60,848 nt of DNA. Source: a bacterium. GTDB taxonomy: Bacteria; Vulcanimicrobiota; Vulcanimicrobiia; Vulcanimicrobiales; SCRA01. The notes beneath the pieces were generated by a model. The model searched no databases, was not told where the DNA came from, and worked only from the letters and a program-made list of their open reading frames with translations. This document shows positions 1-60,848 of this stretch, piece by piece. The DNA lies in contig SCRA01000005.1 in NCBI GenBank assembly GCA_004297985.1, forward strand, positions 1 to 60,848. The letters are read 5' to 3'. Within the stretch, counting starts at the first letter, position 1, and every line of letters begins with the position of its first letter. The position numbers and the translations under genes are program-made.

Positions 1-230
1 GCTGTATCGCGCGGCTCGATCACCGTTCCGGCGCCGACGAGCACGTTTGCACCGTATCGCTTGGCGAGCACCTCGATGCTCTCGAACGGGCAGGGTGAGT
101 TCAGCGGGATCTCGATGATCCGAATCCCCGCGGCGACGATGGCATCGGCGAGTGCCTCAACTTCGCACGGAGTGACGCCTCGTAAGATCGCAATCAGCGG
201 CGACGCCTCCAGCCAGTCGCGCAGGTTCAT
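1..230 (-). CDS. dgoA: KDPGal aldolase (2-dehydro-3-deoxy-6-phosphogalactonate aldolase), partial
   Basis: Only the first 76 codons lie in the window; the gene runs off the left edge. The reading frame starts at ATG 230-228 and overlaps the stop of the kinase gene as ATGA. The N-terminus contains LIAILRG and IIEIPLNSP, the signature of the class I KDPG/KDPGal aldolase barrel (LIAILRG with the catalytic Glu nearby), and then VGAGTV. The enzyme cleaves 2-dehydro-3-deoxy-6-phosphogalactonate to pyruvate and glyceraldehyde 3-phosphate. Lying immediately after a 2-dehydro-3-deoxygalactonokinase gene, it is more likely DgoA than the gluconate-specific Eda, but the Schiff-base lysine is outside the window. 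Confidence 0.85.
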   Translation of the reverse strand, partial: MNLRDWLEASPLIAILRGVTPCEVEALADAIVAAGIRIIEIPLNSPCPFESIEVLAKRYGANVLVGAGTVIEPRDT

Positions 231-1114
231 ACGTTCTCCTCAGGCAGAAGCGCAAGGACCGACGCCAGCCCTCGCGTGACGGCGGCCTCCGGGTCCGGGA
301 TGATGCACTCGACACCGAACATGCCGAATGCTCGAGCATAGAGGGGTGACAAGCTGGCGGACGCGATCAGCGTGACGCGTCCGCGCGGCGAGGCTTCGCG
401 AATCTCATGGCCGACGAGGATTCCCGAGAGATACGAGGCGGCCGATGCCGTTGGCAGCTCCCCGAACAATGCGCGGGTCCGCACGCCGAAGAGGTCGTGA
501 AGAAGCGAACCGCCCGCCCGCGCGCGATGAACGCCGTCCTCGAATGACGCGTCATCCGTGTCGTCGAGGGCGTCCATGAGGCGTGCAAGGATACTATGCT
601 GGCGCAGTAAGCCGAAGACTTCGCCGGTCATGAACGTTCTGAACGAGACGATGCGCGCTCCCTCGACGACCACGAACTTCGTGTGTGTTCCTGGTAGACA
701 GTACATTCCATCGCCGCATTCGTCGACCGCGCCGAGGATCTGCATCTCCTCGCCGCGCATGACGTCCGGCACGCCGGCTGTATCCCGGTGGGAGAGGCCC
801 GGGCAGATGACGATAGGGCTCGGCTCGTACGACGTTAGCCGATGGGCACCGGCAGCGATCTCCGTGCGCCCCGCGGGGCATGGTACATACGGCACCTCGA
901 CCCACCCGTGGCGGCTGCCGATCATGCCGCTCATCGCGACGGGGCCAGCCTCCGCTGCTAGCCAGTCTGAAATCTGTTCGCCGAGCACCGCCGAGAACTG
1001 CCCTGGCTCGACGCTCGAGATCCCGAGGGGGGCCGAGCGCGTCTCCAGGATGCGGCCATCGCTCGACAAGCGATAGGCGCGAAAGTTGCTCGTGCCCCAG
1101 TCGATGGCAATCAA
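227..1114 (-). CDS. dgoK: 2-dehydro-3-deoxygalactonokinase
   Basis: A 295-residue protein, the usual length for DgoK. It opens with IAIDWGTSNFRAY, the ASKHA-fold phosphate-1 loop that binds ATP in this family, and has the conserved AMSGMIGSRHGW and LPGTHTKF blocks typical of DgoK. It phosphorylates 2-dehydro-3-deoxygalactonate to the substrate of the aldolase encoded next. The start is TTG at 1114-1112, directly abutting the TAA stop of the upstream RraA-like gene, so the two are translationally coupled. It is part of the minus-strand operon that begins at about 6533. Function is well supported by sequence and by the adjacent aldolase. Confidence 0.9.
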   Translation of the reverse strand: MIAIDWGTSNFRAYRLSSDGRILETRSAPLGISSVEPGQFSAVLGEQISDWLAAEAGPVAMSGMIGSRHGWVEVPYVPCPAGRTEIAAGAHRLTSYEPSPIVICPGLSHRDTAGVPDVMRGEEMQILGAVDECGDGMYCLPGTHTKFVVVEGARIVSFRTFMTGEVFGLLRQHSILARLMDALDDTDDASFEDGVHRARAGGSLLHDLFGVRTRALFGELPTASAASYLSGILVGHEIREASPRGRVTLIASASLSPLYARAFGMFGVECIIPDPEAAVTRGLASVLALLPEENV

Positions 1115-1789
1115 TTAGATCCGCCCGAACTTCGCCAGCAGATCCTCCACGGTCTTGCCCTGCGCTACCCATTCTCGCGTCAAGCTCTCCCGCTCCGCCT
1201 GCTCGCGGGCGAGATCGACGACCTCCGCCGCATCGGCAAGCGGAACCACCGTCACGCCGATCTCGTCGGCGACGATGATATCGCCGGGATTCACCAAGAC
1301 GCCGCCGCACGTGATCGGGACGTTGATCGACAGTTCGTCTTTGCGCCCGGAGAACATCGTATGCGTTCCGCGGGCCGTGATGGCGCGCACGAATACCGGG
1401 AACTCGATGGCGCGCAGCTCATCGGTGTCGCGGGCGGCGCCGTCGATGATCATGCCGGCGATACCGCGATTCTTCGCCAAGCCGCCCATCAGCCCGCCGC
1501 ACACGGAGGTCTCGGTCTCGCCACCGGCATCGACGACGATCACGTCACCGCTCTGTCCCAGCTCCAGCGCCTTCAGGGGATCGACGAGGTCGCCCGATGA
1601 GAGCTTGACCGTGAGGGCCGGCCCGACGAGTTTCGTCTTGAAGATCGGCTTGATGCCGCTATGCATGACGTTCATCCGCCGTTGAACGTCCGCGAAGACG
1701 CAAGAGGCGCTGAAACAGCGCGCCACGTCGACGAACCGCTGCACCAGCGCAGCGTCTGGCCTCTCGTACTCGTTGATTGAATATCCCAT
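1115..1789 (-). CDS. RraA-like / HMG-CHA aldolase family protein
   Basis: A 224-residue RraA-family protein. The family fold binds a divalent metal and cleaves 4-hydroxy-4-methyl(carboxy)-2-oxoglutarate-type substrates; other members inhibit RNase E. The visible signature is a Gly-rich stretch (CGGLMGGLAKNRGIAG) followed by DGAARD, matching the family G-x(n)-R-D arrangement with Arg and Asp at the active site. The catabolic setting (galactonate kinase and aldolase downstream, transporter protein upstream) favours an aldolase or decarboxylase role acting on a 2-oxo sugar acid rather than RNase regulation. Start ATG 1789 has an AGAGAGA purine stretch upstream. The exact substrate cannot be read from sequence. 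Confidence 0.8.
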   Translation of the reverse strand: MGYSINEYERPDAALVQRFVDVARCFSASCVFADVQRRMNVMHSGIKPIFKTKLVGPALTVKLSSGDLVDPLKALELGQSGDVIVVDAGGETETSVCGGLMGGLAKNRGIAGMIIDGAARDTDELRAIEFPVFVRAITARGTHTMFSGRKDELSINVPITCGGVLVNPGDIIVADEIGVTVVPLADAAEVVDLAREQAERESLTREWVAQGKTVEDLLAKFGRI

Positions 1790-1916
1790 ATATCTCTCTC
1801 GATGGTGTCGATCGGCATGGCGCAGACGCCGCGTTGCGTGTCCCGCCGGCGCTGCGCCATACCGTATGTGCCTAGCAGCTCAACCTACTCTTGGCTGCAG
1901 CTTGTGGTGACTCGTC

Positions 1917-3188
1917 TCAGGACGGGTAGTTGAGGTGGCATACGCGTCCCGCGTCGCTCGCGGAGAGCGCGACCTTTTCGCCTTCCTGCTCGTCGACGAT
2001 CTCCATGACGTCGAATTTGTCCTGAGGCGTGCCGTTGGGGCGCAGCTTGCCGAACCAGACCGGCCAGATGAGTGAATGGTCGATCTTTCGGTAGGACGGC
2101 GTCCCTTCCCAGAGGGACTGGAAGGTCGAACCTTCGAGGGCGCGCGCGACTTTTTCGGCGTCGGTGCTCTTGGTCTCGTTCATCGCCCAGAGCAGGCGGT
2201 CTGCCGCAACGTAGCCGAAGCAGCTCCGCTCCGTCGCGGGAAAGCCGTAGCGCTTGCGCCACTCGCGCACGAAGTTGCTGGCCTGTGCGTTCTTCTTCGA
2301 GTAGACGAGGTCGCTGTTGTAGTACCACTCGCTGCCGTAGTAGCCGACGCGGTACTCGGGCGGCAAAGCCCAGACCGACTCGAGCTCGGCTGCCCAGCCT
2401 GCGACGGGGAACTTCTTGAGGAGTCCGAACGAGCCGGCCTGCTTCATGAAGTTGACGTAGTCCTGGCTGGAGACGGTGACGATGATGACGTCGGGTTTGG
2501 CCGCCTCGATCTTGGTCAGATAGGGGCTGAAGTCGGTGGTGCCGAGCGGTGCCAGGTCGTTTGCGACGATCGTGCCGCCGACTTTCTCCACGACATCCGC
2601 GTAGCCGGCCGCGATGGAGTGGCCGAAAGCATAGTCGGGCGTGACTTCATACCAGCGCTTCCCGAAGAGCTTGGCGATCGAGAAGCCCGTGGCGTGAGTC
2701 ATCATCCACGTGGTATGGCACGTCATGAACGTGCACCAGCGGCAATCCTTGCCGACAGCGTCGTCCGTATGCCCGCCCGCGTCGACGAACGGTATGTTCA
2801 TCGCCGCGGCCGTTCCGCTGACGGAAAGCGTGACCGCGCTGCTCACGGTGCCGATGAACGCGGCGACGCGTTCTTCGTTGGCGAGCTTGCGCGCCTTTTG
2901 GACGCCGATCCCAGGATTGGTCTGATCGTCTTCGACCAGTTTCTCGATCTTGCGCCCCATCACGCCGCCGCGCTTGTTCCACGCCTCGACAGCCATGTCG
3001 GCACCGCGTACTTGATTGAGGCCGGCAGCGCCGTAGGGGCCGCTCAGGGAGTCGATTTGGCCGATCTTGATCGTCTCGGCGGCCTCGCCGAGCCTGGGGA
3101 TAAAGGCTGGAAAGCCGGCGCCGAGCGCTGCCGCCGCGACGCCCGCACCCTTGACGAACGATTCACGAGATATACCGGAATTACGCAA
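1917..3188 (-). CDS. LIV-type ABC transporter substrate-binding protein
   Basis: A 423-residue exported protein of the branched-chain amino-acid/amide type I periplasmic binding family (Peripla_BP_6). An N-terminal signal region (SFVKGAGVAAAALGAGFPAF) is followed by IKIGQIDSLSGPYGAAG, NKRGGVMGRKIE and DDQTNPGIGVQKARKL, the usual order in LivJ-like proteins. The start is TTG 3188 with AAAGGGG about ten bases upstream. No permease or ATPase genes accompany it here; the complete LIV system at 13.5-18.2 kb has its own binding protein, so this one either shares those components or uses ones outside the window. Its position between E2 and sugar-acid genes suggests uptake of an organic acid rather than leucine. 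Confidence 0.85.
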   Translation of the reverse strand: MRNSGISRESFVKGAGVAAAALGAGFPAFIPRLGEAAETIKIGQIDSLSGPYGAAGLNQVRGADMAVEAWNKRGGVMGRKIEKLVEDDQTNPGIGVQKARKLANEERVAAFIGTVSSAVTLSVSGTAAAMNIPFVDAGGHTDDAVGKDCRWCTFMTCHTTWMMTHATGFSIAKLFGKRWYEVTPDYAFGHSIAAGYADVVEKVGGTIVANDLAPLGTTDFSPYLTKIEAAKPDVIIVTVSSQDYVNFMKQAGSFGLLKKFPVAGWAAELESVWALPPEYRVGYYGSEWYYNSDLVYSKKNAQASNFVREWRKRYGFPATERSCFGYVAADRLLWAMNETKSTDAEKVARALEGSTFQSLWEGTPSYRKIDHSLIWPVWFGKLRPNGTPQDKFDVMEIVDEQEGEKVALSASDAGRVCHLNYPS

Positions 3189-3263
3189 CGAGATATACCC
3201 CTTTCGAAGCCGCGGAGAACGAATTGCGGCCTCTGACGAGTGATGATCACACCACGTATGGCT

Positions 3264-4448
3264 CTAATCGGTACTCCTTTCCTGACGAGAAGCATCTGCG
3301 AGCAGCAGGATAGGGTCGGCTAGGAGCTCCGAGAGCGTGTCTAGGAACTCGGCTAGATGCAAACCGTCGTTCAGGCGGTGATCTGTTGCTACGGAGACTG
3401 AGAGGACTGGCCTGACGGCAGCCGCTCCGTCGACGGGGACGACCGCATCGCCGATGCGTCCGAAGCCTGCGATCCCAACTTCTGGCGAGCGGATGATCGG
3501 TGTCCCGAGCCACGTTCCATAGCTGCCGAAGTTGGTGATCGTGAAGGTGCCTCCGGCGAGGTCGTCGGCCGAAAGCGTCCTGTTGCGGGCGCGCTCGGAG
3601 AGAGCCCGTATGGCGTCCGCCGTCTCGAACAACGAGAGCCGCCCGGCATCACGAAGGACGGGGACGATCAACCCCTCCTCCGTCGCGGTGGCGATGCCGA
3701 TGTCGTAGGTTCGTCGATAGATGACCTCGGAGCGCTCGATGTCGAGGCATGCGTTGAATCGAGCGTGCTGTTCGAGTGACCGCACAACTGCTCGGACGAA
3801 AAACGGCAGGAACGTCAAGTGAGTTCCGCCGCGTGTGGCGCGCGGGCGCAGCGCGTCACGCGCCCGAACGAGCTCCGCGGCATCGATCTGCCGGAACTCG
3901 ACGATGTGCGGGATCGCCTGCCACGACGCCGTCGTAGACTGTGCGATGGCACGCCGCACGCTATGCAGCGGCATGCGCTCTTCGTCGGGCGCGTGCGGTG
4001 CACGCTGCAGATCCGCCGCGCGGCGCACGTCGATATCGAGGATGCGGCCATCGGGGCCGCTGCCGGTGATCGTGGAGAGGTCGATCCCGAGCTGTTGTGC
4101 CAAGCGGCGCGTGACGGGCGCCGCCTGGGGGCGCCGCGGCGGCTCCGCCTCGCTGTGCGCGGGTGCCGCACCGCCTTGCAGCGCCGCGGCAGCCTCTGCG
4201 GAGACCTCGAGATGCGCCAGGGCGGAGCCAACGGGGACAGAGGTACCGGGTTCGACGAGTTGCTTGCGCAGGACGCCGGCGGCCGGCGCGGGCAGCTCCA
4301 CCGTGGCCTTATCGGTCGAGATCAGTACGATGGCCTGGTCTTCCGCGACGGCCTCATCCTCGTGTGCCAGCCACTCGATGATCTCCGCCTCCGCGATGCC
4401 TTCGCCGACGTCCGGCAGGGTGATATCGAGAATCGTCGTCGCGTTCAT
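3264..4448 (-). CDS. 2-oxoacid dehydrogenase E2 (dihydrolipoamide acyltransferase)
   Basis: A 394-residue E2 core protein. Residues about 3-78 form one lipoyl domain, with the lipoylated lysine in STDKATVELP. A peripheral-subunit-binding domain follows (RRLAQQLGIDLSTITGSGPDGRI), then the catalytic acetyltransferase domain ending with the active-site motif DHRLNDG (His and Asp kept). The start is ATG 4448, overlapping the E1beta stop as ATGA; a longer reading frame upstream only overlaps E1beta. With one lipoyl domain and separate E1alpha/E1beta genes, the complex is of the pyruvate/branched-chain type. No E3 (dihydrolipoamide dehydrogenase) is in this operon. Confidence 0.9.
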   Translation of the reverse strand: MNATTILDITLPDVGEGIAEAEIIEWLAHEDEAVAEDQAIVLISTDKATVELPAPAAGVLRKQLVEPGTSVPVGSALAHLEVSAEAAAALQGGAAPAHSEAEPPRRPQAAPVTRRLAQQLGIDLSTITGSGPDGRILDIDVRRAADLQRAPHAPDEERMPLHSVRRAIAQSTTASWQAIPHIVEFRQIDAAELVRARDALRPRATRGGTHLTFLPFFVRAVVRSLEQHARFNACLDIERSEVIYRRTYDIGIATATEEGLIVPVLRDAGRLSLFETADAIRALSERARNRTLSADDLAGGTFTITNFGSYGTWLGTPIIRSPEVGIAGFGRIGDAVVPVDGAAAVRPVLSVSVATDHRLNDGLHLAEFLDTLSELLADPILLLADASRQERSTD

Positions 4449-5425
4449 GAGGCCGCCAGGGTCCGGCGGGCGGCCGCCACGACTTGGCTCACGTCTGGTA
4501 AGTAGATCTGCTCCGCGCCGGCGAGGGGAAACGGCGCATCTGGCCCGGTGACGCGCTCGACCGGAGCCTGCAAGGCGTAGAACGCCTCGCACGAGATCGT
4601 CGCTGCTACTTCGGCGCCGAAGCCTGCCGTCAACGGAGCCTCATGGATCACGACGCATCGTCCGGTGCGCTCCGCCGCGGCGATCAAGCCGTCGACGTCG
4701 AGGGGCGCGATGGAACGAAGGTCCACGACGTGGGCGCGAACACCCTCCGACAGGAGGGCATCTGCCGCGCGCGAGGCGAGGTCGACGGCCGCGCTCCAGG
4801 CGATCAGCGTGACGTCGGTACCTTCGCGAACGATGCGAACTTTGTCGATATCGAGCGTGTAGGACTCGCTCGGCACGTCCTCCTTCATCAAGCGGTAGCC
4901 GCGGAGCGGTTCGCAGAACAGGACCGGATCGGGGTCGCGCATCGCGGTGAGGAGCATGCCCTTCGCCTCACGTGGACTCGACGGCGCGACGACCTTCAGG
5001 CCCGGAACATGCGCGTACTGGGACTCGATCGCATCGGCGTGGAGCTCAGGAGTCTTGACGCCGCCACCGAATGGCGCGCGGATGACCACACTCGCGGGAA
5101 ACCGGCCCTGCGAGCGATACCGCATGCGCGCAACCTGAGACACGATCTGATGGAACGCCTGATGGGTGAACCCGAGGAATTGGATCTCGGCGACGGGACG
5201 CAATCCGGAGATTGCCAGGCCTAAGGCGGAGCCGATGATGGCGCCTTCGGCCAGCGGCATATCGAAGACTCGCCGCTCTCCGAACTCGGCGTGCAGACCG
5301 TCGGTCGCGCGAAAGACGCCGCCGAACCGTCCGATATCCTGCCCCACGAGCACAACGCGCTCGTCAGCCGTCATCTCGCCGCGAAGCGCATCGCGAATGG
5401 CTTCGATCATCGTCATCTCCGGCAT
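4445..5425 (-). CDS. 2-oxoacid dehydrogenase E1 component, beta subunit
   Basis: A 326-residue transketolase-like beta subunit, the normal length. It has the pyrimidine-binding half (MTMIEAIRDAL, VGQDIGRFGGVFRATDGL, FDMPLAEGAIIGSALGLA with the conserved Glu) and the C-terminal transketolase domain (DLRSIAPLDVD, VIHEAPLTAGFGAE). Together with the alpha subunit just upstream (4 bp gap) it forms the ThDP-dependent E1 that decarboxylates a 2-oxoacid and transfers the acyl group to the lipoyl arm of E2. The most obvious substrate is pyruvate produced by the KDPGal aldolase of the same operon, but branched-chain 2-oxoacids or acetoin cannot be excluded. Confidence 0.9.
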   Translation of the reverse strand: MPEMTMIEAIRDALRGEMTADERVVLVGQDIGRFGGVFRATDGLHAEFGERRVFDMPLAEGAIIGSALGLAISGLRPVAEIQFLGFTHQAFHQIVSQVARMRYRSQGRFPASVVIRAPFGGGVKTPELHADAIESQYAHVPGLKVVAPSSPREAKGMLLTAMRDPDPVLFCEPLRGYRLMKEDVPSESYTLDIDKVRIVREGTDVTLIAWSAAVDLASRAADALLSEGVRAHVVDLRSIAPLDVDGLIAAAERTGRCVVIHEAPLTAGFGAEVAATISCEAFYALQAPVERVTGPDAPFPLAGAEQIYLPDVSQVVAAARRTLAAS

Positions 5426-5429
5426 GCGC

Positions 5430-6533
5430 CTACCGTCCCTCTGCGGCCGCGGGAGTCGTGGAAAGCTGCCGGAGCTGCCGCACCTGCCTAGGCGTCAACT
5501 CCGCATACGTATGCGTGAAGAGATCCGCGGCCGCCGGCGGCGGCACGCTGCGCGCTGCTGCGAGAGCGCCATCGATCGTGGCGGCTATGCCGTGCCGTAC
5601 CTGCACCTCGATCTCGTCGCTCCATTGTCCTCGCGCGGCGAGGTAGCGCTGTACCCTGGTTACGGGATCCCGCTCGATCCAGCCTGATAGAGTATCACCG
5701 TGTCCGTACCGCGTGGGGTCATCTGCCGTATTGTGGGCGCCGAAGCGATAGGTTTGGGACTCGATCAAGGTCGGTCCGCGGCCTGCACGTGCACGTTCGA
5801 CCGCTTGCGAAGTCGCCGCGTAGACAGCGAAGAGATCGTTTCCATCGACCACCACGCCGTCGAAACCATACCCGGGGGCGCGTTCCGCCAACGTTCGGGC
5901 CGAACTCTGACGCGAACGCGGAGTCGAGATCGCCCAGCCGTTGTTCTGCAGAAAGAAGATGACCGGCGCTCTCACGACGCCCGCAAGGTTGCAGGCCTCG
6001 TGGAAGTCGCCCTCGGAGGATGCACCGTCGCCGAAGTACGCCAACACGACGGCGTCCGAGCCTTGCAGGGCAAGGCCCCATGCCAAGCCCACGGCGTGAG
6101 GGAGCTGCGCCGCGATGGAGATCTGGATCGGCAGCAGCCGTACTCCCTCGGGGATGCGCCCTCCGGCGGGGTGACCCTGGTAGTACAAGATAAAGTGCTC
6201 GAGCGGAAGCCCCTGACGGAGAAGCGCGGGAAGCTCACGATATTGCGGCACGACCCAATCGCGTGAGGGATCCAACGCGACCGCCGATCCGACGACCGAA
6301 GCCTCCTGCCCCTTGACGGTGGAGAACGTCCCGAAGCGTCCCTGCCGCTGCAGGCTGACGCCCTTGTCGTCGACGGCGCGTGAGAGCATCATCAGTCTCA
6401 GCGCATCCTGCAGCCGAACGTCGTCTAGGGGCGCCTCGGCACCGCCGACCAACGTGCCGTCCGGCCGCAAGAGCTGAAGCGGTGTGATCCGTTGAGCCAG
6501 TGACGGGAATTGCGGCGTGAGCGAAACGGACAC
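5430..6533 (-). CDS. 2-oxoacid dehydrogenase E1 component, alpha subunit
   Basis: E1alpha subunit carrying the ThDP/Mg-binding motif GDGASSEGDFHEA, ending in the NN of FFLQNNGWAIST. Other family blocks are RFGTFSTVKGQEASVVGS and YRFGAHNTADDPTRY (phosphorylation-loop region). The frame is open to a TTG at 6626, but a strong Shine-Dalgarno (TTGGAGG, 6542-6548) lies eight bases before GTG 6533, giving 367 residues, the usual family length; I choose that start. It is the first gene of the minus-strand catabolic operon and is transcribed divergently from the LacI-family regulator gene at 6825. Confidence 0.87.
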   Translation of the reverse strand: MSVSLTPQFPSLAQRITPLQLLRPDGTLVGGAEAPLDDVRLQDALRLMMLSRAVDDKGVSLQRQGRFGTFSTVKGQEASVVGSAVALDPSRDWVVPQYRELPALLRQGLPLEHFILYYQGHPAGGRIPEGVRLLPIQISIAAQLPHAVGLAWGLALQGSDAVVLAYFGDGASSEGDFHEACNLAGVVRAPVIFFLQNNGWAISTPRSRQSSARTLAERAPGYGFDGVVVDGNDLFAVYAATSQAVERARAGRGPTLIESQTYRFGAHNTADDPTRYGHGDTLSGWIERDPVTRVQRYLAARGQWSDEIEVQVRHGIAATIDGALAAARSVPPPAAADLFTHTYAELTPRQVRQLRQLSTTPAAAEGR

Positions 6534-6751
6534 GACATCAACCTCCAAGTGACCGAGAAGGCTGGGGTTATCGAGACGTGGCGGAATCTGTTCGCCATTG
6601 TGCCCCCGCGTCGATGCGACTGTCAAGCAATCGATGCGCGTTTTGCCGGCGGCATGAGTTTGCGAACGATATTAAGTTGATTTAAGTAACGCACTCACCA
6701 GCCGCACCTGCACCCGTGGCGATTTGCGAAAAAGCCTAGGCCCCTGCTTGC

Positions 6752-6805
6752 GGAATCGAAACAAAGTCACTAGAATCGTTTCAGCGGCTTATTTAAACGT
6801 TTCAA
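6752..6805. promoter_or_regulatory. Divergent regulatory region with LacI-type palindromes
   Basis: The 291 bp between E1alpha (start 6533) and the LacI-family gene (start 6825) contain no gene. They hold a perfect palindrome AAACGTTT at 6795-6802, extended by TTT and CAA on its sides, and two related half-matching elements, GAATCGAAAC (6753-6762) and GAATCGTTTC (6773-6782). An A/T-flanked palindrome centred on CG is the standard operator shape for LacI/PurR-type dimers. The simplest reading is that the adjacent regulator controls the catabolic operon and itself. Promoter boxes could not be assigned with confidence. Confidence 0.6.
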
Positions 6806-6824
6806 TTTCGAGGCGCCTTGAGCT

Positions 6825-7913
6825 ATGGCACAGCGTGACGGTCAACAATGCGCGCGGCCAACGTTGTTCGATGTAGCAAAGTGTGCTGGCGTGTCCATCG
6901 CCACGGTTTCGTATGCCCTCAACGGACGCCCCGGAGTGGGTGAGGAGACACGGCGCCGCGTGTTGGATCTGGCGAAGGAGATGGGTTTTCGCCCGAACCG
7001 GTTAGCGCGTGGACTGCGCTTAGGGCGTGCGCACGTGCTGGGTCTGCTGATCGCCGATATCGCCAATCCGACGTATACGGAGATCGCGGCTGCCGTCGTG
7101 AACGAGGCTGCTGTGGCGGGCTATCAGGTGTTCCTCAGTCACGCGGGCGTGCATGGCGAGCTCCAGCGCCAGCAGGTCGAGACGCTGCTGGATCAGCGTT
7201 GCGCGGGCCTCATCTTCACTTCGGTCGTGGAAGAGGACCGCGCGCTGCTCGAGCAGATCCACGCTGCGGGCGTGCCAATCGTTCAAGTGATCCGAAGGAT
7301 TTGCCGGATCCATGCCGATTTCGTCGGAACCGACGAGGAGGCTGCCGGATACGCTGCAGCTACGCATCTCCTCGAGCTTGGCCATCGTTGTCTCGCGATG
7401 GCAGCCGGACCCAGAACGTCCTCAGCGAGCCGTCTGCGCGCACAGGGGGTACGGCGAGCACTCGCCGGCGCCGGGGTGGAGATGCCGGCACGTTGGTCGG
7501 TCGAGGGAGATCTGACCGTGTGCGCAGGCTATGCGTTGGCGAGGCGGGTGCTTGCGCGCGCGCCGCTGCCGACTGCCATGATCTGTGGCAACGATGTCAT
7601 GGCCCTTGGCGCGATGGATGCGATGGTCGACGCGGGGCTGCGCATTCCCGAAGATATCGCGGTCGTAGGTTACGATGACATGGCGTTCGCGTCGTCCCGC
7701 CTCATTCAACTGACGACGGTCCATTCGCCGCACGCCGAGATGGGCAAACACGCCGTACGCAGGTTGATGGAGCGTATCGAAGATCCCGAGCTTCCTGTAC
7801 AGGAGATACTCGTGAAAGAGCATCTCGCGGTCCGCAGAACCAGCGGCAATGCCCTCTGTGGGGCGTCGATATCCCCCTACCCTGCGGAGCCGGAAGAGAT
7901 CCGTTCGCGATAG
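6825..7913 (+). CDS. LacI-family transcriptional regulator
   Basis: A 362-residue LacI/GalR-type repressor. Residues about 13-60 are the HTH plus hinge helix (TLFDVAKCAGVSIATVSYALNG and NRLARGLR). The rest is the type I periplasmic-binding-like sensor domain, with LGLLIADIANPTYTEI and the GYDDMAFASS block before LTTVHSP. It diverges from the 2-oxoacid dehydrogenase/galactonate operon, with palindromes between, so it probably senses a sugar-acid catabolite and represses that operon. The C-terminal tail runs past the usual end and overlaps the convergent FAD-reductase gene by 37 bp. Confidence 0.88.
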   Translation: MAQRDGQQCARPTLFDVAKCAGVSIATVSYALNGRPGVGEETRRRVLDLAKEMGFRPNRLARGLRLGRAHVLGLLIADIANPTYTEIAAAVVNEAAVAGYQVFLSHAGVHGELQRQQVETLLDQRCAGLIFTSVVEEDRALLEQIHAAGVPIVQVIRRICRIHADFVGTDEEAAGYAAATHLLELGHRCLAMAAGPRTSSASRLRAQGVRRALAGAGVEMPARWSVEGDLTVCAGYALARRVLARAPLPTAMICGNDVMALGAMDAMVDAGLRIPEDIAVVGYDDMAFASSRLIQLTTVHSPHAEMGKHAVRRLMERIEDPELPVQEILVKEHLAVRRTSGNALCGASISPYPAEPEEIRSR

Positions 7914-9040
7914 GCGTCACGCTCCTCCCCAGAGCGCATCGCCAGCAAGGCACCGGCCAGCCGTGCGCCGTCGCGATACTCCACGACGAACGAGCCGCTC
8001 TCGATGGAGCCGGCGCTCACGCGCGCATCCGCGGCGACATCGCCTACGAACTCGAAGCCCAGCTCGAAGACATCGCTCCAGAAGAAGGGGAGGTAGCGAT
8101 AGGGCTGATCGGCGCCGGCCATGTTCGCGCCGGCGGCGCTGCCGGAGGAGTAGGCGTGGTCGAAGTGCTCCACACGGGTGAGCGCGCCGCGATGCGAAGG
8201 GAAGCGTGCTACGTCGCCCGCGGCGTAGACGTCGGGTGCCGAGCTGCGCAGCCGGTCGTCGACCACGATGCCGTTCTCGACGCGCAAGCCGGCCGCGTCG
8301 GCAAGGCTCGTCTCGGGTGTCACGCCGATGCCGATGACCACCGCGTCAGCCTCCAGCCGCGTGCCGTCGTCGAGCGTCACGCCGCCGACGCGCCCCTCGC
8401 CGTCGATGGAGCGCAACGTCGTCTTGAAGCGCGTCTGCACGCCGTGCCGGTCGAAGAGCTGTTTGGCGAATGCCGAGACGTCTGGACCGAACTGACGGTA
8501 GAGCTGCTCGTCGACGGTGACCACCGTGACGTCCGCACCGCCCGAGCGCAACGAGGCGGCGACTTCCATGCCGATGAAGCCGCTGCCGACGACGACGATG
8601 CGCTTGGCGGACGCGCGCACCGCTCGCAGGCACTCGCCGTCGAGATAGCTGCGCAGCGTGAAGACGCCCTCGAGATCGGCCCCTGCCACCGCCAGGCGGC
8701 GCGGCACCGCCCCCGTTGCCAGCAGCAGCTTGCGATAGCCGATGCGGCCGTCGCCGGCAACCACGGCGTGCTCCGCCGGCTGGATTCCCGCGATCTCGGT
8801 GCCGACATGAACGGCGGCGTTGCGCTCGATGTACCACGTCGCAGGCTGCATCAGCACGCTTTCGATTCCTGCGCGTGCCTGCAGGAACTCCTTGGAGAGT
8901 GGCGGCCGCTGGTACGGCGGTGCCCATTCGCGCGTGAAGACGGCGATCGATCCTCGCTCGTCGTGCTGGCGGATTCCCTCCACGGCGGTCGCGGCCGCGG
9001 CTCCACCGCCCACGATGACGTAATCGAACTGCTGTGACAT
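7877..9040 (-). CDS. FAD/NAD(P)-dependent oxidoreductase, ferredoxin-reductase/AIF type
   Basis: A 387-residue flavoprotein. An N-terminal FAD Rossmann motif (YVIVGGGAAAATAVEGI) is followed by PPLSKEFL, LLLATGAVPRRL, the NAD(P) Rossmann motif VVVGSGFIGMEVAASL, the second FAD motif VYAAGDVARF, and a reductase C-terminal domain (PFFWSDVFELGFEFVG). The order matches the class I ferredoxin/rubredoxin reductases that feed monooxygenases, and AIF-like reductases. The start ATG 9040 has a GGAGAG ribosome site; an upstream extension lacks family similarity. No P450 or oxygenase gene lies beside it, so the electron acceptor is unknown. Confidence 0.85.
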   Translation of the reverse strand: MSQQFDYVIVGGGAAAATAVEGIRQHDERGSIAVFTREWAPPYQRPPLSKEFLQARAGIESVLMQPATWYIERNAAVHVGTEIAGIQPAEHAVVAGDGRIGYRKLLLATGAVPRRLAVAGADLEGVFTLRSYLDGECLRAVRASAKRIVVVGSGFIGMEVAASLRSGGADVTVVTVDEQLYRQFGPDVSAFAKQLFDRHGVQTRFKTTLRSIDGEGRVGGVTLDDGTRLEADAVVIGIGVTPETSLADAAGLRVENGIVVDDRLRSSAPDVYAAGDVARFPSHRGALTRVEHFDHAYSSGSAAGANMAGADQPYRYLPFFWSDVFELGFEFVGDVAADARVSAGSIESGSFVVEYRDGARLAGALLAMRSGEERDAYRERISSGSAG

Positions 9041-9194
9041 GTATATCTCTCCTCTAAGCGTAGTACGCGGCTGCCATCGGTTCAGATTGCTCATCGATCC
9101 GGCCTCGCCCTGGATACGGCCGCCTCTCTGGCACGCGCGCCGCGCTTGACCGGCCCGTAGCGTGGCAATAAGCACCTCACGGAGGGTGAAGAAG

Positions 9195-9710
9195 ATGTCG
9201 TCAGGACTGGGTCTGCTGATACCCCGTCTCATGCTGGGGCTGGGCGTGGCCTCGCACGGTGCCCAGAAGCTCTTCGGCTGGTTCGGCGGCGGAGGCCCGC
9301 AGGGAACGGGCGCGTTCATGGAGAGCCTTGGGATGAGGCCCGGCGAGCGGCATGCGCTCCTCGCCGGCTTCGGCGAGTTCGGCGGCGGCCTCCTCACGGC
9401 GGTTGGCTTTCTCAACCCTATCGGCCCGGCCCTCATCGTCGGCACCATGACCACGGCAATCGCCACCGTTCACTGGAAGAACGGCTACTTCGCGTCGAAG
9501 AATGGCTCGGAGCTGCCGCTCATGAACATCGCGGGGGCCACCGCACTGGCCTTCAGCGGGCCCGGCGGAATCTCCATCGACGCCGCCGCGGCCATCCCCG
9601 CGCTGCAGAAGTCGCGTGCGAAGTGGTGCATCCTGCTTCTGGCCACGACCGGTGCCCTCGTGATTGCCGGTAAGCGCACCATGCCGCCGCCTGCGAGTGC
9701 CGAGAGCTGA
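9195..9710 (+). CDS. DoxX-family membrane protein
   Basis: A 171-residue protein with four predicted membrane segments. The N-terminal block (LLIPRLMLGLGVASHGAQKLFGWFGG) is the classic DoxX-family start, followed by RPGERHALLAGFGEFGGGLLTAVG. ATG 9195 is preceded by GGAGGG at 9181-9186, which decides the start over an upstream GTG in frame. DoxX-like proteins sit in quinone or thiosulfate redox contexts and oxidative-stress operons; here the divergent neighbour is a FAD reductase, so a shared redox role is possible but not shown. Confidence 0.85.
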   Translation: MSSGLGLLIPRLMLGLGVASHGAQKLFGWFGGGGPQGTGAFMESLGMRPGERHALLAGFGEFGGGLLTAVGFLNPIGPALIVGTMTTAIATVHWKNGYFASKNGSELPLMNIAGATALAFSGPGGISIDAAAAIPALQKSRAKWCILLLATTGALVIAGKRTMPPPASAES

Positions 9711-9752
9711 ACCGAAGGATCGCCCAGCGCGCCTTCCAAAGAACCTCGCGTT

Positions 9753-10112
9753 ATGAACAAGATCATCGCGCCGGACCTACGAACCAAATTCCCGCGAAGC
9801 GGCCGCCAACGGTTGGGCCAGTTCGTCTGGCTCGCGCGGCTGGCCGACAAGGTGCGCGCGGAGCAAGCCGGCACGCTTGGCGACTACACCGCCTTCTGCG
9901 AAGTGTCGCTGGGTTTCCTGGAGCGTTGCGGCGTGACGCCGGAGGCTTTCACGGCACTCGTCAAAGCAGACGCAGACGACGACGGCGTCGCGCGCTACTT
10001 CGCCGAGCACGTCACGCCGGAGCGGCGCGACGCCGCGAACCGCTGGGTGCTCGTCGACAACGCCGAGGATCTCCAGGAGCAAGCCCGCGATGAAGGCTAC
10101 CCCGAGTCTTGA
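9753..10112 (+). CDS. DUF5069-family protein
   Basis: A 119-residue soluble protein. The opening APDLRTKFPRSGRQRLGQFVWLARLADKVRA is typical of the DUF5069 family (DLRxxFPRSP, then WLxRxxDKARA). No catalytic motif is known for the family and none is evident. It is 42 bp downstream of the DoxX gene on the same strand and could be co-transcribed. The Shine-Dalgarno is weak. Confidence 0.75.
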   Translation: MNKIIAPDLRTKFPRSGRQRLGQFVWLARLADKVRAEQAGTLGDYTAFCEVSLGFLERCGVTPEAFTALVKADADDDGVARYFAEHVTPERRDAANRWVLVDNAEDLQEQARDEGYPES

Positions 10113-10133
10113 GGCAGCTTCGACCCCGGGGCC

Positions 10134-10757
10134 TTATCTCCGGCGCGTAGTCTTCCGCGCGTGCGCGCCGTTACGCCGGATCGGCTTGACGGCCTCCGTC
10201 GCCGTTAGGCGTTCGGTAGGCTTACCAGAGGATGGGTTGACGCTGTAGAGGAGATCGGCCAGGTCGTCGGCATGCTCCTCCTCGTCGGCCAGGATCTCTT
10301 CGAGCATCCTGCGCGTCGTGGGATCCTTCTGACCGAAATGGCGGATCATCTCGGCGTACGTCATGATCACGATGCGCTCGGCAACCAGATCCTCCGTGAT
10401 CATCTCTTCGAGGCTGTGCCCTTCGTTGTACTCGGTGTGGCTCTTGCGCAGCGCCTCGGGGGCGAAATCGGGCTTGCCGCCGAGTTGACGGATGCGCTCG
10501 GCGATCATATCGGCGTGATGCTGCTCCGCCGTCCAGTGTTCTTTGAACTCGCTCTTCACCGCCGCGCTATGGATGCCGGCGGCCATGTGATAGTGGAACT
10601 GGTAGCGTAGGATGCAAATGAGCTCCGTCGCAAGCGCCTCGTTGAGGACTGCGCAGTTGCGATCACTGTCCGTCTGGAGTGTCGGCGTTACTGCACCTTC
10701 ACTCACTTGTTGCCTGGCGCGCGTACGCACCTTCTCCACGTCTTCGATAAAACGCAC
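10134..10757 (-). CDS. Ferritin-like (bacterioferritin/Dps-type) protein
   Basis: A four-helix-bundle di-iron protein with the expected carboxylate and His ligands: LNEALATELICILRYQFHYH (helix 1, Glu), EHWTAEQHHADMIAERI (ExxH), EEMITEDLVAERIVIMTY and EILADEEEHADDL (ExxH). This ligand spacing is that of bacterioferritin-like and DpsA-like proteins, which store or oxidise iron. A basic C-terminal tail (RRNGAHARKTTRRR) could bind DNA. The frame is open upstream to 10805; GTG 10757 is preceded by GAGGGAG and gives 207 residues, but the spacing is long, so the start is uncertain. Confidence 0.78.
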   Translation of the reverse strand: MRFIEDVEKVRTRARQQVSEGAVTPTLQTDSDRNCAVLNEALATELICILRYQFHYHMAAGIHSAAVKSEFKEHWTAEQHHADMIAERIRQLGGKPDFAPEALRKSHTEYNEGHSLEEMITEDLVAERIVIMTYAEMIRHFGQKDPTTRRMLEEILADEEEHADDLADLLYSVNPSSGKPTERLTATEAVKPIRRNGAHARKTTRRR

Positions 10758-10813
10758 TCGATCACGCTCCCTCTTCGGCGGCGCACACCCGCGCCGCCGC
10801 TGCATGCCAAAAT

Positions 10814-11074
10814 CTACTTCTTGCGAGATGCCTTGCGAGGCGCTTTACGGGGCACCTTCGCGCCGGACTTCCGCGCCTGGCTCAGTCCGATCGCGATTGC
10901 GTGCTTTCGGCTCGTGACCTTCTTGCTCGAACGCCCCGATGTGAGATCGCCTTGTTCCATCTCGTGCATCGTGCGCTCCACCGATTGCTCAGCCTCCGGT
11001 CCGTAGGCATTAGCCTTCCGAGTGCTCGTCTTTCGCTCGGTCCCCTTCGGCGCGCTGACTTTCTTCGTGGCCAT
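10814..11074 (-). CDS. Small basic DUF6496-like protein
   Basis: An 86-residue, very Lys/Arg-rich protein. The C-terminal half contains SSKKVTSRKHAIAIGLSQARKSGAKVP, the conserved core of the DUF6496 family. The start ATG 11074 follows GGAGGGCTGAC. The function of the family is unknown; basic tails at both ends suggest nucleic-acid contact, which is inference. It lies just upstream of the ferritin-like gene on the same strand and may share its transcript. Confidence 0.72.
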   Translation of the reverse strand: MATKKVSAPKGTERKTSTRKANAYGPEAEQSVERTMHEMEQGDLTSGRSSKKVTSRKHAIAIGLSQARKSGAKVPRKAPRKASRKK

Positions 11075-11251
11075 GTCAGCCCTCCACTCACGATAACGCG
11101 TCGCCACATGTCACTGATGGCGGTCACGTCTCTCTACCCGCGACCGCGCTAGGGTAAACGAACGGCTTCGCACACTGGCAAGCGCTCGCTAGCAGCCTGC
11201 GCCGAGCGCTACAGCATCGTCGAAGAGCGACGATGTATACTTCCGAGTGAA
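11075..11251. promoter_or_regulatory. Divergent intergenic region, possible leaderless -10 for the copper ATPase
   Basis: This 177 bp gap separates the minus-strand DUF6496-like gene from the plus-strand copper ATPase and holds no gene. A TATACT hexamer at 11236-11241 lies only ten bases before the GTG start at 11252, so if it is the -10 box the mRNA would be nearly leaderless. I see no convincing metal-regulator palindrome here. Confidence 0.3.
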
Positions 11252-13408
11252 GTGAAACATGCGCAAACGACCGTAGCAGACGAACGCCCGCATGGTGAAG
11301 CGCTCTACACGTGCCCCATGCACCCGGAGGTGCAGAGCAGCACGCCCGGCGCATGCCCGATCTGCGGCATGGCGCTCGAGCTTCGTCACGTGAGCGCCGC
11401 GGAGGAAGAGAACCCCGAGCTCGTCGACATGACCAGGCGCCTCTGGGTGAGCGTGGGGTTCACCATCCCGGAGTTCGCGCTCGCCATGGCTGGCGCCGTT
11501 CCTGGCTTTGCCAGCCCCATCCCCGCCAGATTCTCATCGTGGCTCGAGCTCGTGCTGAGCGCGCCGGTCGTGCTCTGGGGAGGCTGGCCGTTCTTCGCAC
11601 GCGCCTGGCGCTCCGTGGTGACGCGCAGCCTCAACATGTTCACGCTGATCGGGTTGGGGACCGCGGTCGCGTTCTCGTACAGCGTGGTGGCGGTCGTCGC
11701 TCCGGGGATCTTCCCCGCCTCGTTTCACGAAGGCTCGCGCGGCGTCGGCGTCTACTTCGAAGCGGCGGCGGTGATCACCACGCTCGTCCTGCTCGGCCAG
11801 GTGCTGGAGCTGCGAGCACGCAGCCAAACCAACGCCGCCATCAAGGCGCTCTTGACGCTGGCACCCAAGACGGCGCGCCGCATCAACGCCGACGGCACAG
11901 AAGAAGACGTCCCGCTGGAGAGCGTGCATGTTGGCGACAACCTGCGCGTGCGCCCGGGAGAGAAGATTCCCGTCGACGGCGTGGTCATCGAGGGTGCCTC
12001 GTCCATCGACGAGTCGATGATTTCGGGGGAGCCGCTTCCGGTTGAAAAGGTCGCCGGGGACAAGATCATCGGCGCCACGGTGAACGGCACCGGCTCGTTC
12101 GTGATGGAGGCGCGCCGCGTCGGCAGCGAGACCCTGCTGGCGCAGATCGTGCAGATGGTGAGCGCGGCCAGCCGCAGCCGTGCTCCCATTCAGAAGCTCG
12201 CGGACGTCGTCTCCGCCTACTTCGTGCCGGTGGTCGTCCTCGTCGCTGCCGTCACCTTCGCCGTCTGGCTATTCGCCGGCCCCCAGCCGGTGCTGGCGTA
12301 CGCGATCATCAACGCCGTCTCCGTTTTGATCATCGCCTGCCCGTGTGCGCTGGGTCTGGCCACCCCGATGTCGATCATGGTGGCCGCCGGCAAGGGAGCC
12401 TCCTTCGGCGTGCTGTTCAAGAACGCGGAGGCGATCGAGACGCTGCGGCGCGTCGACACCCTCGTCGTCGACAAGACGGGCACCCTGACGGAGGGGCGTC
12501 CGCGCCTACAGGACGTGGCGGCGCTGAACGGCTTCGACGAAGCGACGGCTCTGAGACTGGCCGCCTCGCTCGAGCGGGGCAGCGAGCATCCCTTGGCGGC
12601 GGCGATCGTGCAAGGCGCGCTGAGCCGGAATATCGGGCTCGAGCGGGTGGCGGAGTTCGCGTCGGTCCCCGGCAAAGGCGTGCGCGGCCGCATCGGACGG
12701 CAGAACGTCGCGCTTGGCAATGCCGCCATGATGGAGACGCTGGGCGTCGATGTCGCTAAGGCAGCGGCGCACGCCGAGCGCCTACGCACGCAGGGCAAGA
12801 CTGCGATGTACGTCGCCGTCGACGGCACGCTGGCGGGGCTCGTGGCCGTCGCGGACCCGATCAAGGAGACGACGCCCGAGGCGATTCGAGCCCTCCATGC
12901 CGCCGGCATACGCGTCGTGATGTTGACCGGCGACAGCCGCACCACGGCTGCGGCAGTTGCACAGCGTCTTGGTATCGACGAAGTCGTGGCCGAAGTTCTG
13001 CCGGATCAGAAGGCGCAGATCGTCAAGCGGTTCCAAGACGAAGGGCGATTCGTCGCCATGGCCGGAGACGGCATCAACGATGCGCCGGCGCTGGCCCAAT
13101 CCCAGGTCGGTATCGCCATGGGCACCGGCACGGACGTCGCGATGGAGAGCGCGGGCGTGACCTTGGTCAAGGGCGATTTGCGCGGCATCGTGCGTGCGCG
13201 CCACCTGAGCGAGGCGACGCTGCGGAACATCCGTCAGAACCTCGCCTTCGCGTTCGTCTACAACGCCTTGGGCATTCCCATCGCTGCCGGCGTACTCTAT
13301 CCCGCGTTCGGCGTTCTGCTCTCCCCGATGATCGCGGCGGCCGCGATGTCCTTCAGCTCGGTCTCCGTGATCGGCAACGCCCTGCGACTCAGAAGCGTCC
13401 GCATCTAA
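11252..13408 (+). CDS. Cu(+)/Ag(+)-type P1B ATPase with N-terminal metal-binding YHS-like motif
   Basis: A 718-residue heavy-metal P-type ATPase. The cytosolic N-terminus has no HMA domain but the small heavy-metal-binding motif CPMHPEV...PGACPICGM (residues 21-40). Key motifs are all intact: TGE-type phosphatase loop ([11 protein letters not shown]), transmembrane CPC (363-365), DKTGT with phosphorylated Asp407, SEHPL and [22 protein letters not shown] motif plus this N-terminus is typical of CopA/CopB-like copper or silver exporters. It has a GTG start. No dedicated regulator is adjacent, and the next operon is an amino-acid transporter, so it stands alone. Confidence 0.92.
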
Positions 13409-13547
13409 CCGTTGTGGCTGGAGCAATGTTCCGATTGGGGCGAGCGGCGTCCGCTTGTAGGGCACGGGAACGGGGTACGCTATAGGGCACCGAGCTGTCT
13501 CCCCTGGCGGTCTCTCCTCTCCATTGCTTTGAAAGGAGGCCACATCG

Positions 13548-14783
13548 ATGAGACCGATCAAGCGTTCCCACGTCCTTGCAGGCGGGGCTGGTTTGTTGAC
13601 CAGCGTCGCCGTGCCGCGCACGTTCGCCCTTGCCGCCGAACCGATTCTGCTGGGTTGGGTAGGCCCGCTTTCGCCTCCCGGCAGCTACGCCGCCGGCCAG
13701 GAGATGAAGTGGGCGGCAGAATTGGGCATCAACGAGGTCAACGCGAAAGGCGGAGTCCTCGGGCGCCCGCTCAAGGTCCTCTACGAAGATACCAAAGGGA
13801 CGCCGGACCAAGGCACCGCCGCGATGCAGTTACTGGCCACGCAAAAAGTGGTCGCCGTGTTCGGCGAGTTCCACAGTTCCGTAGCCCTGGCTGAATCCCA
13901 AGTGGCGCACAAGTACGGCATTCCGTTCCTGGGCACCGACGTATGGACGGACAAGCTGACGGCACAGGGGTTCCCGGAGTTCTTCCGCGTCTGCCCGTCC
14001 AACTCGCTGATCTATACGATGGTCGGCAAATGGGCGACTGCCGCCGGCTTCAAGAACGCCGCCATCATGCAGGAGGCGACGGACTACGGGCAGGGTGCCG
14101 TCCAGGTGCTCAGCGATATCTTCAAGCAGCAAGATATCAAGACCAACGTCATCACCGTCGAGCTGAGCCAGCAAGAGGTCACGCCGGAGATCCTGCGGCT
14201 CATGAACACCAGCCCGCGCCCGGATATCTTCATGGCCATCGTCTCCGGAGCGTCCGCGTACAACATCGTCCGCGAAGCCTGCAACTCGAACTTCGCTCCC
14301 ACGGCGCAGACGGCGCTCTACAACGGGGGCGGTCCGGCTTTGGAGAAAGAGCTGTGGGAGAACGACGGCAAGTGCGCCGTCAACTTGATCTGCGAAAACG
14401 TGGCGCTGCCGAAAACGAAGTTGAACTCGATTGCCAAGCGCTTCGTCACCGCGTTCCAGAAGCAGTTCAAGCGCCCGCCGACGGGAACGGCGATGGAGTC
14501 CTATGACTGCGTTGGCGTTCTGGCCGCAGCGATCGCGCAAGCCAAATCGACCGATCATAAGGCCATCATCTCCGCTATGGAGCGCTTGAAGTACACCGGA
14601 TCGCGAGGAACCTATGCGTTCTCGACGAGTCACGAGCCGGCATGGGCATTCCATCAGTTCATGGCCGCTCCGGTCATGCTGATCCAATACAACAAGCTGA
14701 ACCAGAGCCCGGACGATGCGCCCATCCTCTATCCGCGCGACTGGGCGACGGTCGACTATCTCTTCGCCAAGCCTACCGCGTAG
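13548..14783 (+). CDS. livJ: LIV-type ABC transporter substrate-binding protein
   Basis: A 411-residue exported binding protein (Peripla_BP_6). A signal peptide with KR and a hydrophobic core is followed by ILLGWVGPLSPPGSYAAGQEMKWAA, NAKGGVLGRPLKV and YEDTKGTPDQGTAAMQ. AAAGGAGG sits just before ATG 13548. It begins a plus-strand operon holding both permeases, both ATPases and an aminotransferase. The solute is probably an amino acid or amine given the aminotransferase; the binding pocket cannot be read by eye. It differs clearly from the binding protein at 1917-3188. Confidence 0.88.
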   Translation: MRPIKRSHVLAGGAGLLTSVAVPRTFALAAEPILLGWVGPLSPPGSYAAGQEMKWAAELGINEVNAKGGVLGRPLKVLYEDTKGTPDQGTAAMQLLATQKVVAVFGEFHSSVALAESQVAHKYGIPFLGTDVWTDKLTAQGFPEFFRVCPSNSLIYTMVGKWATAAGFKNAAIMQEATDYGQGAVQVLSDIFKQQDIKTNVITVELSQQEVTPEILRLMNTSPRPDIFMAIVSGASAYNIVREACNSNFAPTAQTALYNGGGPALEKELWENDGKCAVNLICENVALPKTKLNSIAKRFVTAFQKQFKRPPTGTAMESYDCVGVLAAAIAQAKSTDHKAIISAMERLKYTGSRGTYAFSTSHEPAWAFHQFMAAPVMLIQYNKLNQSPDDAPILYPRDWATVDYLFAKPTA

Positions 14784-14798
14784 CGGCAACGGGGCGCG

Positions 14799-15701
14799 AT
14801 GTTCGAGTACTTCCTGCTCCAGGTGCTCAACGGCCTGGTGACCGGGCTGATCTATGCCCTGATCGCAGCGGGGCTCACGATCATCTTCTCCGTGCTGAAG
14901 ATCGTGAACTTCGGGCATGGCGCCCTCTACATGGTGGGCGGGTACGCCGGGTACTACGCGATCCAGCTCCTGGGCGTCCCGCCCATTCTGGCCGTGCTGG
15001 TGGCCATGGCCGCCACCTTCGTCATCGGCGTCATCTTCGAGCGCGTGATGCTGACGCCGCTGTACACCGACAAGGTCGATCGCAAAGACGAGTATGCCAT
15101 TATCGTGACGTTCGCGCTCTTCATGGTTCTGGAGAATGCGGCGATCGTCGTCTTCGGCCCGTTCAACAAGCGCCCGCCCTCATTTGCGGAGGGGGCGGTG
15201 CACGTCGGTTTGCTGACCATCACCTACGACCGGCTGGTGGCGGCGGGACTTGCCGCCTTGCTGCTCATCGCGCTCTCGCTCTTCATGCAGCGTACGTCGA
15301 TCGGCCAAGCGCTCGATGCCGTGAGTCAGAGCCGGGACGCCGCGGCGATCATCGGCATCGACGCCAAGCGCATGTTCGCCATCGCATTCGGCCTGGGTGC
15401 CGCGTTGGCCGGCGGGGCCGGTGCGCTGATCGCCCCGATCTTCTCGCTCTCGCCGACCATGGGCGATCTTCCCTCCGTGCAAGCCTTCGTGATCGTTGTC
15501 TTGGGCGGCATGGGCTCCGTGCCTGGCAGCATCGTAGGCGGGATTCTGCTGGGAATCGTGGAGGGGCTGGGCGTCGGCTTCTACCCGGACGCCAACCGCG
15601 CGCTGGCGTACAGCAACGCCTTCGGCGCCTTGCTGCTCATTATCACGCTGCTCGTGCGGCCGACCGGCCTCTTCGGCCGCCAGCATCTGCGGATGGAGTA
15701 G
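14799..15701 (+). CDS. livH: LIV-type ABC transporter permease LivH
   Basis: A 300-residue inner-membrane permease with about eight hydrophobic segments. Family signatures include NGLVTGLIYALIAAGLTIIF at the N-terminus, VNFGHGALYMVGGYAGY, the conserved AxAFGLGAALAGGAGAL loop and FVIVVLGGMGSVPGSIVGG. It pairs with LivM to form the translocation pore. It starts 15 bp after the binding-protein stop and ends 3 bp before livM. Confidence 0.92.
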   Translation: MFEYFLLQVLNGLVTGLIYALIAAGLTIIFSVLKIVNFGHGALYMVGGYAGYYAIQLLGVPPILAVLVAMAATFVIGVIFERVMLTPLYTDKVDRKDEYAIIVTFALFMVLENAAIVVFGPFNKRPPSFAEGAVHVGLLTITYDRLVAAGLAALLLIALSLFMQRTSIGQALDAVSQSRDAAAIIGIDAKRMFAIAFGLGAALAGGAGALIAPIFSLSPTMGDLPSVQAFVIVVLGGMGSVPGSIVGGILLGIVEGLGVGFYPDANRALAYSNAFGALLLIITLLVRPTGLFGRQHLRME

Positions 15702-15704
15702 AAC

Positions 15705-16703
15705 ATGCCGCGGCGCTCGCCGGTTCAGATCTGGTGGCTCGTACCCATCGTGGCCGCGCTTGCGTTGCCGCCGCTGCTCAACAGCTACTGGCTGCACGTG
15801 ATCTCCGTTTCGTGGTACTACGCCATCCTGGCGGCAAGCTGGGCACTCCTGGCCGGGTACGCCGGACAGTTCTCGTTTGGGCATATGGCCTTCGCGGCGA
15901 TCGGCGGCTACGCGTCGGGACTGCTTGCGGTAGACCTCCGCGTCCCCGTGCCGCTCGGGATCCTTTGTGGCTTCGTGGCGGCGGGGATCGTCGGGGCGGC
16001 GATCGGATGGCTCTGCCTGCGCATGCGTGGCCCCTACCTCTCGCTCTTCACGCTGGCCTTCGCGTTGATCTTCCAACTCATACTGATCGCGGAGTACCAG
16101 TTCACGCGCGGCAGTCTGGGCCTCTCCGTGCCGGGACTCTTCGCCGGGCGTTCGGATACCCCGTACTACTACACCGGCTTCATCTTGCTGCTGGTGAGTT
16201 TGAGCGCGATGATCTTCCTGCTGCGCTCGCGCGTGGGCATCTTTCTGCGCGCCTTGCGCGAAGACGAGGACGCCGCCGAGGCATGCGGCATCGACACCTC
16301 GCTCTACAAGATCCTCGTCTTTGCGATCACCAGCGCCGTCGCCGGCCTTGCCGGCGGTTTCTACGGGCACTTCGTCGGGATCCTGACGCCGAATCTGGTG
16401 ACCATTCCCGAGATGGGACTAGTGGTCGCGATGGCCGTGGTGGGAGGTGTGGAGAGCCTGTCCGGCGCGGTAGTGGGCGCGGTCTTCGTCTACGTGCTCT
16501 CCGAAGTACTGCGCGATACCGGCCAGATGCGATTCGTCGTCTTGGGGCTGCTCATCATGCTCACTCAACGCTATGCGCAGAACGGTCTGTGGACGCTGGC
16601 GCTTGGGCGGGGCAGCCGGCTCTCGTGGCGGAAACCGGTGACTCGTGCCGTCGAGCCGGAGGCAGCCGCCACGGCCGTCGAACGGGAGACGAACGTTGGT
16701 TAG
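15705..16703 (+). CDS. livM: LIV-type ABC transporter permease LivM
   Basis: A 332-residue permease. Typical blocks are LLAGYAGQFSFGHMAFAAIGGYASG, RMRGPYLSLFTLAFA, the EAA-like loop LREDEDAAEACGIDTSLYKILVF with SAVAGLAGGFYGHFVG, and MAVVGGVESLSGAVVGA. The C-terminal tail (from about residue 300) is charged and variable. The stop overlaps the start of the downstream ATPase gene livG, consistent with translational coupling. Confidence 0.92.
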   Translation: MPRRSPVQIWWLVPIVAALALPPLLNSYWLHVISVSWYYAILAASWALLAGYAGQFSFGHMAFAAIGGYASGLLAVDLRVPVPLGILCGFVAAGIVGAAIGWLCLRMRGPYLSLFTLAFALIFQLILIAEYQFTRGSLGLSVPGLFAGRSDTPYYYTGFILLLVSLSAMIFLLRSRVGIFLRALREDEDAAEACGIDTSLYKILVFAITSAVAGLAGGFYGHFVGILTPNLVTIPEMGLVVAMAVVGGVESLSGAVVGAVFVYVLSEVLRDTGQMRFVVLGLLIMLTQRYAQNGLWTLALGRGSRLSWRKPVTRAVEPEAAATAVERETNVG

Positions 16704-17436
16704 TCAAGTGGTCGCTGCCGCAACGCTTGTGGACGCGCATGCGCTGGTCAAACGCTTCGGCGGCATCCACGCCGTCGACGATATCTCGCTGACGATACAG
16801 CCCGGCGAGCTGGTGGGCTTGATCGGCCCCAACGGCTCGGGGAAGACCACGCTGATCAACCTCATGAGCGGTGCGCTTGTCCCGGACGGCGGTACGATCA
16901 GCGTCGGCGGCGTCGTGATGAACGGCAAGGCGGCGCACGTCTTCGCCGGCCACGGCGTGGCGCGAACCTTCCAAATTCCGCGGCTCTTTCGCCGTATGAC
17001 CGTGCTCGAGAACTTGCTGGCCCCGGCCCTGACGCGCAAGCCCGCTCACGGGCACGGCACGATCGCCCTGCGTGCCGCCGAGGTACTGACCTTCTTGCGT
17101 CTGAGCCACCTCGCGCATGGCGAGGCGCGCGCGCTCTCCGGCGGACAGCAGAAGCTGCTGGAGCTGGGGCGCGCGATGATGCTCGAGCCGCGCGTCTTGC
17201 TGCTCGATGAGCCCTTTGCCGGCGTCCACCCGAAACTGCTGGGAGATCTGGTCGAGCGTATCGCCGAGCTGAGCCGCCGCGGCTACACGATCGTTCTGGT
17301 CGATCACAATCTCGACGCGGTACGGGGCGTGGTGCGGCGCCTAGTCGTCATGGCGCGTGGGCGGCAGATCGCCGACGGCGTACCGGATGAGGTGCTGCGC
17401 AACCCCGACGTCATCGACGCGTATACGGGAGCTTGA
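16696..17436 (+). CDS. livG: LIV-type ABC transporter ATP-binding protein LivG
   Basis: An ATP-binding cassette of about 246 residues. Walker A is GPNGSGKTT, the signature is ALSGGQQKLLELGRAM, Walker B is VLLLDEPFAGVHP, and the switch His is in LVDHN. The longer N-terminal portion and FAGVHP are typical of LivG. A TTG at 16696 overlapping the livM stop is the likely start (GGGAG a few bases upstream); GTG 16708 is an alternative, and further upstream the frame only overlaps livM. Confidence 0.9.
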   Translation: MVSQVVAAATLVDAHALVKRFGGIHAVDDISLTIQPGELVGLIGPNGSGKTTLINLMSGALVPDGGTISVGGVVMNGKAAHVFAGHGVARTFQIPRLFRRMTVLENLLAPALTRKPAHGHGTIALRAAEVLTFLRLSHLAHGEARALSGGQQKLLELGRAMMLEPRVLLLDEPFAGVHPKLLGDLVERIAELSRRGYTIVLVDHNLDAVRGVVRRLVVMARGRQIADGVPDEVLRNPDVIDAYTGA

Positions 17437-17442
17437 GCCGCA

Positions 17443-18225
17443 ATGAGCGAGGCGATCCTCGAGGCTCAGGGTCTGGTGGCCGGGTACGTCGAGGATATCC
17501 TGATCCTCAACGGGATCTCGGTGAAGGCGTGGCCCGGAACGATTGCCTGCGTGCTTGGCCCAAACGGTACGGGAAAGTCCACGCTGTTGAAGACGATCTT
17601 CGGCTTCCTGCGCCCGATCCGCGGCAGCGTCACGTATCGAGGCCGCGTGATCACCGGGGCGGCGCCGCGCACGATGCTCGGTCATGGCATCTGCTACCTC
17701 CCGCAGCATCCCAGCATCTTTCCCTTCCACTCGGTCGCGGTCAACTTGCGTCTGGGGCTGTGGAGAAGCGGGCTCAGCGGCAATCAGATCGCCGAGCGCA
17801 TCGAGCGCGCGTACGTGCAGTTTCCCGTGTTGGGAGAGAAGCGGCGCCAGCCGGCCGGTCAGCTCTCCGGCGGCCAGCAGCGGCAGTTGGAGATGGCGCG
17901 CAGTCTCCTCATGGACCCCAACGTCTACTTGATCGACGAGCCGACCGCCGGCGTCGATCCCAAGACGAGCGCCGAGATCTACCGGCGCGTCCAAGCGCTC
18001 GCACGCGAGCACGGCAAGGCGATTCTCTTGGTAGATCAAGATATCCGGCGCGCGCTCGAGATCGCAGACTATGTGTATGTCGTGCGCACGGGTATGATTT
18101 TGGAGGAAGGAAGCCGAGCGGATTTCGGCGGCGACACGCAAGCACTCGTTGCCCGTTGGCTGCATGCAGGCGGCGAGCCCGAGGGGCAGGATCCCGCAAC
18201 GGAGAGGAACGGAAGACCATGCTGA
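17443..18225 (+). CDS. livF: LIV-type ABC transporter ATP-binding protein LivF
   Basis: A 260-residue second ATPase. Walker A is GPNGTGKST, followed by GHGICYLPQHPSIFPFHSVAVNLRLG (LivF Q-loop and start of the helical region), the signature QLSGGQQRQLEMARSL and Walker B VYLIDEPTAGVDPKTS. The C-terminus is extended by about 25 residues relative to usual LivF. The last seven bases overlap the aminotransferase start. Confidence 0.92.
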   Translation: MSEAILEAQGLVAGYVEDILILNGISVKAWPGTIACVLGPNGTGKSTLLKTIFGFLRPIRGSVTYRGRVITGAAPRTMLGHGICYLPQHPSIFPFHSVAVNLRLGLWRSGLSGNQIAERIERAYVQFPVLGEKRRQPAGQLSGGQQRQLEMARSLLMDPNVYLIDEPTAGVDPKTSAEIYRRVQALAREHGKAILLVDQDIRRALEIADYVYVVRTGMILEEGSRADFGGDTQALVARWLHAGGEPEGQDPATERNGRPC

Positions 18226-19592
18226 GTCAGACAAGGTTGAAGACCCCACGAGAGATCTCGGAGCTGGACGCGCAGCACGTGTTGGTGCCGTGGAAGAAGC
18301 AGGGCGGCCCACGCGGCCTGCCGATCACGCGCGCCGAGGGGGTGTACTTCTGGAACGCCGACGGCAAGCGGTTCCTAGATCTCACGTCGCAGTTCGTGTT
18401 CACGAACTTCGGTCACGGGGAACGGCGCGTCGTCGATGCGATCGCACGGCAGGCAGCCGAGCTTCCCGTGATGGCCTCCTCGTTCGTCACCGCGGCGCGC
18501 GCCGAGGCGGCACAAGCTATCGCCGAGGTGACGCCCGGTGACCTCAATCGAGTGTTCTTCTCCACCAGCGGAGCAGAGGCCAACGAAGCGGCCATGAAGT
18601 TCGCGCGCGATCTCACCGGGCGGCCGCTCATCGTGTCCCGCCACCGCTCGTACCACGGCTCGACGTTTGGGGCGATGACGCTCTCTCGTGACGACCGCAG
18701 TTGGCCCTTCGAGCCGGCGCTTCCAGGCGTGATGAGCGCGCCGCTCTGCGATCCGTACCGCTGTCCGTTTGCCCCGCCAGGCGAGCGCTGCACGGATTGT
18801 GCCGGGCATTGCGTGAGTCTGCTGGAGGACGTCTTGCAGCAGTACGGCCCGCATCGCGTCGCCGCAATCATCGTCGAACCCATCACCGGATCGAACGGGC
18901 TGATCGTGCCGGCCGACGACTACTTGAAACAGCTTCGCGAGGTGTGCGACAAGTACGGGATCCTGCTGATCTGCGACGAGGTGATGACGGGCTTCGGGCG
19001 CACCGGCCGCTGGTTCGCGAGCGAACTCTTCGGCATCGTCCCGGATATCATGACTATGGCGAAGGGCCTGACGGGCGGCTACGTACCGCTAGGCGCCACC
19101 GTCGTGCGCGAGGGGCTCGCCAAGCAATGGGATACGCGCCCGTTGCTCCACGGGCACACGTATTCCAATCATGCGTTGGCCTGCGCCGCCGCGTCGGCGG
19201 CGATAGCCGTCTATCGCGACGATCACCTCGTGGAGCGCTGTGCCGAAGTCGGTCCGTATCTTCTGCAGCGCGCGGAGTGGCTGATGTCGCGCCATTCCTC
19301 GATCGGTGACGTGCGCGGCAAGGGTCTCTTCGTCGGCATGGAACTGGTGCGTAACCGCACGACCAAGCAGCGCTTGATCGAGACCGGAGCGCCGTCGCCC
19401 ACGGTGAAGGATCGCGTCCTGGCGAAGGCGATGGAGGAAGGCGTCTATGTCATGGCTGGCCAGGCGAGCAACGTCATCGTGATGACGCCGCCGCTTACCA
19501 TCACGCGCGAGCAGATCGACGAGGGCGTGGATGTCCTCGACCGTGCACTGGCTCTGGCAGACGCAGAGGTGGAAACATCGTCGACCTGGTGA
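18219..19592 (+). CDS. Class III PLP-dependent aminotransferase
   Basis: A 457-residue fold-type I aminotransferase. It has the PLP cradle STSGAEANEAAMKFAR, RSYHGST, the Asp contacting the pyridine nitrogen in LLICDEVMTGFGRTG, and the Schiff-base Lys in MAKGLTGGYVPLGA. Similarity is to the taurine-pyruvate/omega-amino-acid aminotransferases. A central insert with CDPYRCPF...CTDCAGHC holds four closely spaced Cys, which could bind a metal. ATG 18219 overlaps the livF stop; a frame open further upstream only shadows livF. As the last intact gene of the transporter operon it probably transaminates the imported amine or amino acid. Confidence 0.9.
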   Translation: MLSQTRLKTPREISELDAQHVLVPWKKQGGPRGLPITRAEGVYFWNADGKRFLDLTSQFVFTNFGHGERRVVDAIARQAAELPVMASSFVTAARAEAAQAIAEVTPGDLNRVFFSTSGAEANEAAMKFARDLTGRPLIVSRHRSYHGSTFGAMTLSRDDRSWPFEPALPGVMSAPLCDPYRCPFAPPGERCTDCAGHCVSLLEDVLQQYGPHRVAAIIVEPITGSNGLIVPADDYLKQLREVCDKYGILLICDEVMTGFGRTGRWFASELFGIVPDIMTMAKGLTGGYVPLGATVVREGLAKQWDTRPLLHGHTYSNHALACAAASAAIAVYRDDHLVERCAEVGPYLLQRAEWLMSRHSSIGDVRGKGLFVGMELVRNRTTKQRLIETGAPSPTVKDRVLAKAMEEGVYVMAGQASNVIVMTPPLTITREQIDEGVDVLDRALALADAEVETSSTW

Positions 19593-19696
19593 TCAATCGT
19601 CCGGAAGACGTGGCCGGCCCCATCCTAGCGAACCTTCGCCGGTTCATCGCCGGAGAGCCGCTGCTCAACGTCGTCGACCTCGATCGCGGCTATTGA
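19568..19696 (+). pseudogene. C-terminal remnant of a D-2-hydroxyacid dehydrogenase
   Basis: This stretch directly overlaps the end of the aminotransferase gene in another frame. It encodes about 42 residues including GGNIVDLVINRPED and then AGPILANLRRFIAGEPL, ending LNVVDLDRGY and TGA at 19694. That is the recognisable C-terminal end of D-isomer-specific 2-hydroxyacid dehydrogenases (phosphoglycerate dehydrogenase type: NLRRYLxGEPLxNVVD). The remaining part of the gene is missing, so it is a remnant left by deletion or fusion just after the operon. Assignment rests on the terminal motif only. Confidence 0.55.
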
Positions 19697-19780
19697 GCAC
19701 GGCGCGTTCCTCGAGTCTTCACTTGGCCTGCACAGAACCCGGGTACACTGTGGATGGCCGCGAAGACAGAGGAGATGGAC

Positions 19781-20110
19781 ATGAACGAGACACCACGCTA
19801 CCAGCCGCTGAGTCCCCCAGGGCTCGCCGTCGCTTTCGCGGCCTTGGCCGTGCTCGGCTCGCTCTCGATGGGGATGCCCTTCATGTTCGGTATGGGCTCC
19901 ATGATGGGGGGTCCGTACGGCGGACCGGGATACGGACACATGGGTTGGGGCTTCGGATTCGGGCTGTTCGGATTGATCTGGTTCGTGGGGATCGCGGCGC
20001 TGGGCGGGGCGATCGTGGCCTGGGTCTACAATGCGGTGATCGCCACGCGAGCGGCGCATCCGGCCGACTCGTCGGGGAAACCGATTCCTCCAGCGGCTAC
20101 GCATTCCTAA
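19781..20110 (+). CDS. Small Gly/Met-rich two-TM membrane protein
   Basis: A 109-residue protein. After a short polar N-terminus there is one hydrophobic segment (GLAVAFAALAVLGSLSMGM), a Met/Gly-rich loop (GMGSMMGGPYGG, YGHMGWG), and a second segment ending AWVYNAVIA, reminiscent of DUF5676-like small membrane proteins. Start ATG 19781 follows GAGGAG at 19769-19774. The Met/His-rich loop and position just before a CsoR/ATPase copper-type cluster suggest a metal-related role; this is inference. Confidence 0.6.
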   Translation: MNETPRYQPLSPPGLAVAFAALAVLGSLSMGMPFMFGMGSMMGGPYGGPGYGHMGWGFGFGLFGLIWFVGIAALGGAIVAWVYNAVIATRAAHPADSSGKPIPPAATHS

Positions 20111-20268
20111 CCGCCGAAGCGCGGCGCCCGCCGCTCGCTGAAGGCCTGGATTCCCTCACGTCCGTTCGGCGTGGCGGCGAGCGCCGCGATGCTGGCCTGC
20201 TCCAGGCGCAGTTGACTCTCGAGCGTGCCGTGGGTGTTCGCTAGCGCCAATCGCTTGGTCGCGGGGCC
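20107..20268 (-). pseudogene. C-terminal remnant of an enoyl-CoA hydratase/isomerase
   Basis: On the minus strand the frame from 20268 to the TAG at 20109-20107 encodes GPATKRLALANTHGTLESQL, then LEQASIAALAATPNGREGI and QAFSERRAPRFGG. This is the typical C-terminus of the crotonase family (GP...K, E..A.......REG..AF.E.R.P.F.G). An in-frame TAG sits at 20271-20269, immediately upstream, and the N-terminal two-thirds is absent. It is therefore a decapitated relic. An intact paralogous family member lies at 28702-29514. Confidence 0.6.
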
Positions 20269-20280
20269 CTATCTCCATAG

Positions 20281-20299
20281 CATACACCAGTAGGGTATG
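20281..20299. promoter_or_regulatory. CsoR/RcnR-type operator
   Basis: The 19-bp element CATACACCAGTAGGGTATG is a near-perfect palindrome (CATAC..C / G..GTATG) with a G-tract near the centre. This is the general shape of CsoR-family operators (ATAC-CC-n-GGGTAT). It lies 28 bp before the ATG of the CsoR/RcnR-like gene and would autoregulate that gene and the coupled P-type ATPase. Confidence 0.65.
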
Positions 20300-20327
20300 T
20301 TCGTCGCGAGGCGAAGCGCGGACTGCC

Positions 20328-20600
20328 ATGAGCCACACCATCCGTGAAAAAGCCAAGCTCCTGAACCGCGTGCGCCGAATCCGCGGCCAAGTCGAGTCGA
20401 TCGAGCGTGCTCTCGAGAGCGAGGCCGGGTGCACCACCACCCTTCAGCTCATCGCGGCGGCGCGTGGGGCGATGAACGGCCTCATGGCTGAAGTGATGGA
20501 GGAGCACGTGCGCTCGCACATCCTGCAGGCTCCGTCCACGCCCGCGCAAACCGACGCCGCCGACGTGCTGGTCGACGTCGTCCGGGCGTACTTGAAGTGA
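20328..20600 (+). CDS. CsoR/RcnR/FrmR-family metal-sensing repressor
   Basis: A 90-residue all-helical repressor. It starts MSHTIREKAKLLNRVRRIRGQ and has C35 (AGCTTTLQLIAAARGAMNGLMAE) and a His in EEHVRSH. A His at position 3, C35 and a later His are the RcnR (Ni/Co) or FrmR (aldehyde) ligand arrangement rather than the C-H-C of copper CsoR. Because it is coupled by a GTGA overlap to a heavy-metal ATPase gene, a Ni/Co or other metal effector is more likely than formaldehyde. A fitting operator lies 28 bp upstream. Confidence 0.88.
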   Translation: MSHTIREKAKLLNRVRRIRGQVESIERALESEAGCTTTLQLIAAARGAMNGLMAEVMEEHVRSHILQAPSTPAQTDAADVLVDVVRAYLK

Positions 20601-22426
20601 GCGTTGCGCGCGTTGCCTTCGTCGCCATCGCGGCGGCCGCGGTGTGGTTTCACGTGTGGGAGCCCTTCCCGCACGTCAGCGTCATCGGCATCGGCGCGAC
20701 GCTGATCGGCGGCTATCCCATCTTCAAAGAGGCGTTCGAGAACCTTCTCGAGCGCAAGATGACGATGGAGCTGTCGATGACGATCGCGCTCGTCGCGGCG
20801 CTGGCGATCGGCGCGTTCTTCACGGCGCTGGTCATCGCCGCGTTCGTTCTCGCCGCGGAGATTCTCGAAGGGTTGACCGTCTCGCGCGGGCGGCATGCCA
20901 TCGCGGATCTCTTGGACTTCCTTCCACGCACGGCGATGATCCGCCGTGCCGATGGCGTACACGAGATCCTTGCCGATGAGGTTCGCGTCGGCGACGCGGT
21001 GCTCGTGAACCCGGGCGCCCACGTGCCGGTCGACGGAACGGTGATAGCGGGCCACTCCTTCGTCGACCAGGCGCACATCACGGGCGAGTCCATGCCGGCT
21101 GAGAAGGTGTCCGGCGCAACGGTCTACGCGGGAACGATCAACCAATCCGGAGCGCTGGAGATTCGCGCGGAGCGGCTTGGGCGGGATACCAGCTTCGGCA
21201 AGATCGTCGACGCGGTAGAGCGTGCGGAGCGCTCGCGCGCGCCTATCCAGAAACTCGCCGACCGGCTGGCCGGGTATCTGGTCTACTTCGCTCTCGCCGC
21301 CGCGGGTCTGACGTACATCATTACGCGCGACATCACTTCGACGATATCCGTCATCATCGTCGCCGGCGCCTGCGGGATCGCCGCGGGAACGCCGTTGGCG
21401 ATTCTTGGTGCGGTCGGGCGGGCCGCCAGGGCGGGTGCGATCGTGAAGGGCGGGCTCTATCTCGAGGTGTTGGCGGCGATCGACACGGTCGTGCTCGACA
21501 AGACCGGCACGGTCACGTACGGCGTTCCGGAGGTCAGCGAGATCCGGCCGGTCGACGGCGCCTCCGTTCAGGCTGTGCTCGAAGCGGCGGCGATTGCGGA
21601 GCGCCGCTCGGAGCACCCGCTGGGGAAGGCGGTTCTCGCGCGAGCCGCTGCAGCCGGGCTCGAGGCCATCGAGCCGGAAGCGTTCGCGTACACCCCCGGG
21701 CGCGGCGTGGTCGCCACCCTCGACGGCGAGGAGATCCGCATCGGCAACCGTGCGTTTCTCGCCGAGCGCGGCCTCGCGCTAGACCTTCAGACGGCAGGCG
21801 ACGGCGCCTCGGAGCTGCTCGTCGCCAGAGCCGGTCGCCTTCTGGGGGCGATCACCGTCGCGGACGAGCTCCGGCCGGAGGCCAAGGCTGCCGTGCAGGC
21901 GATCAAGGACATGGGGATTCGGACGATCCTGCTCACCGGCGACTCGTCCGCGGTTGCCTCGAGAGTCGCCGGCGAGCTCGGCATCTACGAGGTCGATGCG
22001 GATCTGTTGCCGGAGGAGAAGCGCCGGCGCATCGTCGATCTCGTTGGCGAAGGCAGAGTGGTCGCGATGCTCGGCGACGGCGTCAATGATGCGCCCGCGT
22101 TGACGCAGGCGAGCGTCGGCATCGCGATGGGATCGGGAACCGACGTCGCTCGCGAGAGCGCCGATATCGTGCTCCTGGGCAACGATCTCGCACGATTCGT
22201 CGAGACGCTGCGCATCGCTAGGCGAACGCGCGGTATCATCGTGCAGAACTTCGTGGGCACGCTCGCCGTCGACGGCGTAGGCATCGTGCTAGCGGCGCTG
22301 GGCTTCCTCAATCCGTTGCTCGCGGCGTTCATCCACGTCGCCTCGGAGCTCACGTTCATTCTCAACTCGACGCGGATGCTGCCGGGCCGCCGCGTAGAAC
22401 GCGACTCTGGAGCGGTTCCGGTCTGA
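20597..22426 (+). CDS. P1B-type ATPase with GAC in place of CPC
   Basis: A 609-residue P1B ATPase without an N-terminal metal-binding domain. Catalytic motifs are intact: ITGESMPAEK, DKTGTVT with Asp301, SEHPLGKA, TGDSSAVAS, GDGVNDAPAL. However, the transmembrane metal motif reads G257-A258-C259 followed by GIAAGTP where CPC would lie, so only the second Cys remains and the proline is lost. Start GTG overlaps the repressor stop. With an RcnR-like repressor in front, export of a divalent metal (Ni, Co or similar) is plausible; specificity is unproven. Confidence 0.88.
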   Translation: MSVARVAFVAIAAAAVWFHVWEPFPHVSVIGIGATLIGGYPIFKEAFENLLERKMTMELSMTIALVAALAIGAFFTALVIAAFVLAAEILEGLTVSRGRHAIADLLDFLPRTAMIRRADGVHEILADEVRVGDAVLVNPGAHVPVDGTVIAGHSFVDQAHITGESMPAEKVSGATVYAGTINQSGALEIRAERLGRDTSFGKIVDAVERAERSRAPIQKLADRLAGYLVYFALAAAGLTYIITRDITSTISVIIVAGACGIAAGTPLAILGAVGRAARAGAIVKGGLYLEVLAAIDTVVLDKTGTVTYGVPEVSEIRPVDGASVQAVLEAAAIAERRSEHPLGKAVLARAAAAGLEAIEPEAFAYTPGRGVVATLDGEEIRIGNRAFLAERGLALDLQTAGDGASELLVARAGRLLGAITVADELRPEAKAAVQAIKDMGIRTILLTGDSSAVASRVAGELGIYEVDADLLPEEKRRRIVDLVGEGRVVAMLGDGVNDAPALTQASVGIAMGSGTDVARESADIVLLGNDLARFVETLRIARRTRGIIVQNFVGTLAVDGVGIVLAALGFLNPLLAAFIHVASELTFILNSTRMLPGRRVERDSGAVPV

Positions 22427-22428
22427 GC

Positions 22429-23865
22429 TCAGGTGTACGACAGCACCGAGGTCAGGCCGCCCTTCATGTGCTGCCAATTGTGGCACATCAGTAGGAACTT
22501 CCCGCCGTACGGGTTGTCCGCGCGGAAGAGAATCTCGGATCTTCCCATCATCGGACGCACGACGACGACGTCCTTGCGGATGCCGGAGGTTGGCACGCCA
22601 TCGACGCGCACGAGATCGAATCCGTTGCCGAGGATGTGCATCGGGTGTTCTATCATCGACCTGTTAGAGAAGCGGATCAAGTAGAGCTCGCGGCGGCGCA
22701 CGTGCAGGGTCGGCGTGTCGGGATAGATCTGACCGTTGATGCTCCAGGCGTCGGGTGAGAAGGGCGATTTGCTCAGCACGAGATCGTAGATGCCGTCGAC
22801 GTGCACGGCGTTGCCTGGTACTCCGAAGTCTTGGTAGCGGAACGCGTCTTGCGCGCCATCACGCCAGATCGGCTCACCGTGCTCGCCGTCGTAGGCGATC
22901 ACGATGCCGAGTCCAAGGCGGCGTGCCTCCGCCTCCGTGCTGCCGAGAACCCAGATGCCCGGTGCGTTCATCGTCACCAGGGCGTCGACGCGCTCACCGG
23001 ATCCCAGCTCTACGGCGTCCAGCGTGCGCGGTCGCGGCACCGGGTTCCCGTCGAGATGCGTCACGAGAAAGCGGTGCCCGGGAAGCGCCAGGCGATGGGT
23101 TAGCGTCGCGCTGGCGTTGATCACCCGGAAGCGTACGCGCTCGCCGCGCTTGACGCGGATCGGGTCACCCGCGCCCAGCGCCTTTCCGTTCACGGCGTAG
23201 GCCGCATAGCGCGCGGGATGGATCAGCATGTTTTTCCTGCCGCCGCCCATCATCCCGCCGCCCATCATCCCGCCGCTCATCATCCCTCCGCCCATCATGT
23301 TCATCGCGGGGGCGGAGAGCGTGGACGAGCCTGGCGGCTGCTCGTTGAACATGCTTCCTTGAGTGGGGATGGCGTGCTCGAACTCGTGCAGGACGAGAAT
23401 GACCTCGCGGTCGTAATCGCCGCGCTCTCTCTTCGGCTCGACGATCAGTGGCCCGAACATGCCGCTGAACATCCCGCCGCCGTGGATGGAGTGGTAGAGA
23501 CGCGTGCCGGCGGGCGTGGCCGTGAAGGTGTAGGTGCGCACGTCGCCCGGCGGGACGTCCGGGGTTGCCAGACCGTCGATCCAGTCGGGCACCACCATGC
23601 CGTGCCAGGAGATAGACTGCGGAACGGCGGTGCGGTTGCGCACTTCCACAGTGAGGCGGCTGCCCTCGCGCATCCGTAGGAGCTTCGCCGGTACGATTCC
23701 CCCGTATGCCATCGTACGCACCGTCAGGCCGGGGCGCACCTCCCAGGACGTCTCGCCGGCTGAGATGACGTGGTCGGGCGGGCGGGCAGCGCCGGCCCTC
23801 AGTGAGCGCGCCGTCGCGACGGCTCCTGCCGCCGCAAGCGAACCGATCAGCTCCACGCGTTTCAT
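22429..23865 (-). CDS. Multicopper-oxidase-like cupredoxin protein, Met-rich, with degenerate trinuclear site
   Basis: A 478-residue exported cupredoxin protein; start ATG 23865. The type 1 copper ligands are present (H407, C461, H466). The four trinuclear-cluster motifs are incomplete: HWHG is SWH88G, YHSH is YH125SIH128, HPxHLH is H407PMH410IL, and HCH is MC461H462. A Met/Gly-rich insert (residues about 189-213) resembles copper-gathering loops of CueO-type oxidases. The stop is adjacent to the convergent ATPase gene. It may be an electron-transfer or copper-binding protein rather than an O2-reducing oxidase. Another possibility is a lineage-specific oxidase with shifted ligands. Confidence 0.85.
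   Translation of the reverse strand: MKRVELIGSLAAAGAVATARSLRAGAARPPDHVISAGETSWEVRPGLTVRTMAYGGIVPAKLLRMREGSRLTVEVRNRTAVPQSISWHGMVVPDWIDGLATPDVPPGDVRTYTFTATPAGTRLYHSIHGGGMFSGMFGPLIVEPKRERGDYDREVILVLHEFEHAIPTQGSMFNEQPPGSSTLSAPAMNMMGGGMMSGGMMGGGMMGGGRKNMLIHPARYAAYAVNGKALGAGDPIRVKRGERVRFRVINASATLTHRLALPGHRFLVTHLDGNPVPRPRTLDAVELGSGERVDALVTMNAPGIWVLGSTEAEARRLGLGIVIAYDGEHGEPIWRDGAQDAFRYQDFGVPGNAVHVDGIYDLVLSKSPFSPDAWSINGQIYPDTPTLHVRRRELYLIRFSNRSMIEHPMHILGNGFDLVRVDGVPTSGIRKDVVVVRPMMGRSEILFRADNPYGGKFLLMCHNWQHMKGGLTSVLSYT
23243..23299. repeat. 15-bp tandem repeat encoding the Met-rich loop
   Basis: Nearly four tandem copies of a 15-bp unit (CCGCCCATCATCCCG; copies 1 and 2 identical, copy 3 with two changes, copy 4 partial). 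On the coding (minus) strand each unit encodes a GGGMM-like pentapeptide in the multicopper-oxidase-like protein. Such short in-frame repeats can expand or contract by slippage and change the number of copper-binding methionines. Confidence 0.85.
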
Positions 23866-23983
23866 CTGAAAATCAGCCTCCGATTGCTGCGGTGCGCAAC
23901 AGCCTTCCGGTTGCTGGCAACCTCTCAGCGTATCACACAGCACAGAGGCCACTCATCCCGCGTCTACGGAAGCCGCCCAGTAT

Positions 23984-24030
23984 TTGACAAAGTAACTACA
24001 TAGTACTAAGCTACTAATAGATTCTTAGTA
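23984..24030 (+). promoter_or_regulatory. Promoter and A/T-rich operator-like region of the small secreted protein gene
   Basis: A consensus -35 TTGACA at 23984-23989 is followed 17 bp later by TAAGCT (24007-24012) as a weak -10. The interval is A/T-rich, unlike its surroundings, and includes the palindrome TAGTACTA (24001-24008) and repeated TACTAA/CTTAGTA elements, so a regulator may bind here. The HxlR-type gene downstream is one candidate. The region lies between divergent genes at 23865 and 24113. Confidence 0.5.
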
Positions 24031-24112
24031 AAGAACATTGCCAGAAGAAGCGCGGAAGGCCGCCCAAATGAGCGAGCTTGGAATACGCCGGCCTGGCAAG
24101 CCAAGCGAGAAA

Positions 24113-24442
24113 ATGAACGTCAAAAACACACTCCAAGTCCTAGCGGCAACCGTACTCCTAGCCGGTCTCACGGTCCCCACGGCGGCTCTTGCCGCGCAGA
24201 CGGCGCCTTCGCCGAATGTGGCCCCGATCTGGGTACCGCAGATCCAACTTCAAGATAGGGTCAACGCGAACGCCGGGGCCAACCAGATTTCGCAAAGCGC
24301 CCAGCGCGTGCTGCCCCTGATCACGGTGGCCGACCTTCGGACGCTCAACTTCGGTACGCCGGTCTTCGGCTACGATGATCCCGGCGCCGCCCAAGTGCCG
24401 AGCGAAACCCCCGATCGTGATGACTGGATGGCCGGCATCTAG
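24113..24442 (+). CDS. Small secreted protein of unknown function
   Basis: A 109-residue protein with a clear Sec signal peptide (MNVKNTLQVLAATVLLAGLTVPTAALAAQ, likely cleaved after ALA). The mature part is Gln/Asn/Pro-rich (PIWVPQIQLQDRVNANAGANQISQ), followed by LPLITVADLRTLNFGTPVFGYDDPG. I do not recognise a family. Start ATG 24113 gives the signal peptide; an upstream in-frame ATG adds a polar leader without sense. The gene has its own promoter upstream and hairpin downstream, so it is probably monocistronic and real. Confidence 0.6.
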   Translation: MNVKNTLQVLAATVLLAGLTVPTAALAAQTAPSPNVAPIWVPQIQLQDRVNANAGANQISQSAQRVLPLITVADLRTLNFGTPVFGYDDPGAAQVPSETPDRDDWMAGI

Positions 24443-24470
24443 GCCTAGCGGGAATAGCTAGCGCTGCTGT

Positions 24471-24496
24471 AGGGAGCCCGCCGATGCGGGCTCCCT
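24471..24496 (+). terminator. Hairpin terminator after the secreted-protein gene
   Basis: A perfect 11-bp stem AGGGAGCCCGC / GCGGGCTCCCT with a four-base loop (CGAT), 28 bp after the stop at 24442. No U-tract follows, so it may terminate weakly or protect the 3' end. Confidence 0.65.
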
Positions 24497-24551
24497 AGTA
24501 GGCAGCGGTCGCAGGAGCGTTGCCCTTAGGAACTAAAGGTTTGCGATTGAT

Positions 24552-24884
24552 ATGATGGATCTGTCTGGGTTCTGTCCCCACTACCATCAAGCGGTTCAGT
24601 TGGTTGGCCGGCGCTGGAGCGGCTCGATCCTCCGAGCCATTATGGCCGGCAGGCATCGCTATGCCGAGATTCGCAGTACGATTCCCGGGGTCAGCGACAC
24701 GATGCTCGCGCAGCGCCTGAACGAGATGGAGCGCGAAGGTCTCGTCGATCGGCGAGTGATCCCAGAGTCGCCAGTGCGCGTGGAATACCACTTGACCGAG
24801 AAGGGGCAAGCGCTGTTGCCGGCAGTGCGGGCGCTTGCCGCCTGGGCCGACGCCTGGCTTGGACCCAAAGAGAACGGCGACTGA
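24552..24884 (+). CDS. HxlR-family winged-helix regulator
   Basis: A 110-residue HxlR-type DNA-binding protein: CPHYHQAVQLVGRRWSGSILRAI at the N-terminus with the conserved Cys8, RYAEIRSTIPGVSDTMLAQRLNEMEREGLV (recognition helix) and YHLTEKGQALLPAVRAL. Members sense thiol-reactive or aldehyde stress through that Cys or respond to ligands. It precedes the MOSC-reductase fusion gene by 28 bp on the same strand and probably regulates it. Confidence 0.88.
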   Translation: MMDLSGFCPHYHQAVQLVGRRWSGSILRAIMAGRHRYAEIRSTIPGVSDTMLAQRLNEMEREGLVDRRVIPESPVRVEYHLTEKGQALLPAVRALAAWADAWLGPKENGD

Positions 24885-24912
24885 CCGCACTGGTCCGAGA
24901 GGGGGTCACGCA

Positions 24913-26676
24913 ATGGCGCGGCTGTTGGCCGTGAGTGTCGGTCTCCCTCGCGACGTCGCATGGCGCGGGCGAACGGTCCGGACTGCAGTGTGGAAGAGTC
25001 CGGTGCAGGGCAAGCGCGTGGTGCGGCGGCTCAATGTCGACGGCGATGGGCAGGGTGACCTTGCCGGTCACGGAGGCGAACAGCGAGCGATTTTCGTCTA
25101 TCAGATCGACTCGTACCGGTATTGGGAAGGCCGGCTCGGCCGGCACGACTTCGTCTTCGGCCAATTCGGGGAGAACTTCACCGTGGAAGGCCTCTCCGAT
25201 GACGAGGTGTGCATCGGCGATCGGTATCGGATCGGAGACGCGCTGTTCGAGGTGACCCAACCGCGCGTCACGTGCTACCGCATCGGCATCAGAATGGCAG
25301 AGCCGCGGATGCCGGCACTCCTCTACTCGAGCGGTAGGCCAGGCTTCTACTTTCGGGTGCTCCATGAGGGCGAAGTGCAAGCCGGCGACGAGGTCGTCAA
25401 AGTTGCCGATGGACCTGAGCGCATGAGCGTTTCAGAGGTCAGTGCGTTGCTCTACCTCCCGGGCCATCCCGATCGAAAACTCGAGCGCGTGCTCCGCATA
25501 CCGGCACTGAGTCCCGGTTGGCAGGGATCGTTTCGCGCGCTGCTTCAGCAGAAGCAGAGCAGTACGGTTGTGACGGGGAATCGCGGGCTTGCGCCAGCAA
25601 GCGGCCCGCCTCCGGCTTGGCCGGGTTTTCGGGCGTTACATGTATCTCGCGTCGATCGCGAAAGCGAGAGCGTCACCTCCCTGCTCCTGGAGCCCAACGG
25701 CGGCCGGCCCCTGGCCACCGCGCTTCCCGGTCAATTCGTCGTCCTTCGACTGCGGCCAACTTCGGATACACCGCCGCTTTTACGCAGCTTCTCCCTTTCA
25801 GGCGCACCGCAAGCCGATCGCTATCGAGTGAGCGTGAAACGTGAAGACGACGGTTTGGGAAGTGCCTATCTTTGCGATCGCGTGCGCGTCGGTGACGCCT
25901 TGGAGGTGAGCGCCCCTAGGGGAGCGTTTACGCTCGAGCATGGTAGCGGTCCCGTCGTTCTGCTCAGTGCCGGCATCGGGGTGACCCCGGTGCTTGCCAT
26001 GCTGCACGCACTGGCGGCAGCACGATCACCACGACACGTGTGGTGGATGCACGGAGCCCGCAACGGGGAAGAGCACCCGTTTGCTCAGGAGTCACGCGAT
26101 CTTCTTCGAGCGTTGCCCGATAGCCGAAGCTGGGTCGTTTACAGTAGACCTACTTCAGCCGACCAACTCGGCGTCGACTACGATGCTCCCGGACACGTGT
26201 CGGCCGCCTCCTTCGAACAGCTCCGCGTGCCTCGTGATGCGCAGTATTATCTCTGTGGCCCGCAGGCATTTCTGCGGGATCTCACCGCGGGCCTCGCGGC
26301 GTGGGGTGTCTCCGGCGATCGCCTCCACACGGAAATCTTCGGTCCGGGCCCGTCGTTGACGCCTGGCATCGCCGCGGTCCCCTACAGGCCGCCGCATACC
26401 CTCTCCGGGCCGCCGGGGCCGGGCCCGAGAGTCACCTTCGATCGTAGCGGGGTGGAGGTGTCATGGGACCCCGCGTTCCAGAGCCTACTCGAGCTTGCGG
26501 AGTCCTGCGATGTCCCTGTGAGGTGGTCGTGTAGAACGGGAGTGTGTCACACGTGCGAGAGCGGCTTGGTGGCTGGAACGGCAAGCTATCGACCCGAACC
26601 GCTCGATCCGCCTGCAGACGGCAACGTGCTCATCTGCTGCTCGCAGCCGCAGAGCGATGTCGTGATCGATCTGTAG
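24913..26676 (+). CDS. MOSC domain - flavin reductase - [2Fe-2S] ferredoxin fusion protein
   Basis: A 587-residue multidomain protein. Residues about 1-215 are a YiiM-like MOSC domain (GDGQGDLAGHGGEQRAIFVY and the Cys of VTCYRIGIRM, presumed molybdenum-cofactor ligand), then a 3-alpha domain. Residues about 235-470 are a ferredoxin-NADP reductase-like FAD/NAD(P) module (RSFSLSG, LLSAGIGVTPVLAML, YYLCGPQAF). The C-terminal about 85 residues are a plant-type [2Fe-2S] ferredoxin (CRTGVCHTCESG...CCSQP). The domains suggest NAD(P)H electrons passing to a Moco site that reduces N-hydroxylated or similar compounds, as in YiiM/mARC systems. ATG 24913 has a purine-rich site upstream. Confidence 0.88.
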   Translation: MARLLAVSVGLPRDVAWRGRTVRTAVWKSPVQGKRVVRRLNVDGDGQGDLAGHGGEQRAIFVYQIDSYRYWEGRLGRHDFVFGQFGENFTVEGLSDDEVCIGDRYRIGDALFEVTQPRVTCYRIGIRMAEPRMPALLYSSGRPGFYFRVLHEGEVQAGDEVVKVADGPERMSVSEVSALLYLPGHPDRKLERVLRIPALSPGWQGSFRALLQQKQSSTVVTGNRGLAPASGPPPAWPGFRALHVSRVDRESESVTSLLLEPNGGRPLATALPGQFVVLRLRPTSDTPPLLRSFSLSGAPQADRYRVSVKREDDGLGSAYLCDRVRVGDALEVSAPRGAFTLEHGSGPVVLLSAGIGVTPVLAMLHALAAARSPRHVWWMHGARNGEEHPFAQESRDLLRALPDSRSWVVYSRPTSADQLGVDYDAPGHVSAASFEQLRVPRDAQYYLCGPQAFLRDLTAGLAAWGVSGDRLHTEIFGPGPSLTPGIAAVPYRPPHTLSGPPGPGPRVTFDRSGVEVSWDPAFQSLLELAESCDVPVRWSCRTGVCHTCESGLVAGTASYRPEPLDPPADGNVLICCSQPQSDVVIDL

Positions 26677-26746
26677 GTGTGGATGCGCATGGTACGATGC
26701 GCAGGAGTCCACATTGTAGTGTCGTGTAAAGGAGCGTCAAGAACAC

Positions 26747-27043
26747 ATGGCGACAGCGAGTTTGACCATCTCGGCAGATACGGGAAAGGGCATCCGCGAG
26801 TACGTCGCGGTGGCGTTGGACGTGTTGGACGAGCTAGGGATCCACTATCAGTTGACGCCGATGGCGACCAATCTCGAGGGAGATGTCGAGACCATCGCCA
26901 AGGCGCTCGCCGAGATCCATCGGCGCTGCCACCAACGCGGAGCAGCGCGCGTGGGAAGCCTGCTCAAGATCGATGACCGGGTCGACGTCGAGCAGACCCT
27001 CGCTTCGAAGGTTCAGCACGTCAAGGATTTCCGCTCCGCGTAA
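26747..27043 (+). CDS. Thiamine-binding (MTH1187/YkoF-like) protein
   Basis: A 98-residue protein of the thiamine-binding DUF77/MTH1187 family: ASLTISADTGKGIREYVAVALDVLDE, then HYQLTPMATNLEGDVETIAKALAEIHRRC. Members bind thiamine or hydroxymethylpyrimidine as small tetramers. An AAGGAG site precedes ATG 26747. It is isolated between the MOSC fusion gene and the convergent acyl-CoA operon. Confidence 0.82.
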   Translation: MATASLTISADTGKGIREYVAVALDVLDELGIHYQLTPMATNLEGDVETIAKALAEIHRRCHQRGAARVGSLLKIDDRVDVEQTLASKVQHVKDFRSA

Positions 27044-27080
27044 ACGTGTGCCGCTCGTTCGTGGGAACGCGACGATGGTA

Positions 27081-28694
27081 TCAGGAGTAGACGCCGTCTC
27101 GGATGAGCTGTCGGATGAGCCTTTTGTCGATCTTGCCGACGGCCGTGCGCGGCAGGGAATCAGAGAAGATCCATAACGAGGGAATCCACCATCGTGCAAC
27201 CTTGTCGCGGAGCCACTCCGAGAGTTCCGCAGACGTCGAGACGTGGCCGGGTCGCAAGACGACGACCGCGCCGGGGCGTTCTTGCCACCGCGGGTCGGGA
27301 ATCGCGACGACCGCGACGTCTTGAACGGCAGGGTGGTTGCGTATCGCCTCTTCGAGTGCCAGCGAGGGTATCCACTCTCCGCCCGACTTGACCGCGTCTT
27401 TCGCGCGATCGGCCACAAAGACGTAGCCGTCGCCGTCGACGGTACCTACGTCTCCGGTCCGCAGCCAACCGTCTTGAAACTCGCTCTGATCGTCGGCGCC
27501 CAAATATCGTCCGGTGACCCACGGCCCTCGAATGTGGATCTCACCGACCGATGTTCCGTCACTCGGAAGTACCTCGCCCTCGAGGCTTGCAACTCGGACT
27601 TCCAGCCCGCAGACCACGCGGCCTTGGCTTGCCTGATAGTGCAGACGGTCTTCCTCGGATTGCGCCCACCGGGGTACCGTCGCCACGGCCGACACGGATG
27701 ATGTCTCCGTCATTCCCCAAGCTTGAACCATGCGAATGCCCATCGAACGATAGGCATCTGAAAGGGATTGCGAAACTTGTGCGCCGCCGCAGCAGATGGT
27801 CCGTACGGCGCCAAGGTCTGCCCGGCCCCTGGAGCGCACCAGGTCCAAGACGTCGGACCAAATGGTGGGTACCCCTGCGGCGATGGTAGGAGGCTCTTCG
27901 TCGATGAGTGCCAACAGGTGTTCGGCGCGCATGGAGTGGTCCGGCATGATGAGATCGGCACCGGCCATCAGTGCAGCGAAGGGGAGCCCCCATCCGTTGA
28001 CATGGTAGAGCGGGACAGCCGGCAGAAGCCTGCTCTCACAGCTCATTCCAACGGCGTTCGCCGTACACAAGCTCATCGCTTGAAGCCAGAGAGAGCGGTG
28101 GCTGTAGGCCACGCCCTTGGGGAGCCCCGTCGTCCCGCCGGTGTAGCAGATAATGGCGGCTTCGCGTTCGTCGATCTCTGGCCAATCGATCTCGGGCGTG
28201 CCATTGAGGAGGAGCTCTTCGTAGAGCACGACGTCGCAGCTCAGCTCCGGTGGGACATCCGGGGCGTCCTTGCCTGCGACGATCAAGAGCCGCATGCCCG
28301 GCAGCCTGGGAGCGATGGAACAGAAGCGTTCGAGGTTCGGCCCGTCGACGATGAAGATCTCATCGCTGGCATGTCGAGCGATGTACTCGAGGTGATCGTC
28401 GTGGAGCCTCACGTTGAGCGTATGAAGGATGCGCCCGCTTGCCGGAATGCCTAGATACGCCTCGAGATGCTCCTGTGTAGAGCCGGCAAATGTTCCGACG
28501 ACGGTGCCACGTGGGTATCCGAGATGTTCGAGGGCGCTCCCGAGGCGGCCGGCCCTTTCCGCCACCATGGCAAATGTTGCGACATGCCTCGTGGATCGGC
28601 CGTGGCTGATGACGGTGGACTTGCCGTTGACACGGTGGGCGTGACGCAATAGGAGTGGCAGCCCGAGCTGCCGGTCCTGCATGGTGCTGAGCAT
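27081..28694 (-). CDS. AMP-forming acyl-CoA synthetase
   Basis: A 537-residue adenylate-forming CoA ligase. The P-loop is CYTGGTTGLPKGVAYSHRS, followed by the A5 motif WGMTETSS, the A7 block LRTGDVGTVDGDGYVFVADRAKD and the C-terminal Lys in PRTAVGKIDKR. The sequence is of the medium/long-chain fatty-acyl type. It is the last gene of a three-gene minus-strand operon with a nitronate monooxygenase-like and a crotonase-family gene (7 bp gap), consistent with activation and beta-oxidation-like processing of an acyl or aromatic acid. Confidence 0.9.
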   Translation of the reverse strand: MLSTMQDRQLGLPLLLRHAHRVNGKSTVISHGRSTRHVATFAMVAERAGRLGSALEHLGYPRGTVVGTFAGSTQEHLEAYLGIPASGRILHTLNVRLHDDHLEYIARHASDEIFIVDGPNLERFCSIAPRLPGMRLLIVAGKDAPDVPPELSCDVVLYEELLLNGTPEIDWPEIDEREAAIICYTGGTTGLPKGVAYSHRSLWLQAMSLCTANAVGMSCESRLLPAVPLYHVNGWGLPFAALMAGADLIMPDHSMRAEHLLALIDEEPPTIAAGVPTIWSDVLDLVRSRGRADLGAVRTICCGGAQVSQSLSDAYRSMGIRMVQAWGMTETSSVSAVATVPRWAQSEEDRLHYQASQGRVVCGLEVRVASLEGEVLPSDGTSVGEIHIRGPWVTGRYLGADDQSEFQDGWLRTGDVGTVDGDGYVFVADRAKDAVKSGGEWIPSLALEEAIRNHPAVQDVAVVAIPDPRWQERPGAVVVLRPGHVSTSAELSEWLRDKVARWWIPSLWIFSDSLPRTAVGKIDKRLIRQLIRDGVYS

Positions 28695-28701
28695 GGCTGT
28701 C

Positions 28702-29514
28702 TTAGAGCTTCCCGTAACGCGAGTCGCGCCAGTTCAATGCTTCGCGTAACCCTTGCGTCTTGACACGCTCGCCGAACTCCACTTTCTCCGGGGAGTAGGC
28801 AGAGTTGAGCGTGGCCGCTACGTCGAGGTTTGAATGAACGGCTTGGCGCAGACCCATCGCCTCATAGGCACGTACGAGGGCAATCTTCGTTAAACGAAGC
28901 GTTACCGGTGGCGTCAGGCCTATTTTGTTTGCCAGCCGGTCGACGGTGCGCTGTAAGTCCTCGACAGAGGTCACGCGGTTGATCATGCCGATGCGCTCAG
29001 CTTCCGTAGCCGAGATGACGTCACCGGTAAGCAGAAGCTCGTTGGTCTTTTTCTGGCCGATCAGGAAGGGCATAAGCAACGTCACTGGGCCGGATCCGAA
29101 GCGAATCTCCGGCTCACCGAAGCGAGAACGCTCGGTCGCCACGATCAGGTCGCATGCCATCGCTAGCTCGCAGGCACCAGCGAGGCACCATCCGTCGACT
29201 GCGGCAATCGTTGGCTTAGTCGAAGCCCAGACCGCCATCGAAAGATCGACGTTGCGGGAGAGTTGGGCGTGCCAGTCTTCGGCGCGGCTGATGCCGGCCG
29301 CAACTTCTTCCGCGATGTCGTATCCAACGGAAAACGACGTGCCCGCGCCGGTAATGACGATGACGCGAACCGCGTCGTTGGCGTCGAGTTCACGCATCGT
29401 CGTTCGCAGGGTTGCCACAACGGCGGAGGAGAGCGCGTTGAGCTTCGCTGGCCTGTTGATCGTAACCCACGCGGTACCGCCACGAAGTTCGGTTAAAACG
29501 ATTGATTCATCCAT
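28702..29514 (-). CDS. Enoyl-CoA hydratase/isomerase (crotonase family)
   Basis: A 270-residue crotonase-fold enzyme: WVTINRPAKLNALSS, oxyanion-hole block GAGTSFSVGYDI and AVDGWCLAGACELAMACDLIVATERSRFGEPEI with the catalytic Glu in a typical place. The C-terminus is longer than the usual fold. It is coupled between the nitronate-monooxygenase-like gene (14 bp) and the acyl-CoA synthetase. Hydration of an enoyl-CoA is likely; the family also includes dehalogenases and isomerases. Confidence 0.88.
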   Translation of the reverse strand: MDESIVLTELRGGTAWVTINRPAKLNALSSAVVATLRTTMRELDANDAVRVIVITGAGTSFSVGYDIAEEVAAGISRAEDWHAQLSRNVDLSMAVWASTKPTIAAVDGWCLAGACELAMACDLIVATERSRFGEPEIRFGSGPVTLLMPFLIGQKKTNELLLTGDVISATEAERIGMINRVTSVEDLQRTVDRLANKIGLTPPVTLRLTKIALVRAYEAMGLRQAVHSNLDVAATLNSAYSPEKVEFGERVKTQGLREALNWRDSRYGKL

Positions 29515-29528
29515 CCCTTTGTCTCCGC

Positions 29529-30527
29529 CTAGTCGGCTTGAGTATCCTGGTACGCGGACGGAGCCGCATGAAACGACAGCGCCGCGGCGGCGATGGCGCG
29601 CTGAGCCTGCTCCACGACGCGGTGAACGATCTCGCCGGCCGGCGCGATATCATGGATCAGATCGACGTTCTCTCCCGCCCACACCACGGCCGTCGCAAGG
29701 TCGCCGGCAGCCGCGGCAGCGGCGTAGCGCTCTCGTTCTTCGGCCATACGCTCGTCCAGCTCGGACTCGCGGCCATGGTACGCTCGCACGAAATCGTTCG
29801 TCAGAGCGCGGCCCGTGTACGGCGTTGGCCACGCGTAACCGCGCACACGATCGAAGACCGTCGTGCGAACCGTCGCATCGCCCTCTCCGGAGATCAGCCG
29901 CGCTTTGGCTTCGGCATGGCCGAGCGCCTCGGTGCTGGCATAGAAGCGCGTCCCCATCAGCACGCCCGCGGCACCGAGGGTGAGCGCCGCCGCCAGTCCG
30001 CGCCCGTCGGCGATACCGCCGGCGGCGACGACCGGTATCGGTGCCACGGCATCGACGACTGCCGCCACCAGCGGCAGCGTGCCGCGTCCGCCGCCATGCC
30101 CGCCCGCCTCCGTGCCCTGCGCCACGATGGCGTCTGCGCCGAGCCGCGCCGCCTCCCTCGCCGCCGCGAGCGTCTGTACTTGCATCAGCACCTTCGCGCC
30201 GGCGCGTTTGACCGCGTCGATGAACGGCGAGCAGTCGCCGAAGGAGAAGATGACCGCCGCCGGTTTGTGCGCCAAGGCCACCTCGAGACGATGGGGTTCG
30301 CGCAGGAGATGCCATGTGATGAAACCGACACCCACCGGCGACGACCCAGCCGCCTGGAATTCCGCCTCGATCCACCGCTCGTCGGCGTAACCCACGCCGA
30401 TGAAGCCAAGGCCGCCTGCGTCGCTGACGGCGGCGGCAAGCGCTCCCCCTGAGGCGACGGCCATGGGAGCAAGCAGAATGGGGTGGCGGATCTCGAGCAG
30501 AGTCGTAAGCGCGGTGTCAAACGCCAT
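29529..30527 (-). CDS. Nitronate monooxygenase / 2-nitropropane dioxygenase-like flavoprotein
   Basis: A 332-residue FMN TIM-barrel enzyme. Family motifs are PILLAPMAVASGGALAAAVSDAGGLGFIG, the phosphate-binding GTEAGGHGG with the catalytic His, and VVAAGGIADGRGLAAALTLGAAGVLMGTRF. ATG 30527 follows GGGAGGAGAG, which favours it over an upstream in-frame start. As first gene of the acyl-CoA operon it may be an enoyl-reductase-like (FabK-related) flavoprotein rather than a true nitronate oxidase; the two are hard to tell apart by eye. Confidence 0.88.
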   Translation of the reverse strand: MAFDTALTTLLEIRHPILLAPMAVASGGALAAAVSDAGGLGFIGVGYADERWIEAEFQAAGSSPVGVGFITWHLLREPHRLEVALAHKPAAVIFSFGDCSPFIDAVKRAGAKVLMQVQTLAAAREAARLGADAIVAQGTEAGGHGGGRGTLPLVAAVVDAVAPIPVVAAGGIADGRGLAAALTLGAAGVLMGTRFYASTEALGHAEAKARLISGEGDATVRTTVFDRVRGYAWPTPYTGRALTNDFVRAYHGRESELDERMAEERERYAAAAAAGDLATAVVWAGENVDLIHDIAPAGEIVHRVVEQAQRAIAAAALSFHAAPSAYQDTQAD

Positions 30528-30659
30528 GATGGTCTCTCCTCCCGTGTTCTCGCCGAACGGGTTCAAGCCGTCCGTTGCCTTAGCCTATCGGGAGTACCCG
30601 GCTGACGGGAACTGCGAGTTCCTTCCATCCGGTACCAACGGTCGCTAGTATCTCACCAT

Positions 30660-32003
30660 GTGCCTCAGCGCGATGCCCCCGCCCGCCTTCGTCGGGCAAC
30701 GCCTTGCCGGCAGCCCTCGCGGATGATAGGGCACGCTCTGTTTGCTCATCCCGCACCACGTCTTATCGAGACATCTATCAAAGCAGATGAGCGCCGCCGG
30801 CGCGCCGATATACCTTCTGTGCAGCATGAGAATACGGACTACCGCCGTGGCCTGCTGCGGGAGTTCTTGCGCGCTCGCAGAGCCCGCCTCTTGCCGCGGG
30901 ACGTGGCGCTGCCCACCCACGCGAGGCGACGGTTTCCCGGACTGCGTGCCGAGGACGTGGCCGAGCTTGCGGGGGTTTCAACCAAGTGGTACCTGCTCTT
31001 CGAGAACGGCCATAGGGAGCGGCGCTTCTCGCTTGCGTTCATTCAGCGGGTCGCCGAGGCCCTCCAGCTCGGCCAGCGCGATCGCGCGCGCTTCCTGCGC
31101 CTGGCCTTACCGTTCGCCGCGGATACCGGCCAGCGCAGCATGCTCACGCCCGCCCAGGAGGCGATGCTGCGGCGCCGTCCGGCGATTGCACGCGGGCTGC
31201 GCGCCGCTCTAGCGCGTCGCCAGCTCTCCCTGGCCTATCAGCCGATCTGGTGCGCCGATCGCTCCCGGGTTACCGCCGTGGAAGCGCTCGTGCGGTGGCG
31301 GTCGGCTGAGCTGGGCGTCGTCACGCCCGGAGAGTTCGTGCCGATTGCCGAGGAGGTCGGGCTCATCAAAGCTCTGGGTTCCTTCGTCCTGCAGGAGGCG
31401 TTTCAACAGGCCAAGCGCTGGCAACGGGCCGGGCTTGGCGACATTCGGCTCTGCGTGAACCTTTCACCGGTGCAACTGCGTGCCAAGCGTTTCGTCCAGG
31501 AGGTTCGCGCCCTGCTCGAGCAGACGCCTCTCCCGCCCCGCCTGCTCGAGCTCGAGATCACCGAGCACACTCAACTTGACGCCGACCCCACCGTCCTCGC
31601 CGCGGTGGACGCACTGAAGGCGCTGGGAGTACGCGTGTCGATCGACGACTTCGGCACCGGCTATAGCTCGTTTCGCAGCCTCAAGACGTTGCGCGCGCAA
31701 GCGGTGAAGATCGACCGTAGCTTCGTCGCCGAGCTCCCCGGCGACCCGTTCTGCCTGGCCATCACCCGCTCGATCGTCGCGCTCGCGCACGACCTCGGCC
31801 TCGTGGTCGTCGCCGAGGGGGTCGAGCGCGAGGAGCAGAGCGTTCTCCTCCAATCGATGGGCTGCGACGAGTTGCAAGGGTTTCTCTTGAGCAGGCCACT
31901 GTCGGCGGACCAGTGCACCGCCCTGCTCGAGGCCCGCGCCGCCGGCCCGTCCATGCCGTTGCGACCGGTGGCTAGCGGCGACCTTAGCCCAGCGCGAGCA
32001 TAG
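30660..32003 (+). CDS. HTH (MmyB/Xre-like) - EAL domain cyclic-di-GMP phosphodiesterase
   Basis: A protein of up to 447 residues. Residues about 60-150 form a helix-turn-helix domain like the N-terminus of MmyB regulators (LREFLRARRARLLPRDVALP, GLRAEDVAELAGVSTKWYLLFENG). Residues about 180-435 form an EAL domain with active-site residues intact: VEALVRW, CVNLSPVQ, LEITEH, IDDFGTGYSS, KIDRSF, VAEGVE, QGFLLSRP. It should hydrolyse c-di-GMP and may bind DNA. The N-terminus is uncertain: GTG 30660 is the longest start, but the first 55 residues look non-conserved and a later GTG near 30816 is possible. Confidence 0.85.
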   Translation: MPQRDAPARLRRATPCRQPSRMIGHALFAHPAPRLIETSIKADERRRRADIPSVQHENTDYRRGLLREFLRARRARLLPRDVALPTHARRRFPGLRAEDVAELAGVSTKWYLLFENGHRERRFSLAFIQRVAEALQLGQRDRARFLRLALPFAADTGQRSMLTPAQEAMLRRRPAIARGLRAALARRQLSLAYQPIWCADRSRVTAVEALVRWRSAELGVVTPGEFVPIAEEVGLIKALGSFVLQEAFQQAKRWQRAGLGDIRLCVNLSPVQLRAKRFVQEVRALLEQTPLPPRLLELEITEHTQLDADPTVLAAVDALKALGVRVSIDDFGTGYSSFRSLKTLRAQAVKIDRSFVAELPGDPFCLAITRSIVALAHDLGLVVVAEGVEREEQSVLLQSMGCDELQGFLLSRPLSADQCTALLEARAAGPSMPLRPVASGDLSPARA

Positions 32004-32009
32004 AGCATT

Positions 32010-32028
32010 GACGTTCCGCCGGAACGTC
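32010..32028. terminator. Hairpin downstream of the EAL gene
   Basis: A perfect inverted repeat GACGTTCC-GCC-GGAACGTC (8-bp stem, 3-base loop), extendable by two weaker outer pairs, six bases after the EAL-gene stop. No U-run follows. It is placed as a terminator or mRNA 3' structure, though the palindrome could also be an operator for the NfeD gene at 32207. The 203-bp gap to that gene holds nothing else recognisable. Confidence 0.5.
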
Positions 32029-32206
32029 GAACAGGAGAGGGACGCCTCCCCAGCGTGTCCCTCGATCGCCAGTCGTTCCCTATCGGCTGGCGCTACGAAC
32101 GGGACGCCGTGGACGCTAGGATGGCCGAAGCGGCGTTCCGTGTTTCCGGCGTACAATGCGTCGAATCGCAGGAGTGATGGCGTCCGGAGGCCGCGAAAGG
32201 TACGCC

Positions 32207-33574
32207 ATGCAGAACGGAGCGCGGCTCGCTCATCTGTTGTTCCTGCTGATGGCCGGATTGGCGCTTGTCGCCTGTTGGACGGCGGTGAAGGGCGCTGCCG
32301 ATGCCGCGGCTCCCGTTGCCCAGACTGCAGCGCCGATCGTGGACGTCGCCCAGCTCGACGGCATCATTGGCCCCGCGACGGCTCGCTACGTGATCCGAGC
32401 CCTCGAGTACGCGGAACAGCAGAACGCGCAGGCGCTCGTCATCGAGATGGATACCCCCGGCGGCTTGCTGAAATCCATGCAAGACATGACCAAGGCGATC
32501 CTCAACTCGCCGGTGCCGACCGTTGTGTACGTGTATCCAAGCGGCGCGCGCGCCGCGTCCGCCGGGGTTTTTGTCACATACGCGGCTAACATCGCTGCGA
32601 TGGCGCCGACCACCCACCTGGGTGCCGCGCATCCCGTCGGGATGGGACTCGGCGGTGCGGGTTCGACGGAGATGACCAAGGTCACCAACGACGCCGTTGC
32701 GGAGATTCGAGGATTCGCGGCCCTACGGGAACGCAACGCGGCTTGGGCAGAGCAAGCGGTCCGCCGAAGCGTCTCGATCTCCGGCCAACAGGCGCTCCGT
32801 CTCCACGTCGTGGACCTCATCGCGGAGAGCCCCCGCGATCTGCTCGTGAAGATCGACGGGCGGAGCGTCCGGACGACTGTTGGCTTGCGCCGGCTCCGGA
32901 CCAGGGACGCTCGCATCGTCGACGTCCCCATGAATACGGCGGAGCGGCTCCTGCTGCTGCTGGGTGATCCGAATATTGGGTTCATCCTCATGACGATCGC
33001 GATGTACGGGATCATCTTCGAGTTGAGCAATCCGGGCTCGGTCTTCCCCGGCGTGATCGGCGGACTCGCGCTCATCCTTGCGCTCGCGACTTTTGCCGTG
33101 ATCGAAGTGAACGTCGCGGGGCTGCTGCTGATCGCTTTCGCCTTGATCTTGTTCATTGCCGATATCAAGGTGCCGAGTCACGGCGTCTTGACCGCGGGGG
33201 GGATTGCGGCGTTCGTCTTCGGCTCAGTGCTCCTTACCGAGCACCAGGCGCCGTTCCTACGCATCTCACTCGTTCTCATTCTCGTGGTCGCCGCGCTCAC
33301 GGCGGCATTCTTCGCGTTTGCCGTTGGTGCCGGGATCCATGCGCAAACCCGCAAGGTTCAGACCGGACGCGAGGGACTGCGCGACGCCATCGGGGTAGCA
33401 CGGAGCGACCTTGCCCCGGCCGGCATGGTCTTTGTCCAGGGAGAACTGTGGAGCGCCGAGAGCGCGGACGGCGTCATTTCGCAGGGGCAGCGCGTTCGCG
33501 TGGTGCAGGTCAAGGGGCTTCGCCTCACCGTGCGCAAAGCAGGGGAGACCTCGAAGAAGGAGGATGGGGAATGA
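32207..33574 (+). CDS. NfeD-family membrane serine protease (ClpP-like)
   Basis: A 455-residue NfeD1b-type protein. An N-terminal signal with a lipobox-like LVAC (ending LALVAC) is followed by a ClpP/crotonase-fold protease domain: VIEMDTPGGLLKSMQDM, VYPSGARAASAGVFVTYAANIAAMAP (nucleophile Ser in AASAG) and HLGAAHPVG. Four membrane segments and a C-terminal OB-fold NfeD domain (AGMVFVQGELWSAES) follow. ATG 32207 follows GAAAGG; an earlier in-frame ATG at 32156 only adds a polar stretch. It is coupled by ATGA to a slipin gene, the classic NfeD-stomatin pair for membrane protein quality control. Confidence 0.9.
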   Translation: MQNGARLAHLLFLLMAGLALVACWTAVKGAADAAAPVAQTAAPIVDVAQLDGIIGPATARYVIRALEYAEQQNAQALVIEMDTPGGLLKSMQDMTKAILNSPVPTVVYVYPSGARAASAGVFVTYAANIAAMAPTTHLGAAHPVGMGLGGAGSTEMTKVTNDAVAEIRGFAALRERNAAWAEQAVRRSVSISGQQALRLHVVDLIAESPRDLLVKIDGRSVRTTVGLRRLRTRDARIVDVPMNTAERLLLLLGDPNIGFILMTIAMYGIIFELSNPGSVFPGVIGGLALILALATFAVIEVNVAGLLLIAFALILFIADIKVPSHGVLTAGGIAAFVFGSVLLTEHQAPFLRISLVLILVVAALTAAFFAFAVGAGIHAQTRKVQTGREGLRDAIGVARSDLAPAGMVFVQGELWSAESADGVISQGQRVRVVQVKGLRLTVRKAGETSKKEDGE

Positions 33575-34338
33575 CCGTTGTTATCCTGGCAGCCCTCATC
33601 ATCTTGGTGCTGATCGTGTTGCTCTCGTCCGCGGTCAAGATCCTACGTGAGTACGAACGCGCAGTGATCTTTCGTCTTGGGCGATTGCTCGCTGCCAAAG
33701 GGCCGGGCGTCGTCCTGCTCATCCCGATCGTGGATCGCATGGTGAGGATCGACCTGCGCGTCGTGACGCTGGACATTCCGCGGCAGGAGATCATGACGCG
33801 GGACAACGTCCCGGCTACCGTTGACGCGGTGATGTACTTCCGCGTCGTAAACGCAGAGGACGCCGTGGTGAAGGTCGAAAACTTCTCGAAAGCGACGTAC
33901 CTCCTTGCCCAAACAACGCTGCGCAGCGTCCTCGGCCAGCACGAGCTCGACGAGCTCCTCAGTCAGCGCGACCGTATCAACCTGCAGCTTCAGCAGATCA
34001 TCGACGAGGGCTCGGAGCCGTGGGGCATCAAGATCACGCTCGTCGAGGTCCGTGACGTCGTTTTGCCGGAGACGATGAAGCGAGCGATGGCCAGACAAGC
34101 CGAGGTCGAACGTGATCGGCGTGCCAAGATCATCAACGCCCAGGGTGAATATCAAGCCGCGGAAAAGCTCGTTCTCGCGGCACAGCAGATAGCGACCCAG
34201 CCCGTCGCGCTACAACTACGGTTCCTGCAGGCGCTCGCGGAAGTCGCCACCGAGCAGAATTCGACGATCATCTTTCCTGTTCCGATTGACCTCGTCGCGC
34301 CGTTCCTCAAGAAGGGGCCCGAATCTCCGCGCGAATGA
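33571..34338 (+). CDS. Slipin/stomatin-like SPFH (band 7) protein
   Basis: A 255-residue slipin. One N-terminal membrane segment is followed by the SPFH domain: REYERAVIFRLGRLLAAKGPGVVLLIPIVDRM, RIDLRVVTLDIPRQEIMTRDNVPATVDAVMYF and TTLRSVLGQHELDELLSQRD, then a coiled-coil with repeated AE/RR. ATG 33571 overlaps the NfeD stop, with AAGGAGG upstream. It is presumably the partner and substrate of the preceding NfeD protease. Confidence 0.93.
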   Translation: MTVVILAALIILVLIVLLSSAVKILREYERAVIFRLGRLLAAKGPGVVLLIPIVDRMVRIDLRVVTLDIPRQEIMTRDNVPATVDAVMYFRVVNAEDAVVKVENFSKATYLLAQTTLRSVLGQHELDELLSQRDRINLQLQQIIDEGSEPWGIKITLVEVRDVVLPETMKRAMARQAEVERDRRAKIINAQGEYQAAEKLVLAAQQIATQPVALQLRFLQALAEVATEQNSTIIFPVPIDLVAPFLKKGPESPRE

Positions 34339-36504
34339 CGTCTCGCCGGAGCACGCTCCTGCGTACGCTCGTGCAGATCGACCGCACGCAGATTTCGCTT
34401 GCCACCGGGGTCAGGAACGCCATCGGCGTGCTCGTGCCGCTCCTCTGGGGAGATGTCACGGGGCACCTGCTGGCGGGTCTCGTGGTGAGCATCGGGGCTC
34501 TCAACGTCGCCTTCTCCGATCAGCTCGTCCCGGTGCGCCACAAAGCAATCGGGATGCTGCTCGCTACCGTTGCAGCGGCGATCTCGGTCTTCGTCGGCAT
34601 AAGCGTTGGTCCGGTTGGCTGGCTGGCGGTGGGACTCTCCGGCCTCTGGGGCTTCGCCGGTGGGCTTCTGGTTGCGTTCGGTCCAGCGGCGGCTCAGCTC
34701 GGGCTGACGAGCGTACTCTTGATGCTGATCATGGCCGGTTGGATGATCGATCCGCGCCTCGCCGCAGGCCAAGCCGGGCTCGTCGTGCTCGGTGGTCTGC
34801 TGCAGACGCTGTTGAGTATCGTTCCGTGGCCTTTCCGCCGTTTCGAGCTCGAACGCTCACGTCTCGCCGACGTCTACCGGGAGCTGGCGCAGTATGCGGA
34901 GCATCCCGCCACGACGACGGTTGCACCGCCTCTTGGCGCGGTCTTCGCCCGGGCGCGCGAGGCCCTGATGGCCGCGTCGGGCGAGCGGTTTCTCATCGAG
35001 ACGTTCTGGGGCCTCTTGGACGAAGCCGAGCGCATCCGCCTCGAGCTTCTTACCTTGGGCGGACTTCTGGAGCAGTTCGGTGCCGCGGGCGACGTGGAGG
35101 TGACCAACACGCTCCACGAGCTCTTGGGCGCGTCCTCAGCGGCGCTCTCCCCTTGCCGCGCGCCTCGGCTCCGCCGGCGGAAAGACACCGCGCGCCGTCG
35201 GATCGATCGCTCGCGCCGAACATGCGGTCGACTCGTGGCGGCGCCAACTCGCGACGCCGCGCGGTTTCGGCACGGCCGAAGGCGTGCAGCTTCGCGAGAT
35301 CGTCGCACGCGCGGATGCGTTGACCGGCCAACTGCGGGCCGCGATCGAGATCGCTGCGAGCGGCGGCGGGGCCGGCGTAGGCGCGTATGGCGATGCGCAG
35401 GGCGTGGAAAGGCCCTCCTTCGTCCAGCGCTGGCGCTCGCCGCTGTTGACCCTGCGTGCGAATCTCACCTTGCGCTCGGCGGCGTGCCGCCATGCCTTGC
35501 GCATGGCCGTCTGCATCGTGGTGGCGGACGCCGTGGCTCGCGGTCTCCACCTTCCCCGCGGGTACTGGATTCCACTGACGGTTGCCATCGTGCTCAAGCC
35601 GGAGTTCGCCTCCACGTTCGCTCGCGGCCTAGCGCGATTGGGCGGCACCGTGCTGGGGCTGATCATCGCAACCGGCATGATCCTCGCCGTAACGGATGAT
35701 CGTCTCGCGCTGATTGCCCTCATCGGCATGTTGACCTGGGTCATTCGAAGTTACGGGCGTACGAACTACACTCTGGTCGTCGTTGCCGTCACGGCGCTGG
35801 TCGTGCTCCTCTTCTCGCTCGCCGGCGAGCGCGCGGAAACCACGATCGTCGAGCGCGGCGTGTATACGCTGGCAGGCGGGCTGCTGGCGCTGGCGGCGTA
35901 TGCGGCATGGCCAACGTGGGAGCGCTCCCAGGCACCGGGATTGCTGGCCGACATGCTCGAGGCATACCGCCGCTACTTTGCCGCCGTGATGGCAGGCTAT
36001 CTCGACTCGCCGGCCAAGGCGGCGATCCTGCAGCGCCGCCGCACGGAGGCCAGGCTCGGGCGCTCCAACGCGGAAGCATCGATCGAGCGGATGCTCGGCG
36101 AGCCGGCGAGAAGCGACGCCGTGATCAACGACCTCTTCGGTCTTCTCGCGAGCTCGCACCGCTTCGTGTACAGTGGGATCGTCCTTGAAGCGCATCTGCA
36201 GGGAGCGGCATCCGGCGTGAGCTGGCCGGAACTGCGGCGATTCGCGAACGACGTCGACGGCGCGGTAGCGCAGCTCGCGGCCGCCGTCCGAAGCGGTTCC
36301 GCACCCGCGCTGCCGATCCCGAATCTGCGTGCCGACTACGGCGCCCTTCAGGCGTCGCTTGCCGAGGAGCCTGCTGCGCGGCAGCAAGCGCGCACCGCGG
36401 AGCAGGCTCACACGCGCGCCTTTATCGTTGCGGAAGCCGACCGCGTCGTCAACAGCGTAGATACGATGGCGCATGTGCTCGCGCGAGGCGCTGCTCCCGT
36501 ATAA
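34335..36504 (+). pseudogene. FUSC-family membrane protein gene interrupted by a frameshift
   Basis: Two frames together encode a FUSC (aromatic acid exporter / YccS-type) protein. The first part, from ATG 34335, holds the N-terminal membrane bundle and the helical domain to LLGASSAALS. The second part, read one base later, continues LAARLGSAGGK and EGVQLREIVARAD into the C-terminal membrane bundle (WIPLTVAIVLKPEF, VIRSYGRTNYTL) to the stop at 36504. Removing one C from the CCCC run at 35149-35152 joins the two without loss, giving about 722 residues, the normal family length. So this is a one-base insertion: real inactivation, sequencing error, or rarely a programmed shift. ATG overlaps the slipin stop. 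Confidence 0.8.
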
Positions 36505-36659
36505 AGATGCCGTGAACATGTTGTCTCTCCACACGGTCTCCACACCGGTGCGCTAGAGTTATGCGCGAGGCGGAGACGCCCTTGCCCGAGAGCTCGCGCA
36601 GGAGCGCGCAGCTTCATGCGAGGACGTCGAATCATTCGTAACTCGTTGAGGCCCGTATC
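36505..36659 (+). other. Intergenic region before the RND efflux operon
   Basis: These 155 bp between the FUSC gene and the adaptor gene hold no recognisable gene, palindrome or convincing promoter. The operon promoter is presumably here. Confidence 0.4.
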
Positions 36660-38444
36660 TTGATTCGTACCGTTCTCTTTTCGTGGGCATTTCTGCTGTT
36701 GGCGTTGGCACTATGCGCGGCGCCCGCGTTCGCGGCGCCTACCGTCGCGCAGCTCGGCAATGCGCATGTGGCGGTGGTCGTCTCGCCCGATCCGCCCGTC
36801 GTCGGCTCCGACATGGTGACCGTCGAGGTTTCTGGTGCGCTGCTGTCGGCGTTGACCGGCACCACCGTGCGCTATAGCACGATCATGCCGTCGATGAACA
36901 TGGGCGGTCCTAGCGGTACGGCATCGCGGGTGCCGGGCCGCCAAGATGAATGGCGCTTCAGCGTTGACCTCGGCATGGCCGCACCGTGGACGCTCCGTGT
37001 ACAGTTCTCCGGTGGCATCACGGGCACGGTCAACGCGGATGTTATGGTCGGCAAGGCGTCGGGCCCGTCTTCGAACTCCGCGCCGGGGGCCAGCACAACT
37101 TCAATGAGCTCCGATCCGAGCACCGGCGGAGACGATTCGGGAGCTTGGCGCAATGCTACGTTGGCGCTGATCGCCGTTATCGTGGTCGGCGGCAGCATCC
37201 TATGGCGGAATCGGTTACCGCTGACAATCGGGTTGGTCGTCGCCGCAGGTTTGATCGTTGTAGGCATCGCGTTTGCGCAAGCCCGCTACGGCAGCGGCTC
37301 GATGGACATGGCCTCGATGCAGAGCGTGTCCGGCTCGGCTCCCGTGCCGGTGACGTTTGCGCGCGTGGGCGCGGACGCGGGCACCGCGACGGTGCACGCG
37401 CCGGGGAATGTTCAGCCGTACCTCATACAAAGCATCGTCGCGCGTGCGCCGGGCGTCCTGACGGAGTTCAACGCTTACACCGGCGACCGGCTAGCGGCGG
37501 GAGCGGTCGTCGCGCATCTCGAGGAGCCGGAACTGCAGAATAACGCGAAAGCCGCGCAAGCCGCCGCACGAGCGGCGTCGAATCAGCGTTCGTCGGCGCA
37601 AGACGACGTCGCTGCGATGCAGGCCGACGTCGCCGCGCAACGTGACAAACTGCGCTACTGGGATGCCGAGATTTCACGCGAACGATCCCTGTTGAACGCA
37701 GGGGCGGTATCGGTTCAAGAGTATCAGGACGAGCGTGCGCAGGCCTCTGCCGCTCGTTCCGCCTATGCGTCGGCGCGTGCGAAGCTCGCCGGCGCCGGCG
37801 CGACGGTGCGTGCGGCACAAGCACAGGCGGAGCAGGCGGCGGCGAGTGCACAATCTCAGGCCGTGACTGCCGGTTATACGAACGTGGTTGTTCCTGCCAA
37901 CTCCGTCGTCATGAAGCGGCTCGTTGATCCAGGTGTCTATGTACTGGCGGGCACGCCGCTCTTGCAGGTGGCCGTCGTCGATCGTCTGCGCGTGCAGGCC
38001 CAGCTCGCTCAGCAAGATCTCGCGGGTGTCGAGATCGGTACGCCCGTCGACGTCACGCTGCGCGACGGCAAGGTATTGCGCACCCGCGTCTCTTCGCTCT
38101 CGCCGGTGGTCGATCCGAGTACGCATACGGCGATTGCCGAGGCCATCGTCCCGAATGCCAACCATTTCTATCAGCCGGGCGGGTTCGTGAACGTGATCCT
38201 GTACCCGCGCTCGCATTCGCACGTGAATGCGTTCTCGGTACCGTCGGGCAGTATTGTCGGCGGTGCGAACACTGCGGTATGGGTTGATCGCGACGGGAGT
38301 GCGCATCGTGTCGGGATCACGGTACTCTCGGATGACGGAACAACCGCGCAGGTTGCCGGGCGTCTCAAACCCGGCATGCGCGTCGTCGTCACCGGCGCTT
38401 CCGACCTGGAAGAAGGCCAGCCGATAACGGAGTCTACGCCGTAA
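36660..38444 (+). CDS. RND efflux periplasmic adaptor fused to a YtkA/FixH-like domain
   Basis: A 594-residue protein. After a signal peptide, residues about 28-130 form a YtkA/FixH-like beta domain with the metal-type loop MPSMNMGG; two hydrophobic segments follow (residues about 162-210). The rest is a membrane-fusion protein: lipoyl half-motifs (IVARAPGVLTEFNAYTGDRLAAGAVVAHLEEPEL), a long Ala/Gln-rich coiled coil (residues about 295-400), the second lipoyl half (VVPANSVVMKRLVDPGVYVLAGTPLLQVA) and a beta-barrel. It starts with TTG. It links the pump to TolC; the Met motif suggests Cu/Ag delivery in the manner of CusB-CusF. Confidence 0.85.
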   Translation: MIRTVLFSWAFLLLALALCAAPAFAAPTVAQLGNAHVAVVVSPDPPVVGSDMVTVEVSGALLSALTGTTVRYSTIMPSMNMGGPSGTASRVPGRQDEWRFSVDLGMAAPWTLRVQFSGGITGTVNADVMVGKASGPSSNSAPGASTTSMSSDPSTGGDDSGAWRNATLALIAVIVVGGSILWRNRLPLTIGLVVAAGLIVVGIAFAQARYGSGSMDMASMQSVSGSAPVPVTFARVGADAGTATVHAPGNVQPYLIQSIVARAPGVLTEFNAYTGDRLAAGAVVAHLEEPELQNNAKAAQAAARAASNQRSSAQDDVAAMQADVAAQRDKLRYWDAEISRERSLLNAGAVSVQEYQDERAQASAARSAYASARAKLAGAGATVRAAQAQAEQAAASAQSQAVTAGYTNVVVPANSVVMKRLVDPGVYVLAGTPLLQVAVVDRLRVQAQLAQQDLAGVEIGTPVDVTLRDGKVLRTRVSSLSPVVDPSTHTAIAEAIVPNANHFYQPGGFVNVILYPRSHSHVNAFSVPSGSIVGGANTAVWVDRDGSAHRVGITVLSDDGTTAQVAGRLKPGMRVVVTGASDLEEGQPITESTP

Positions 38445-41400
38445 TGCGGCAGCCCCTTGGGACGGAACGAAGTGTTGCCGCGTGGGCCCTGCGCAATCCG
38501 TATGCGGTCTTTGCGTCTTTCTTGTCCATCGTCATCGGGGCCATAGCGGCTGCCCTGTTTCTCCTGCCAACGCGTATGATGCCGTATGTACAGAGTCCGC
38601 TGATCTCCGTCATCACGATGACGCCAGGGTATTCGCCGCAAGAAGTCGAGACATATTTCACCAAGCCGATCGAAGAGCGTATGACGGACCTGCAAGGTGT
38701 GCGCTACATTCGCTCCACTTCGCAACAAGGTACCTCCATCATCACGCTTCAGTTTCCGTATGGGACGAACATGCAGCGCGCCCTCGTTGACGTCCAACAA
38801 TTGACGAAGCAGGCTGAAGGAGATCTCCCGTACGACCGTGCGAACCTTAAACCCAGCTACGTGGTTCCGGTCGACCCGCTCAATACGCCCGTCCTACAGA
38901 TCGCCGTGACCGCCGATGGCTGGGACCCCGTCCAGTTGCGGCAGTTCGTAGCAAATGATGTGGTCAATGCCGTCAAGGGTGTACACGGCGTCCAAGTGGC
39001 GTTTCCTTTCGGTGGGCTCGAGCGGCAGATCAAGGTCGACGTCAACCACGATGCGCTCGCATCCAACCATCTCTCCATTTTGGACGTTCGGGATGCCATC
39101 GACGCGCAGAATGTGAGCCGCTCGGGAGGCGTGGTAACCGGTGGTTCGTACGAGACGCGCGTGCGCGCCGATCAACGTGCCGGCTCCGCGCAGAGCATGC
39201 TCGACTATCCAGTTGCAACGACCGGCGGCCGGACGATCTATCTTCGCGACGTCGCTTCCGTGCAAGACGGTCCGGCTGAAGTACGCAACACCTACCGTTT
39301 CAACGGCAAGAGCGCTGTCGAGCTCGCTGTGGTCGCGAATCCTGATGCGAGCTCACCGCAGGTGATCGACGCGGTCATGCAACGTCTCGCGCAAATCGAG
39401 GCCGGCCATCCGGGGCTGCACGTTAGCCGGGCCTACGATAACTCGCGCTTTGTTCACGACCTCACACGAAACATGATGGAAGAACTGATCGTCAGCGTCG
39501 TCCTCGCGGGGATCGTCCTGCTTATTTTTCTCGAGGATGTCAGTGCGACATTCATCGTGATGACTTCGATCCCGACGTGCCTGTCGCTCGCAGTGTTACT
39601 GTTCGTACCGATGAACCTCTCGATCAACAGCTCCACGTTGGTTGGACTCCTGCTCGCAATCGGCCGGCTCGTTGACGACTCGATCGTCGTTATTCACTCC
39701 GTCCATACGAAACTCGACAAGGGCGAGTCGCCCGTGCGAGCGGCGGTCGACGGCACGATGGAGGTTATTGTGCCGATCGCCGCAGCAACCGGCGTGATGG
39801 CGCTCGCGGTCGTTCCGCTACTTATGAGCGGCGGGATCACGCAGATCATGTTCGTCGGGCTCGTGTGGCCTATCGTCTTCGCGCTCCTGGCCTCGCTCAT
39901 CGTCTCCGTGACCTTGACGCCGCTCCTTGCTGCCTTCCTATTCAAGACGGCGGGATCGCGTTCTCCCGTGCGTACGCGCCTCGACGATGCGGTAGCACGG
40001 ATCTTACGGCCCACGCGAGCGGCTCTTGCTCGTGTCGATGCATCCTATCGCAGTGGACTGGTATGGAGTCTTGACCATCGCGGAATCGTGCTTGCCGGCG
40101 CGGCGCTGCTGACGTACATCGGGATATCGCTCTTGCCGTTCATCGGTCAAGAGATGATGCCGCTTGCCGACACTGGACAAGCTTACGGAGTTCTCGAGAT
40201 GGCGCCGGGAACATCGTTTGAGGCTGCCAATGCGGCGAGCCGCCGCTTCGAGTCGCTGTTGTTGCAACAGCCCGAGATTCAAAGAGTGTCCGCCTCCGTC
40301 GGCGAGGAGAGCGGCAACGACTATGTTACAGGCGCGGCGATGAACGGCGTGAATGACGCGTCGTATATGATCACGTTTACGCCCAAGGAGGACCGCCGCC
40401 GCTCGATTTGGCAGATCATGGATTCCGTCTATACCAAGGCCGAATCAACGCTCCCCGGCATTCGGCGCCTTGCGCTCAAGGAGATGGGCGCCGACGTCAT
40501 GGCGAGCAACGATGCGCCGGTAGAGATGCTGATCTACGGTCCGGACCGCAAAGAGCTCTATCACCTGGCGGGTGTGGTTGCAGATCAAGCGCGCCAAATC
40601 CCCGGCTTATACGAGGTCTCTACGAGTTCGGCGGACACCCAACCCGAAGAGGATATCATCGTTGACCGGACGCGCGCATCGCACATCGGTCTGACACCGC
40701 AAGAAGTCCAGACGCAAGCGTACTATGCATTGCATGGCGGACTGACGACGGAGTATTTCGATCCGCGTAACGTTCGCCACGATACGATACTGGTGCGGTA
40801 TGCAAAAGACCAACGCGATCGTACCGGGGACATTTCAGCCGTACAGATCGTCGGGAAGAGTGGACAAGCCGTACCGCTCGGCGCCGTGGCCCGCATCGAG
40901 CGAGGCCTCGGGCCAACCATAATCGAGCACGACGGTTTACGCCCGAGCGTTTCCGTGCTCGGCTTCTACCGGCGCGGCGGCCCTGGCGAGATGGATCTCG
41001 ATATGAACATTCTCATGCGCGGGTTGGCGGCCGTACCGTTCCCCAAAGGCTACGGGATGGAAATGCGCGGTGACATGACCGAGATGATGCAGAGCTTCAA
41101 CCGCCTGCTGAGTGCGATGATGATCGCCGTGCTCTTCATCTTCCTGTTGCTTGTAGCCCAGTTCCGATCGATCAGGCAGCCCCTAGTCATGCTCCTCGCC
41201 ATCCCACTCCAACTGCTAGGCATGCTCGCTGGTTTGCTGCTTGCCCATCAAAATTTCTCTACGGTATCCATTCTCGGAATTGTCGTTGCCAACGGAATGG
41301 CGGTCAGCAATGCGATCCTACTTCTTGATTTGATCATCCGGAAACGCAAAGAAGGTCTGTCACGGAGGGATGCGATTCTCTACGCGGGCCCGGTACGTTT

Positions 41401-41650
41401 GCAGCCGATCCTGATGACGACGATCGTCAGCCTCATTGTGCTAGTACCTGTCGCAGCGTTTCCGAAGACCGGGATCGATGCGTACTCTCCTTTGGCGACC
41501 GTGATCATCGGAGGGCTGTCCATTTCGACGCTTCTGACGCTGTTTGTTGTACCGGTGCTCCATGACATACTGGACGATCTTCCGGAATGGTGGCGCACGG
41601 CGGTCTTACGTCGTCAGACGAACGCGGCGGTGGAGTCTGCGGATGCGTAG
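38444..41650 (+). CDS. RND-family efflux pump inner-membrane subunit
   Basis: A 1068-residue pump of the AcrB/MexB/CusA superfamily with the usual 12 membrane segments and two large periplasmic loops. Visible features are the TM1 region, MPYVQSPLISVITMTPGYSPQEVE, the TM4 proton-relay Asp pair in AIGRLVDDSIVVIHS, MQSFNRLLSAMMIAVLFIFLLLVAQFRSIRQPLVML and IVVANGMAVSNAILLLDLI. The start overlaps the adaptor stop (TAATG). Substrate class is not certain from motifs; the YtkA/Met-rich partners on both sides point to monovalent metal export, but a hydrophobic drug pump remains possible. Confidence 0.9.
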   Translation: MRQPLGTERSVAAWALRNPYAVFASFLSIVIGAIAAALFLLPTRMMPYVQSPLISVITMTPGYSPQEVETYFTKPIEERMTDLQGVRYIRSTSQQGTSIITLQFPYGTNMQRALVDVQQLTKQAEGDLPYDRANLKPSYVVPVDPLNTPVLQIAVTADGWDPVQLRQFVANDVVNAVKGVHGVQVAFPFGGLERQIKVDVNHDALASNHLSILDVRDAIDAQNVSRSGGVVTGGSYETRVRADQRAGSAQSMLDYPVATTGGRTIYLRDVASVQDGPAEVRNTYRFNGKSAVELAVVANPDASSPQVIDAVMQRLAQIEAGHPGLHVSRAYDNSRFVHDLTRNMMEELIVSVVLAGIVLLIFLEDVSATFIVMTSIPTCLSLAVLLFVPMNLSINSSTLVGLLLAIGRLVDDSIVVIHSVHTKLDKGESPVRAAVDGTMEVIVPIAAATGVMALAVVPLLMSGGITQIMFVGLVWPIVFALLASLIVSVTLTPLLAAFLFKTAGSRSPVRTRLDDAVARILRPTRAALARVDASYRSGLVWSLDHRGIVLAGAALLTYIGISLLPFIGQEMMPLADTGQAYGVLEMAPGTSFEAANAASRRFESLLLQQPEIQRVSASVGEESGNDYVTGAAMNGVNDASYMITFTPKEDRRRSIWQIMDSVYTKAESTLPGIRRLALKEMGADVMASNDAPVEMLIYGPDRKELYHLAGVVADQARQIPGLYEVSTSSADTQPEEDIIVDRTRASHIGLTPQEVQTQAYYALHGGLTTEYFDPRNVRHDTILVRYAKDQRDRTGDISAVQIVGKSGQAVPLGAVARIERGLGPTIIEHDGLRPSVSVLGFYRRGGPGEMDLDMNILMRGLAAVPFPKGYGMEMRGDMTEMMQSFNRLLSAMMIAVLFIFLLLVAQFRSIRQPLVMLLAIPLQLLGMLAGLLLAHQNFSTVSILGIVVANGMAVSNAILLLDLIIRKRKEGLSRRDAILYAGPVRLQPILMTTIVSLIVLVPVAAFPKTGIDAYSPLATVIIGGLSISTLLTLFVVPVLHDILDDLPEWWRTAVLRRQTNAAVESADA

Positions 41651-42920
41651 ATGGGCCATCCTCGCTGCGGCATTCGCCACCGTTCCCGCGCAACCGTTGC
41701 TTGCGCAGCCACTGCTTTGGAACGGCACCCTGACTCAAGCGCAAGTCGTCGAGCGCGCGCAGCGGAGTTTCGATACACAGCTTGCGCAGTTAAACGCGCA
41801 AACCGTGGCGGCTCAAGCACAGTCGATACGCGCACAGGCGCTACCGCAAATGTCCGTCGGCGAGACTGCGATGAATTCCACGCTCGTACAGTTGGGGATG
41901 CCGTCAGCGCGTCAGACGTACACATCACTCAGCGCTACCGTGCCGATCGTCGCGCCACAAGCGTGGGCCGCAGCGCGTGCTGCCGGAGCTGATGCCGCCT
42001 CGGCACGTGCGACCGCCGCAATGGCCGTAACGCAGTCGGTTGGCGACGCTGCTAAGCGCTACGACGCTGCCGCATTGGCCGCCGCCATTGTTCTCCAACG
42101 TGGGTTCGACGTGCGCGACCAGCAATCGCACCTTGCACTGACACATGAGCGAGTCGTGGCCGGGAAGTCACCCCGCTATCTGCTGGCCCGCGATGAAGCG
42201 GCCTTGGCGCAAGCTCAGCAGTCACAAGAGGATGCCAAAGCCGACGCAGCCCGCGCGCTTCACGCGTTGGAAGTGCCGCTGGATGTCGATCTTGCATCGA
42301 ATCCGGCCGTCACGCTCGCTCCACCGTCGCTGACGTTCATGCCGGATGTCACGGCATTGGAGCAGCGCGCCTACTCCCAGCGGCCCGACGTCGTTGCGGC
42401 TCAACGCGCGCTTGCGGCGGCACAGGAGCGCCGGAGGCGCTCGAGGAGCGAGTTCCTCCCTACGGTGTCCGCGACTGCTCAGACATACAACGGTATTTCG
42501 CAACCGCCGCTCGGCACCAGCGGAGCGCAAGTCGCCGTTACCGCGTCGTTACCCCTTTTCGACGCGGGCTCACGCTCGGCGGATGCGCGTCTTGCTGATG
42601 CGGATGTCGAACGCGCAACTATTCAGTTGAATCGCACGCGTTTGCAGGCGCAGGCCAACGTACTCGACGCCGTGCGCGACCTCCAAGCGGCACAGCGCAA
42701 CGTTTCAAGTGCGCGTGCCGAACTCAGCAATGCTAACATCGAATGGCAGGTCGCGCAATTGCGCGAACGAGCCGGAAAAGGTATCGAGCTGGAAACGCTC
42801 GATGCGCTCAAGACTGTCGCTAGCGCACGGGAAGACGTGTTGCGTGCGAATGCCCGCTACCAAGACGGGCTGGTTGCTCTGCACCTGGCCGCCGGCGATT
42901 ACGCGCCGGCATCGTTCTGA
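41643..42920 (+). CDS. TolC-family outer-membrane efflux channel
   Basis: A 425-residue exported protein with a signal peptide (AAAFATVPAQPLLAQ) and two internally similar halves rich in Ala/Gln heptads, as in TolC/OprM proteins (LTQAQVVERAQRSFDTQLAQLNAQ and the SQRPDVVAAQRALAAAQERRRRSRSEFLPTVS block). ATG 41643 lies within the last codons of the pump gene, giving an 8-bp overlap. It completes the tripartite efflux system. Confidence 0.88.
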   Translation: MRRWAILAAAFATVPAQPLLAQPLLWNGTLTQAQVVERAQRSFDTQLAQLNAQTVAAQAQSIRAQALPQMSVGETAMNSTLVQLGMPSARQTYTSLSATVPIVAPQAWAAARAAGADAASARATAAMAVTQSVGDAAKRYDAAALAAAIVLQRGFDVRDQQSHLALTHERVVAGKSPRYLLARDEAALAQAQQSQEDAKADAARALHALEVPLDVDLASNPAVTLAPPSLTFMPDVTALEQRAYSQRPDVVAAQRALAAAQERRRRSRSEFLPTVSATAQTYNGISQPPLGTSGAQVAVTASLPLFDAGSRSADARLADADVERATIQLNRTRLQAQANVLDAVRDLQAAQRNVSSARAELSNANIEWQVAQLRERAGKGIELETLDALKTVASAREDVLRANARYQDGLVALHLAAGDYAPASF

Positions 42921-42951
42921 ATCGCATCGAAGATAGGAGACTACGGCTTAC

Positions 42952-43320
42952 ATGAAGGTATTCCTCATTGCAGCAATGTTGCTCGTGGGTATGGCGTCGA
43001 TTCCGCTCTCGGGCATGGCCGCGCAACCCCCGACCATGGCCGTTGCGTTTGATCCGAATCCGCCTAGACTGGGCGATGAGACGATCGTTATCCAGATTAC
43101 CAACGCCTCACACCAGCCGGTAGACCACGCAAAGGTCACGATTGCGACGAGCATGCCGGGGATGTCGATGAACGGCCCGTCGGTTCAAGCCACGCGCAAA
43201 GGGTCGGGACGTTACGTTGCGTCTGTGAACCTCGGGTTTGCAACCCGTTGGGCGTTTGTGATCTCGGCGCAGGTCGACGGGTCGTTGCTGCGTCGCACGG
43301 TCATGCAAGAAGTCAAGTAG
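42952..43320 (+). CDS. YtkA/FixH-like periplasmic protein
   Basis: A 122-residue exported protein with a signal peptide and one YtkA/FixH-like beta domain (MAVAFDPNPPRLGDETIVIQITNAS...). The loop MPGMSMNG parallels MPSMNMGG in the adaptor N-terminus, so the two proteins look like free and fused copies of the same module. It ends the efflux operon, 31 bp after the TolC gene. Methionines in the loop suggest Cu(I)/Ag(I) binding, similar in role to CusF; this is inference. Confidence 0.8.
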   Translation: MKVFLIAAMLLVGMASIPLSGMAAQPPTMAVAFDPNPPRLGDETIVIQITNASHQPVDHAKVTIATSMPGMSMNGPSVQATRKGSGRYVASVNLGFATRWAFVISAQVDGSLLRRTVMQEVK

Positions 43321-43378
43321 CGCAGAAGCCGTGACGGGCCGGTACCGGCGGGAGGTGGCGACTTGATCGGGTCGGTAT

Positions 43379-43398
43379 ATTCAAGTATTATCTTGAGT
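43379..43398. promoter_or_regulatory. ArsR-type operator before the ArsR-rhodanese gene
   Basis: An inverted repeat ATTCAAG-TATTAT-CTTGAGT ends two bases before ATG 43401, in an A/T-rich stretch that also contains TATTAT. This is the usual position and shape of an ArsR-family autoregulatory operator overlapping the promoter and translation start. One mismatch in the arms. Confidence 0.65.
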
Positions 43399-43400
43399 AT

Positions 43401-44093
43401 ATGAATATCGCGACCTGGCGTCGGCGCTTCAAGGACGAGCTCTTCGCGGAGTTCGCTCGCGTCGGCGGCGCGCTTGGCAGCCCCAAGCGCTTGGAGATAC
43501 TCGACCTGCTCGCCCAGCGGGAACGCTCGGTCGAGGATCTCGCGCGCGAGCTGCAGCTCTCGGTGGCCAACGCCTCCCAGCACCTGCAGGCATTGCTTCG
43601 CGCCCGACTCGTGCAAGCGCGCAAAGAAGGCCACTACGTTTATTACGCGGTAGCGGGGCTCGATGTCGTGCGCCTTTGGCAGGCCATTCGCGATGTCGCC
43701 GAAGAGCGCCTCACCGACGTCGAGTCGATCGCCGAGCGCTACCTCGGCAAGCGTGAGTCGATCGAGGATCCGGCAGAGGCCGAAACGTTTCTCGATCTCG
43801 TCGCCAAGGGTGCGGTCGTCCTGCTCGACGTGCGCCCGGTCGAAGAGTATCGTGCTGGCCATCTCCCTGGGGCTCGCGCGCTCCCGGTCGAGCGGCTCCG
43901 CGCTGCCGGAGCTTGCCTAGGATTCCCGCGCGACTGCGAGATCTTGGCGTACTGCCGAGGGCCGTATTGCGCCTTCGCGGACGAGGCGGTGGCGCTGCTG
44001 CGAGAGCAGGGTTACCGTGCGCGGCGTCTGCGGCTCGGACCCCCTGACTGGCGCCTGCGAGGATGGCCCGTGGTTTCTGGCGAGAGCGCATAG
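43401..44093 (+). CDS. ArsR-family regulator fused to a rhodanese domain
   Basis: A 230-residue protein. Residues about 1-100 are an ArsR winged helix (GSPKRLEILDLLAQRERSVEDLARELQLSVANASQHLQALLRARLV). Residues about 125-225 are a rhodanese domain (LLDVRPVEEYRAGHLPGARALP) with the active-site loop CRGPYC, so the catalytic Cys is present. Such fusions sense persulfide or oxyanion stress through the rhodanese or Cys pair. The MFS gene follows after 2 bp. The operator lies immediately upstream. Confidence 0.88.
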   Translation: MNIATWRRRFKDELFAEFARVGGALGSPKRLEILDLLAQRERSVEDLARELQLSVANASQHLQALLRARLVQARKEGHYVYYAVAGLDVVRLWQAIRDVAEERLTDVESIAERYLGKRESIEDPAEAETFLDLVAKGAVVLLDVRPVEEYRAGHLPGARALPVERLRAAGACLGFPRDCEILAYCRGPYCAFADEAVALLREQGYRARRLRLGPPDWRLRGWPVVSGESA

Positions 44094-44095
44094 CG

Positions 44096-45361
44096 ATGGC
44101 CGCCCGCGCCGGCACGGCCCGTGACGTGCGTCTCGGCCTGGGCCCGAACGCGTGGCAGTTCGCGTTGCTCGCCCTCGACAACGTCTTCGTCGGGATGGTG
44201 GTTGGCAGCGAGCGCACCGTCGTTCCTCTGCTGGGCCGGCAGAGCTTCGCCGTCGGCTCGCTCAGCGTGCTCCTTGCGTTCATCGTCGCCTTCGGCCTCG
44301 TCAAGGGTCCGCTCAACCTCGTCGCCGGGCGGCTCGCCGACCGCTGGGGCCGGCGCCCCGTCTTGCTTCTCGGATGGCTCTGCGGCGTTCCGGTCCCGTG
44401 GATGTTGCTGGCCGCTCCGTCGTGGGGATGGGTGATCGCAGCCAACCTGTTGCTCGGGGCAAACCAGGGCTTCGCCTGGTCTATGACGGTGACCAGCAAG
44501 ATCGATCTCGTCGGCCCGCGCCAGCGCGGCCTCGCCCTCGGCGTCAACGAGTTCTCCGGCTACCTCGGCGTCGCGCTCGCAAGCGCGATCACCGGCGCTT
44601 TGGCCGCATCGTACGGCCTGCGTCCCGTTCCGTTCATCTTTGCCGGCGCCGTCGCATTGATCGGCCTGCTGCTGGTGGCCGCTATCCGTGAGACGACCCC
44701 GCACGTACGGCTCGAAGCATCGCTCGGTGGTCACGACGCGGACGCTGCCAGGCCGAGTCTTCGTCACGTCTTTGCGCTCGTGACTTGGCGGAACGCCACC
44801 TTGCGCGCCTGCAGCCAGGCCGGATTCGCCAACAAGTTCAGCGACACGGCGGTCTGGGCGCTCGTGCCGATCGCCATGGCGGCGCAGGGCTATCGCGTTG
44901 GCGTCGTCGGGCTCGTGGCCGGCCTCTACGCGCTCTCGTGGGGCAGCGCGCAGTTGTTCGCCGGATGGCTCTCCGATCACGCCGGGCGTAAGCCGCTGAT
45001 CGTTGCGGGCCTGGTCCTGAACGGCGCGGGGCTGCTCGAGGCCGCCGTCGCGCACGCCGAGCTGACCTGGATCGCGGCGGCGTTCACCATGGGCCTCGGC
45101 ACCGCGCTGCTCTACCCCGTCTTGCTCGCCGCCGTCAGCGACGTTGCCGATCCCCCCTCGCGTGGCACGGCGCTCGGCGTCTATCGCCTCTGGCGAGACG
45201 GCGGATACGCCGTTGGCGGCGTCGTGGTCGGGGTCGTCGCCGGTCGCCTGCATCCCGACGGTGCATTCCTCGCGCTAGCGTTGCTGTTGCTGCTCTCGGC
45301 GCTGGCCACGCTTGCGTGGATGACGGAGACGCACGCGCCGCGACGCTCAATGCGTCATTAG
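44096..45361 (+). CDS. MFS transporter linked to the ArsR-rhodanese regulator
   Basis: A 421-residue, 12-segment major-facilitator protein. The loop 2-3 motif appears as GRLADRWGRRPV and again as GWLSDHAGRKPL in the second half; FSGYLGVALASAITG lies in the middle. Start ATG 44096 follows the regulator stop; an in-frame ATG at 44063 would overlap it. The family members coupled to ArsR-rhodanese genes are presumed efflux pumps for a toxic anion or thiol compound. Substrate unknown. Confidence 0.88.
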   Translation: MAARAGTARDVRLGLGPNAWQFALLALDNVFVGMVVGSERTVVPLLGRQSFAVGSLSVLLAFIVAFGLVKGPLNLVAGRLADRWGRRPVLLLGWLCGVPVPWMLLAAPSWGWVIAANLLLGANQGFAWSMTVTSKIDLVGPRQRGLALGVNEFSGYLGVALASAITGALAASYGLRPVPFIFAGAVALIGLLLVAAIRETTPHVRLEASLGGHDADAARPSLRHVFALVTWRNATLRACSQAGFANKFSDTAVWALVPIAMAAQGYRVGVVGLVAGLYALSWGSAQLFAGWLSDHAGRKPLIVAGLVLNGAGLLEAAVAHAELTWIAAAFTMGLGTALLYPVLLAAVSDVADPPSRGTALGVYRLWRDGGYAVGGVVVGVVAGRLHPDGAFLALALLLLLSALATLAWMTETHAPRRSMRH

Positions 45362-45412
45362 TCATTCGCCCATCGTGCCGCGGTAGCGAAATGGTGCCCT
45401 GCGAAGCAGCCT

Positions 45413-45721
45413 CTACTTGCCGGAAGAACCAGGTTCCGCTGAGCGCATCGGCGACGGGGATGCCGTCTGTCCGGACATCGAGGAGTCCATCGCGTGGTTC
45501 ATCTTGACGCATGTGTCCACGGGATCACCACCCATCATCATCTCCGTCATACCGCTCCCCATGCCGGTGCCCGTGCTGTTACCCATACGGTGCATCGGCT
45601 GCGAAGACGCGGCGGGAGTAGGTGTGGGCTCGGCGCTCGCTTCCCGCGCGAATCCAACCGTGGCCATGATCCCCAAGAGCGCGGCGATCACCGCGATCAG
45701 ACGAACTGTTGCTTTCATCAT
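45413..45721 (-). CDS. Small secreted Met-rich protein
   Basis: A 102-residue protein with a signal peptide (VIAALLGIMATVGFAREASA) and a low-complexity mature part rich in Met, Gly, Ser and Thr (MGNSTGTGMGSGMTEMMMGGD), with one Cys. No family is recognised. The Met clusters suggest periplasmic Cu(I)/Ag(I) binding. It is transcribed divergently from the OmpR/histidine-kinase pair with 79 bp between, so it may be a target of that system. Confidence 0.6.
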   Translation of the reverse strand: MMKATVRLIAVIAALLGIMATVGFAREASAEPTPTPAASSQPMHRMGNSTGTGMGSGMTEMMMGGDPVDTCVKMNHAMDSSMSGQTASPSPMRSAEPGSSGK

Positions 45722-45800
45722 GCTCCCATCCTAGCGTGTGGTTATGGAAACGGTATGGAGGTAACGGGAACACTGTGGCGAGCACGCGAACCCGCGCCTC

Positions 45801-46466
45801 ATGCCGCACGTGCTCTTGGTCGAGGACGATCCGTCTGTGTATGATGCGATCGCGCCCTACGCCAGCCGTGAACGGTGGAAATTTGACTGGACCCGCTCGG
45901 TTGCGGAGGCGACGAAGGCCATCGAAACGTCGGCTCCGGATGCCGTATTACTCGATCGTGGGCTGCCTGGTGTGGCTGGCGATGCCTTGGCCGGCAAGCT
46001 AGGCCGACTGGGAGTGCCCTTTCTGATGCTTACCGCGCGGGCCGAGGAGCTGGACCGGCTGACGGGATTCGACCTTGGAGCTGACGACTACGTGGTCAAG
46101 CCGTTCAGCGTGCCAGAGCTGATACGCCGGGTTGGCGTCGTCCTGCGGCGGCGGGGATCGCCGCGCCTGCGCTTGCGGAGGAGTGTCGAGCTCGACCGCG
46201 AGGCACGCCTCGCCCGAGTGGCCGGTATGGGCGTATCTCTCACCTCCACGGAGTATGCTCTTCTCGAGCGGCTGGCGCTCTCTCCCGGCCGGGTCTACAC
46301 CCGCAGAGAGCTTGCCACCCTGCTCGACCTGGATCTCGACACATCGGAGCGGACGATCGACTCCCACGTGAAGAACATCCGTAAGAAACTCCGCGCCGCC
46401 GGCGCGACGCCGCCGCTGATCGAGACGGTCGTGGGCGTCGGCTACGTGATGCGAGAGGAACGATGA
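45801..46466 (+). CDS. OmpR-family response regulator
   Basis: A 221-residue response regulator. The receiver has the acidic pair in VEDDPSVYD, the phospho-acceptor Asp52 (AVLLDRGLPG), Thr78 in MLTAR and Lys100 in VVKPF. The C-terminal winged helix is of the OmpR/PhoB type (LTSTEYALLERLALSPGRVYTRRELATLL, RTIDSHVKNIRKKL). It is coupled by ATGA to the kinase gene. Confidence 0.92.
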   Translation: MPHVLLVEDDPSVYDAIAPYASRERWKFDWTRSVAEATKAIETSAPDAVLLDRGLPGVAGDALAGKLGRLGVPFLMLTARAEELDRLTGFDLGADDYVVKPFSVPELIRRVGVVLRRRGSPRLRLRRSVELDREARLARVAGMGVSLTSTEYALLERLALSPGRVYTRRELATLLDLDLDTSERTIDSHVKNIRKKLRAAGATPPLIETVVGVGYVMREER

Positions 46467-47527
46467 CGCTCGCCGGACGAGTTGGCTTGGCTTGCGCCTC
46501 GGTCATGGCTGCCGGGATGGTCGTGGCAGGATTGGCAACGCGCGCAGCTATCTCTCGCTCGCTCGAACCCTTTGCACAGCATTTCCTGATGATGCAGCGG
46601 ATGATGGGTTGGGGGCCGGATATCCAACATATCCTTGCCGCGGCCGATCGGGCGCTGATGCTCTGGATGACCATCTCCATCGTCGTCGGCTGTCTCATCG
46701 CCTGGCTGGTTGGCTTGGATCTTTCGCGTTCGGTGGTCACCCTCCGCCGCGGCCTCGACCGGTTCGCTCAGGGGCATCTCACGACGACGATCGCCTCTCG
46801 CGGGCCCGCAGAGCTCCGCGCCATCGCAGAGAGCGCCAATCGCATGGCGCGGCAACTCCATCGCGCGCAACAAATCGAGCGCGAGCTCGTTGCCGGCGTC
46901 GCACACGACCTTGCTCATCCGATGACGGCGATGCGCGGGACGCTCGAGGGCGTCCGCGATGGCTTGATCGATCCATCGAATGCGCAGACGACTAGCCGCC
47001 TCCTCACGGACCTCGAGGCGCTCGAGGAGACGCTCGCGGATCTGCGCGACGTCGCCGCTGTCGAGGTAGGCCGCATCCGTCTCTCGTTCGACGATGTCGA
47101 TGTCGAGCGCGCTGCCGCGAGCGTTCGTGACGCATATGCCGACCTGGCGGCGCGAAAGGGCATCGCACTCGAGTTTGCAGGGAGTGGAAGTGCCCTCGTG
47201 CGCACGGACGAGAGACGGTTGCGCCGAGTTCTTGCCAACCTCGTCGTGAACGCGCTACAAGCGACGTCTCCCGGCGGCCGCGTACGTGTCGGAACACGAG
47301 TGGATGGCGGGCATGCTGGTGTTTTCGTCGAGGATGCCGCGGGCGCAGAGGCCAGCACGCGCATCCGCTCTGCATTGGAGGACGGCGCCGGCAGCGGTTT
47401 AGGGCTGCGCGTGGTGAGCGTCTTGTCGTTGGCCTTACATGCGGAAGTCAACGTGCGTCAAGGTAACGCCGGCGCCGTCGTGGAGATTCGACTCGCCAAC
47501 GAGCGGCCCGCAGCCGTGTCGGTCTGA
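46463..47527 (+). CDS. Sensor histidine kinase with Met-rich periplasmic loop
   Basis: A 354-residue kinase: TM1 (residues about 7-27), a short periplasmic loop, TM2 (about 65-85), HAMP, H-box AHDLAHP with His148, N-box LANLVVNALQA and G2 box SGLGLRVVSVL. The G1 region (VFVEDAAGA) lacks a clear DxGxG, so ATP binding may be atypical. The loop holds HFLMMQRMMGWGPDIQH, clustered Met and His, suggesting direct Cu/Ag sensing as in CusS-like kinases. The adjacent Met-rich secreted protein supports that idea. Confidence 0.88.
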   Translation: MTLAGRVGLACASVMAAGMVVAGLATRAAISRSLEPFAQHFLMMQRMMGWGPDIQHILAAADRALMLWMTISIVVGCLIAWLVGLDLSRSVVTLRRGLDRFAQGHLTTTIASRGPAELRAIAESANRMARQLHRAQQIERELVAGVAHDLAHPMTAMRGTLEGVRDGLIDPSNAQTTSRLLTDLEALEETLADLRDVAAVEVGRIRLSFDDVDVERAAASVRDAYADLAARKGIALEFAGSGSALVRTDERRLRRVLANLVVNALQATSPGGRVRVGTRVDGGHAGVFVEDAAGAEASTRIRSALEDGAGSGLGLRVVSVLSLALHAEVNVRQGNAGAVVEIRLANERPAAVSV

Positions 47528-47538
47528 TCCCTACCAGG

Positions 47539-47570
47539 AAAAAAGAGCGGAGCAGCGCGCCGCGCCGCTC
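47539..47570 (-). terminator. Rho-independent terminator of the metal/thiol operon
   Basis: On the minus strand, GAGCGG (47570-47565), a G/C-rich loop able to pair further, and CCGCTC (47550-47545) form a hairpin immediately followed by six U (47544-47539). The stem overlaps the TGA stop of the reductase gene. It is a good intrinsic terminator. The convergent histidine-kinase gene ends at 47527. Confidence 0.75.
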
Positions 47571-48999
47571 AATGTGCCATGCGCGCAGGGAGGTCGGTAA
47601 GCAGCTCCTCGAAGGCGGACTGCACGCCCTCGGCAAGCGTGGGATGAATGAAGACGGCGTCGAGGATCGGTTGCGGAGAGCGGCTCTTCGTGGCCATCGC
47701 GGTCGCCACCACGTGCACGATCTCGCCGGCGTTCGGGCCGAAGAGATGCGCGCCGAGGATGGCGCCGCTGGTTTTGTCGGCCAGCACCTTGATGATGCCG
47801 TCGCGCTCTCCCATCGCCCGGGCCCGGCCGATCTTGGCGAAGGGATAGGTGGCCACGGCCGGATCGAAGCCGCTGGCGCGCGCCTCCGCCTCGGTCAGCC
47901 CCACGCGGGCGACTTCGGGCTCGGTGAAGACCGCGCCGGGAATCACCGTGGGGTCGAAGCGCTCGCTTGCCCCGCTGCTCGCGTTGCGCGCGGCGATGCC
48001 GCCCTCCGTGACCGCGACGTGCGTGTAGAACTGGCTGCCGCTGGTGTGGCCGATCGCGTCGCCGATCGCGAAGACTCCGTCCGCGCTCGTGCGCATGGTG
48101 GGATCGACGTCGATCCACCCGGCGGCAGTCGTCGCGATCCCGGCGTGCGCAACGTCCAGCGCCGCGGCGTTGGGCTCGCGCCCGATGGCCAAGAGCACTT
48201 CGTCGGCGGGGAAGCGCCGCTCGCGTCCGTCGACCGTCGCAATCACGATGCGCGGTGCGTCTCCGTCGCCGGTCTGCCCTCGCTCCATGCGCAACACGTT
48301 CGCGCGCGGCACCATCTCCAGCCCCTCCCGGGCCAGGTACGCCGTGAGCGCGGCACCGATATCGGGATCCTCGTGCGGCAGCACTCGATCGCCGCGGAAG
48401 AGCACCGTGACCGCACTGCCGAAGCGTGCGAACATCTGCGCGAACTCCATGCCGATCGGCCCCGCGCCGACGACCACCAAGCGGCGCGGCAGTCGCGGGA
48501 GCTCCATGATCGAGGCGTTGGTGAGATAGCCGGCCTCTCGCGCGCCGGGGATCGCCGGCGTCACGGGGCGAGAGCCCGTGGCCACGATGACCGAAGCCGC
48601 GGAGAGTTGGCGCCCGTCGTCGAGAGCGATCGTGCGGGCGTCCGCGAAACGCGCCTCTCCGCGAATGAGATCGAGGTGCTCGGCATGTTCGAGCGAGTGC
48701 GTCAGGCGGCCGACCACATCGGCCACCACCGCGTCCTTGCGTGCGATCACCTGCGGAAAGTCGACGCTCACGCCGTGCACGGAGAAGCCGAAGGCGGCGT
48801 TCTCCGGGCGGCGCGCCAGGTGGATCAGTTCGGCGGTCCTGACCAGGGCCTTGGTGGGGATGCACCCCACGTTCATTCAGGTGCCGCCGATCTTCGCGCG
48901 CTCCACCAGCGCAACGCGCATGCCTTGTTCGGCGGCGGTGAAGGCGGTCGAGACGCCACCCATCCCCGCCCCGATGACGATCAGGTCGTAACGATCCAC
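47569..48999 (-). CDS. Flavoprotein disulfide reductase (MerA/dihydrolipoamide dehydrogenase-like) with in-frame TGA at redox Cys: candidate selenoprotein
   Basis: One frame from GTG 48999 (AAGGA upstream) to TGA 47571 encodes 476 residues if the internal TGA at 48879-48877 is read through. It has FAD motif YDLIVIGAGMGG, then IGGT-[TGA]-MNVGCIPTKAL. The family motif is GGTC-x-N-x-GC, so the TGA takes the place of the first redox Cys (position 41); Cys46 is intact. Downstream motifs are all normal: NAD(P) Rossmann VVVGAGPIGMEFAQMF, VFAIGDAIGH, FTEPEVARVGLT and the His-Glu dyad IHPTLAE. No frameshift or other stop occurs. The HPT..E dyad and missing C-terminal CC pair separate it from true MerA. 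Selenocysteine is the favoured reading; mutation or error is the alternative. It is the last gene of a metal/thiol operon. Confidence 0.78.
48835..48850 (-). promoter_or_regulatory. Candidate bacterial SECIS hairpin after the in-frame TGA
   Basis: In the mRNA, bases 29-44 ... counted from the base after the TGA the loop falls at +33 to +36. GGCCCU (48850-48845) can pair with AGGACC (48840-48835) with one C-A mismatch, closing an apical loop GGUC (48844-48841). Bacterial SECIS elements lie just downstream of the UGA in coding sequence and usually carry a G at the start of a small apical loop, with GU important for SelB; this fits. The stem is short, so the prediction is tentative. Confidence 0.4.
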
Positions 49000-49018
49000 G
49001 TTGTTGTCCTTCTTGTTG

Positions 49019-49576
49019 TTACGGATGCGCGGCAAAGGTGGCGATTCGGGACCAGGTCGCGGCTGGAGCGCCGTCGGTGCCAACGATTCGTCCCCGCGCG
49101 TCGACGAGGTAATAGAGGTCCGGGTACGCGTGCGGGTCGAGCGCGCGCGTCTGCGCTTCGGTGGCCTCGCCCCAGTACCAATTGGGCGACGCGGCCGCCA
49201 TCCCGGCGGCTTTGCGAAACGCGGCCAGCGGAGGGCCCGGATACCCGAGGTCCTGTGCGACTTCCAACTGGACGACGCTGATGCCGCGCGCGCGCAGTTC
49301 GGCGATATGTTGTGCCACGACGGCGGTGCCGCCTTGGCAGGAGGAGCACCAGGTAGCCATCAGCCACAGGACGTAGGGGCGGCCACGAAGCGCCGCGGGC
49401 GTCAGAACCTTACCGTCGATCAAGCGATAGCTGAACGGCGGCACGGAAGCGCCCACGGAGAGATCGCCCGACGCGGCGGCGGATTGCGGGAACCAGACCG
49501 CTAGGGCCAGGAGCATACCGGCGAACACGAGGCAGCACGCGTGCAGCCGGCGGCTTATGAGATTGGTCATGGTCAT
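49019..49576 (-). CDS. TlpA-like periplasmic thioredoxin-family protein
   Basis: A 185-residue exported thioredoxin-fold protein: signal peptide or anchor (CLVFAGMLLALAVWFPQSAAA), then the redoxin start (VGASVPPFSYRLIDGKVLTPAALRGRPYVLWLMATWC) with active site C77-SS-C80. The cis-Pro region appears as YPDLYYLVDARGRI. Its ATGA overlap with the upstream membrane-protein gene and 19-bp gap to the reductase gene show they are one operon. It likely exchanges disulfides outside the membrane with the CC-containing membrane proteins. Confidence 0.85.
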   Translation of the reverse strand: MTMTNLISRRLHACCLVFAGMLLALAVWFPQSAAASGDLSVGASVPPFSYRLIDGKVLTPAALRGRPYVLWLMATWCSSCQGGTAVVAQHIAELRARGISVVQLEVAQDLGYPGPPLAAFRKAAGMAAASPNWYWGEATEAQTRALDPHAYPDLYYLVDARGRIVGTDGAPAATWSRIATFAAHP

Positions 49577-50112
49577 CGTTTCTCCGCCGCGAGCGCGCAG
49601 CCAGACGTGAAGTTGTAAGCGGCAAGCCAGACCGAGAGCAACACCAAGCCGATCGACACGGAGACGAACGCCGCAGCGTGCAGGGCGAAGAACGCCTGGA
49701 AGACGCCGCTCGTACGGAAGATCGTCGGTGCCGAGACGCCGAGTGCCGCCAAGACGAGCGGAATCACGGGCGTGCAGCAGAGACTGCTGGGGAGCAGGCT
49801 AGCGACCAAGCCGCCGATACCCAGCGCCCCCGCCCCTTTGCGTAGCCCGCCGTTACCGCCGGCGGCCGCCGCATTCATCGCGATCACGAGGGCGAAGCCA
49901 TAGCCCAGAAGCACAGACGCCAGTACCTGCCACGGCGTAAGAAAGCGCAGAGCGGCGAATGAAAGAGCACCGAGCGTCCCGGCGGGCAGCGCGACGACGT
50001 AGAAAAACGAGATCAGGCTGCCCAACACCAACACGATCACCAGCGTTCGCGCAAGCGCCGGGCGGGAAAACGTCGTGGTCAGGGCCAGGATCAATCGTTG
50101 CATTGGGAGCAT
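49573..50112 (-). CDS. Polytopic membrane protein with vicinal Cys pair
   Basis: A 179-residue membrane protein with about four or five hydrophobic segments. A Cys pair, C112-C113, occurs in SSLCCTPVIPLVLAALG, a CCxP arrangement seen in mercury-transport MerT/MerF proteins and related thiol carriers; C172 is near the C-terminus. The start ATG 50112 lies 2 bp after the stop of the MerF-like gene (ATG 50103 is an alternative). Homology to a named family is not certain. A role in moving a thiophilic metal or thiol electrons across the membrane is inferred from the motif and operon. Confidence 0.7.
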   Translation of the reverse strand: MLPMQRLILALTTTFSRPALARTLVIVLVLGSLISFFYVVALPAGTLGALSFAALRFLTPWQVLASVLLGYGFALVIAMNAAAAGGNGGLRKGAGALGIGGLVASLLPSSLCCTPVIPLVLAALGVSAPTIFRTSGVFQAFFALHAAAFVSVSIGLVLLSVWLAAYNFTSGCALAAEKR

Positions 50113-50114
50113 CG

Positions 50115-50387
50115 CTACGGGTCGAGCGGGTGGCGCTGCACGGGCCAAGCTGACCGCGCCGCGGGAGAGCACCTACGGCGCGTGCGCCATACGAGCCACG
50201 TTGCAGCGGCGCCGCAGAAGACGAGAGCCGCGATCGCGGGCACCGCGATGCGTGTACCGTACGCGCTTATCGTGCCGAGCCCGACCAAGAGACCGCTAGC
50301 GAGCAGCAGTGGGCCCAGGCAGCACGTGGCGGCCGCGAGCACGGCGAGTGCGACGACGGCTCCGTCCAGGATGCCCCCCGCCTTCAC
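50115..50387 (-). CDS. MerF/MerT-like small metal-transport membrane protein
   Basis: A 90-residue protein with two membrane segments. The first contains C22-C23 in ATCCLGPLLLASGLLVGLG, closely resembling the Hg(II)-binding TM1 of MerT/MerF; a third Cys is in TM2 (LVFCGAAATW) and a fourth after it. The GTG start (50387) overlaps the regulator stop as GTGA. The longer open frame upstream is noise. The size and two TM segments favour MerF over three-TM MerT. Confidence 0.72.
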   Translation of the reverse strand: MKAGGILDGAVVALAVLAAATCCLGPLLLASGLLVGLGTISAYGTRIAVPAIAALVFCGAAATWLVWRTRRRCSPAARSAWPVQRHPLDP

Positions 50388-50758
50388 GATGGCTCCCCCA
50401 CAGCCGGGAGCCGGGTGCACGCGGCGATGTGCGAGGCGTTGTCCGCCACCACCGCTTGTGCAAGCTGGAGGATCTTGCGGATTCGGCGGTCGGTCAGCCG
50501 GTAGAGGACCGTTCGCCCACGGCGTTCCGTATCCACGTAGCCGCACCACCGCAGACAGGCCAAGTGGTTGCTGACGCGGCTTTGCGACATGCCGAGATAG
50601 GCGACGATCTCACCCACCGCTCGCGGCCCGTCCAGCAGAAAGCGTATGATGCGTAAGCGCGTGGGGTCGGCAAAGCCGCTCATGAACTTGGCGTACACGA
50701 GATCGGCGACGTCTTCACGTGCCTCCGCTGCTGCAGGACGAAGCTTGGCGGTGCCCAT
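50384..50758 (-). CDS. ArsR-family metal sensor, CmtR-like
   Basis: A 124-residue ArsR/SmtB repressor. The winged helix is ADPTRLRIIRFLLDGPRAVGEIVAYLGMSQSRVSNHLACLRWCGYV. Two Cys, C68 and C72, sit in the recognition helix as ACLRWC, and a third, C115, lies in the C-terminal tail. This is the Cys set known from CmtR (Cd/Pb sensor: C57, C61, C102), and some ArsR-type mer regulators are built similarly. It heads the five-gene operon, with a perfect palindrome ten bases upstream of the start. Expected inducers are Cd, Pb or Hg. Confidence 0.88.
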   Translation of the reverse strand: MGTAKLRPAAAEAREDVADLVYAKFMSGFADPTRLRIIRFLLDGPRAVGEIVAYLGMSQSRVSNHLACLRWCGYVDTERRGRTVLYRLTDRRIRKILQLAQAVVADNASHIAACTRLPAVGEPS

Positions 50759-50767
50759 GGAGATTAA

Positions 50768-50779
50768 ATATCATGATAT
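50768..50779. promoter_or_regulatory. ArsR-type operator of the metal/thiol operon
   Basis: ATATCATGATAT is a perfect 12-bp palindrome ten bases upstream of the ArsR start (50758), within an A/T-rich island (TTAAATATCATGATATCGTGTTATAT). It is suited to autorepression by the adjacent ArsR protein. Confidence 0.7.
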
Positions 50780-50804
50780 CGTGTTATATGTCAAGCGCGC
50801 CTAT

Positions 50805-50818
50805 GTAAGCTCGCTTAC
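50805..50818. promoter_or_regulatory. Crp/Fnr-type operator GTAAG-N4-CTTAC
   Basis: GTAAGCTCGCTTAC is a 5-4-5 inverted repeat, the geometry of Crp/Fnr operators (compare TTGAT-N4-ATCAA). It lies 37 bp before ATG 50856 of a Crp/Fnr-family gene. The same arms recur at 59792-59805. Confidence 0.55.
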
Positions 50819-50855
50819 GGCGGGCGCGTTCGCCACGCGCCTACCCTTGGGGTCG

Positions 50856-51845
50856 ATGGAGCTCATTCTCTATGTCGCACGCGACTGTCCGTTCTCTCCC
50901 CTGGCTCTGGAGCGGCTCCAACGCGTCGCACAGGAGCCTCCGGGGTTCGAAGTGGTAGTGAGAGACGTCGAACAGGCCTCGACGTGCGGCCACCAGGTGG
51001 CCGCGACGCCGACGGTGATCTTTCCGAACGGCACGCGCGTTGTCGGCACGCCGGACATCGGGAGGCTACGACGTATTGTTGCCTCCCTTAGCGGGCAAGG
51101 AGTGAGCATGCCGAACAAGGTCTGGTATCTGGAGCAGAGCCGCTTATTCAAAGGGGTACCGCTGGCGGAGATCGAGCACATGGCGCATCTCTTTCACGAG
51201 TACGACTATGCTCCCAAGCGCCTGATCTTCGGCGAAGGCGACCTCGGCGATGCCGTCTACCTGCTCAAAGTGGGCCACGTCCGCCTCTATCGGTTGACCG
51301 AAGACGGCAAAGAGATCTCGCTCGCCGTGCTCGGCCCGGGCGACGTCTTCGGAGAGCTGGCGCTCTTCGAGGAGATGCGCCGTTCCACGTTCGCCGAGGC
51401 GCTGGATCAGGCGCACGTTTGCGCCGCCTCCATCGAGGATTTCACGCAGCTCATGATCCACCGGCCGCAGCTCACCATGATGGTCGCGCGCGAGATCGCG
51501 CGCCGGCGAACGGAAGCCGAGACGCGCATCGCCGGGATGACCTACGCGAGCGTCAAAGGGCGCTTGGCGGCGGTCATCCAGCACCTGCTCGAAGAGCATG
51601 GGGAGGACCTCACGGGCGGCGGCAAGCGGATCGCTCTGCGCCTCTCGCACCAAGAGCTGGCCAACCTCGTCGGAACGTCACGGGAAACCTGTACGGTGGA
51701 ACTCGGCCGCTTGCAGCGCGCCGGTTTGATCACCTACGATCAAGAGCGCTATCTCGTCGTTCCGCACCCCGAGCGCCTTCAGCCCGGTGCGCTCGAGCGC
51801 GTGCTGCACGCGATCGTCGGGACCGCTACGCGTCGAGCCGTGTGA
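50856..51845 (+). CDS. Thioredoxin-fold / Crp-Fnr fusion regulator
   Basis: A 329-residue fusion. Residues 1-80 are a small thioredoxin/glutaredoxin-like domain (MELILYVARDC11PFS, C44, cis-Pro in AATPTVIFPNGTRVVG). From residue 85 a complete Crp/Fnr protein follows: cAMP-binding-like beta roll (LIFGEGDLGDAVYLLKVGHVRLYRL, GPGDVFGELALFEE) and a C-terminal HTH (LSHQELANLVGTSRETCTVELGRLQRAGLI). An AAGGAG site at 51097-51102 precedes Met85 (ATG 51108), so a short Crp-only form could also be made. The Trx-like module has CPFS, not CxxC, and may sense thiol stress. A palindrome lies upstream. Confidence 0.85.
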   Translation: MELILYVARDCPFSPLALERLQRVAQEPPGFEVVVRDVEQASTCGHQVAATPTVIFPNGTRVVGTPDIGRLRRIVASLSGQGVSMPNKVWYLEQSRLFKGVPLAEIEHMAHLFHEYDYAPKRLIFGEGDLGDAVYLLKVGHVRLYRLTEDGKEISLAVLGPGDVFGELALFEEMRRSTFAEALDQAHVCAASIEDFTQLMIHRPQLTMMVAREIARRRTEAETRIAGMTYASVKGRLAAVIQHLLEEHGEDLTGGGKRIALRLSHQELANLVGTSRETCTVELGRLQRAGLITYDQERYLVVPHPERLQPGALERVLHAIVGTATRRAV

Positions 51846-52503
51846 GCGCCAAGGCCGCATCGAACAGCGTCTTCCCCGTCACATCGGGCGCCAGCATGGC
51901 GGGCGGATACGGCAGGCCGCGGCTGACGTAAGCGGTCGTCAGCCCTGCGCGTCCCGCCCCGTGGATGTCCCACGCGTGCGCCGCGACCAACGCCATGCGC
52001 GAGGGGTCGACCTTCGCGCTCGCGGCAGCGTGGAGATAGACCTCGCGCCGCGGTTTCCAACGGCGAATCTCCTCCACGGAGATCACGCGCTCCACCATCC
52101 CGTCCAGGCCCGCACGTTGCAAGAGGGTCTGCGTGTTCTGGGCGTTGCCGTTGGTGAGCGCCACGATACGCACGCCGTTCTGCTGCAGCGTGTGGAAGGC
52201 TTCCTCGGCGTCGGCGTGCGGCGCCAGCTCGGCGAACCCGGCCAGCACGTGGCCGACGCGCGCGTGATCGGCGGGAACGCGATGCTGGGCGAAGAGGTGC
52301 TCGAGAGCTCCGGAGGCGACGTCTTTGAACGGCACGTAGACGTCCGTGGCGTCGAGGGCGAACGCGTCGCGCAGGACCTGGGCGAACCACAGGTCGAGCG
52401 CGCCGCCCGGCACGCCGGCCGCCTCCAGCCGTCCTCGCAGGGACTCGAGGGAGAACACGGTCTCGATGATGTCGAACGCGACGACGGCTGGACGTAGCTT
52501 CAT
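51826..52503 (-). CDS. Haloacid dehalogenase-like (type II) hydrolase
   Basis: A 225-residue HAD-superfamily enzyme similar to (S)-2-haloacid dehalogenases. The nucleophile Asp is in VVAFDIIETVFS (the usual DxYGT has become DIIET), motif II is ALTNGN, motif III Lys is in RWKPRREVY, and VAAHAWDIHGA is typical of the type II dehalogenases. The 3' end overlaps the convergent fusion regulator gene by 20 bp. The substrate is unknown. It lies next to an AhpD-like gene on the same strand. Confidence 0.85.
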   Translation of the reverse strand: MKLRPAVVAFDIIETVFSLESLRGRLEAAGVPGGALDLWFAQVLRDAFALDATDVYVPFKDVASGALEHLFAQHRVPADHARVGHVLAGFAELAPHADAEEAFHTLQQNGVRIVALTNGNAQNTQTLLQRAGLDGMVERVISVEEIRRWKPRREVYLHAAASAKVDPSRMALVAAHAWDIHGAGRAGLTTAYVSRGLPYPPAMLAPDVTGKTLFDAALALTRLDA

Positions 52504-52509
52504 GGGCAG

Positions 52510-52899
52510 TTATTCGACGTCCTTGGGCCAGCTCACTCGCGCTCCGATGTTGAAGCGGGTCACCTCCGACCAAAGAGCGGTCGTTCCCAGGATCTCGGCG
52601 ATCGCCTCATCGTCGTACCCGAAACGGCGCAAGCCGGCGGCGTGAGCGTGCGAGCAGAAGTCGCAGCCGTTCATCGCCGCGACGACAAACGCGATGACCT
52701 CTTTCGTCTTCGCGTCGATTCTGCGGGGCGCCATCACGCGCACGATGTGGTCGTTGAGCGAAGCCAGGTACTCCGGGTCGTTGGCGAAGGCCTTGTAGAC
52801 GGCGGGAATCACGCCCCCGTAGCGGGCCTTGATCTTCTCGTATGTCTCCTGGACCTTCGGACTGGCCGCTGGTTCCTCGACGAGCTTGAAAATCGACAT
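52510..52899 (-). CDS. AhpD/carboxymuconolactone-decarboxylase-family protein
   Basis: A 129-residue CMD-fold protein. The catalytic block is VVAAMNGCDFCSHAHAAGLRRFG, with CxxC and following His as in AhpD alkylhydroperoxidases. ATG 52899 has GGGAG upstream. It is probably a thiol-dependent peroxide reductase. Both Cys are encoded normally here, in contrast with the TGA codon in the reductase at 47569-48999. Confidence 0.88.
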   Translation of the reverse strand: MSIFKLVEEPAASPKVQETYEKIKARYGGVIPAVYKAFANDPEYLASLNDHIVRVMAPRRIDAKTKEVIAFVVAAMNGCDFCSHAHAAGLRRFGYDDEAIAEILGTTALWSEVTRFNIGARVSWPKDVE

Positions 52900-52936
52900 G
52901 GTCTGTTGTGCTCCCTTTTGTGGACTCGAGTAGCCG

Positions 52937-53767
52937 CTACTGTGCGCGGGTAAGCCTTCGGACTGCCTCGTCGGTGGTCCACAGCGCATCGGCAATATAG
53001 CGAAAGTTGATGATGGCGGCCAGATAGCCGTCGCCTTCCGGAACCTTGGCTGCCGCCGTGGCATCGCGGACGACGGCGACTTCAAAGCCCTGTTCGGTCA
53101 GCTCGCGGAGGTGCGATTCAACGCACAGATTCGCGGACATCCCTGCGAGGACTACTTGCTGTACGCCGCGCTTGCGAAGCTGCAATGCGAGATCGTTGGA
53201 CTCCGGACCATAGACCTTGTGTGGGGAGGCGATGATCGTTTGACCGTCGAGCAGGTATGGTTTGTATTCCGGCATGAAGTCCGCGCCCGAGCCTTCGAAA
53301 CCGCCCAGCGACAGCGGACTCGTGCGGTCGAACATATGAATGCTGTGCATCAGCACTTCGAGTGGGCCGCCGAACTGCCAACGATGGTCGTACGGGTAGT
53401 AATAGTGCGGCGATACGGCCACCGGCACTCCCACCTGCTTCGCGGCGAACAGCAGCCGGCCGATGTTGCGTACGGTTCCGTGCTGCGTGACGCTCTCACC
53501 GACCACGCCCCAGGCGACGCCCTTGGGGCTGAGAAAATCGATCTGCGGGTCGATGATCACGAGCGCCGCGTGACGCGCCTCGAGTTGAACATCCGTCCTC
53601 GGAAGACCCGGCTTCGGCGGATCCGCATAGGGATCTTCAGTTGCTTGGGCAGCGCGGGTGGTGACGGCGGTGAGCGATGCAGCCATGGCGGCCGCCGTGC
53701 CCGCTAAGATCGTGCGGCGGTCGATCCGGCTGCCACCGGAGCCGTCCGCGTTGTGTTCCGTACTCAT
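52937..53767 (-). CDS. Exported isochorismatase-like cysteine hydrolase
   Basis: A 276-residue protein. The N-terminus has a twin-arginine signal (RIDRRTILAGTAAAMAASLTAV). The mature part is an isochorismatase-fold hydrolase: ALVIIDPQIDFLSPKG (catalytic Asp), the Lys of ASPHKVYG and the nucleophile Cys in VVLAGMSANLCVESHLRE. Members hydrolyse amides, imines or isochorismate; export is unusual for the family. Substrate unknown. Confidence 0.85.
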   Translation of the reverse strand: MSTEHNADGSGGSRIDRRTILAGTAAAMAASLTAVTTRAAQATEDPYADPPKPGLPRTDVQLEARHAALVIIDPQIDFLSPKGVAWGVVGESVTQHGTVRNIGRLLFAAKQVGVPVAVSPHYYYPYDHRWQFGGPLEVLMHSIHMFDRTSPLSLGGFEGSGADFMPEYKPYLLDGQTIIASPHKVYGPESNDLALQLRKRGVQQVVLAGMSANLCVESHLRELTEQGFEVAVVRDATAAAKVPEGDGYLAAIINFRYIADALWTTDEAVRRLTRAQ

Positions 53768-53816
53768 GGATAGGTCTCCTTACGGCCCCACTCTAGCCGG
53801 ACGACCACACGCGGAC

Positions 53817-53832
53817 TGTCGCGGGCGCGACA
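53817..53832. promoter_or_regulatory. Palindrome in the divergent region before the second Crp/Fnr gene
   Basis: TGTCGCGGGCGCGACA is a perfect 6-4-6 inverted repeat in the 146-bp gap between the divergent cysteine-hydrolase and Crp/Fnr genes, 81 bp from the latter's ATG. Its geometry fits Crp/Fnr-type operators, but the G/C-only core makes chance more likely than for A/T-rich sites. Confidence 0.4.
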
Positions 53833-53913
53833 CTCAGGCGTCGCGCGGATCCGCTATGGTTGAAGACCGAGGGCACGGTCAGCATGCCGTGAGAGACAGA
53901 GCAAGGAGGGAAG

Positions 53914-54624
53914 ATGAGCGAGGAACACCGGAGGCCCGGCATAACGCGAGCCGAGGCGCTGCAGCTCTTGGAGGGAGTGCCGCTCTTCCGTGGGTTGGCG
54001 GCAAACGAGCTGCTAGAGTTGTTCCGCGAGGTGAAGCATCGAGAGATTCCGGCCAAGACGTTGTTTCATGATCCATCGGACGTGGGCGAGGCACTCTATG
54101 TGCTCAAGAAAGGCAGCGTGCGTCTCTATCGGCTCACGCGTTCGGGACAGAAGATTCCCTTGATGGACCTGACGTCGCCCACGGTATTCGGATCGATGGG
54201 CGCGTTTGGCCAGCGCATCGACGGAGAGTTCGCCGAAACCGTTGAGAAGAGCGTGCTTTGCACGGTGAGCAAGGGTGCGTTGGAGCGCCTGATCCAACAA
54301 CGGCCGGACGTTGCGCTGCGCTTGCTCGATCTCTTGGGGCGCCGCTTGTCTACCCTTGAAGGGCGATTGGAAGAGATGGCGGCGTTCACGGCGGAGCAAC
54401 GGTTGGCAACCGTCATGCTGCGTCTTGCCGACGATACGAACGGCATCGTCAGTGGATTGACCCAGGATGAGCTTGCGGAGGTAAGCGGGACGGTCCGCCA
54501 GACGGTTGCGCGTATCTTGGGCTGCTGGCGAGATAGCGGCATCGTTTCCGTGAAGCGGCGGAACGTTCGCGTCCTTTGCCGTAGCGCCTTGGCCGAGTTG
54601 GCGTCTCCCACGCTTGCGGGCTAA
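53914..54624 (+). CDS. Crp/Fnr-family transcriptional regulator
   Basis: A 236-residue regulator. N-terminal beta roll (LFHDPSDVGEALYVLKKGSVRLYRLTRSGQK, VFGSMGAFGQ), dimer helix (LGRRLSTLEGRLEEMAAFTAEQRLATVML) and C-terminal winged helix (LTQDELAEVSGTVRQTVARILGCWRDSGIV). No N-terminal Fnr-type Cys cluster is present, so it does not carry an Fnr Fe-S cluster. It resembles the Crp half of the fusion at 50856. An AAGGAGG site precedes ATG 53914. Confidence 0.9.
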   Translation: MSEEHRRPGITRAEALQLLEGVPLFRGLAANELLELFREVKHREIPAKTLFHDPSDVGEALYVLKKGSVRLYRLTRSGQKIPLMDLTSPTVFGSMGAFGQRIDGEFAETVEKSVLCTVSKGALERLIQQRPDVALRLLDLLGRRLSTLEGRLEEMAAFTAEQRLATVMLRLADDTNGIVSGLTQDELAEVSGTVRQTVARILGCWRDSGIVSVKRRNVRVLCRSALAELASPTLAG

Positions 54625-54826
54625 GAAGCGAGTGACGATCGGCCTCATGGCATACCTGCGTTCTCCAGCACCGCGTGATGCCGTCGCCGGTTATCTGCGG
54701 TGCCAGCAACTATTCCAATCACCTCTTCGCGACCGAGGTGGACGATGCGTTCAAATCTCGTACGTGGGAATCGGTGGTGCATTCGTAAGACGCCCGAACG
54801 CGCGAGCTGGCGTGCCGTATAGCATC
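54625..54826 (+). other. Intergenic region, possible gene remnant
   Basis: A 202-bp gap between convergent genes. One plus-strand frame ending with TAA at 54788 reads PVICGASNYSNHLF and then ATEVDDAFKSRTWESVVHS. It looks protein-like but has no start or recognisable family, so it might be a 3' remnant of a lost gene. No terminator hairpin with a U-tract was found. Confidence 0.25.
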
Positions 54827-55238
54827 TTACGGGACGTCGTCTGAGCGCTGCCGCAAACCGAGCATGGAAAGCAACAGCAGTGTTAGGCCAATGATGGTTA
54901 ATGCCGCCATGATCGACACGTTCGTCTGCATATACATCCCGTAGTACAGAATGACGCCGCCGCCGATCGCCGTTAGCGCCCCCAGGAGCGACCTGCGAAA
55001 CGCCACTGCAAGAGTCGTGAGGACGACAGAGGCGACGAGCAACTCTGGGCCGTACTGGGTGAGCAGACTGGGCCACTCCATCCCACCCATATTCTGCATA
55101 GATCTTGCGCCCTTGGCCCCGGCAGCGATACCGGCACCTACGATACCAAGCGGGACGGCAAACATCGAGATCGAGCAGGCGATCGCGCCACACACGCCTA
55201 CCGCGGCGCAGCACGCGTTGCCAACTTCTGGGCTTCAT
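54827..55238 (-). pseudogene. Cys-rich three-TM membrane protein gene with a probable frameshift at codon 3-4
   Basis: The best ribosome site (GAGGAGAG, about 55249-55242) precedes ATG 55238, but that frame gives only Arg-rich nonsense. After one base is removed from the CCC run at 55232-55230 the frame reads MKPEVGNACCAAVGVCGAIACSI, then FAVPLGIVGAGIAAG, and continues through two or three more membrane segments to the stop at 54827 (about 136 residues). CC and further Cys in TM1 recall MerT/MerC-like metal transporters. Without the correction, translation would have to begin at GTG 55195, giving 122 residues. It is the last gene of the ATPase-MFS operon. Confidence 0.6.
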
Positions 55239-55248
55239 GTGTCTCTCC

Positions 55249-56637
55249 TCAGTACTGGACTGCCACGCGTTGACGGATGAGTCCAACGACGAGGGTGACG
55301 CCGACTACCATCGCGGCGGCGGTGACCAGGAAGATTAGCGTGTAGCTCGCGGGCTTCGTCACCTGCAACATGGCGCCGAAGACGCCGAGCGAGACCGCAC
55401 GCCCCATGTTGTGCGCGAAGTTGAAGAGACCGCCGGCTTCACCCGCCGACCCCTCCGGCACGTGCGTGAGTGCGGACACCGCCGTAGGCGCCAAGGGGAG
55501 CGCCATGCCGATGCCTTCGATCACCATGATCGTGGTCAGCGCGAGCGGCGAGATCGACGGGCCCAACAGCGCGAGCAAGATGAAACCCGCGACCATGATC
55601 GTGAAGCCCATGACCCACGGGGTCACCTCGCCGAGGCGGTCGGTGAGCCAACCGCCCCAGACACCGACGACGATCGCTGTGACCGCCAATGGCAAGAGCG
55701 CGTTAGAGGCTTGCAAGGCACTGTAGCCGCCCACGTACTGAAGCTCGAGCGGAACGAACATCATCGCCGAGAACATGCCGACGCAGACCAGGAACGTGCC
55801 GACATTGCCCAGGACGAACGGACGAATGCGGTACAGGCTCATATCGAAGAGCGGTTGCTTCTCGGTGCGCTGATTGAACCAAAGGACCGCGAGACCGACG
55901 ATGAACAGTCCGTAGAGCATCAGCGCCATCGTGCCCATCGTCGCGCCGATCGCCTTGGAGAGGCCGGATGCCATCGTATCCATCGCTGAGCCCGAAGCGG
56001 CAAGCGCGACCACGAGCGCCGAAAAGGCGACTACGAACGAGAGCGACCCCACCCAATCGAAGCGGCCCTCGCCGCTACGCGGAAGCTCTTCCAAGGCGAA
56101 GGCGCTCCAAATCCATACCAGCGCGGCGATTGGAGCAGTAACCCAGAAGATTGAAGGCCAGCCCCAGTACGCACTGAGGTAGCCGCCGACCACCGGGCCG
56201 GCCACCGTGCCGGAGAGCAGCGCCGCCCGCCAAGTTCCCAACGCTAGGCCCGTTCGTTCGCGGATCTGCGCGCTGATGAAGACGATCGAGACCAAGATGA
56301 TGCCGCCGCCGAGGCCCTGCAGCGTATGCAGCGCGACGAGGCTGGCGATATTCGGCGCGTATCCCGCGAACGCTGACGTGAGCGCATAAAGGCCCAGCCC
56401 CCAGAGGAAGATGCGCCGATGACCGCATGCATCTCCCAGTTTCCCGACGACCGGCATGACGACCGCGTATGGCACGAGGTATGAGATGACCACGTAGACC
56501 AGATCGAAGCTTCCGCCGTGGAAGGCCTGCACGATCTTCGGCAAGGGCACGTTCACGATGCCGGCGCTCAGGTTCGAGAGGAACGTCGCAATCGACGTGA
56601 TCGCGACGATGGTGAACGGGGAGACATCGTTCTTCAT
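55249..56637 (-). CDS. MFS transporter, DHA2 (EmrB/QacA) type
   Basis: A 462-residue drug:proton-antiporter-like protein with about 14 hydrophobic segments. Motif A-like GKLGDACGHRRIF, motif C-like GTVAGPVVGGYLSAYWGWPSIFWV and the later GGWLTDRLG are visible. ATG 56637 overlaps the ATPase stop as ATGA. Coupling to a heavy-metal ATPase and control from a MerR-type promoter suggests a metal or metal-complex substrate rather than a drug; this is inference. Confidence 0.88.
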   Translation of the reverse strand: MKNDVSPFTIVAITSIATFLSNLSAGIVNVPLPKIVQAFHGGSFDLVYVVISYLVPYAVVMPVVGKLGDACGHRRIFLWGLGLYALTSAFAGYAPNIASLVALHTLQGLGGGIILVSIVFISAQIRERTGLALGTWRAALLSGTVAGPVVGGYLSAYWGWPSIFWVTAPIAALVWIWSAFALEELPRSGEGRFDWVGSLSFVVAFSALVVALAASGSAMDTMASGLSKAIGATMGTMALMLYGLFIVGLAVLWFNQRTEKQPLFDMSLYRIRPFVLGNVGTFLVCVGMFSAMMFVPLELQYVGGYSALQASNALLPLAVTAIVVGVWGGWLTDRLGEVTPWVMGFTIMVAGFILLALLGPSISPLALTTIMVIEGIGMALPLAPTAVSALTHVPEGSAGEAGGLFNFAHNMGRAVSLGVFGAMLQVTKPASYTLIFLVTAAAMVVGVTLVVGLIRQRVAVQY

Positions 56638-58850
56638 GACACCGTTCCTTTGGCGAGCCGTCCGGCGAAGGAGTTGAACAACACGGTCGTGACGCTGGCG
56701 GCCATGGCCAGCATCGCCCACACGGGGTAAAGCAAGCCGCTCGCTGCCAGCGGGATGCCAAGGCCGTTGAAGGCGAAGGCTAACGACAAGTTCTGGACGG
56801 TCTTGGCGTAGCTACGCTTGGCGATGTCGAGAACGTCGGGAACCGCGTACAGCGAATGTGCCATCACGACCACATCGGCTGATTCGATTGCGATATCGGT
56901 ACCGGCACCCATGGCGATGCCGACGTCCGCCTGCATGAGGGCGGGGGCGTCGTTGATGCCATCGCCGACCATGGCTACGCGCACGCCCTCGCGTTGCAGG
57001 TCACGCACGCGCTCTGCCTTCTCGTGCGGCAGAGCATGAGCGATCACGCGTTGGATGCCAACGCTCGCTGCCACAGCTTGGGCGGCGCGCTCGTTGTCGC
57101 CGGTGATCATCACGCACTCGATGCCCTGGGAGCACAGGCGAGCAATGACGGCTTTGGCCTCCGGACGCGGTTCGTCGCCAAGCGCGATGCTTCCGATGAA
57201 TTGCTTGCCGCGAGCGACGCCGACCACGGTCGCGGCCGGCGGCAGCTCTCCGGCCGCGGCGGACGGCACGCTAACCCCTTGCCCTCCGAGAAAACGCAGG
57301 CTTCCCACAAGCACGTGCTCGCCGTTGAGACTGCCCTCCACGCCGCGGCCTGCGGCTTCATGGAAGTCCGTAGGCTCGGCAAGCTCGACGCCGCTCTCGC
57401 GTGCATGGTTGACGATCGCCTCGGCAAGCGTGTGACGCGAGTAACGCTCGAGTGAGGCCGCCAGGTGCAGCGCCTCAGGAGAGGCGGTGCCGATGACTTT
57501 GGGCTTGCCCACGGTGAGCGTGCCGGTTTTGTCGAAGACCACGAGCTGAGTATCTTTGAGCACTTGGAACGACTCGGCGCTGCGCATCAAGATGCCACGT
57601 TGCGCGGCTTCGCCTCCGCCGCGGATCATCGCTAAAGGCGTCGCCATGCCAAGCGCGCACGGATAGCCCATGACCAGGACGGAAAGCGTCGCGAACGCGA
57701 CACGCGTCCAGTCGATTCCGCCGTGCATCATGCCGTACACGATCCATCCGAGCAGAGCTGCCGCTGCGACCGTGAGGACGGTGGGGACGTAGATGAGCAG
57801 GATGCGTTCGACCAGGACCAAGATCGCGGGTTTGAGAGCCTTGGCCGCCTCGACCTCACGCGCCACCCGGGCGACGAAGCTCTGCGCAGCGAGCGTAGTC
57901 ACCGCAATGAGCAGCGCGCCATCGGTATCGATGGAGCCCCCGATGACGCTTGTCCCCGGCCGTTTGGTGACCGGAAGCGGCTCGCCCGTGACCATCGACT
58001 CATCGATTGAGGCGATACCCTCGAGAACTTCACCATCGAGTGGGATGCGCTCGCCGACCCGTACCCGGACCTGCTCGCCAACCGCGATTTGATCGACGGG
58101 CACTTCCAGCTCTTGTCCGTCGCGAACGACGCGCGCCGTATCCGGCTGCAGCTCCAGCACTTTGCGTACGGCCTGCGAGGCACGCGTGCGCACGAGGCCA
58201 GCCACGAAGCTGCTGAGCGTGTGATACGTCATCAGGAACGCAGCCGCGCCGAAAAAATCTGCCGCCGGTAGCGCGCGGTCGAAGATGCCGATGAGGCCGG
58301 CGGTGTACCCGCCCAAGGCTCCGAAGCTGAGCAGCACGTGTTGATTGAGGATGCCGCGGCGCACAGCAGCAAAGGCCATGCGCAGAAACTTCACGCCCGC
58401 CGCGAAGACGACGACGCCCGAAAGTGCGGCCATCCAGGCGATCTCCCAGGACGGGCTGATCGGCGCGTGGGCCCACTCACCGATCATCATGATCAGCCCT
58501 GCGCCGCTGATGAGTACGGCCAGCAAGAGCCTGCGCCGCTCGGCATCGAGCTCGTGCTCTTCCTCCTCAAACGCGCGAAGCTTGTTGGGATCACGTATCG
58601 AGTAGCCGAGAGAGCGCAGGAGATCGCTGACCCGGCCGTATGTTGCAGGCTCCCCGTCGTACTCGATGAGCGCCTCTTCGTGCGCGAGATTGACGGCGGC
58701 GCTCGAGATACCAGGAAGTTGCTGGAGCGCCCGCTCCACGCTTTGTCGGCAGAACGAGCACTGCATGCCGCCGATTCCGATCTGCGCCCGAGCCGGCTTC
58801 GCGTCCGCGGACGGCTTGGCAACCTTGGTCTGCGACCGATCGGGGCGCAC
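56634..58850 (-). CDS. P1B-type ATPase with HMA domain and YPC in place of CPC
   Basis: A 738-residue heavy-metal ATPase. An N-terminal HMA domain has GMQCSFC (C31, C34). Catalytic motifs are MVTGEPLPVTK, DKTGTLT (Asp440), TGDNERAA and [10 protein letters not shown]. The transmembrane motif is Y396-P-C398 (VMGYPCALGMATP) instead of CPC, and the HP motif reads SRHTL rather than SEHPL. Start choice: GGAGG at 58860-58856 lies five bases before GTG 58850; an in-frame start at 58904 would coincide with the predicted transcription start. It leads the operon of MFS and Cys-rich membrane genes, opposite a MerR/chaperone operon. Confidence 0.88.
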   Translation of the reverse strand: MRPDRSQTKVAKPSADAKPARAQIGIGGMQCSFCRQSVERALQQLPGISSAAVNLAHEEALIEYDGEPATYGRVSDLLRSLGYSIRDPNKLRAFEEEEHELDAERRRLLLAVLISGAGLIMMIGEWAHAPISPSWEIAWMAALSGVVVFAAGVKFLRMAFAAVRRGILNQHVLLSFGALGGYTAGLIGIFDRALPAADFFGAAAFLMTYHTLSSFVAGLVRTRASQAVRKVLELQPDTARVVRDGQELEVPVDQIAVGEQVRVRVGERIPLDGEVLEGIASIDESMVTGEPLPVTKRPGTSVIGGSIDTDGALLIAVTTLAAQSFVARVAREVEAAKALKPAILVLVERILLIYVPTVLTVAAAALLGWIVYGMMHGGIDWTRVAFATLSVLVMGYPCALGMATPLAMIRGGGEAAQRGILMRSAESFQVLKDTQLVVFDKTGTLTVGKPKVIGTASPEALHLAASLERYSRHTLAEAIVNHARESGVELAEPTDFHEAAGRGVEGSLNGEHVLVGSLRFLGGQGVSVPSAAAGELPPAATVVGVARGKQFIGSIALGDEPRPEAKAVIARLCSQGIECVMITGDNERAAQAVAASVGIQRVIAHALPHEKAERVRDLQREGVRVAMVGDGINDAPALMQADVGIAMGAGTDIAIESADVVVMAHSLYAVPDVLDIAKRSYAKTVQNLSLAFAFNGLGIPLAASGLLYPVWAMLAMAASVTTVLFNSFAGRLAKGTVS

Positions 58851-58910
58851 GGCGACCTCCGGTCCGCTTGGATCTCGAGAGTGGGAAGGCGTTGTCCTCA
58901 TCACGGCGCC

Positions 58911-58942
58911 AGTCTACACCTTGACCCTGAGGGCAAGGTCAA
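58911..58942 (-). promoter_or_regulatory. MerR-type promoter/operator for the P-type ATPase operon
   Basis: On the minus strand, -35 TTGACC (58942-58937) and -10 TAGACT (58916-58911) are separated by 20 bp, longer than the usual 17. The spacer contains the dyad TTGCCCT-C-AGGGTCAA. Overlong spacers with a central dyad are the hallmark of MerR-activated promoters. The MerR gene at 59290 is the obvious activator. Confidence 0.75.
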
Positions 58943-58951
58943 GGGGGGACC

Positions 58952-58982
58952 TTGACCTTACCCTCAGGGCAACGTTTACACT
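58952..58982 (+). promoter_or_regulatory. MerR-type promoter/operator for the chaperone-merR operon
   Basis: -35 TTGACC (58952-58957), a 19-bp spacer, and -10 TACACT (58977-58982). The spacer holds the inverted repeat TTACCCT-C-AGGGCAA (one mismatch), nearly identical to the dyad of the opposing promoter. It drives the CxxC metallochaperone and MerR genes. Confidence 0.8.
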
Positions 58983-59065
58983 AATGTCGACGTACGTACG
59001 GCCGCGAGCGCTGTGGCGCAACCCGCGAGTCCGCTGAAAACAGTCGTATAGATCGGTTGAAAGGC

Positions 59066-59293
59066 ATGAAAAGTTTGAAGAAGGTGCACTTGGGCATCAA
59101 AGGCATGCACTGCGGCAACTGCGCGAACGCGATTCCCAATGGGCTACGCGCGCTCGACGGCGTGCTCGAAGCCGACGTGCGGCATGAGGCAGGCGAGGCC
59201 CATGTTTCATTCGATGAGGCCAAGGTGAACGTCAGTCGACTTCTTGAGGCGCTCACGCGCCTTGGCTACGAAGCCCAGGAGAGCGCCGCATGA
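59066..59293 (+). CDS. HMA-domain metallochaperone (CopZ/MerP-like)
   Basis: A 75-residue single HMA domain (IKGMHCGNCANAIPNGLRAL, then VSRLLEALTRLGYEA) with the metal-binding CxxC as HCGNC. There is no signal peptide, so it is cytosolic like CopZ. It follows a MerR-type promoter and overlaps the merR-like gene (ATGA), and presumably delivers metal to the HMA domain of the opposing P1B ATPase. Confidence 0.9.
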   Translation: MKSLKKVHLGIKGMHCGNCANAIPNGLRALDGVLEADVRHEAGEAHVSFDEAKVNVSRLLEALTRLGYEAQESAA

Positions 59294-59751
59294 TGTATGT
59301 CGGTGAACTCGCTCGGCGAGCCGGCGTGACACCGAAGGCCGTCCGCTACTACGAGCGGCTCGGACTCATCAATGCGCAGCGCACCGCCTCCGGATACCGC
59401 ACGTTCGATGACCGCTCGCTGGAGACCATGCTCACGATCCGCCGAGCCCAGATGCTGGGCCTGCCTCTCGATCAGGTCCGCGAGATCGTCGAGCTCCTGC
59501 GAAACGGTGAACAGCCTTGTGGCCACGTGCGCGATATGCTGCGGGAGAGACGGCTTGCCGTTGCCAAGCGCATTCGCGAGCTCAAGGCATTCGACCGTTT
59601 TCTGCGCGAGCTAGAGACAACCGTTCCCGACGAAGGTCCCGAGTGCGCGATATTGGCTCGGGTCGGCGCCGAGATGCCACGTCGCAATATTGCGTCGACG
59701 CGTGCGGTCTCCGTCCACAGGCCCACACGCCCTTGTTTCCGGCGCGAGTAA
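59290..59751 (+). CDS. MerR-family metal-responsive regulator
   Basis: A 153-residue MerR protein: HTH (VGELARRAGVTPKAVRYYERLGLI), wing (RTASGYRTFDD), dimer helix, and metal loop. Cys77 (GEQPCGH) lies at the position that is Cys in divalent-metal sensors (MerR, ZntR, PbrR) but Ser in copper sensor CueR; C119 (GPECAIL) and C149 are candidate further ligands. It is therefore more likely to sense Pb, Cd, Zn or Hg than Cu(I). It presumably activates both opposed promoters at 58911-58982. Confidence 0.9.
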   Translation: MMYVGELARRAGVTPKAVRYYERLGLINAQRTASGYRTFDDRSLETMLTIRRAQMLGLPLDQVREIVELLRNGEQPCGHVRDMLRERRLAVAKRIRELKAFDRFLRELETTVPDEGPECAILARVGAEMPRRNIASTRAVSVHRPTRPCFRRE

Positions 59752-59791
59752 CCGTCAACGAAAGCGACGGCGTGATAAGCGTCTTGAGAAT

Positions 59792-59805
59792 GTAAGAAAG
59801 CTTAC
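59792..59805. promoter_or_regulatory. Second GTAAG-N4-CTTAC palindrome
   Basis: GTAAGAAAGCTTAC repeats the arms of the site at 50805-50818 with a different four-base centre. It lies 46 bp before ATG 59852 of the secreted-protein gene, a typical place for a Crp/Fnr-family operator. Confidence 0.5.
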
Positions 59806-59851
59806 TGCGGGCCTGTGCTACGATGTGGCGTACTCGAAAGGATCGTTCTCG

Positions 59852-60511
59852 ATGGATAGCCGAACGCTCTCTCGTCCCATGTTCCTCGCAGGCATGTTGG
59901 CGACGCCGCTCCTCGCGGCCGCACGTCCAGCATCCGCCCAGACGGCGAACTCCCTTTCCTTCGTCCTCCACGCTGCGTTCTTCTCGTTGGAGGCGAAGCA
60001 GCCCACGCTCGTCGATCCCCAGGTGTTCGTTGAGGAAGACGGCGCGCCGGGCGGGGTCGGCCCTCAGAATATCACCCACGCGAGCGGCTTGCGGCCCGCG
60101 CAGCTCATGGATCCACCGGGGAGCGCTCTCTTCGCGGCGAATGGGACTCCGCTGGGCTTTACGCTCCAGACCTGGGCGGCGGCGCAGGGTTCCGTGAATC
60201 TCGCGCCGGAAGGCGGCGGCACGCATGTCGCGGCACGATTTGTCCGTCTCATTCCCAACGGGCGCTACAGCCTGTTCGAGAATCACTTCGCCCCCGAAGG
60301 CGTCAGTTTCTCGCCGCTCGACGGCACGGGAACGCGCAACTCGTTTACCTCCGCGGCCGACGGTACCGCTACGATCGTGCTGACCGCGCCGGGCGCGGTA
60401 ACGCACGCCAACGCTGTGCTCCTGGTATATCATAGCGACGGCAAGGACCACGGCATCCAGCGCGGATCGGTAGGCGTGACGGCGCACCATCAGCTCATCG
60501 CGCGCCCCTAG
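59852..60511 (+). CDS. Exported protein of unknown function
   Basis: A 219-residue protein with a signal peptide (RPMFLAGMLATPLLAAARPASAQ). The mature part looks like an all-beta domain with Gly/Thr-rich turns (GTGTRNSFTSAADGTATIVLTAPGAV) and a His-rich end (LVYHSDGKDHGIQRGSVGVTAHHQL). I recognise no family. ATG 59852 follows GAAAGGATCG; a frame open further upstream is not needed. The clustered His residues could bind metal. A Crp/Fnr-type palindrome lies just upstream. Confidence 0.65.
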   Translation: MDSRTLSRPMFLAGMLATPLLAAARPASAQTANSLSFVLHAAFFSLEAKQPTLVDPQVFVEEDGAPGGVGPQNITHASGLRPAQLMDPPGSALFAANGTPLGFTLQTWAAAQGSVNLAPEGGGTHVAARFVRLIPNGRYSLFENHFAPEGVSFSPLDGTGTRNSFTSAADGTATIVLTAPGAVTHANAVLLVYHSDGKDHGIQRGSVGVTAHHQLIARP

Positions 60512-60848
60512 CTAGAGGTTCGCGGTGCGGCCGCTCTTATAGGGAAAATGCAGCGCCTTCTCGCCGTTCCAGTCTTCGCGCAGGCCCGGCGCCGAGAGAT
60601 CCCAGTCGGGGCGGGCCTTGCGGGTCACCTCCCGCAGATCTTGCCACAGCTCCGCAGTCGATGGACGCCCCCAGAACCAGTAACCGTTGTAGATCTTGTA
60701 GATCACTAGATTGGGCTCGAGCACGAGGGTGTGAGGAATCATCGGATCGTGGTGGGCGTCGGTGTACTCCTGGATATCGAGGTCCTTCTGAACCACGCGC
60801 CGCTGGTCGGAAAGGAATGTCCATGGTGCGCCCACGGAATCTCGGAAC
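60512..60848 (-). CDS. Redoxin-domain (peroxiredoxin-like) protein, partial
   Basis: Only the C-terminal 111 codons are in the window; the gene continues past the right edge. It reads GAPWTFLSDQRRVVQKDLDIQEYTD, then IPHTLVLEPNLVIYKIYNGYWFWGRPS, a typical second half of AhpC/TSA-type redoxins in which the catalytic Cys lies further upstream and is not visible. The tail KALHFPYKSGRTANL is characteristic of one large redoxin subgroup. It converges on the secreted-protein gene with no gap. Confidence 0.75.
   Translation of the reverse strand, partial: FRDSVGAPWTFLSDQRRVVQKDLDIQEYTDAHHDPMIPHTLVLEPNLVIYKIYNGYWFWGRPSTAELWQDLREVTRKARPDWDLSAPGLREDWNGEKALHFPYKSGRTANL

Follow-up and report, generated by a model that had tools for sequence, protein, structure and literature searches.

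A Crp/Fnr regulator with a fused monothiol thioredoxin-fold domain in Eremiobacterota and its candidate operator

A single uninterrupted reading frame encoding 329 residues is present at positions 50856 to 51845 of the 60,848-nucleotide stretch of DNA analysed here (referred to as the window), and an earlier note, made from the sequence alone, had described its product as a small redoxin joined to a Crp/Fnr regulator. This locus raises the question of whether the join is genuine and, if so, what the additional domain contributes and which genes the protein controls. Pfam matches to cNMP_binding (residues 118 to 200, 1.8e-21) and HTH_Crp_2 (residues 236 to 309, 3.1e-16) confirmed that a complete Crp/Fnr protein stands behind the N-terminal domain. 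The database search for the same fusion that the earlier note had suggested covered 149 genomes of the phylum and detected 15 intact in-frame fusions from fifteen species, all in one order of Eremiobacterota. One extra copy (G074) was truncated and had directly upstream a gene that we take, from its sequence alone, to encode a transposase. A scan of 84,980 species with two peptide patterns, which reaches close relatives only, gave 14 full-length relatives and, in a record from Acidobacteria, a single weak match to the Crp part only. No title among the 14 pointed to a different phylum; several read just "bacterium". No relatives were found in the viral contigs searched, and an Rfam search of positions 48700 to 51900 gave no match. 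The coordinates of the features discussed below are collected in Table 1.

Table 1. Positions of the fusion gene, its predicted control elements and linked features in the window
Feature	Position	Strand	Basis or remark
Redoxin-Crp fusion regulator CDS, 329 aa	50856..51845	+	Single ORF; in-frame fusion shared by 15 genomes
Thioredoxin-fold monothiol domain, residues 1-80	50856..51095	+	Cys11 in CxF[S/T], cis-Pro52, GTP motif 64-66
Crp/Fnr part, residues 88-309 (cNMP-binding fold + HTH)	51117..51782	+	Pfam matches, alignment
Candidate operator of the fusion regulator, GTAAGC-TC-GCTTAC	50805..50818		Conserved at 15 fusion loci; inferred
Candidate -10 box TACCCT	50842..50847	+	23 nt past palindrome; same spacing in relatives
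Internal start codon ATG (Met85)	51108..51110	+	ATG/GTG in 15/15 homologues
AAGGAG ahead of internal start	51097..51102	+	Shine-Dalgarno strength within chance
ArsR/SmtB-family regulator heading the neighbouring operon, divergent	50384..50758	-	
Palindrome ATATCATGATAT, candidate ArsR operator	50768..50779		Just upstream of ArsR gene; assignment inferred
MerA/dihydrolipoyl dehydrogenase-like reductase, candidate selenoprotein	47569..49002	-	In-frame TGA at 48877-48879

An assembly or sequencing error could in principle have joined two separate genes, as the earlier note had allowed. We found no point in favour of such an error, whose probability is negligible: it is refuted by the identical in-frame join in 15 separate genomes from several studies, and no stand-alone copy of the N-terminal domain was detected at an E value of ≤0.001 among 101 relatives. 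The fused Crp parts were monophyletic (support, 99/100). Ka/Ks ratios for the N-terminal domain were 0.12 to 0.26 for pairs within a family (Ks of about 0.1 to 1.4) and 0.34 to 0.48 between the two families, where Ks is near saturation; these ratios indicated that the domain is under purifying selection. Comparison of the sequences showed that the fusion arose once, in one Eremiobacterota order, and that selection keeps it. No earlier report of a Crp/Fnr-thioredoxin fusion was found in the literature searched, and this conserved domain architecture is, as far as our searches go, previously unreported.

The identity of the N-terminal domain was examined by profile, structural and alignment analyses. 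With a single sequence, residues 1 to 84 gave only Pfam matches to Thioredoxin_3 and DSBA below the cut-off. A profile of the 15 sequences matched the archaeal small thioredoxins 1NHO (2.7e-4) and 1FO5 (1.4e-3) and, more weakly than 1NHO, KaiB (0.38). Structure prediction, proposed in the earlier note as a check, yielded a thioredoxin fold: the AlphaFold2 model of the domain had a pLDDT of 91.6 and a beta-alpha-beta-beta-beta-alpha order, and Foldseek comparison with the PDB returned thioredoxins and thioredoxin-fold KaiB, the best single match being KaiB. (A full-length model of the fusion was poor, with a pLDDT of 59, and was set aside.) Profile, model and alignment were thus in agreement on a beta-alpha-beta/beta-beta-alpha thioredoxin fold with a cis-proline, and the small-redoxin fold predicted for approximately the first 80 residues, together with its CPFS and ATPT (cis-Pro52) motifs, was borne out.

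The proposed second redox cysteine, Cys44, fared differently. Fifteen columns of the N-terminal domain were invariant in the 15-sequence alignment, including Cys11, Phe13, Pro52 and Gly64-Thr-Pro66, while Cys44 was limited to the window genome and one other (G003), so that Cys11 is the only cysteine kept in this domain. Position 14 was Ser or Thr and never Cys, giving CxF[S/T] in 15/15 sequences. The lack of a cysteine at position 14 and the rarity of Cys44 indicated that this is a monothiol thioredoxin-fold domain; a dithiol thioredoxin or glutaredoxin was rejected for want of a CxxC motif. Membership of the MJ0307 family (TIGR00411) was also rejected, as the domain scored 18 bits against a curated cut-off of 92.75. 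It resembles the archaeal thioredoxins MJ0307 and Mt0807 (1FO5 and 1NHO; TIGR00411) in fold, length, cis-proline and C-terminal G-x-PS-xx-L but differs in having CxF[S/T] in place of CxxC, in its location within a regulator and in falling under the TIGR00411 cut-off.

The remainder of the protein combines the cNMP-binding fold and Crp-type HTH of the Crp/Fnr superfamily. Only three cysteines of the fusion protein (Cys11, Cys189 and Cys279) were invariant in the 15-sequence alignment, and the FNR (Fe-S) subgroup was rejected since its four-cysteine ligand set is lacking. Cys279 lies in the recognition helix and is invariant across the fused clade, whereas non-fused sisters have Val at this position. 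Relative to known Crp/Fnr regulators (PF00027 plus PF13545), the protein is alike in its cNMP-binding fold, Crp HTH and predicted class II spacing (see below) and different in its extra N-terminal thioredoxin-fold domain, its recognition-helix cysteine and the absence of an Fe-S cysteine cluster. Of the cAMP-contacting residues of the phosphate-binding cassette, by which the cAMP-CRP subgroup is recognised, GE and R are kept in the fusions and the window genus has RS, the Ser position being occupied by Gln in the other family; the score against PRK11753 was far under the cut-off. A monothiol thioredoxin fold may also serve simply in binding other proteins. A KaiB/SasA-like interaction module with a structural Cys11, in a regulator responding to a small molecule through the cNMP pocket, would be compatible with the retained cassette residues, with the lack of a second conserved cysteine and with the ranking of KaiB in the Foldseek comparison. 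The preference of the profile for thioredoxins, the invariance of both Cys11 and cis-Pro52 and the metal/thiol genes nearby argue against this alternative, which we consider unlikely.

Comparison of upstream regions was used to examine the DNA target of the regulator. A palindrome, GTRAGC-NN-GCTYAC, was detected at 15/15 fusion loci, two of which were degenerate, with one mismatch to GTRAGCNNGCTYAC in G065 and two in G051. It lay before the fusion gene itself in the window genus and, in most members of the other family, before the first gene of the operon containing the fusion, and at every fusion locus a TAnnnT -10 box was found 22 to 23 nt past it. The predicted target sequence of the fusion regulator is GTAAGCTCGCTTAC. 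The pattern GTRAGN4CTYAC is rare, with 3 to 6 occurrences per genome, and the palindrome with a -10 box at the 22-nt spacing was found in 29 of the 43 genomes that have a Crp match versus 1 of the 58 that have none (Fisher test, 1.1e-13, a value that overstates independence because the fusion genomes are related). The element was also found 32 to 79 nt upstream of the matched start of a non-fused sister Crp in five genomes (G010, G037, G088, G091 and G057) and overlapping the start of such a match in G030, which ruled out an operator that marks fusion genomes only. As the non-fused sister Crps have the palindrome at their own promoters, it is probably the operator of the regulator. Most simply, members of this Crp subfamily would bind the palindrome, activate from about -41/-42 and control their own expression, the fusion having inherited its site. 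Judged by conservation, the fusion would share with the Crp/Fnr superfamily a palindromic operator ahead of the promoters it regulates, and the layout of the site, GTRAG-N4-CTYAC, resembles that of the CRP site, TGTGA-N6-TCACA.

The spacing of these elements suggested a mode of action. The palindrome would be centred at about -41/-42, the position of a class II activator, and a site centred about 41 to 42 bp before the transcription start would make the regulator such an activator. Transcription would start at about position 50854, two bases before the ATG, and the mRNA would in consequence be nearly leaderless; this would explain why no clear Shine-Dalgarno sequence was found upstream of the first start codon. 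Other related sites were observed. Two species share GTAAGAAAGCTTAC, letter for letter, close to similar ORFs (59792-59805 in the window and G002:C23:6107-6120); it may be another site of the Crp subfamily and lacks the usual -10 spacing. Three conserved GTAAGAG-N2-CTTAC-like sites with TATACT at 22 nt (G003:C159:6080, G001:C16:9830 and G001:C26:1834) had no clear ORF within reach.

The earlier note had further proposed that a Crp-only form is made from Met85. The AAGGAG was located 5 nt before this ATG, as claimed. Its strength was that expected from the encoded residues, with 46% of synonymous resamplings being equal or better, and Shine-Dalgarno strength at codon 85 over 15 genomes did not differ from the synonymous-codon null (p = 0.21); the AAGGAG was accordingly rejected as evidence for an internal start. 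The mRNA structure at codon 85 was unremarkable. Codon 85 itself was ATG in 8 and GTG in 7 of the 15 homologues and was the sole variable hydrophobic column that is always ATG or GTG, GTG making up only 38% of Val codons. When corrected for relatedness, synonymous change was lowest in the 5-codon windows at codons 1 to 5 and 82 to 86, the latter falling to third place without codon 85; the very low raw variability at codons 82 to 86 was inflated by close relatives and was replaced by the corrected version. The case for two products therefore rests on the conserved start codon and the synonymous dip and not on the Shine-Dalgarno sequence, and a short form starting at codon 85 is quite possible, if somewhat short of probable. 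Such an arrangement would resemble that of phage endolysins, which include two-product in-frame genes (PMC9430671), in a possible internal in-frame start and a common stop codon; the second product here is predicted from sequence. It is highly improbable that Crp made from codon 85 does all the work, with the region ahead of it a rarely translated remnant. The conserved codon 85 start and the lack of a clear Shine-Dalgarno sequence at the first start would suit a remnant, but the N-terminal domain is under clear purifying selection with invariant active-site residues, the synonymous dip is present at codons 1 to 5 too, and a leaderless mRNA would account for the absent Shine-Dalgarno sequence.

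The genes associated with the fusion gave an indication of its regulon. A secreted Met/His-rich protein containing a Big_7 Ig-like stretch was encoded by 13 of the 15 fusion genomes, compared with 1 of the other 86 (Fisher test, 1.8e-13, again overstated by the relatedness of the fusion genomes). Its gene was upstream of the fusion on the same strand in eight genomes, directly before it in most, and had the palindrome element upstream in 11 of its fusion genomes; unlinked copies with the element were found on G000:C1 (window genome) and G003:C230. An SCO1-like gene was upstream instead in G045 and G051, with a TlpA-like gene also in G051. The regulon thus appears to centre on the secreted Met/His-rich protein. 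In the window, the fusion gene is divergent from an operon of ArsR, weakly MerT-like, unannotated membrane, TlpA-like and MerA-like genes, in agreement with the metal/thiol operon noted earlier, and this neighbourhood points to soft metals and thiols as a theme. Elsewhere in the window, a heavy-metal P-type ATPase with an N-terminal metal-binding domain is encoded at 56634-58904 (-), its usual CPC being YPC. An ORF at 43401-44093 (+) combines, as read from its translation, an ArsR-type HTH and a rhodanese-like C-terminal half, and a second such ORF is present on G000:C59. ArsR-rhodanese fusions, of which the former is an apparent example, likewise join a sulfur/redox domain to an HTH regulator, with a different regulator family and domain order.

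In the MerA-like reductase of the divergent operon, an in-frame TGA takes precisely the place of the first Cys in a C-x4-C redox pair (U-x4-C). G001, whose reductase homologue comes immediately after the fusion gene in the same orientation, has this TGA too, as does a decayed copy on G000:C59. SelA, SelB and tRNA-Sec were all identified, and both intact reductase genes carry an identical hairpin, GTGGGG-TGCAT-CCCCAC, after the TGA. The parts consulted of a 2026 review on selenoproteins in prokaryotes (PMC13188914) contained no U-x4-C reductase. The reductase is a strong candidate for a new selenoprotein, and with its TGA at a redox cysteine would tie the fusion locus to selenium too.

Overall, these analyses favour an autoregulated Crp/Fnr activator with the monothiol domain as its input and a role in a soft-metal/thiol response, and we regard this explanation as a whole as probable. 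The regulator would bind GTRAGC-NN-GCTYAC at about 41 to 42 bp before the start and act as a class II activator on its own gene and on those encoding secreted Met/His-rich proteins, joined in some genomes by SCO1/TlpA-type genes. Cys11, possibly together with Cys279, may react with a thiol oxidant or bind a soft metal (for example, copper or mercury), and this event would determine how active the Crp part is. A bolder and rather doubtful version is a new sensor class, in which a soft metal or thiol oxidant is detected by the fused monothiol domain and the protein exists as a long form made from leaderless mRNA and a Crp-only form initiated internally, both binding the same operator and the short form modulating the response. 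The predicted operator and small regulon make the system directly testable. Eremiobacterota are a little-known phylum of acid and metal-rich sites in which few regulators have been studied, and, if the preferred reading is correct, a redox/metal input domain would have been added there to a very widespread bacterial regulator family.
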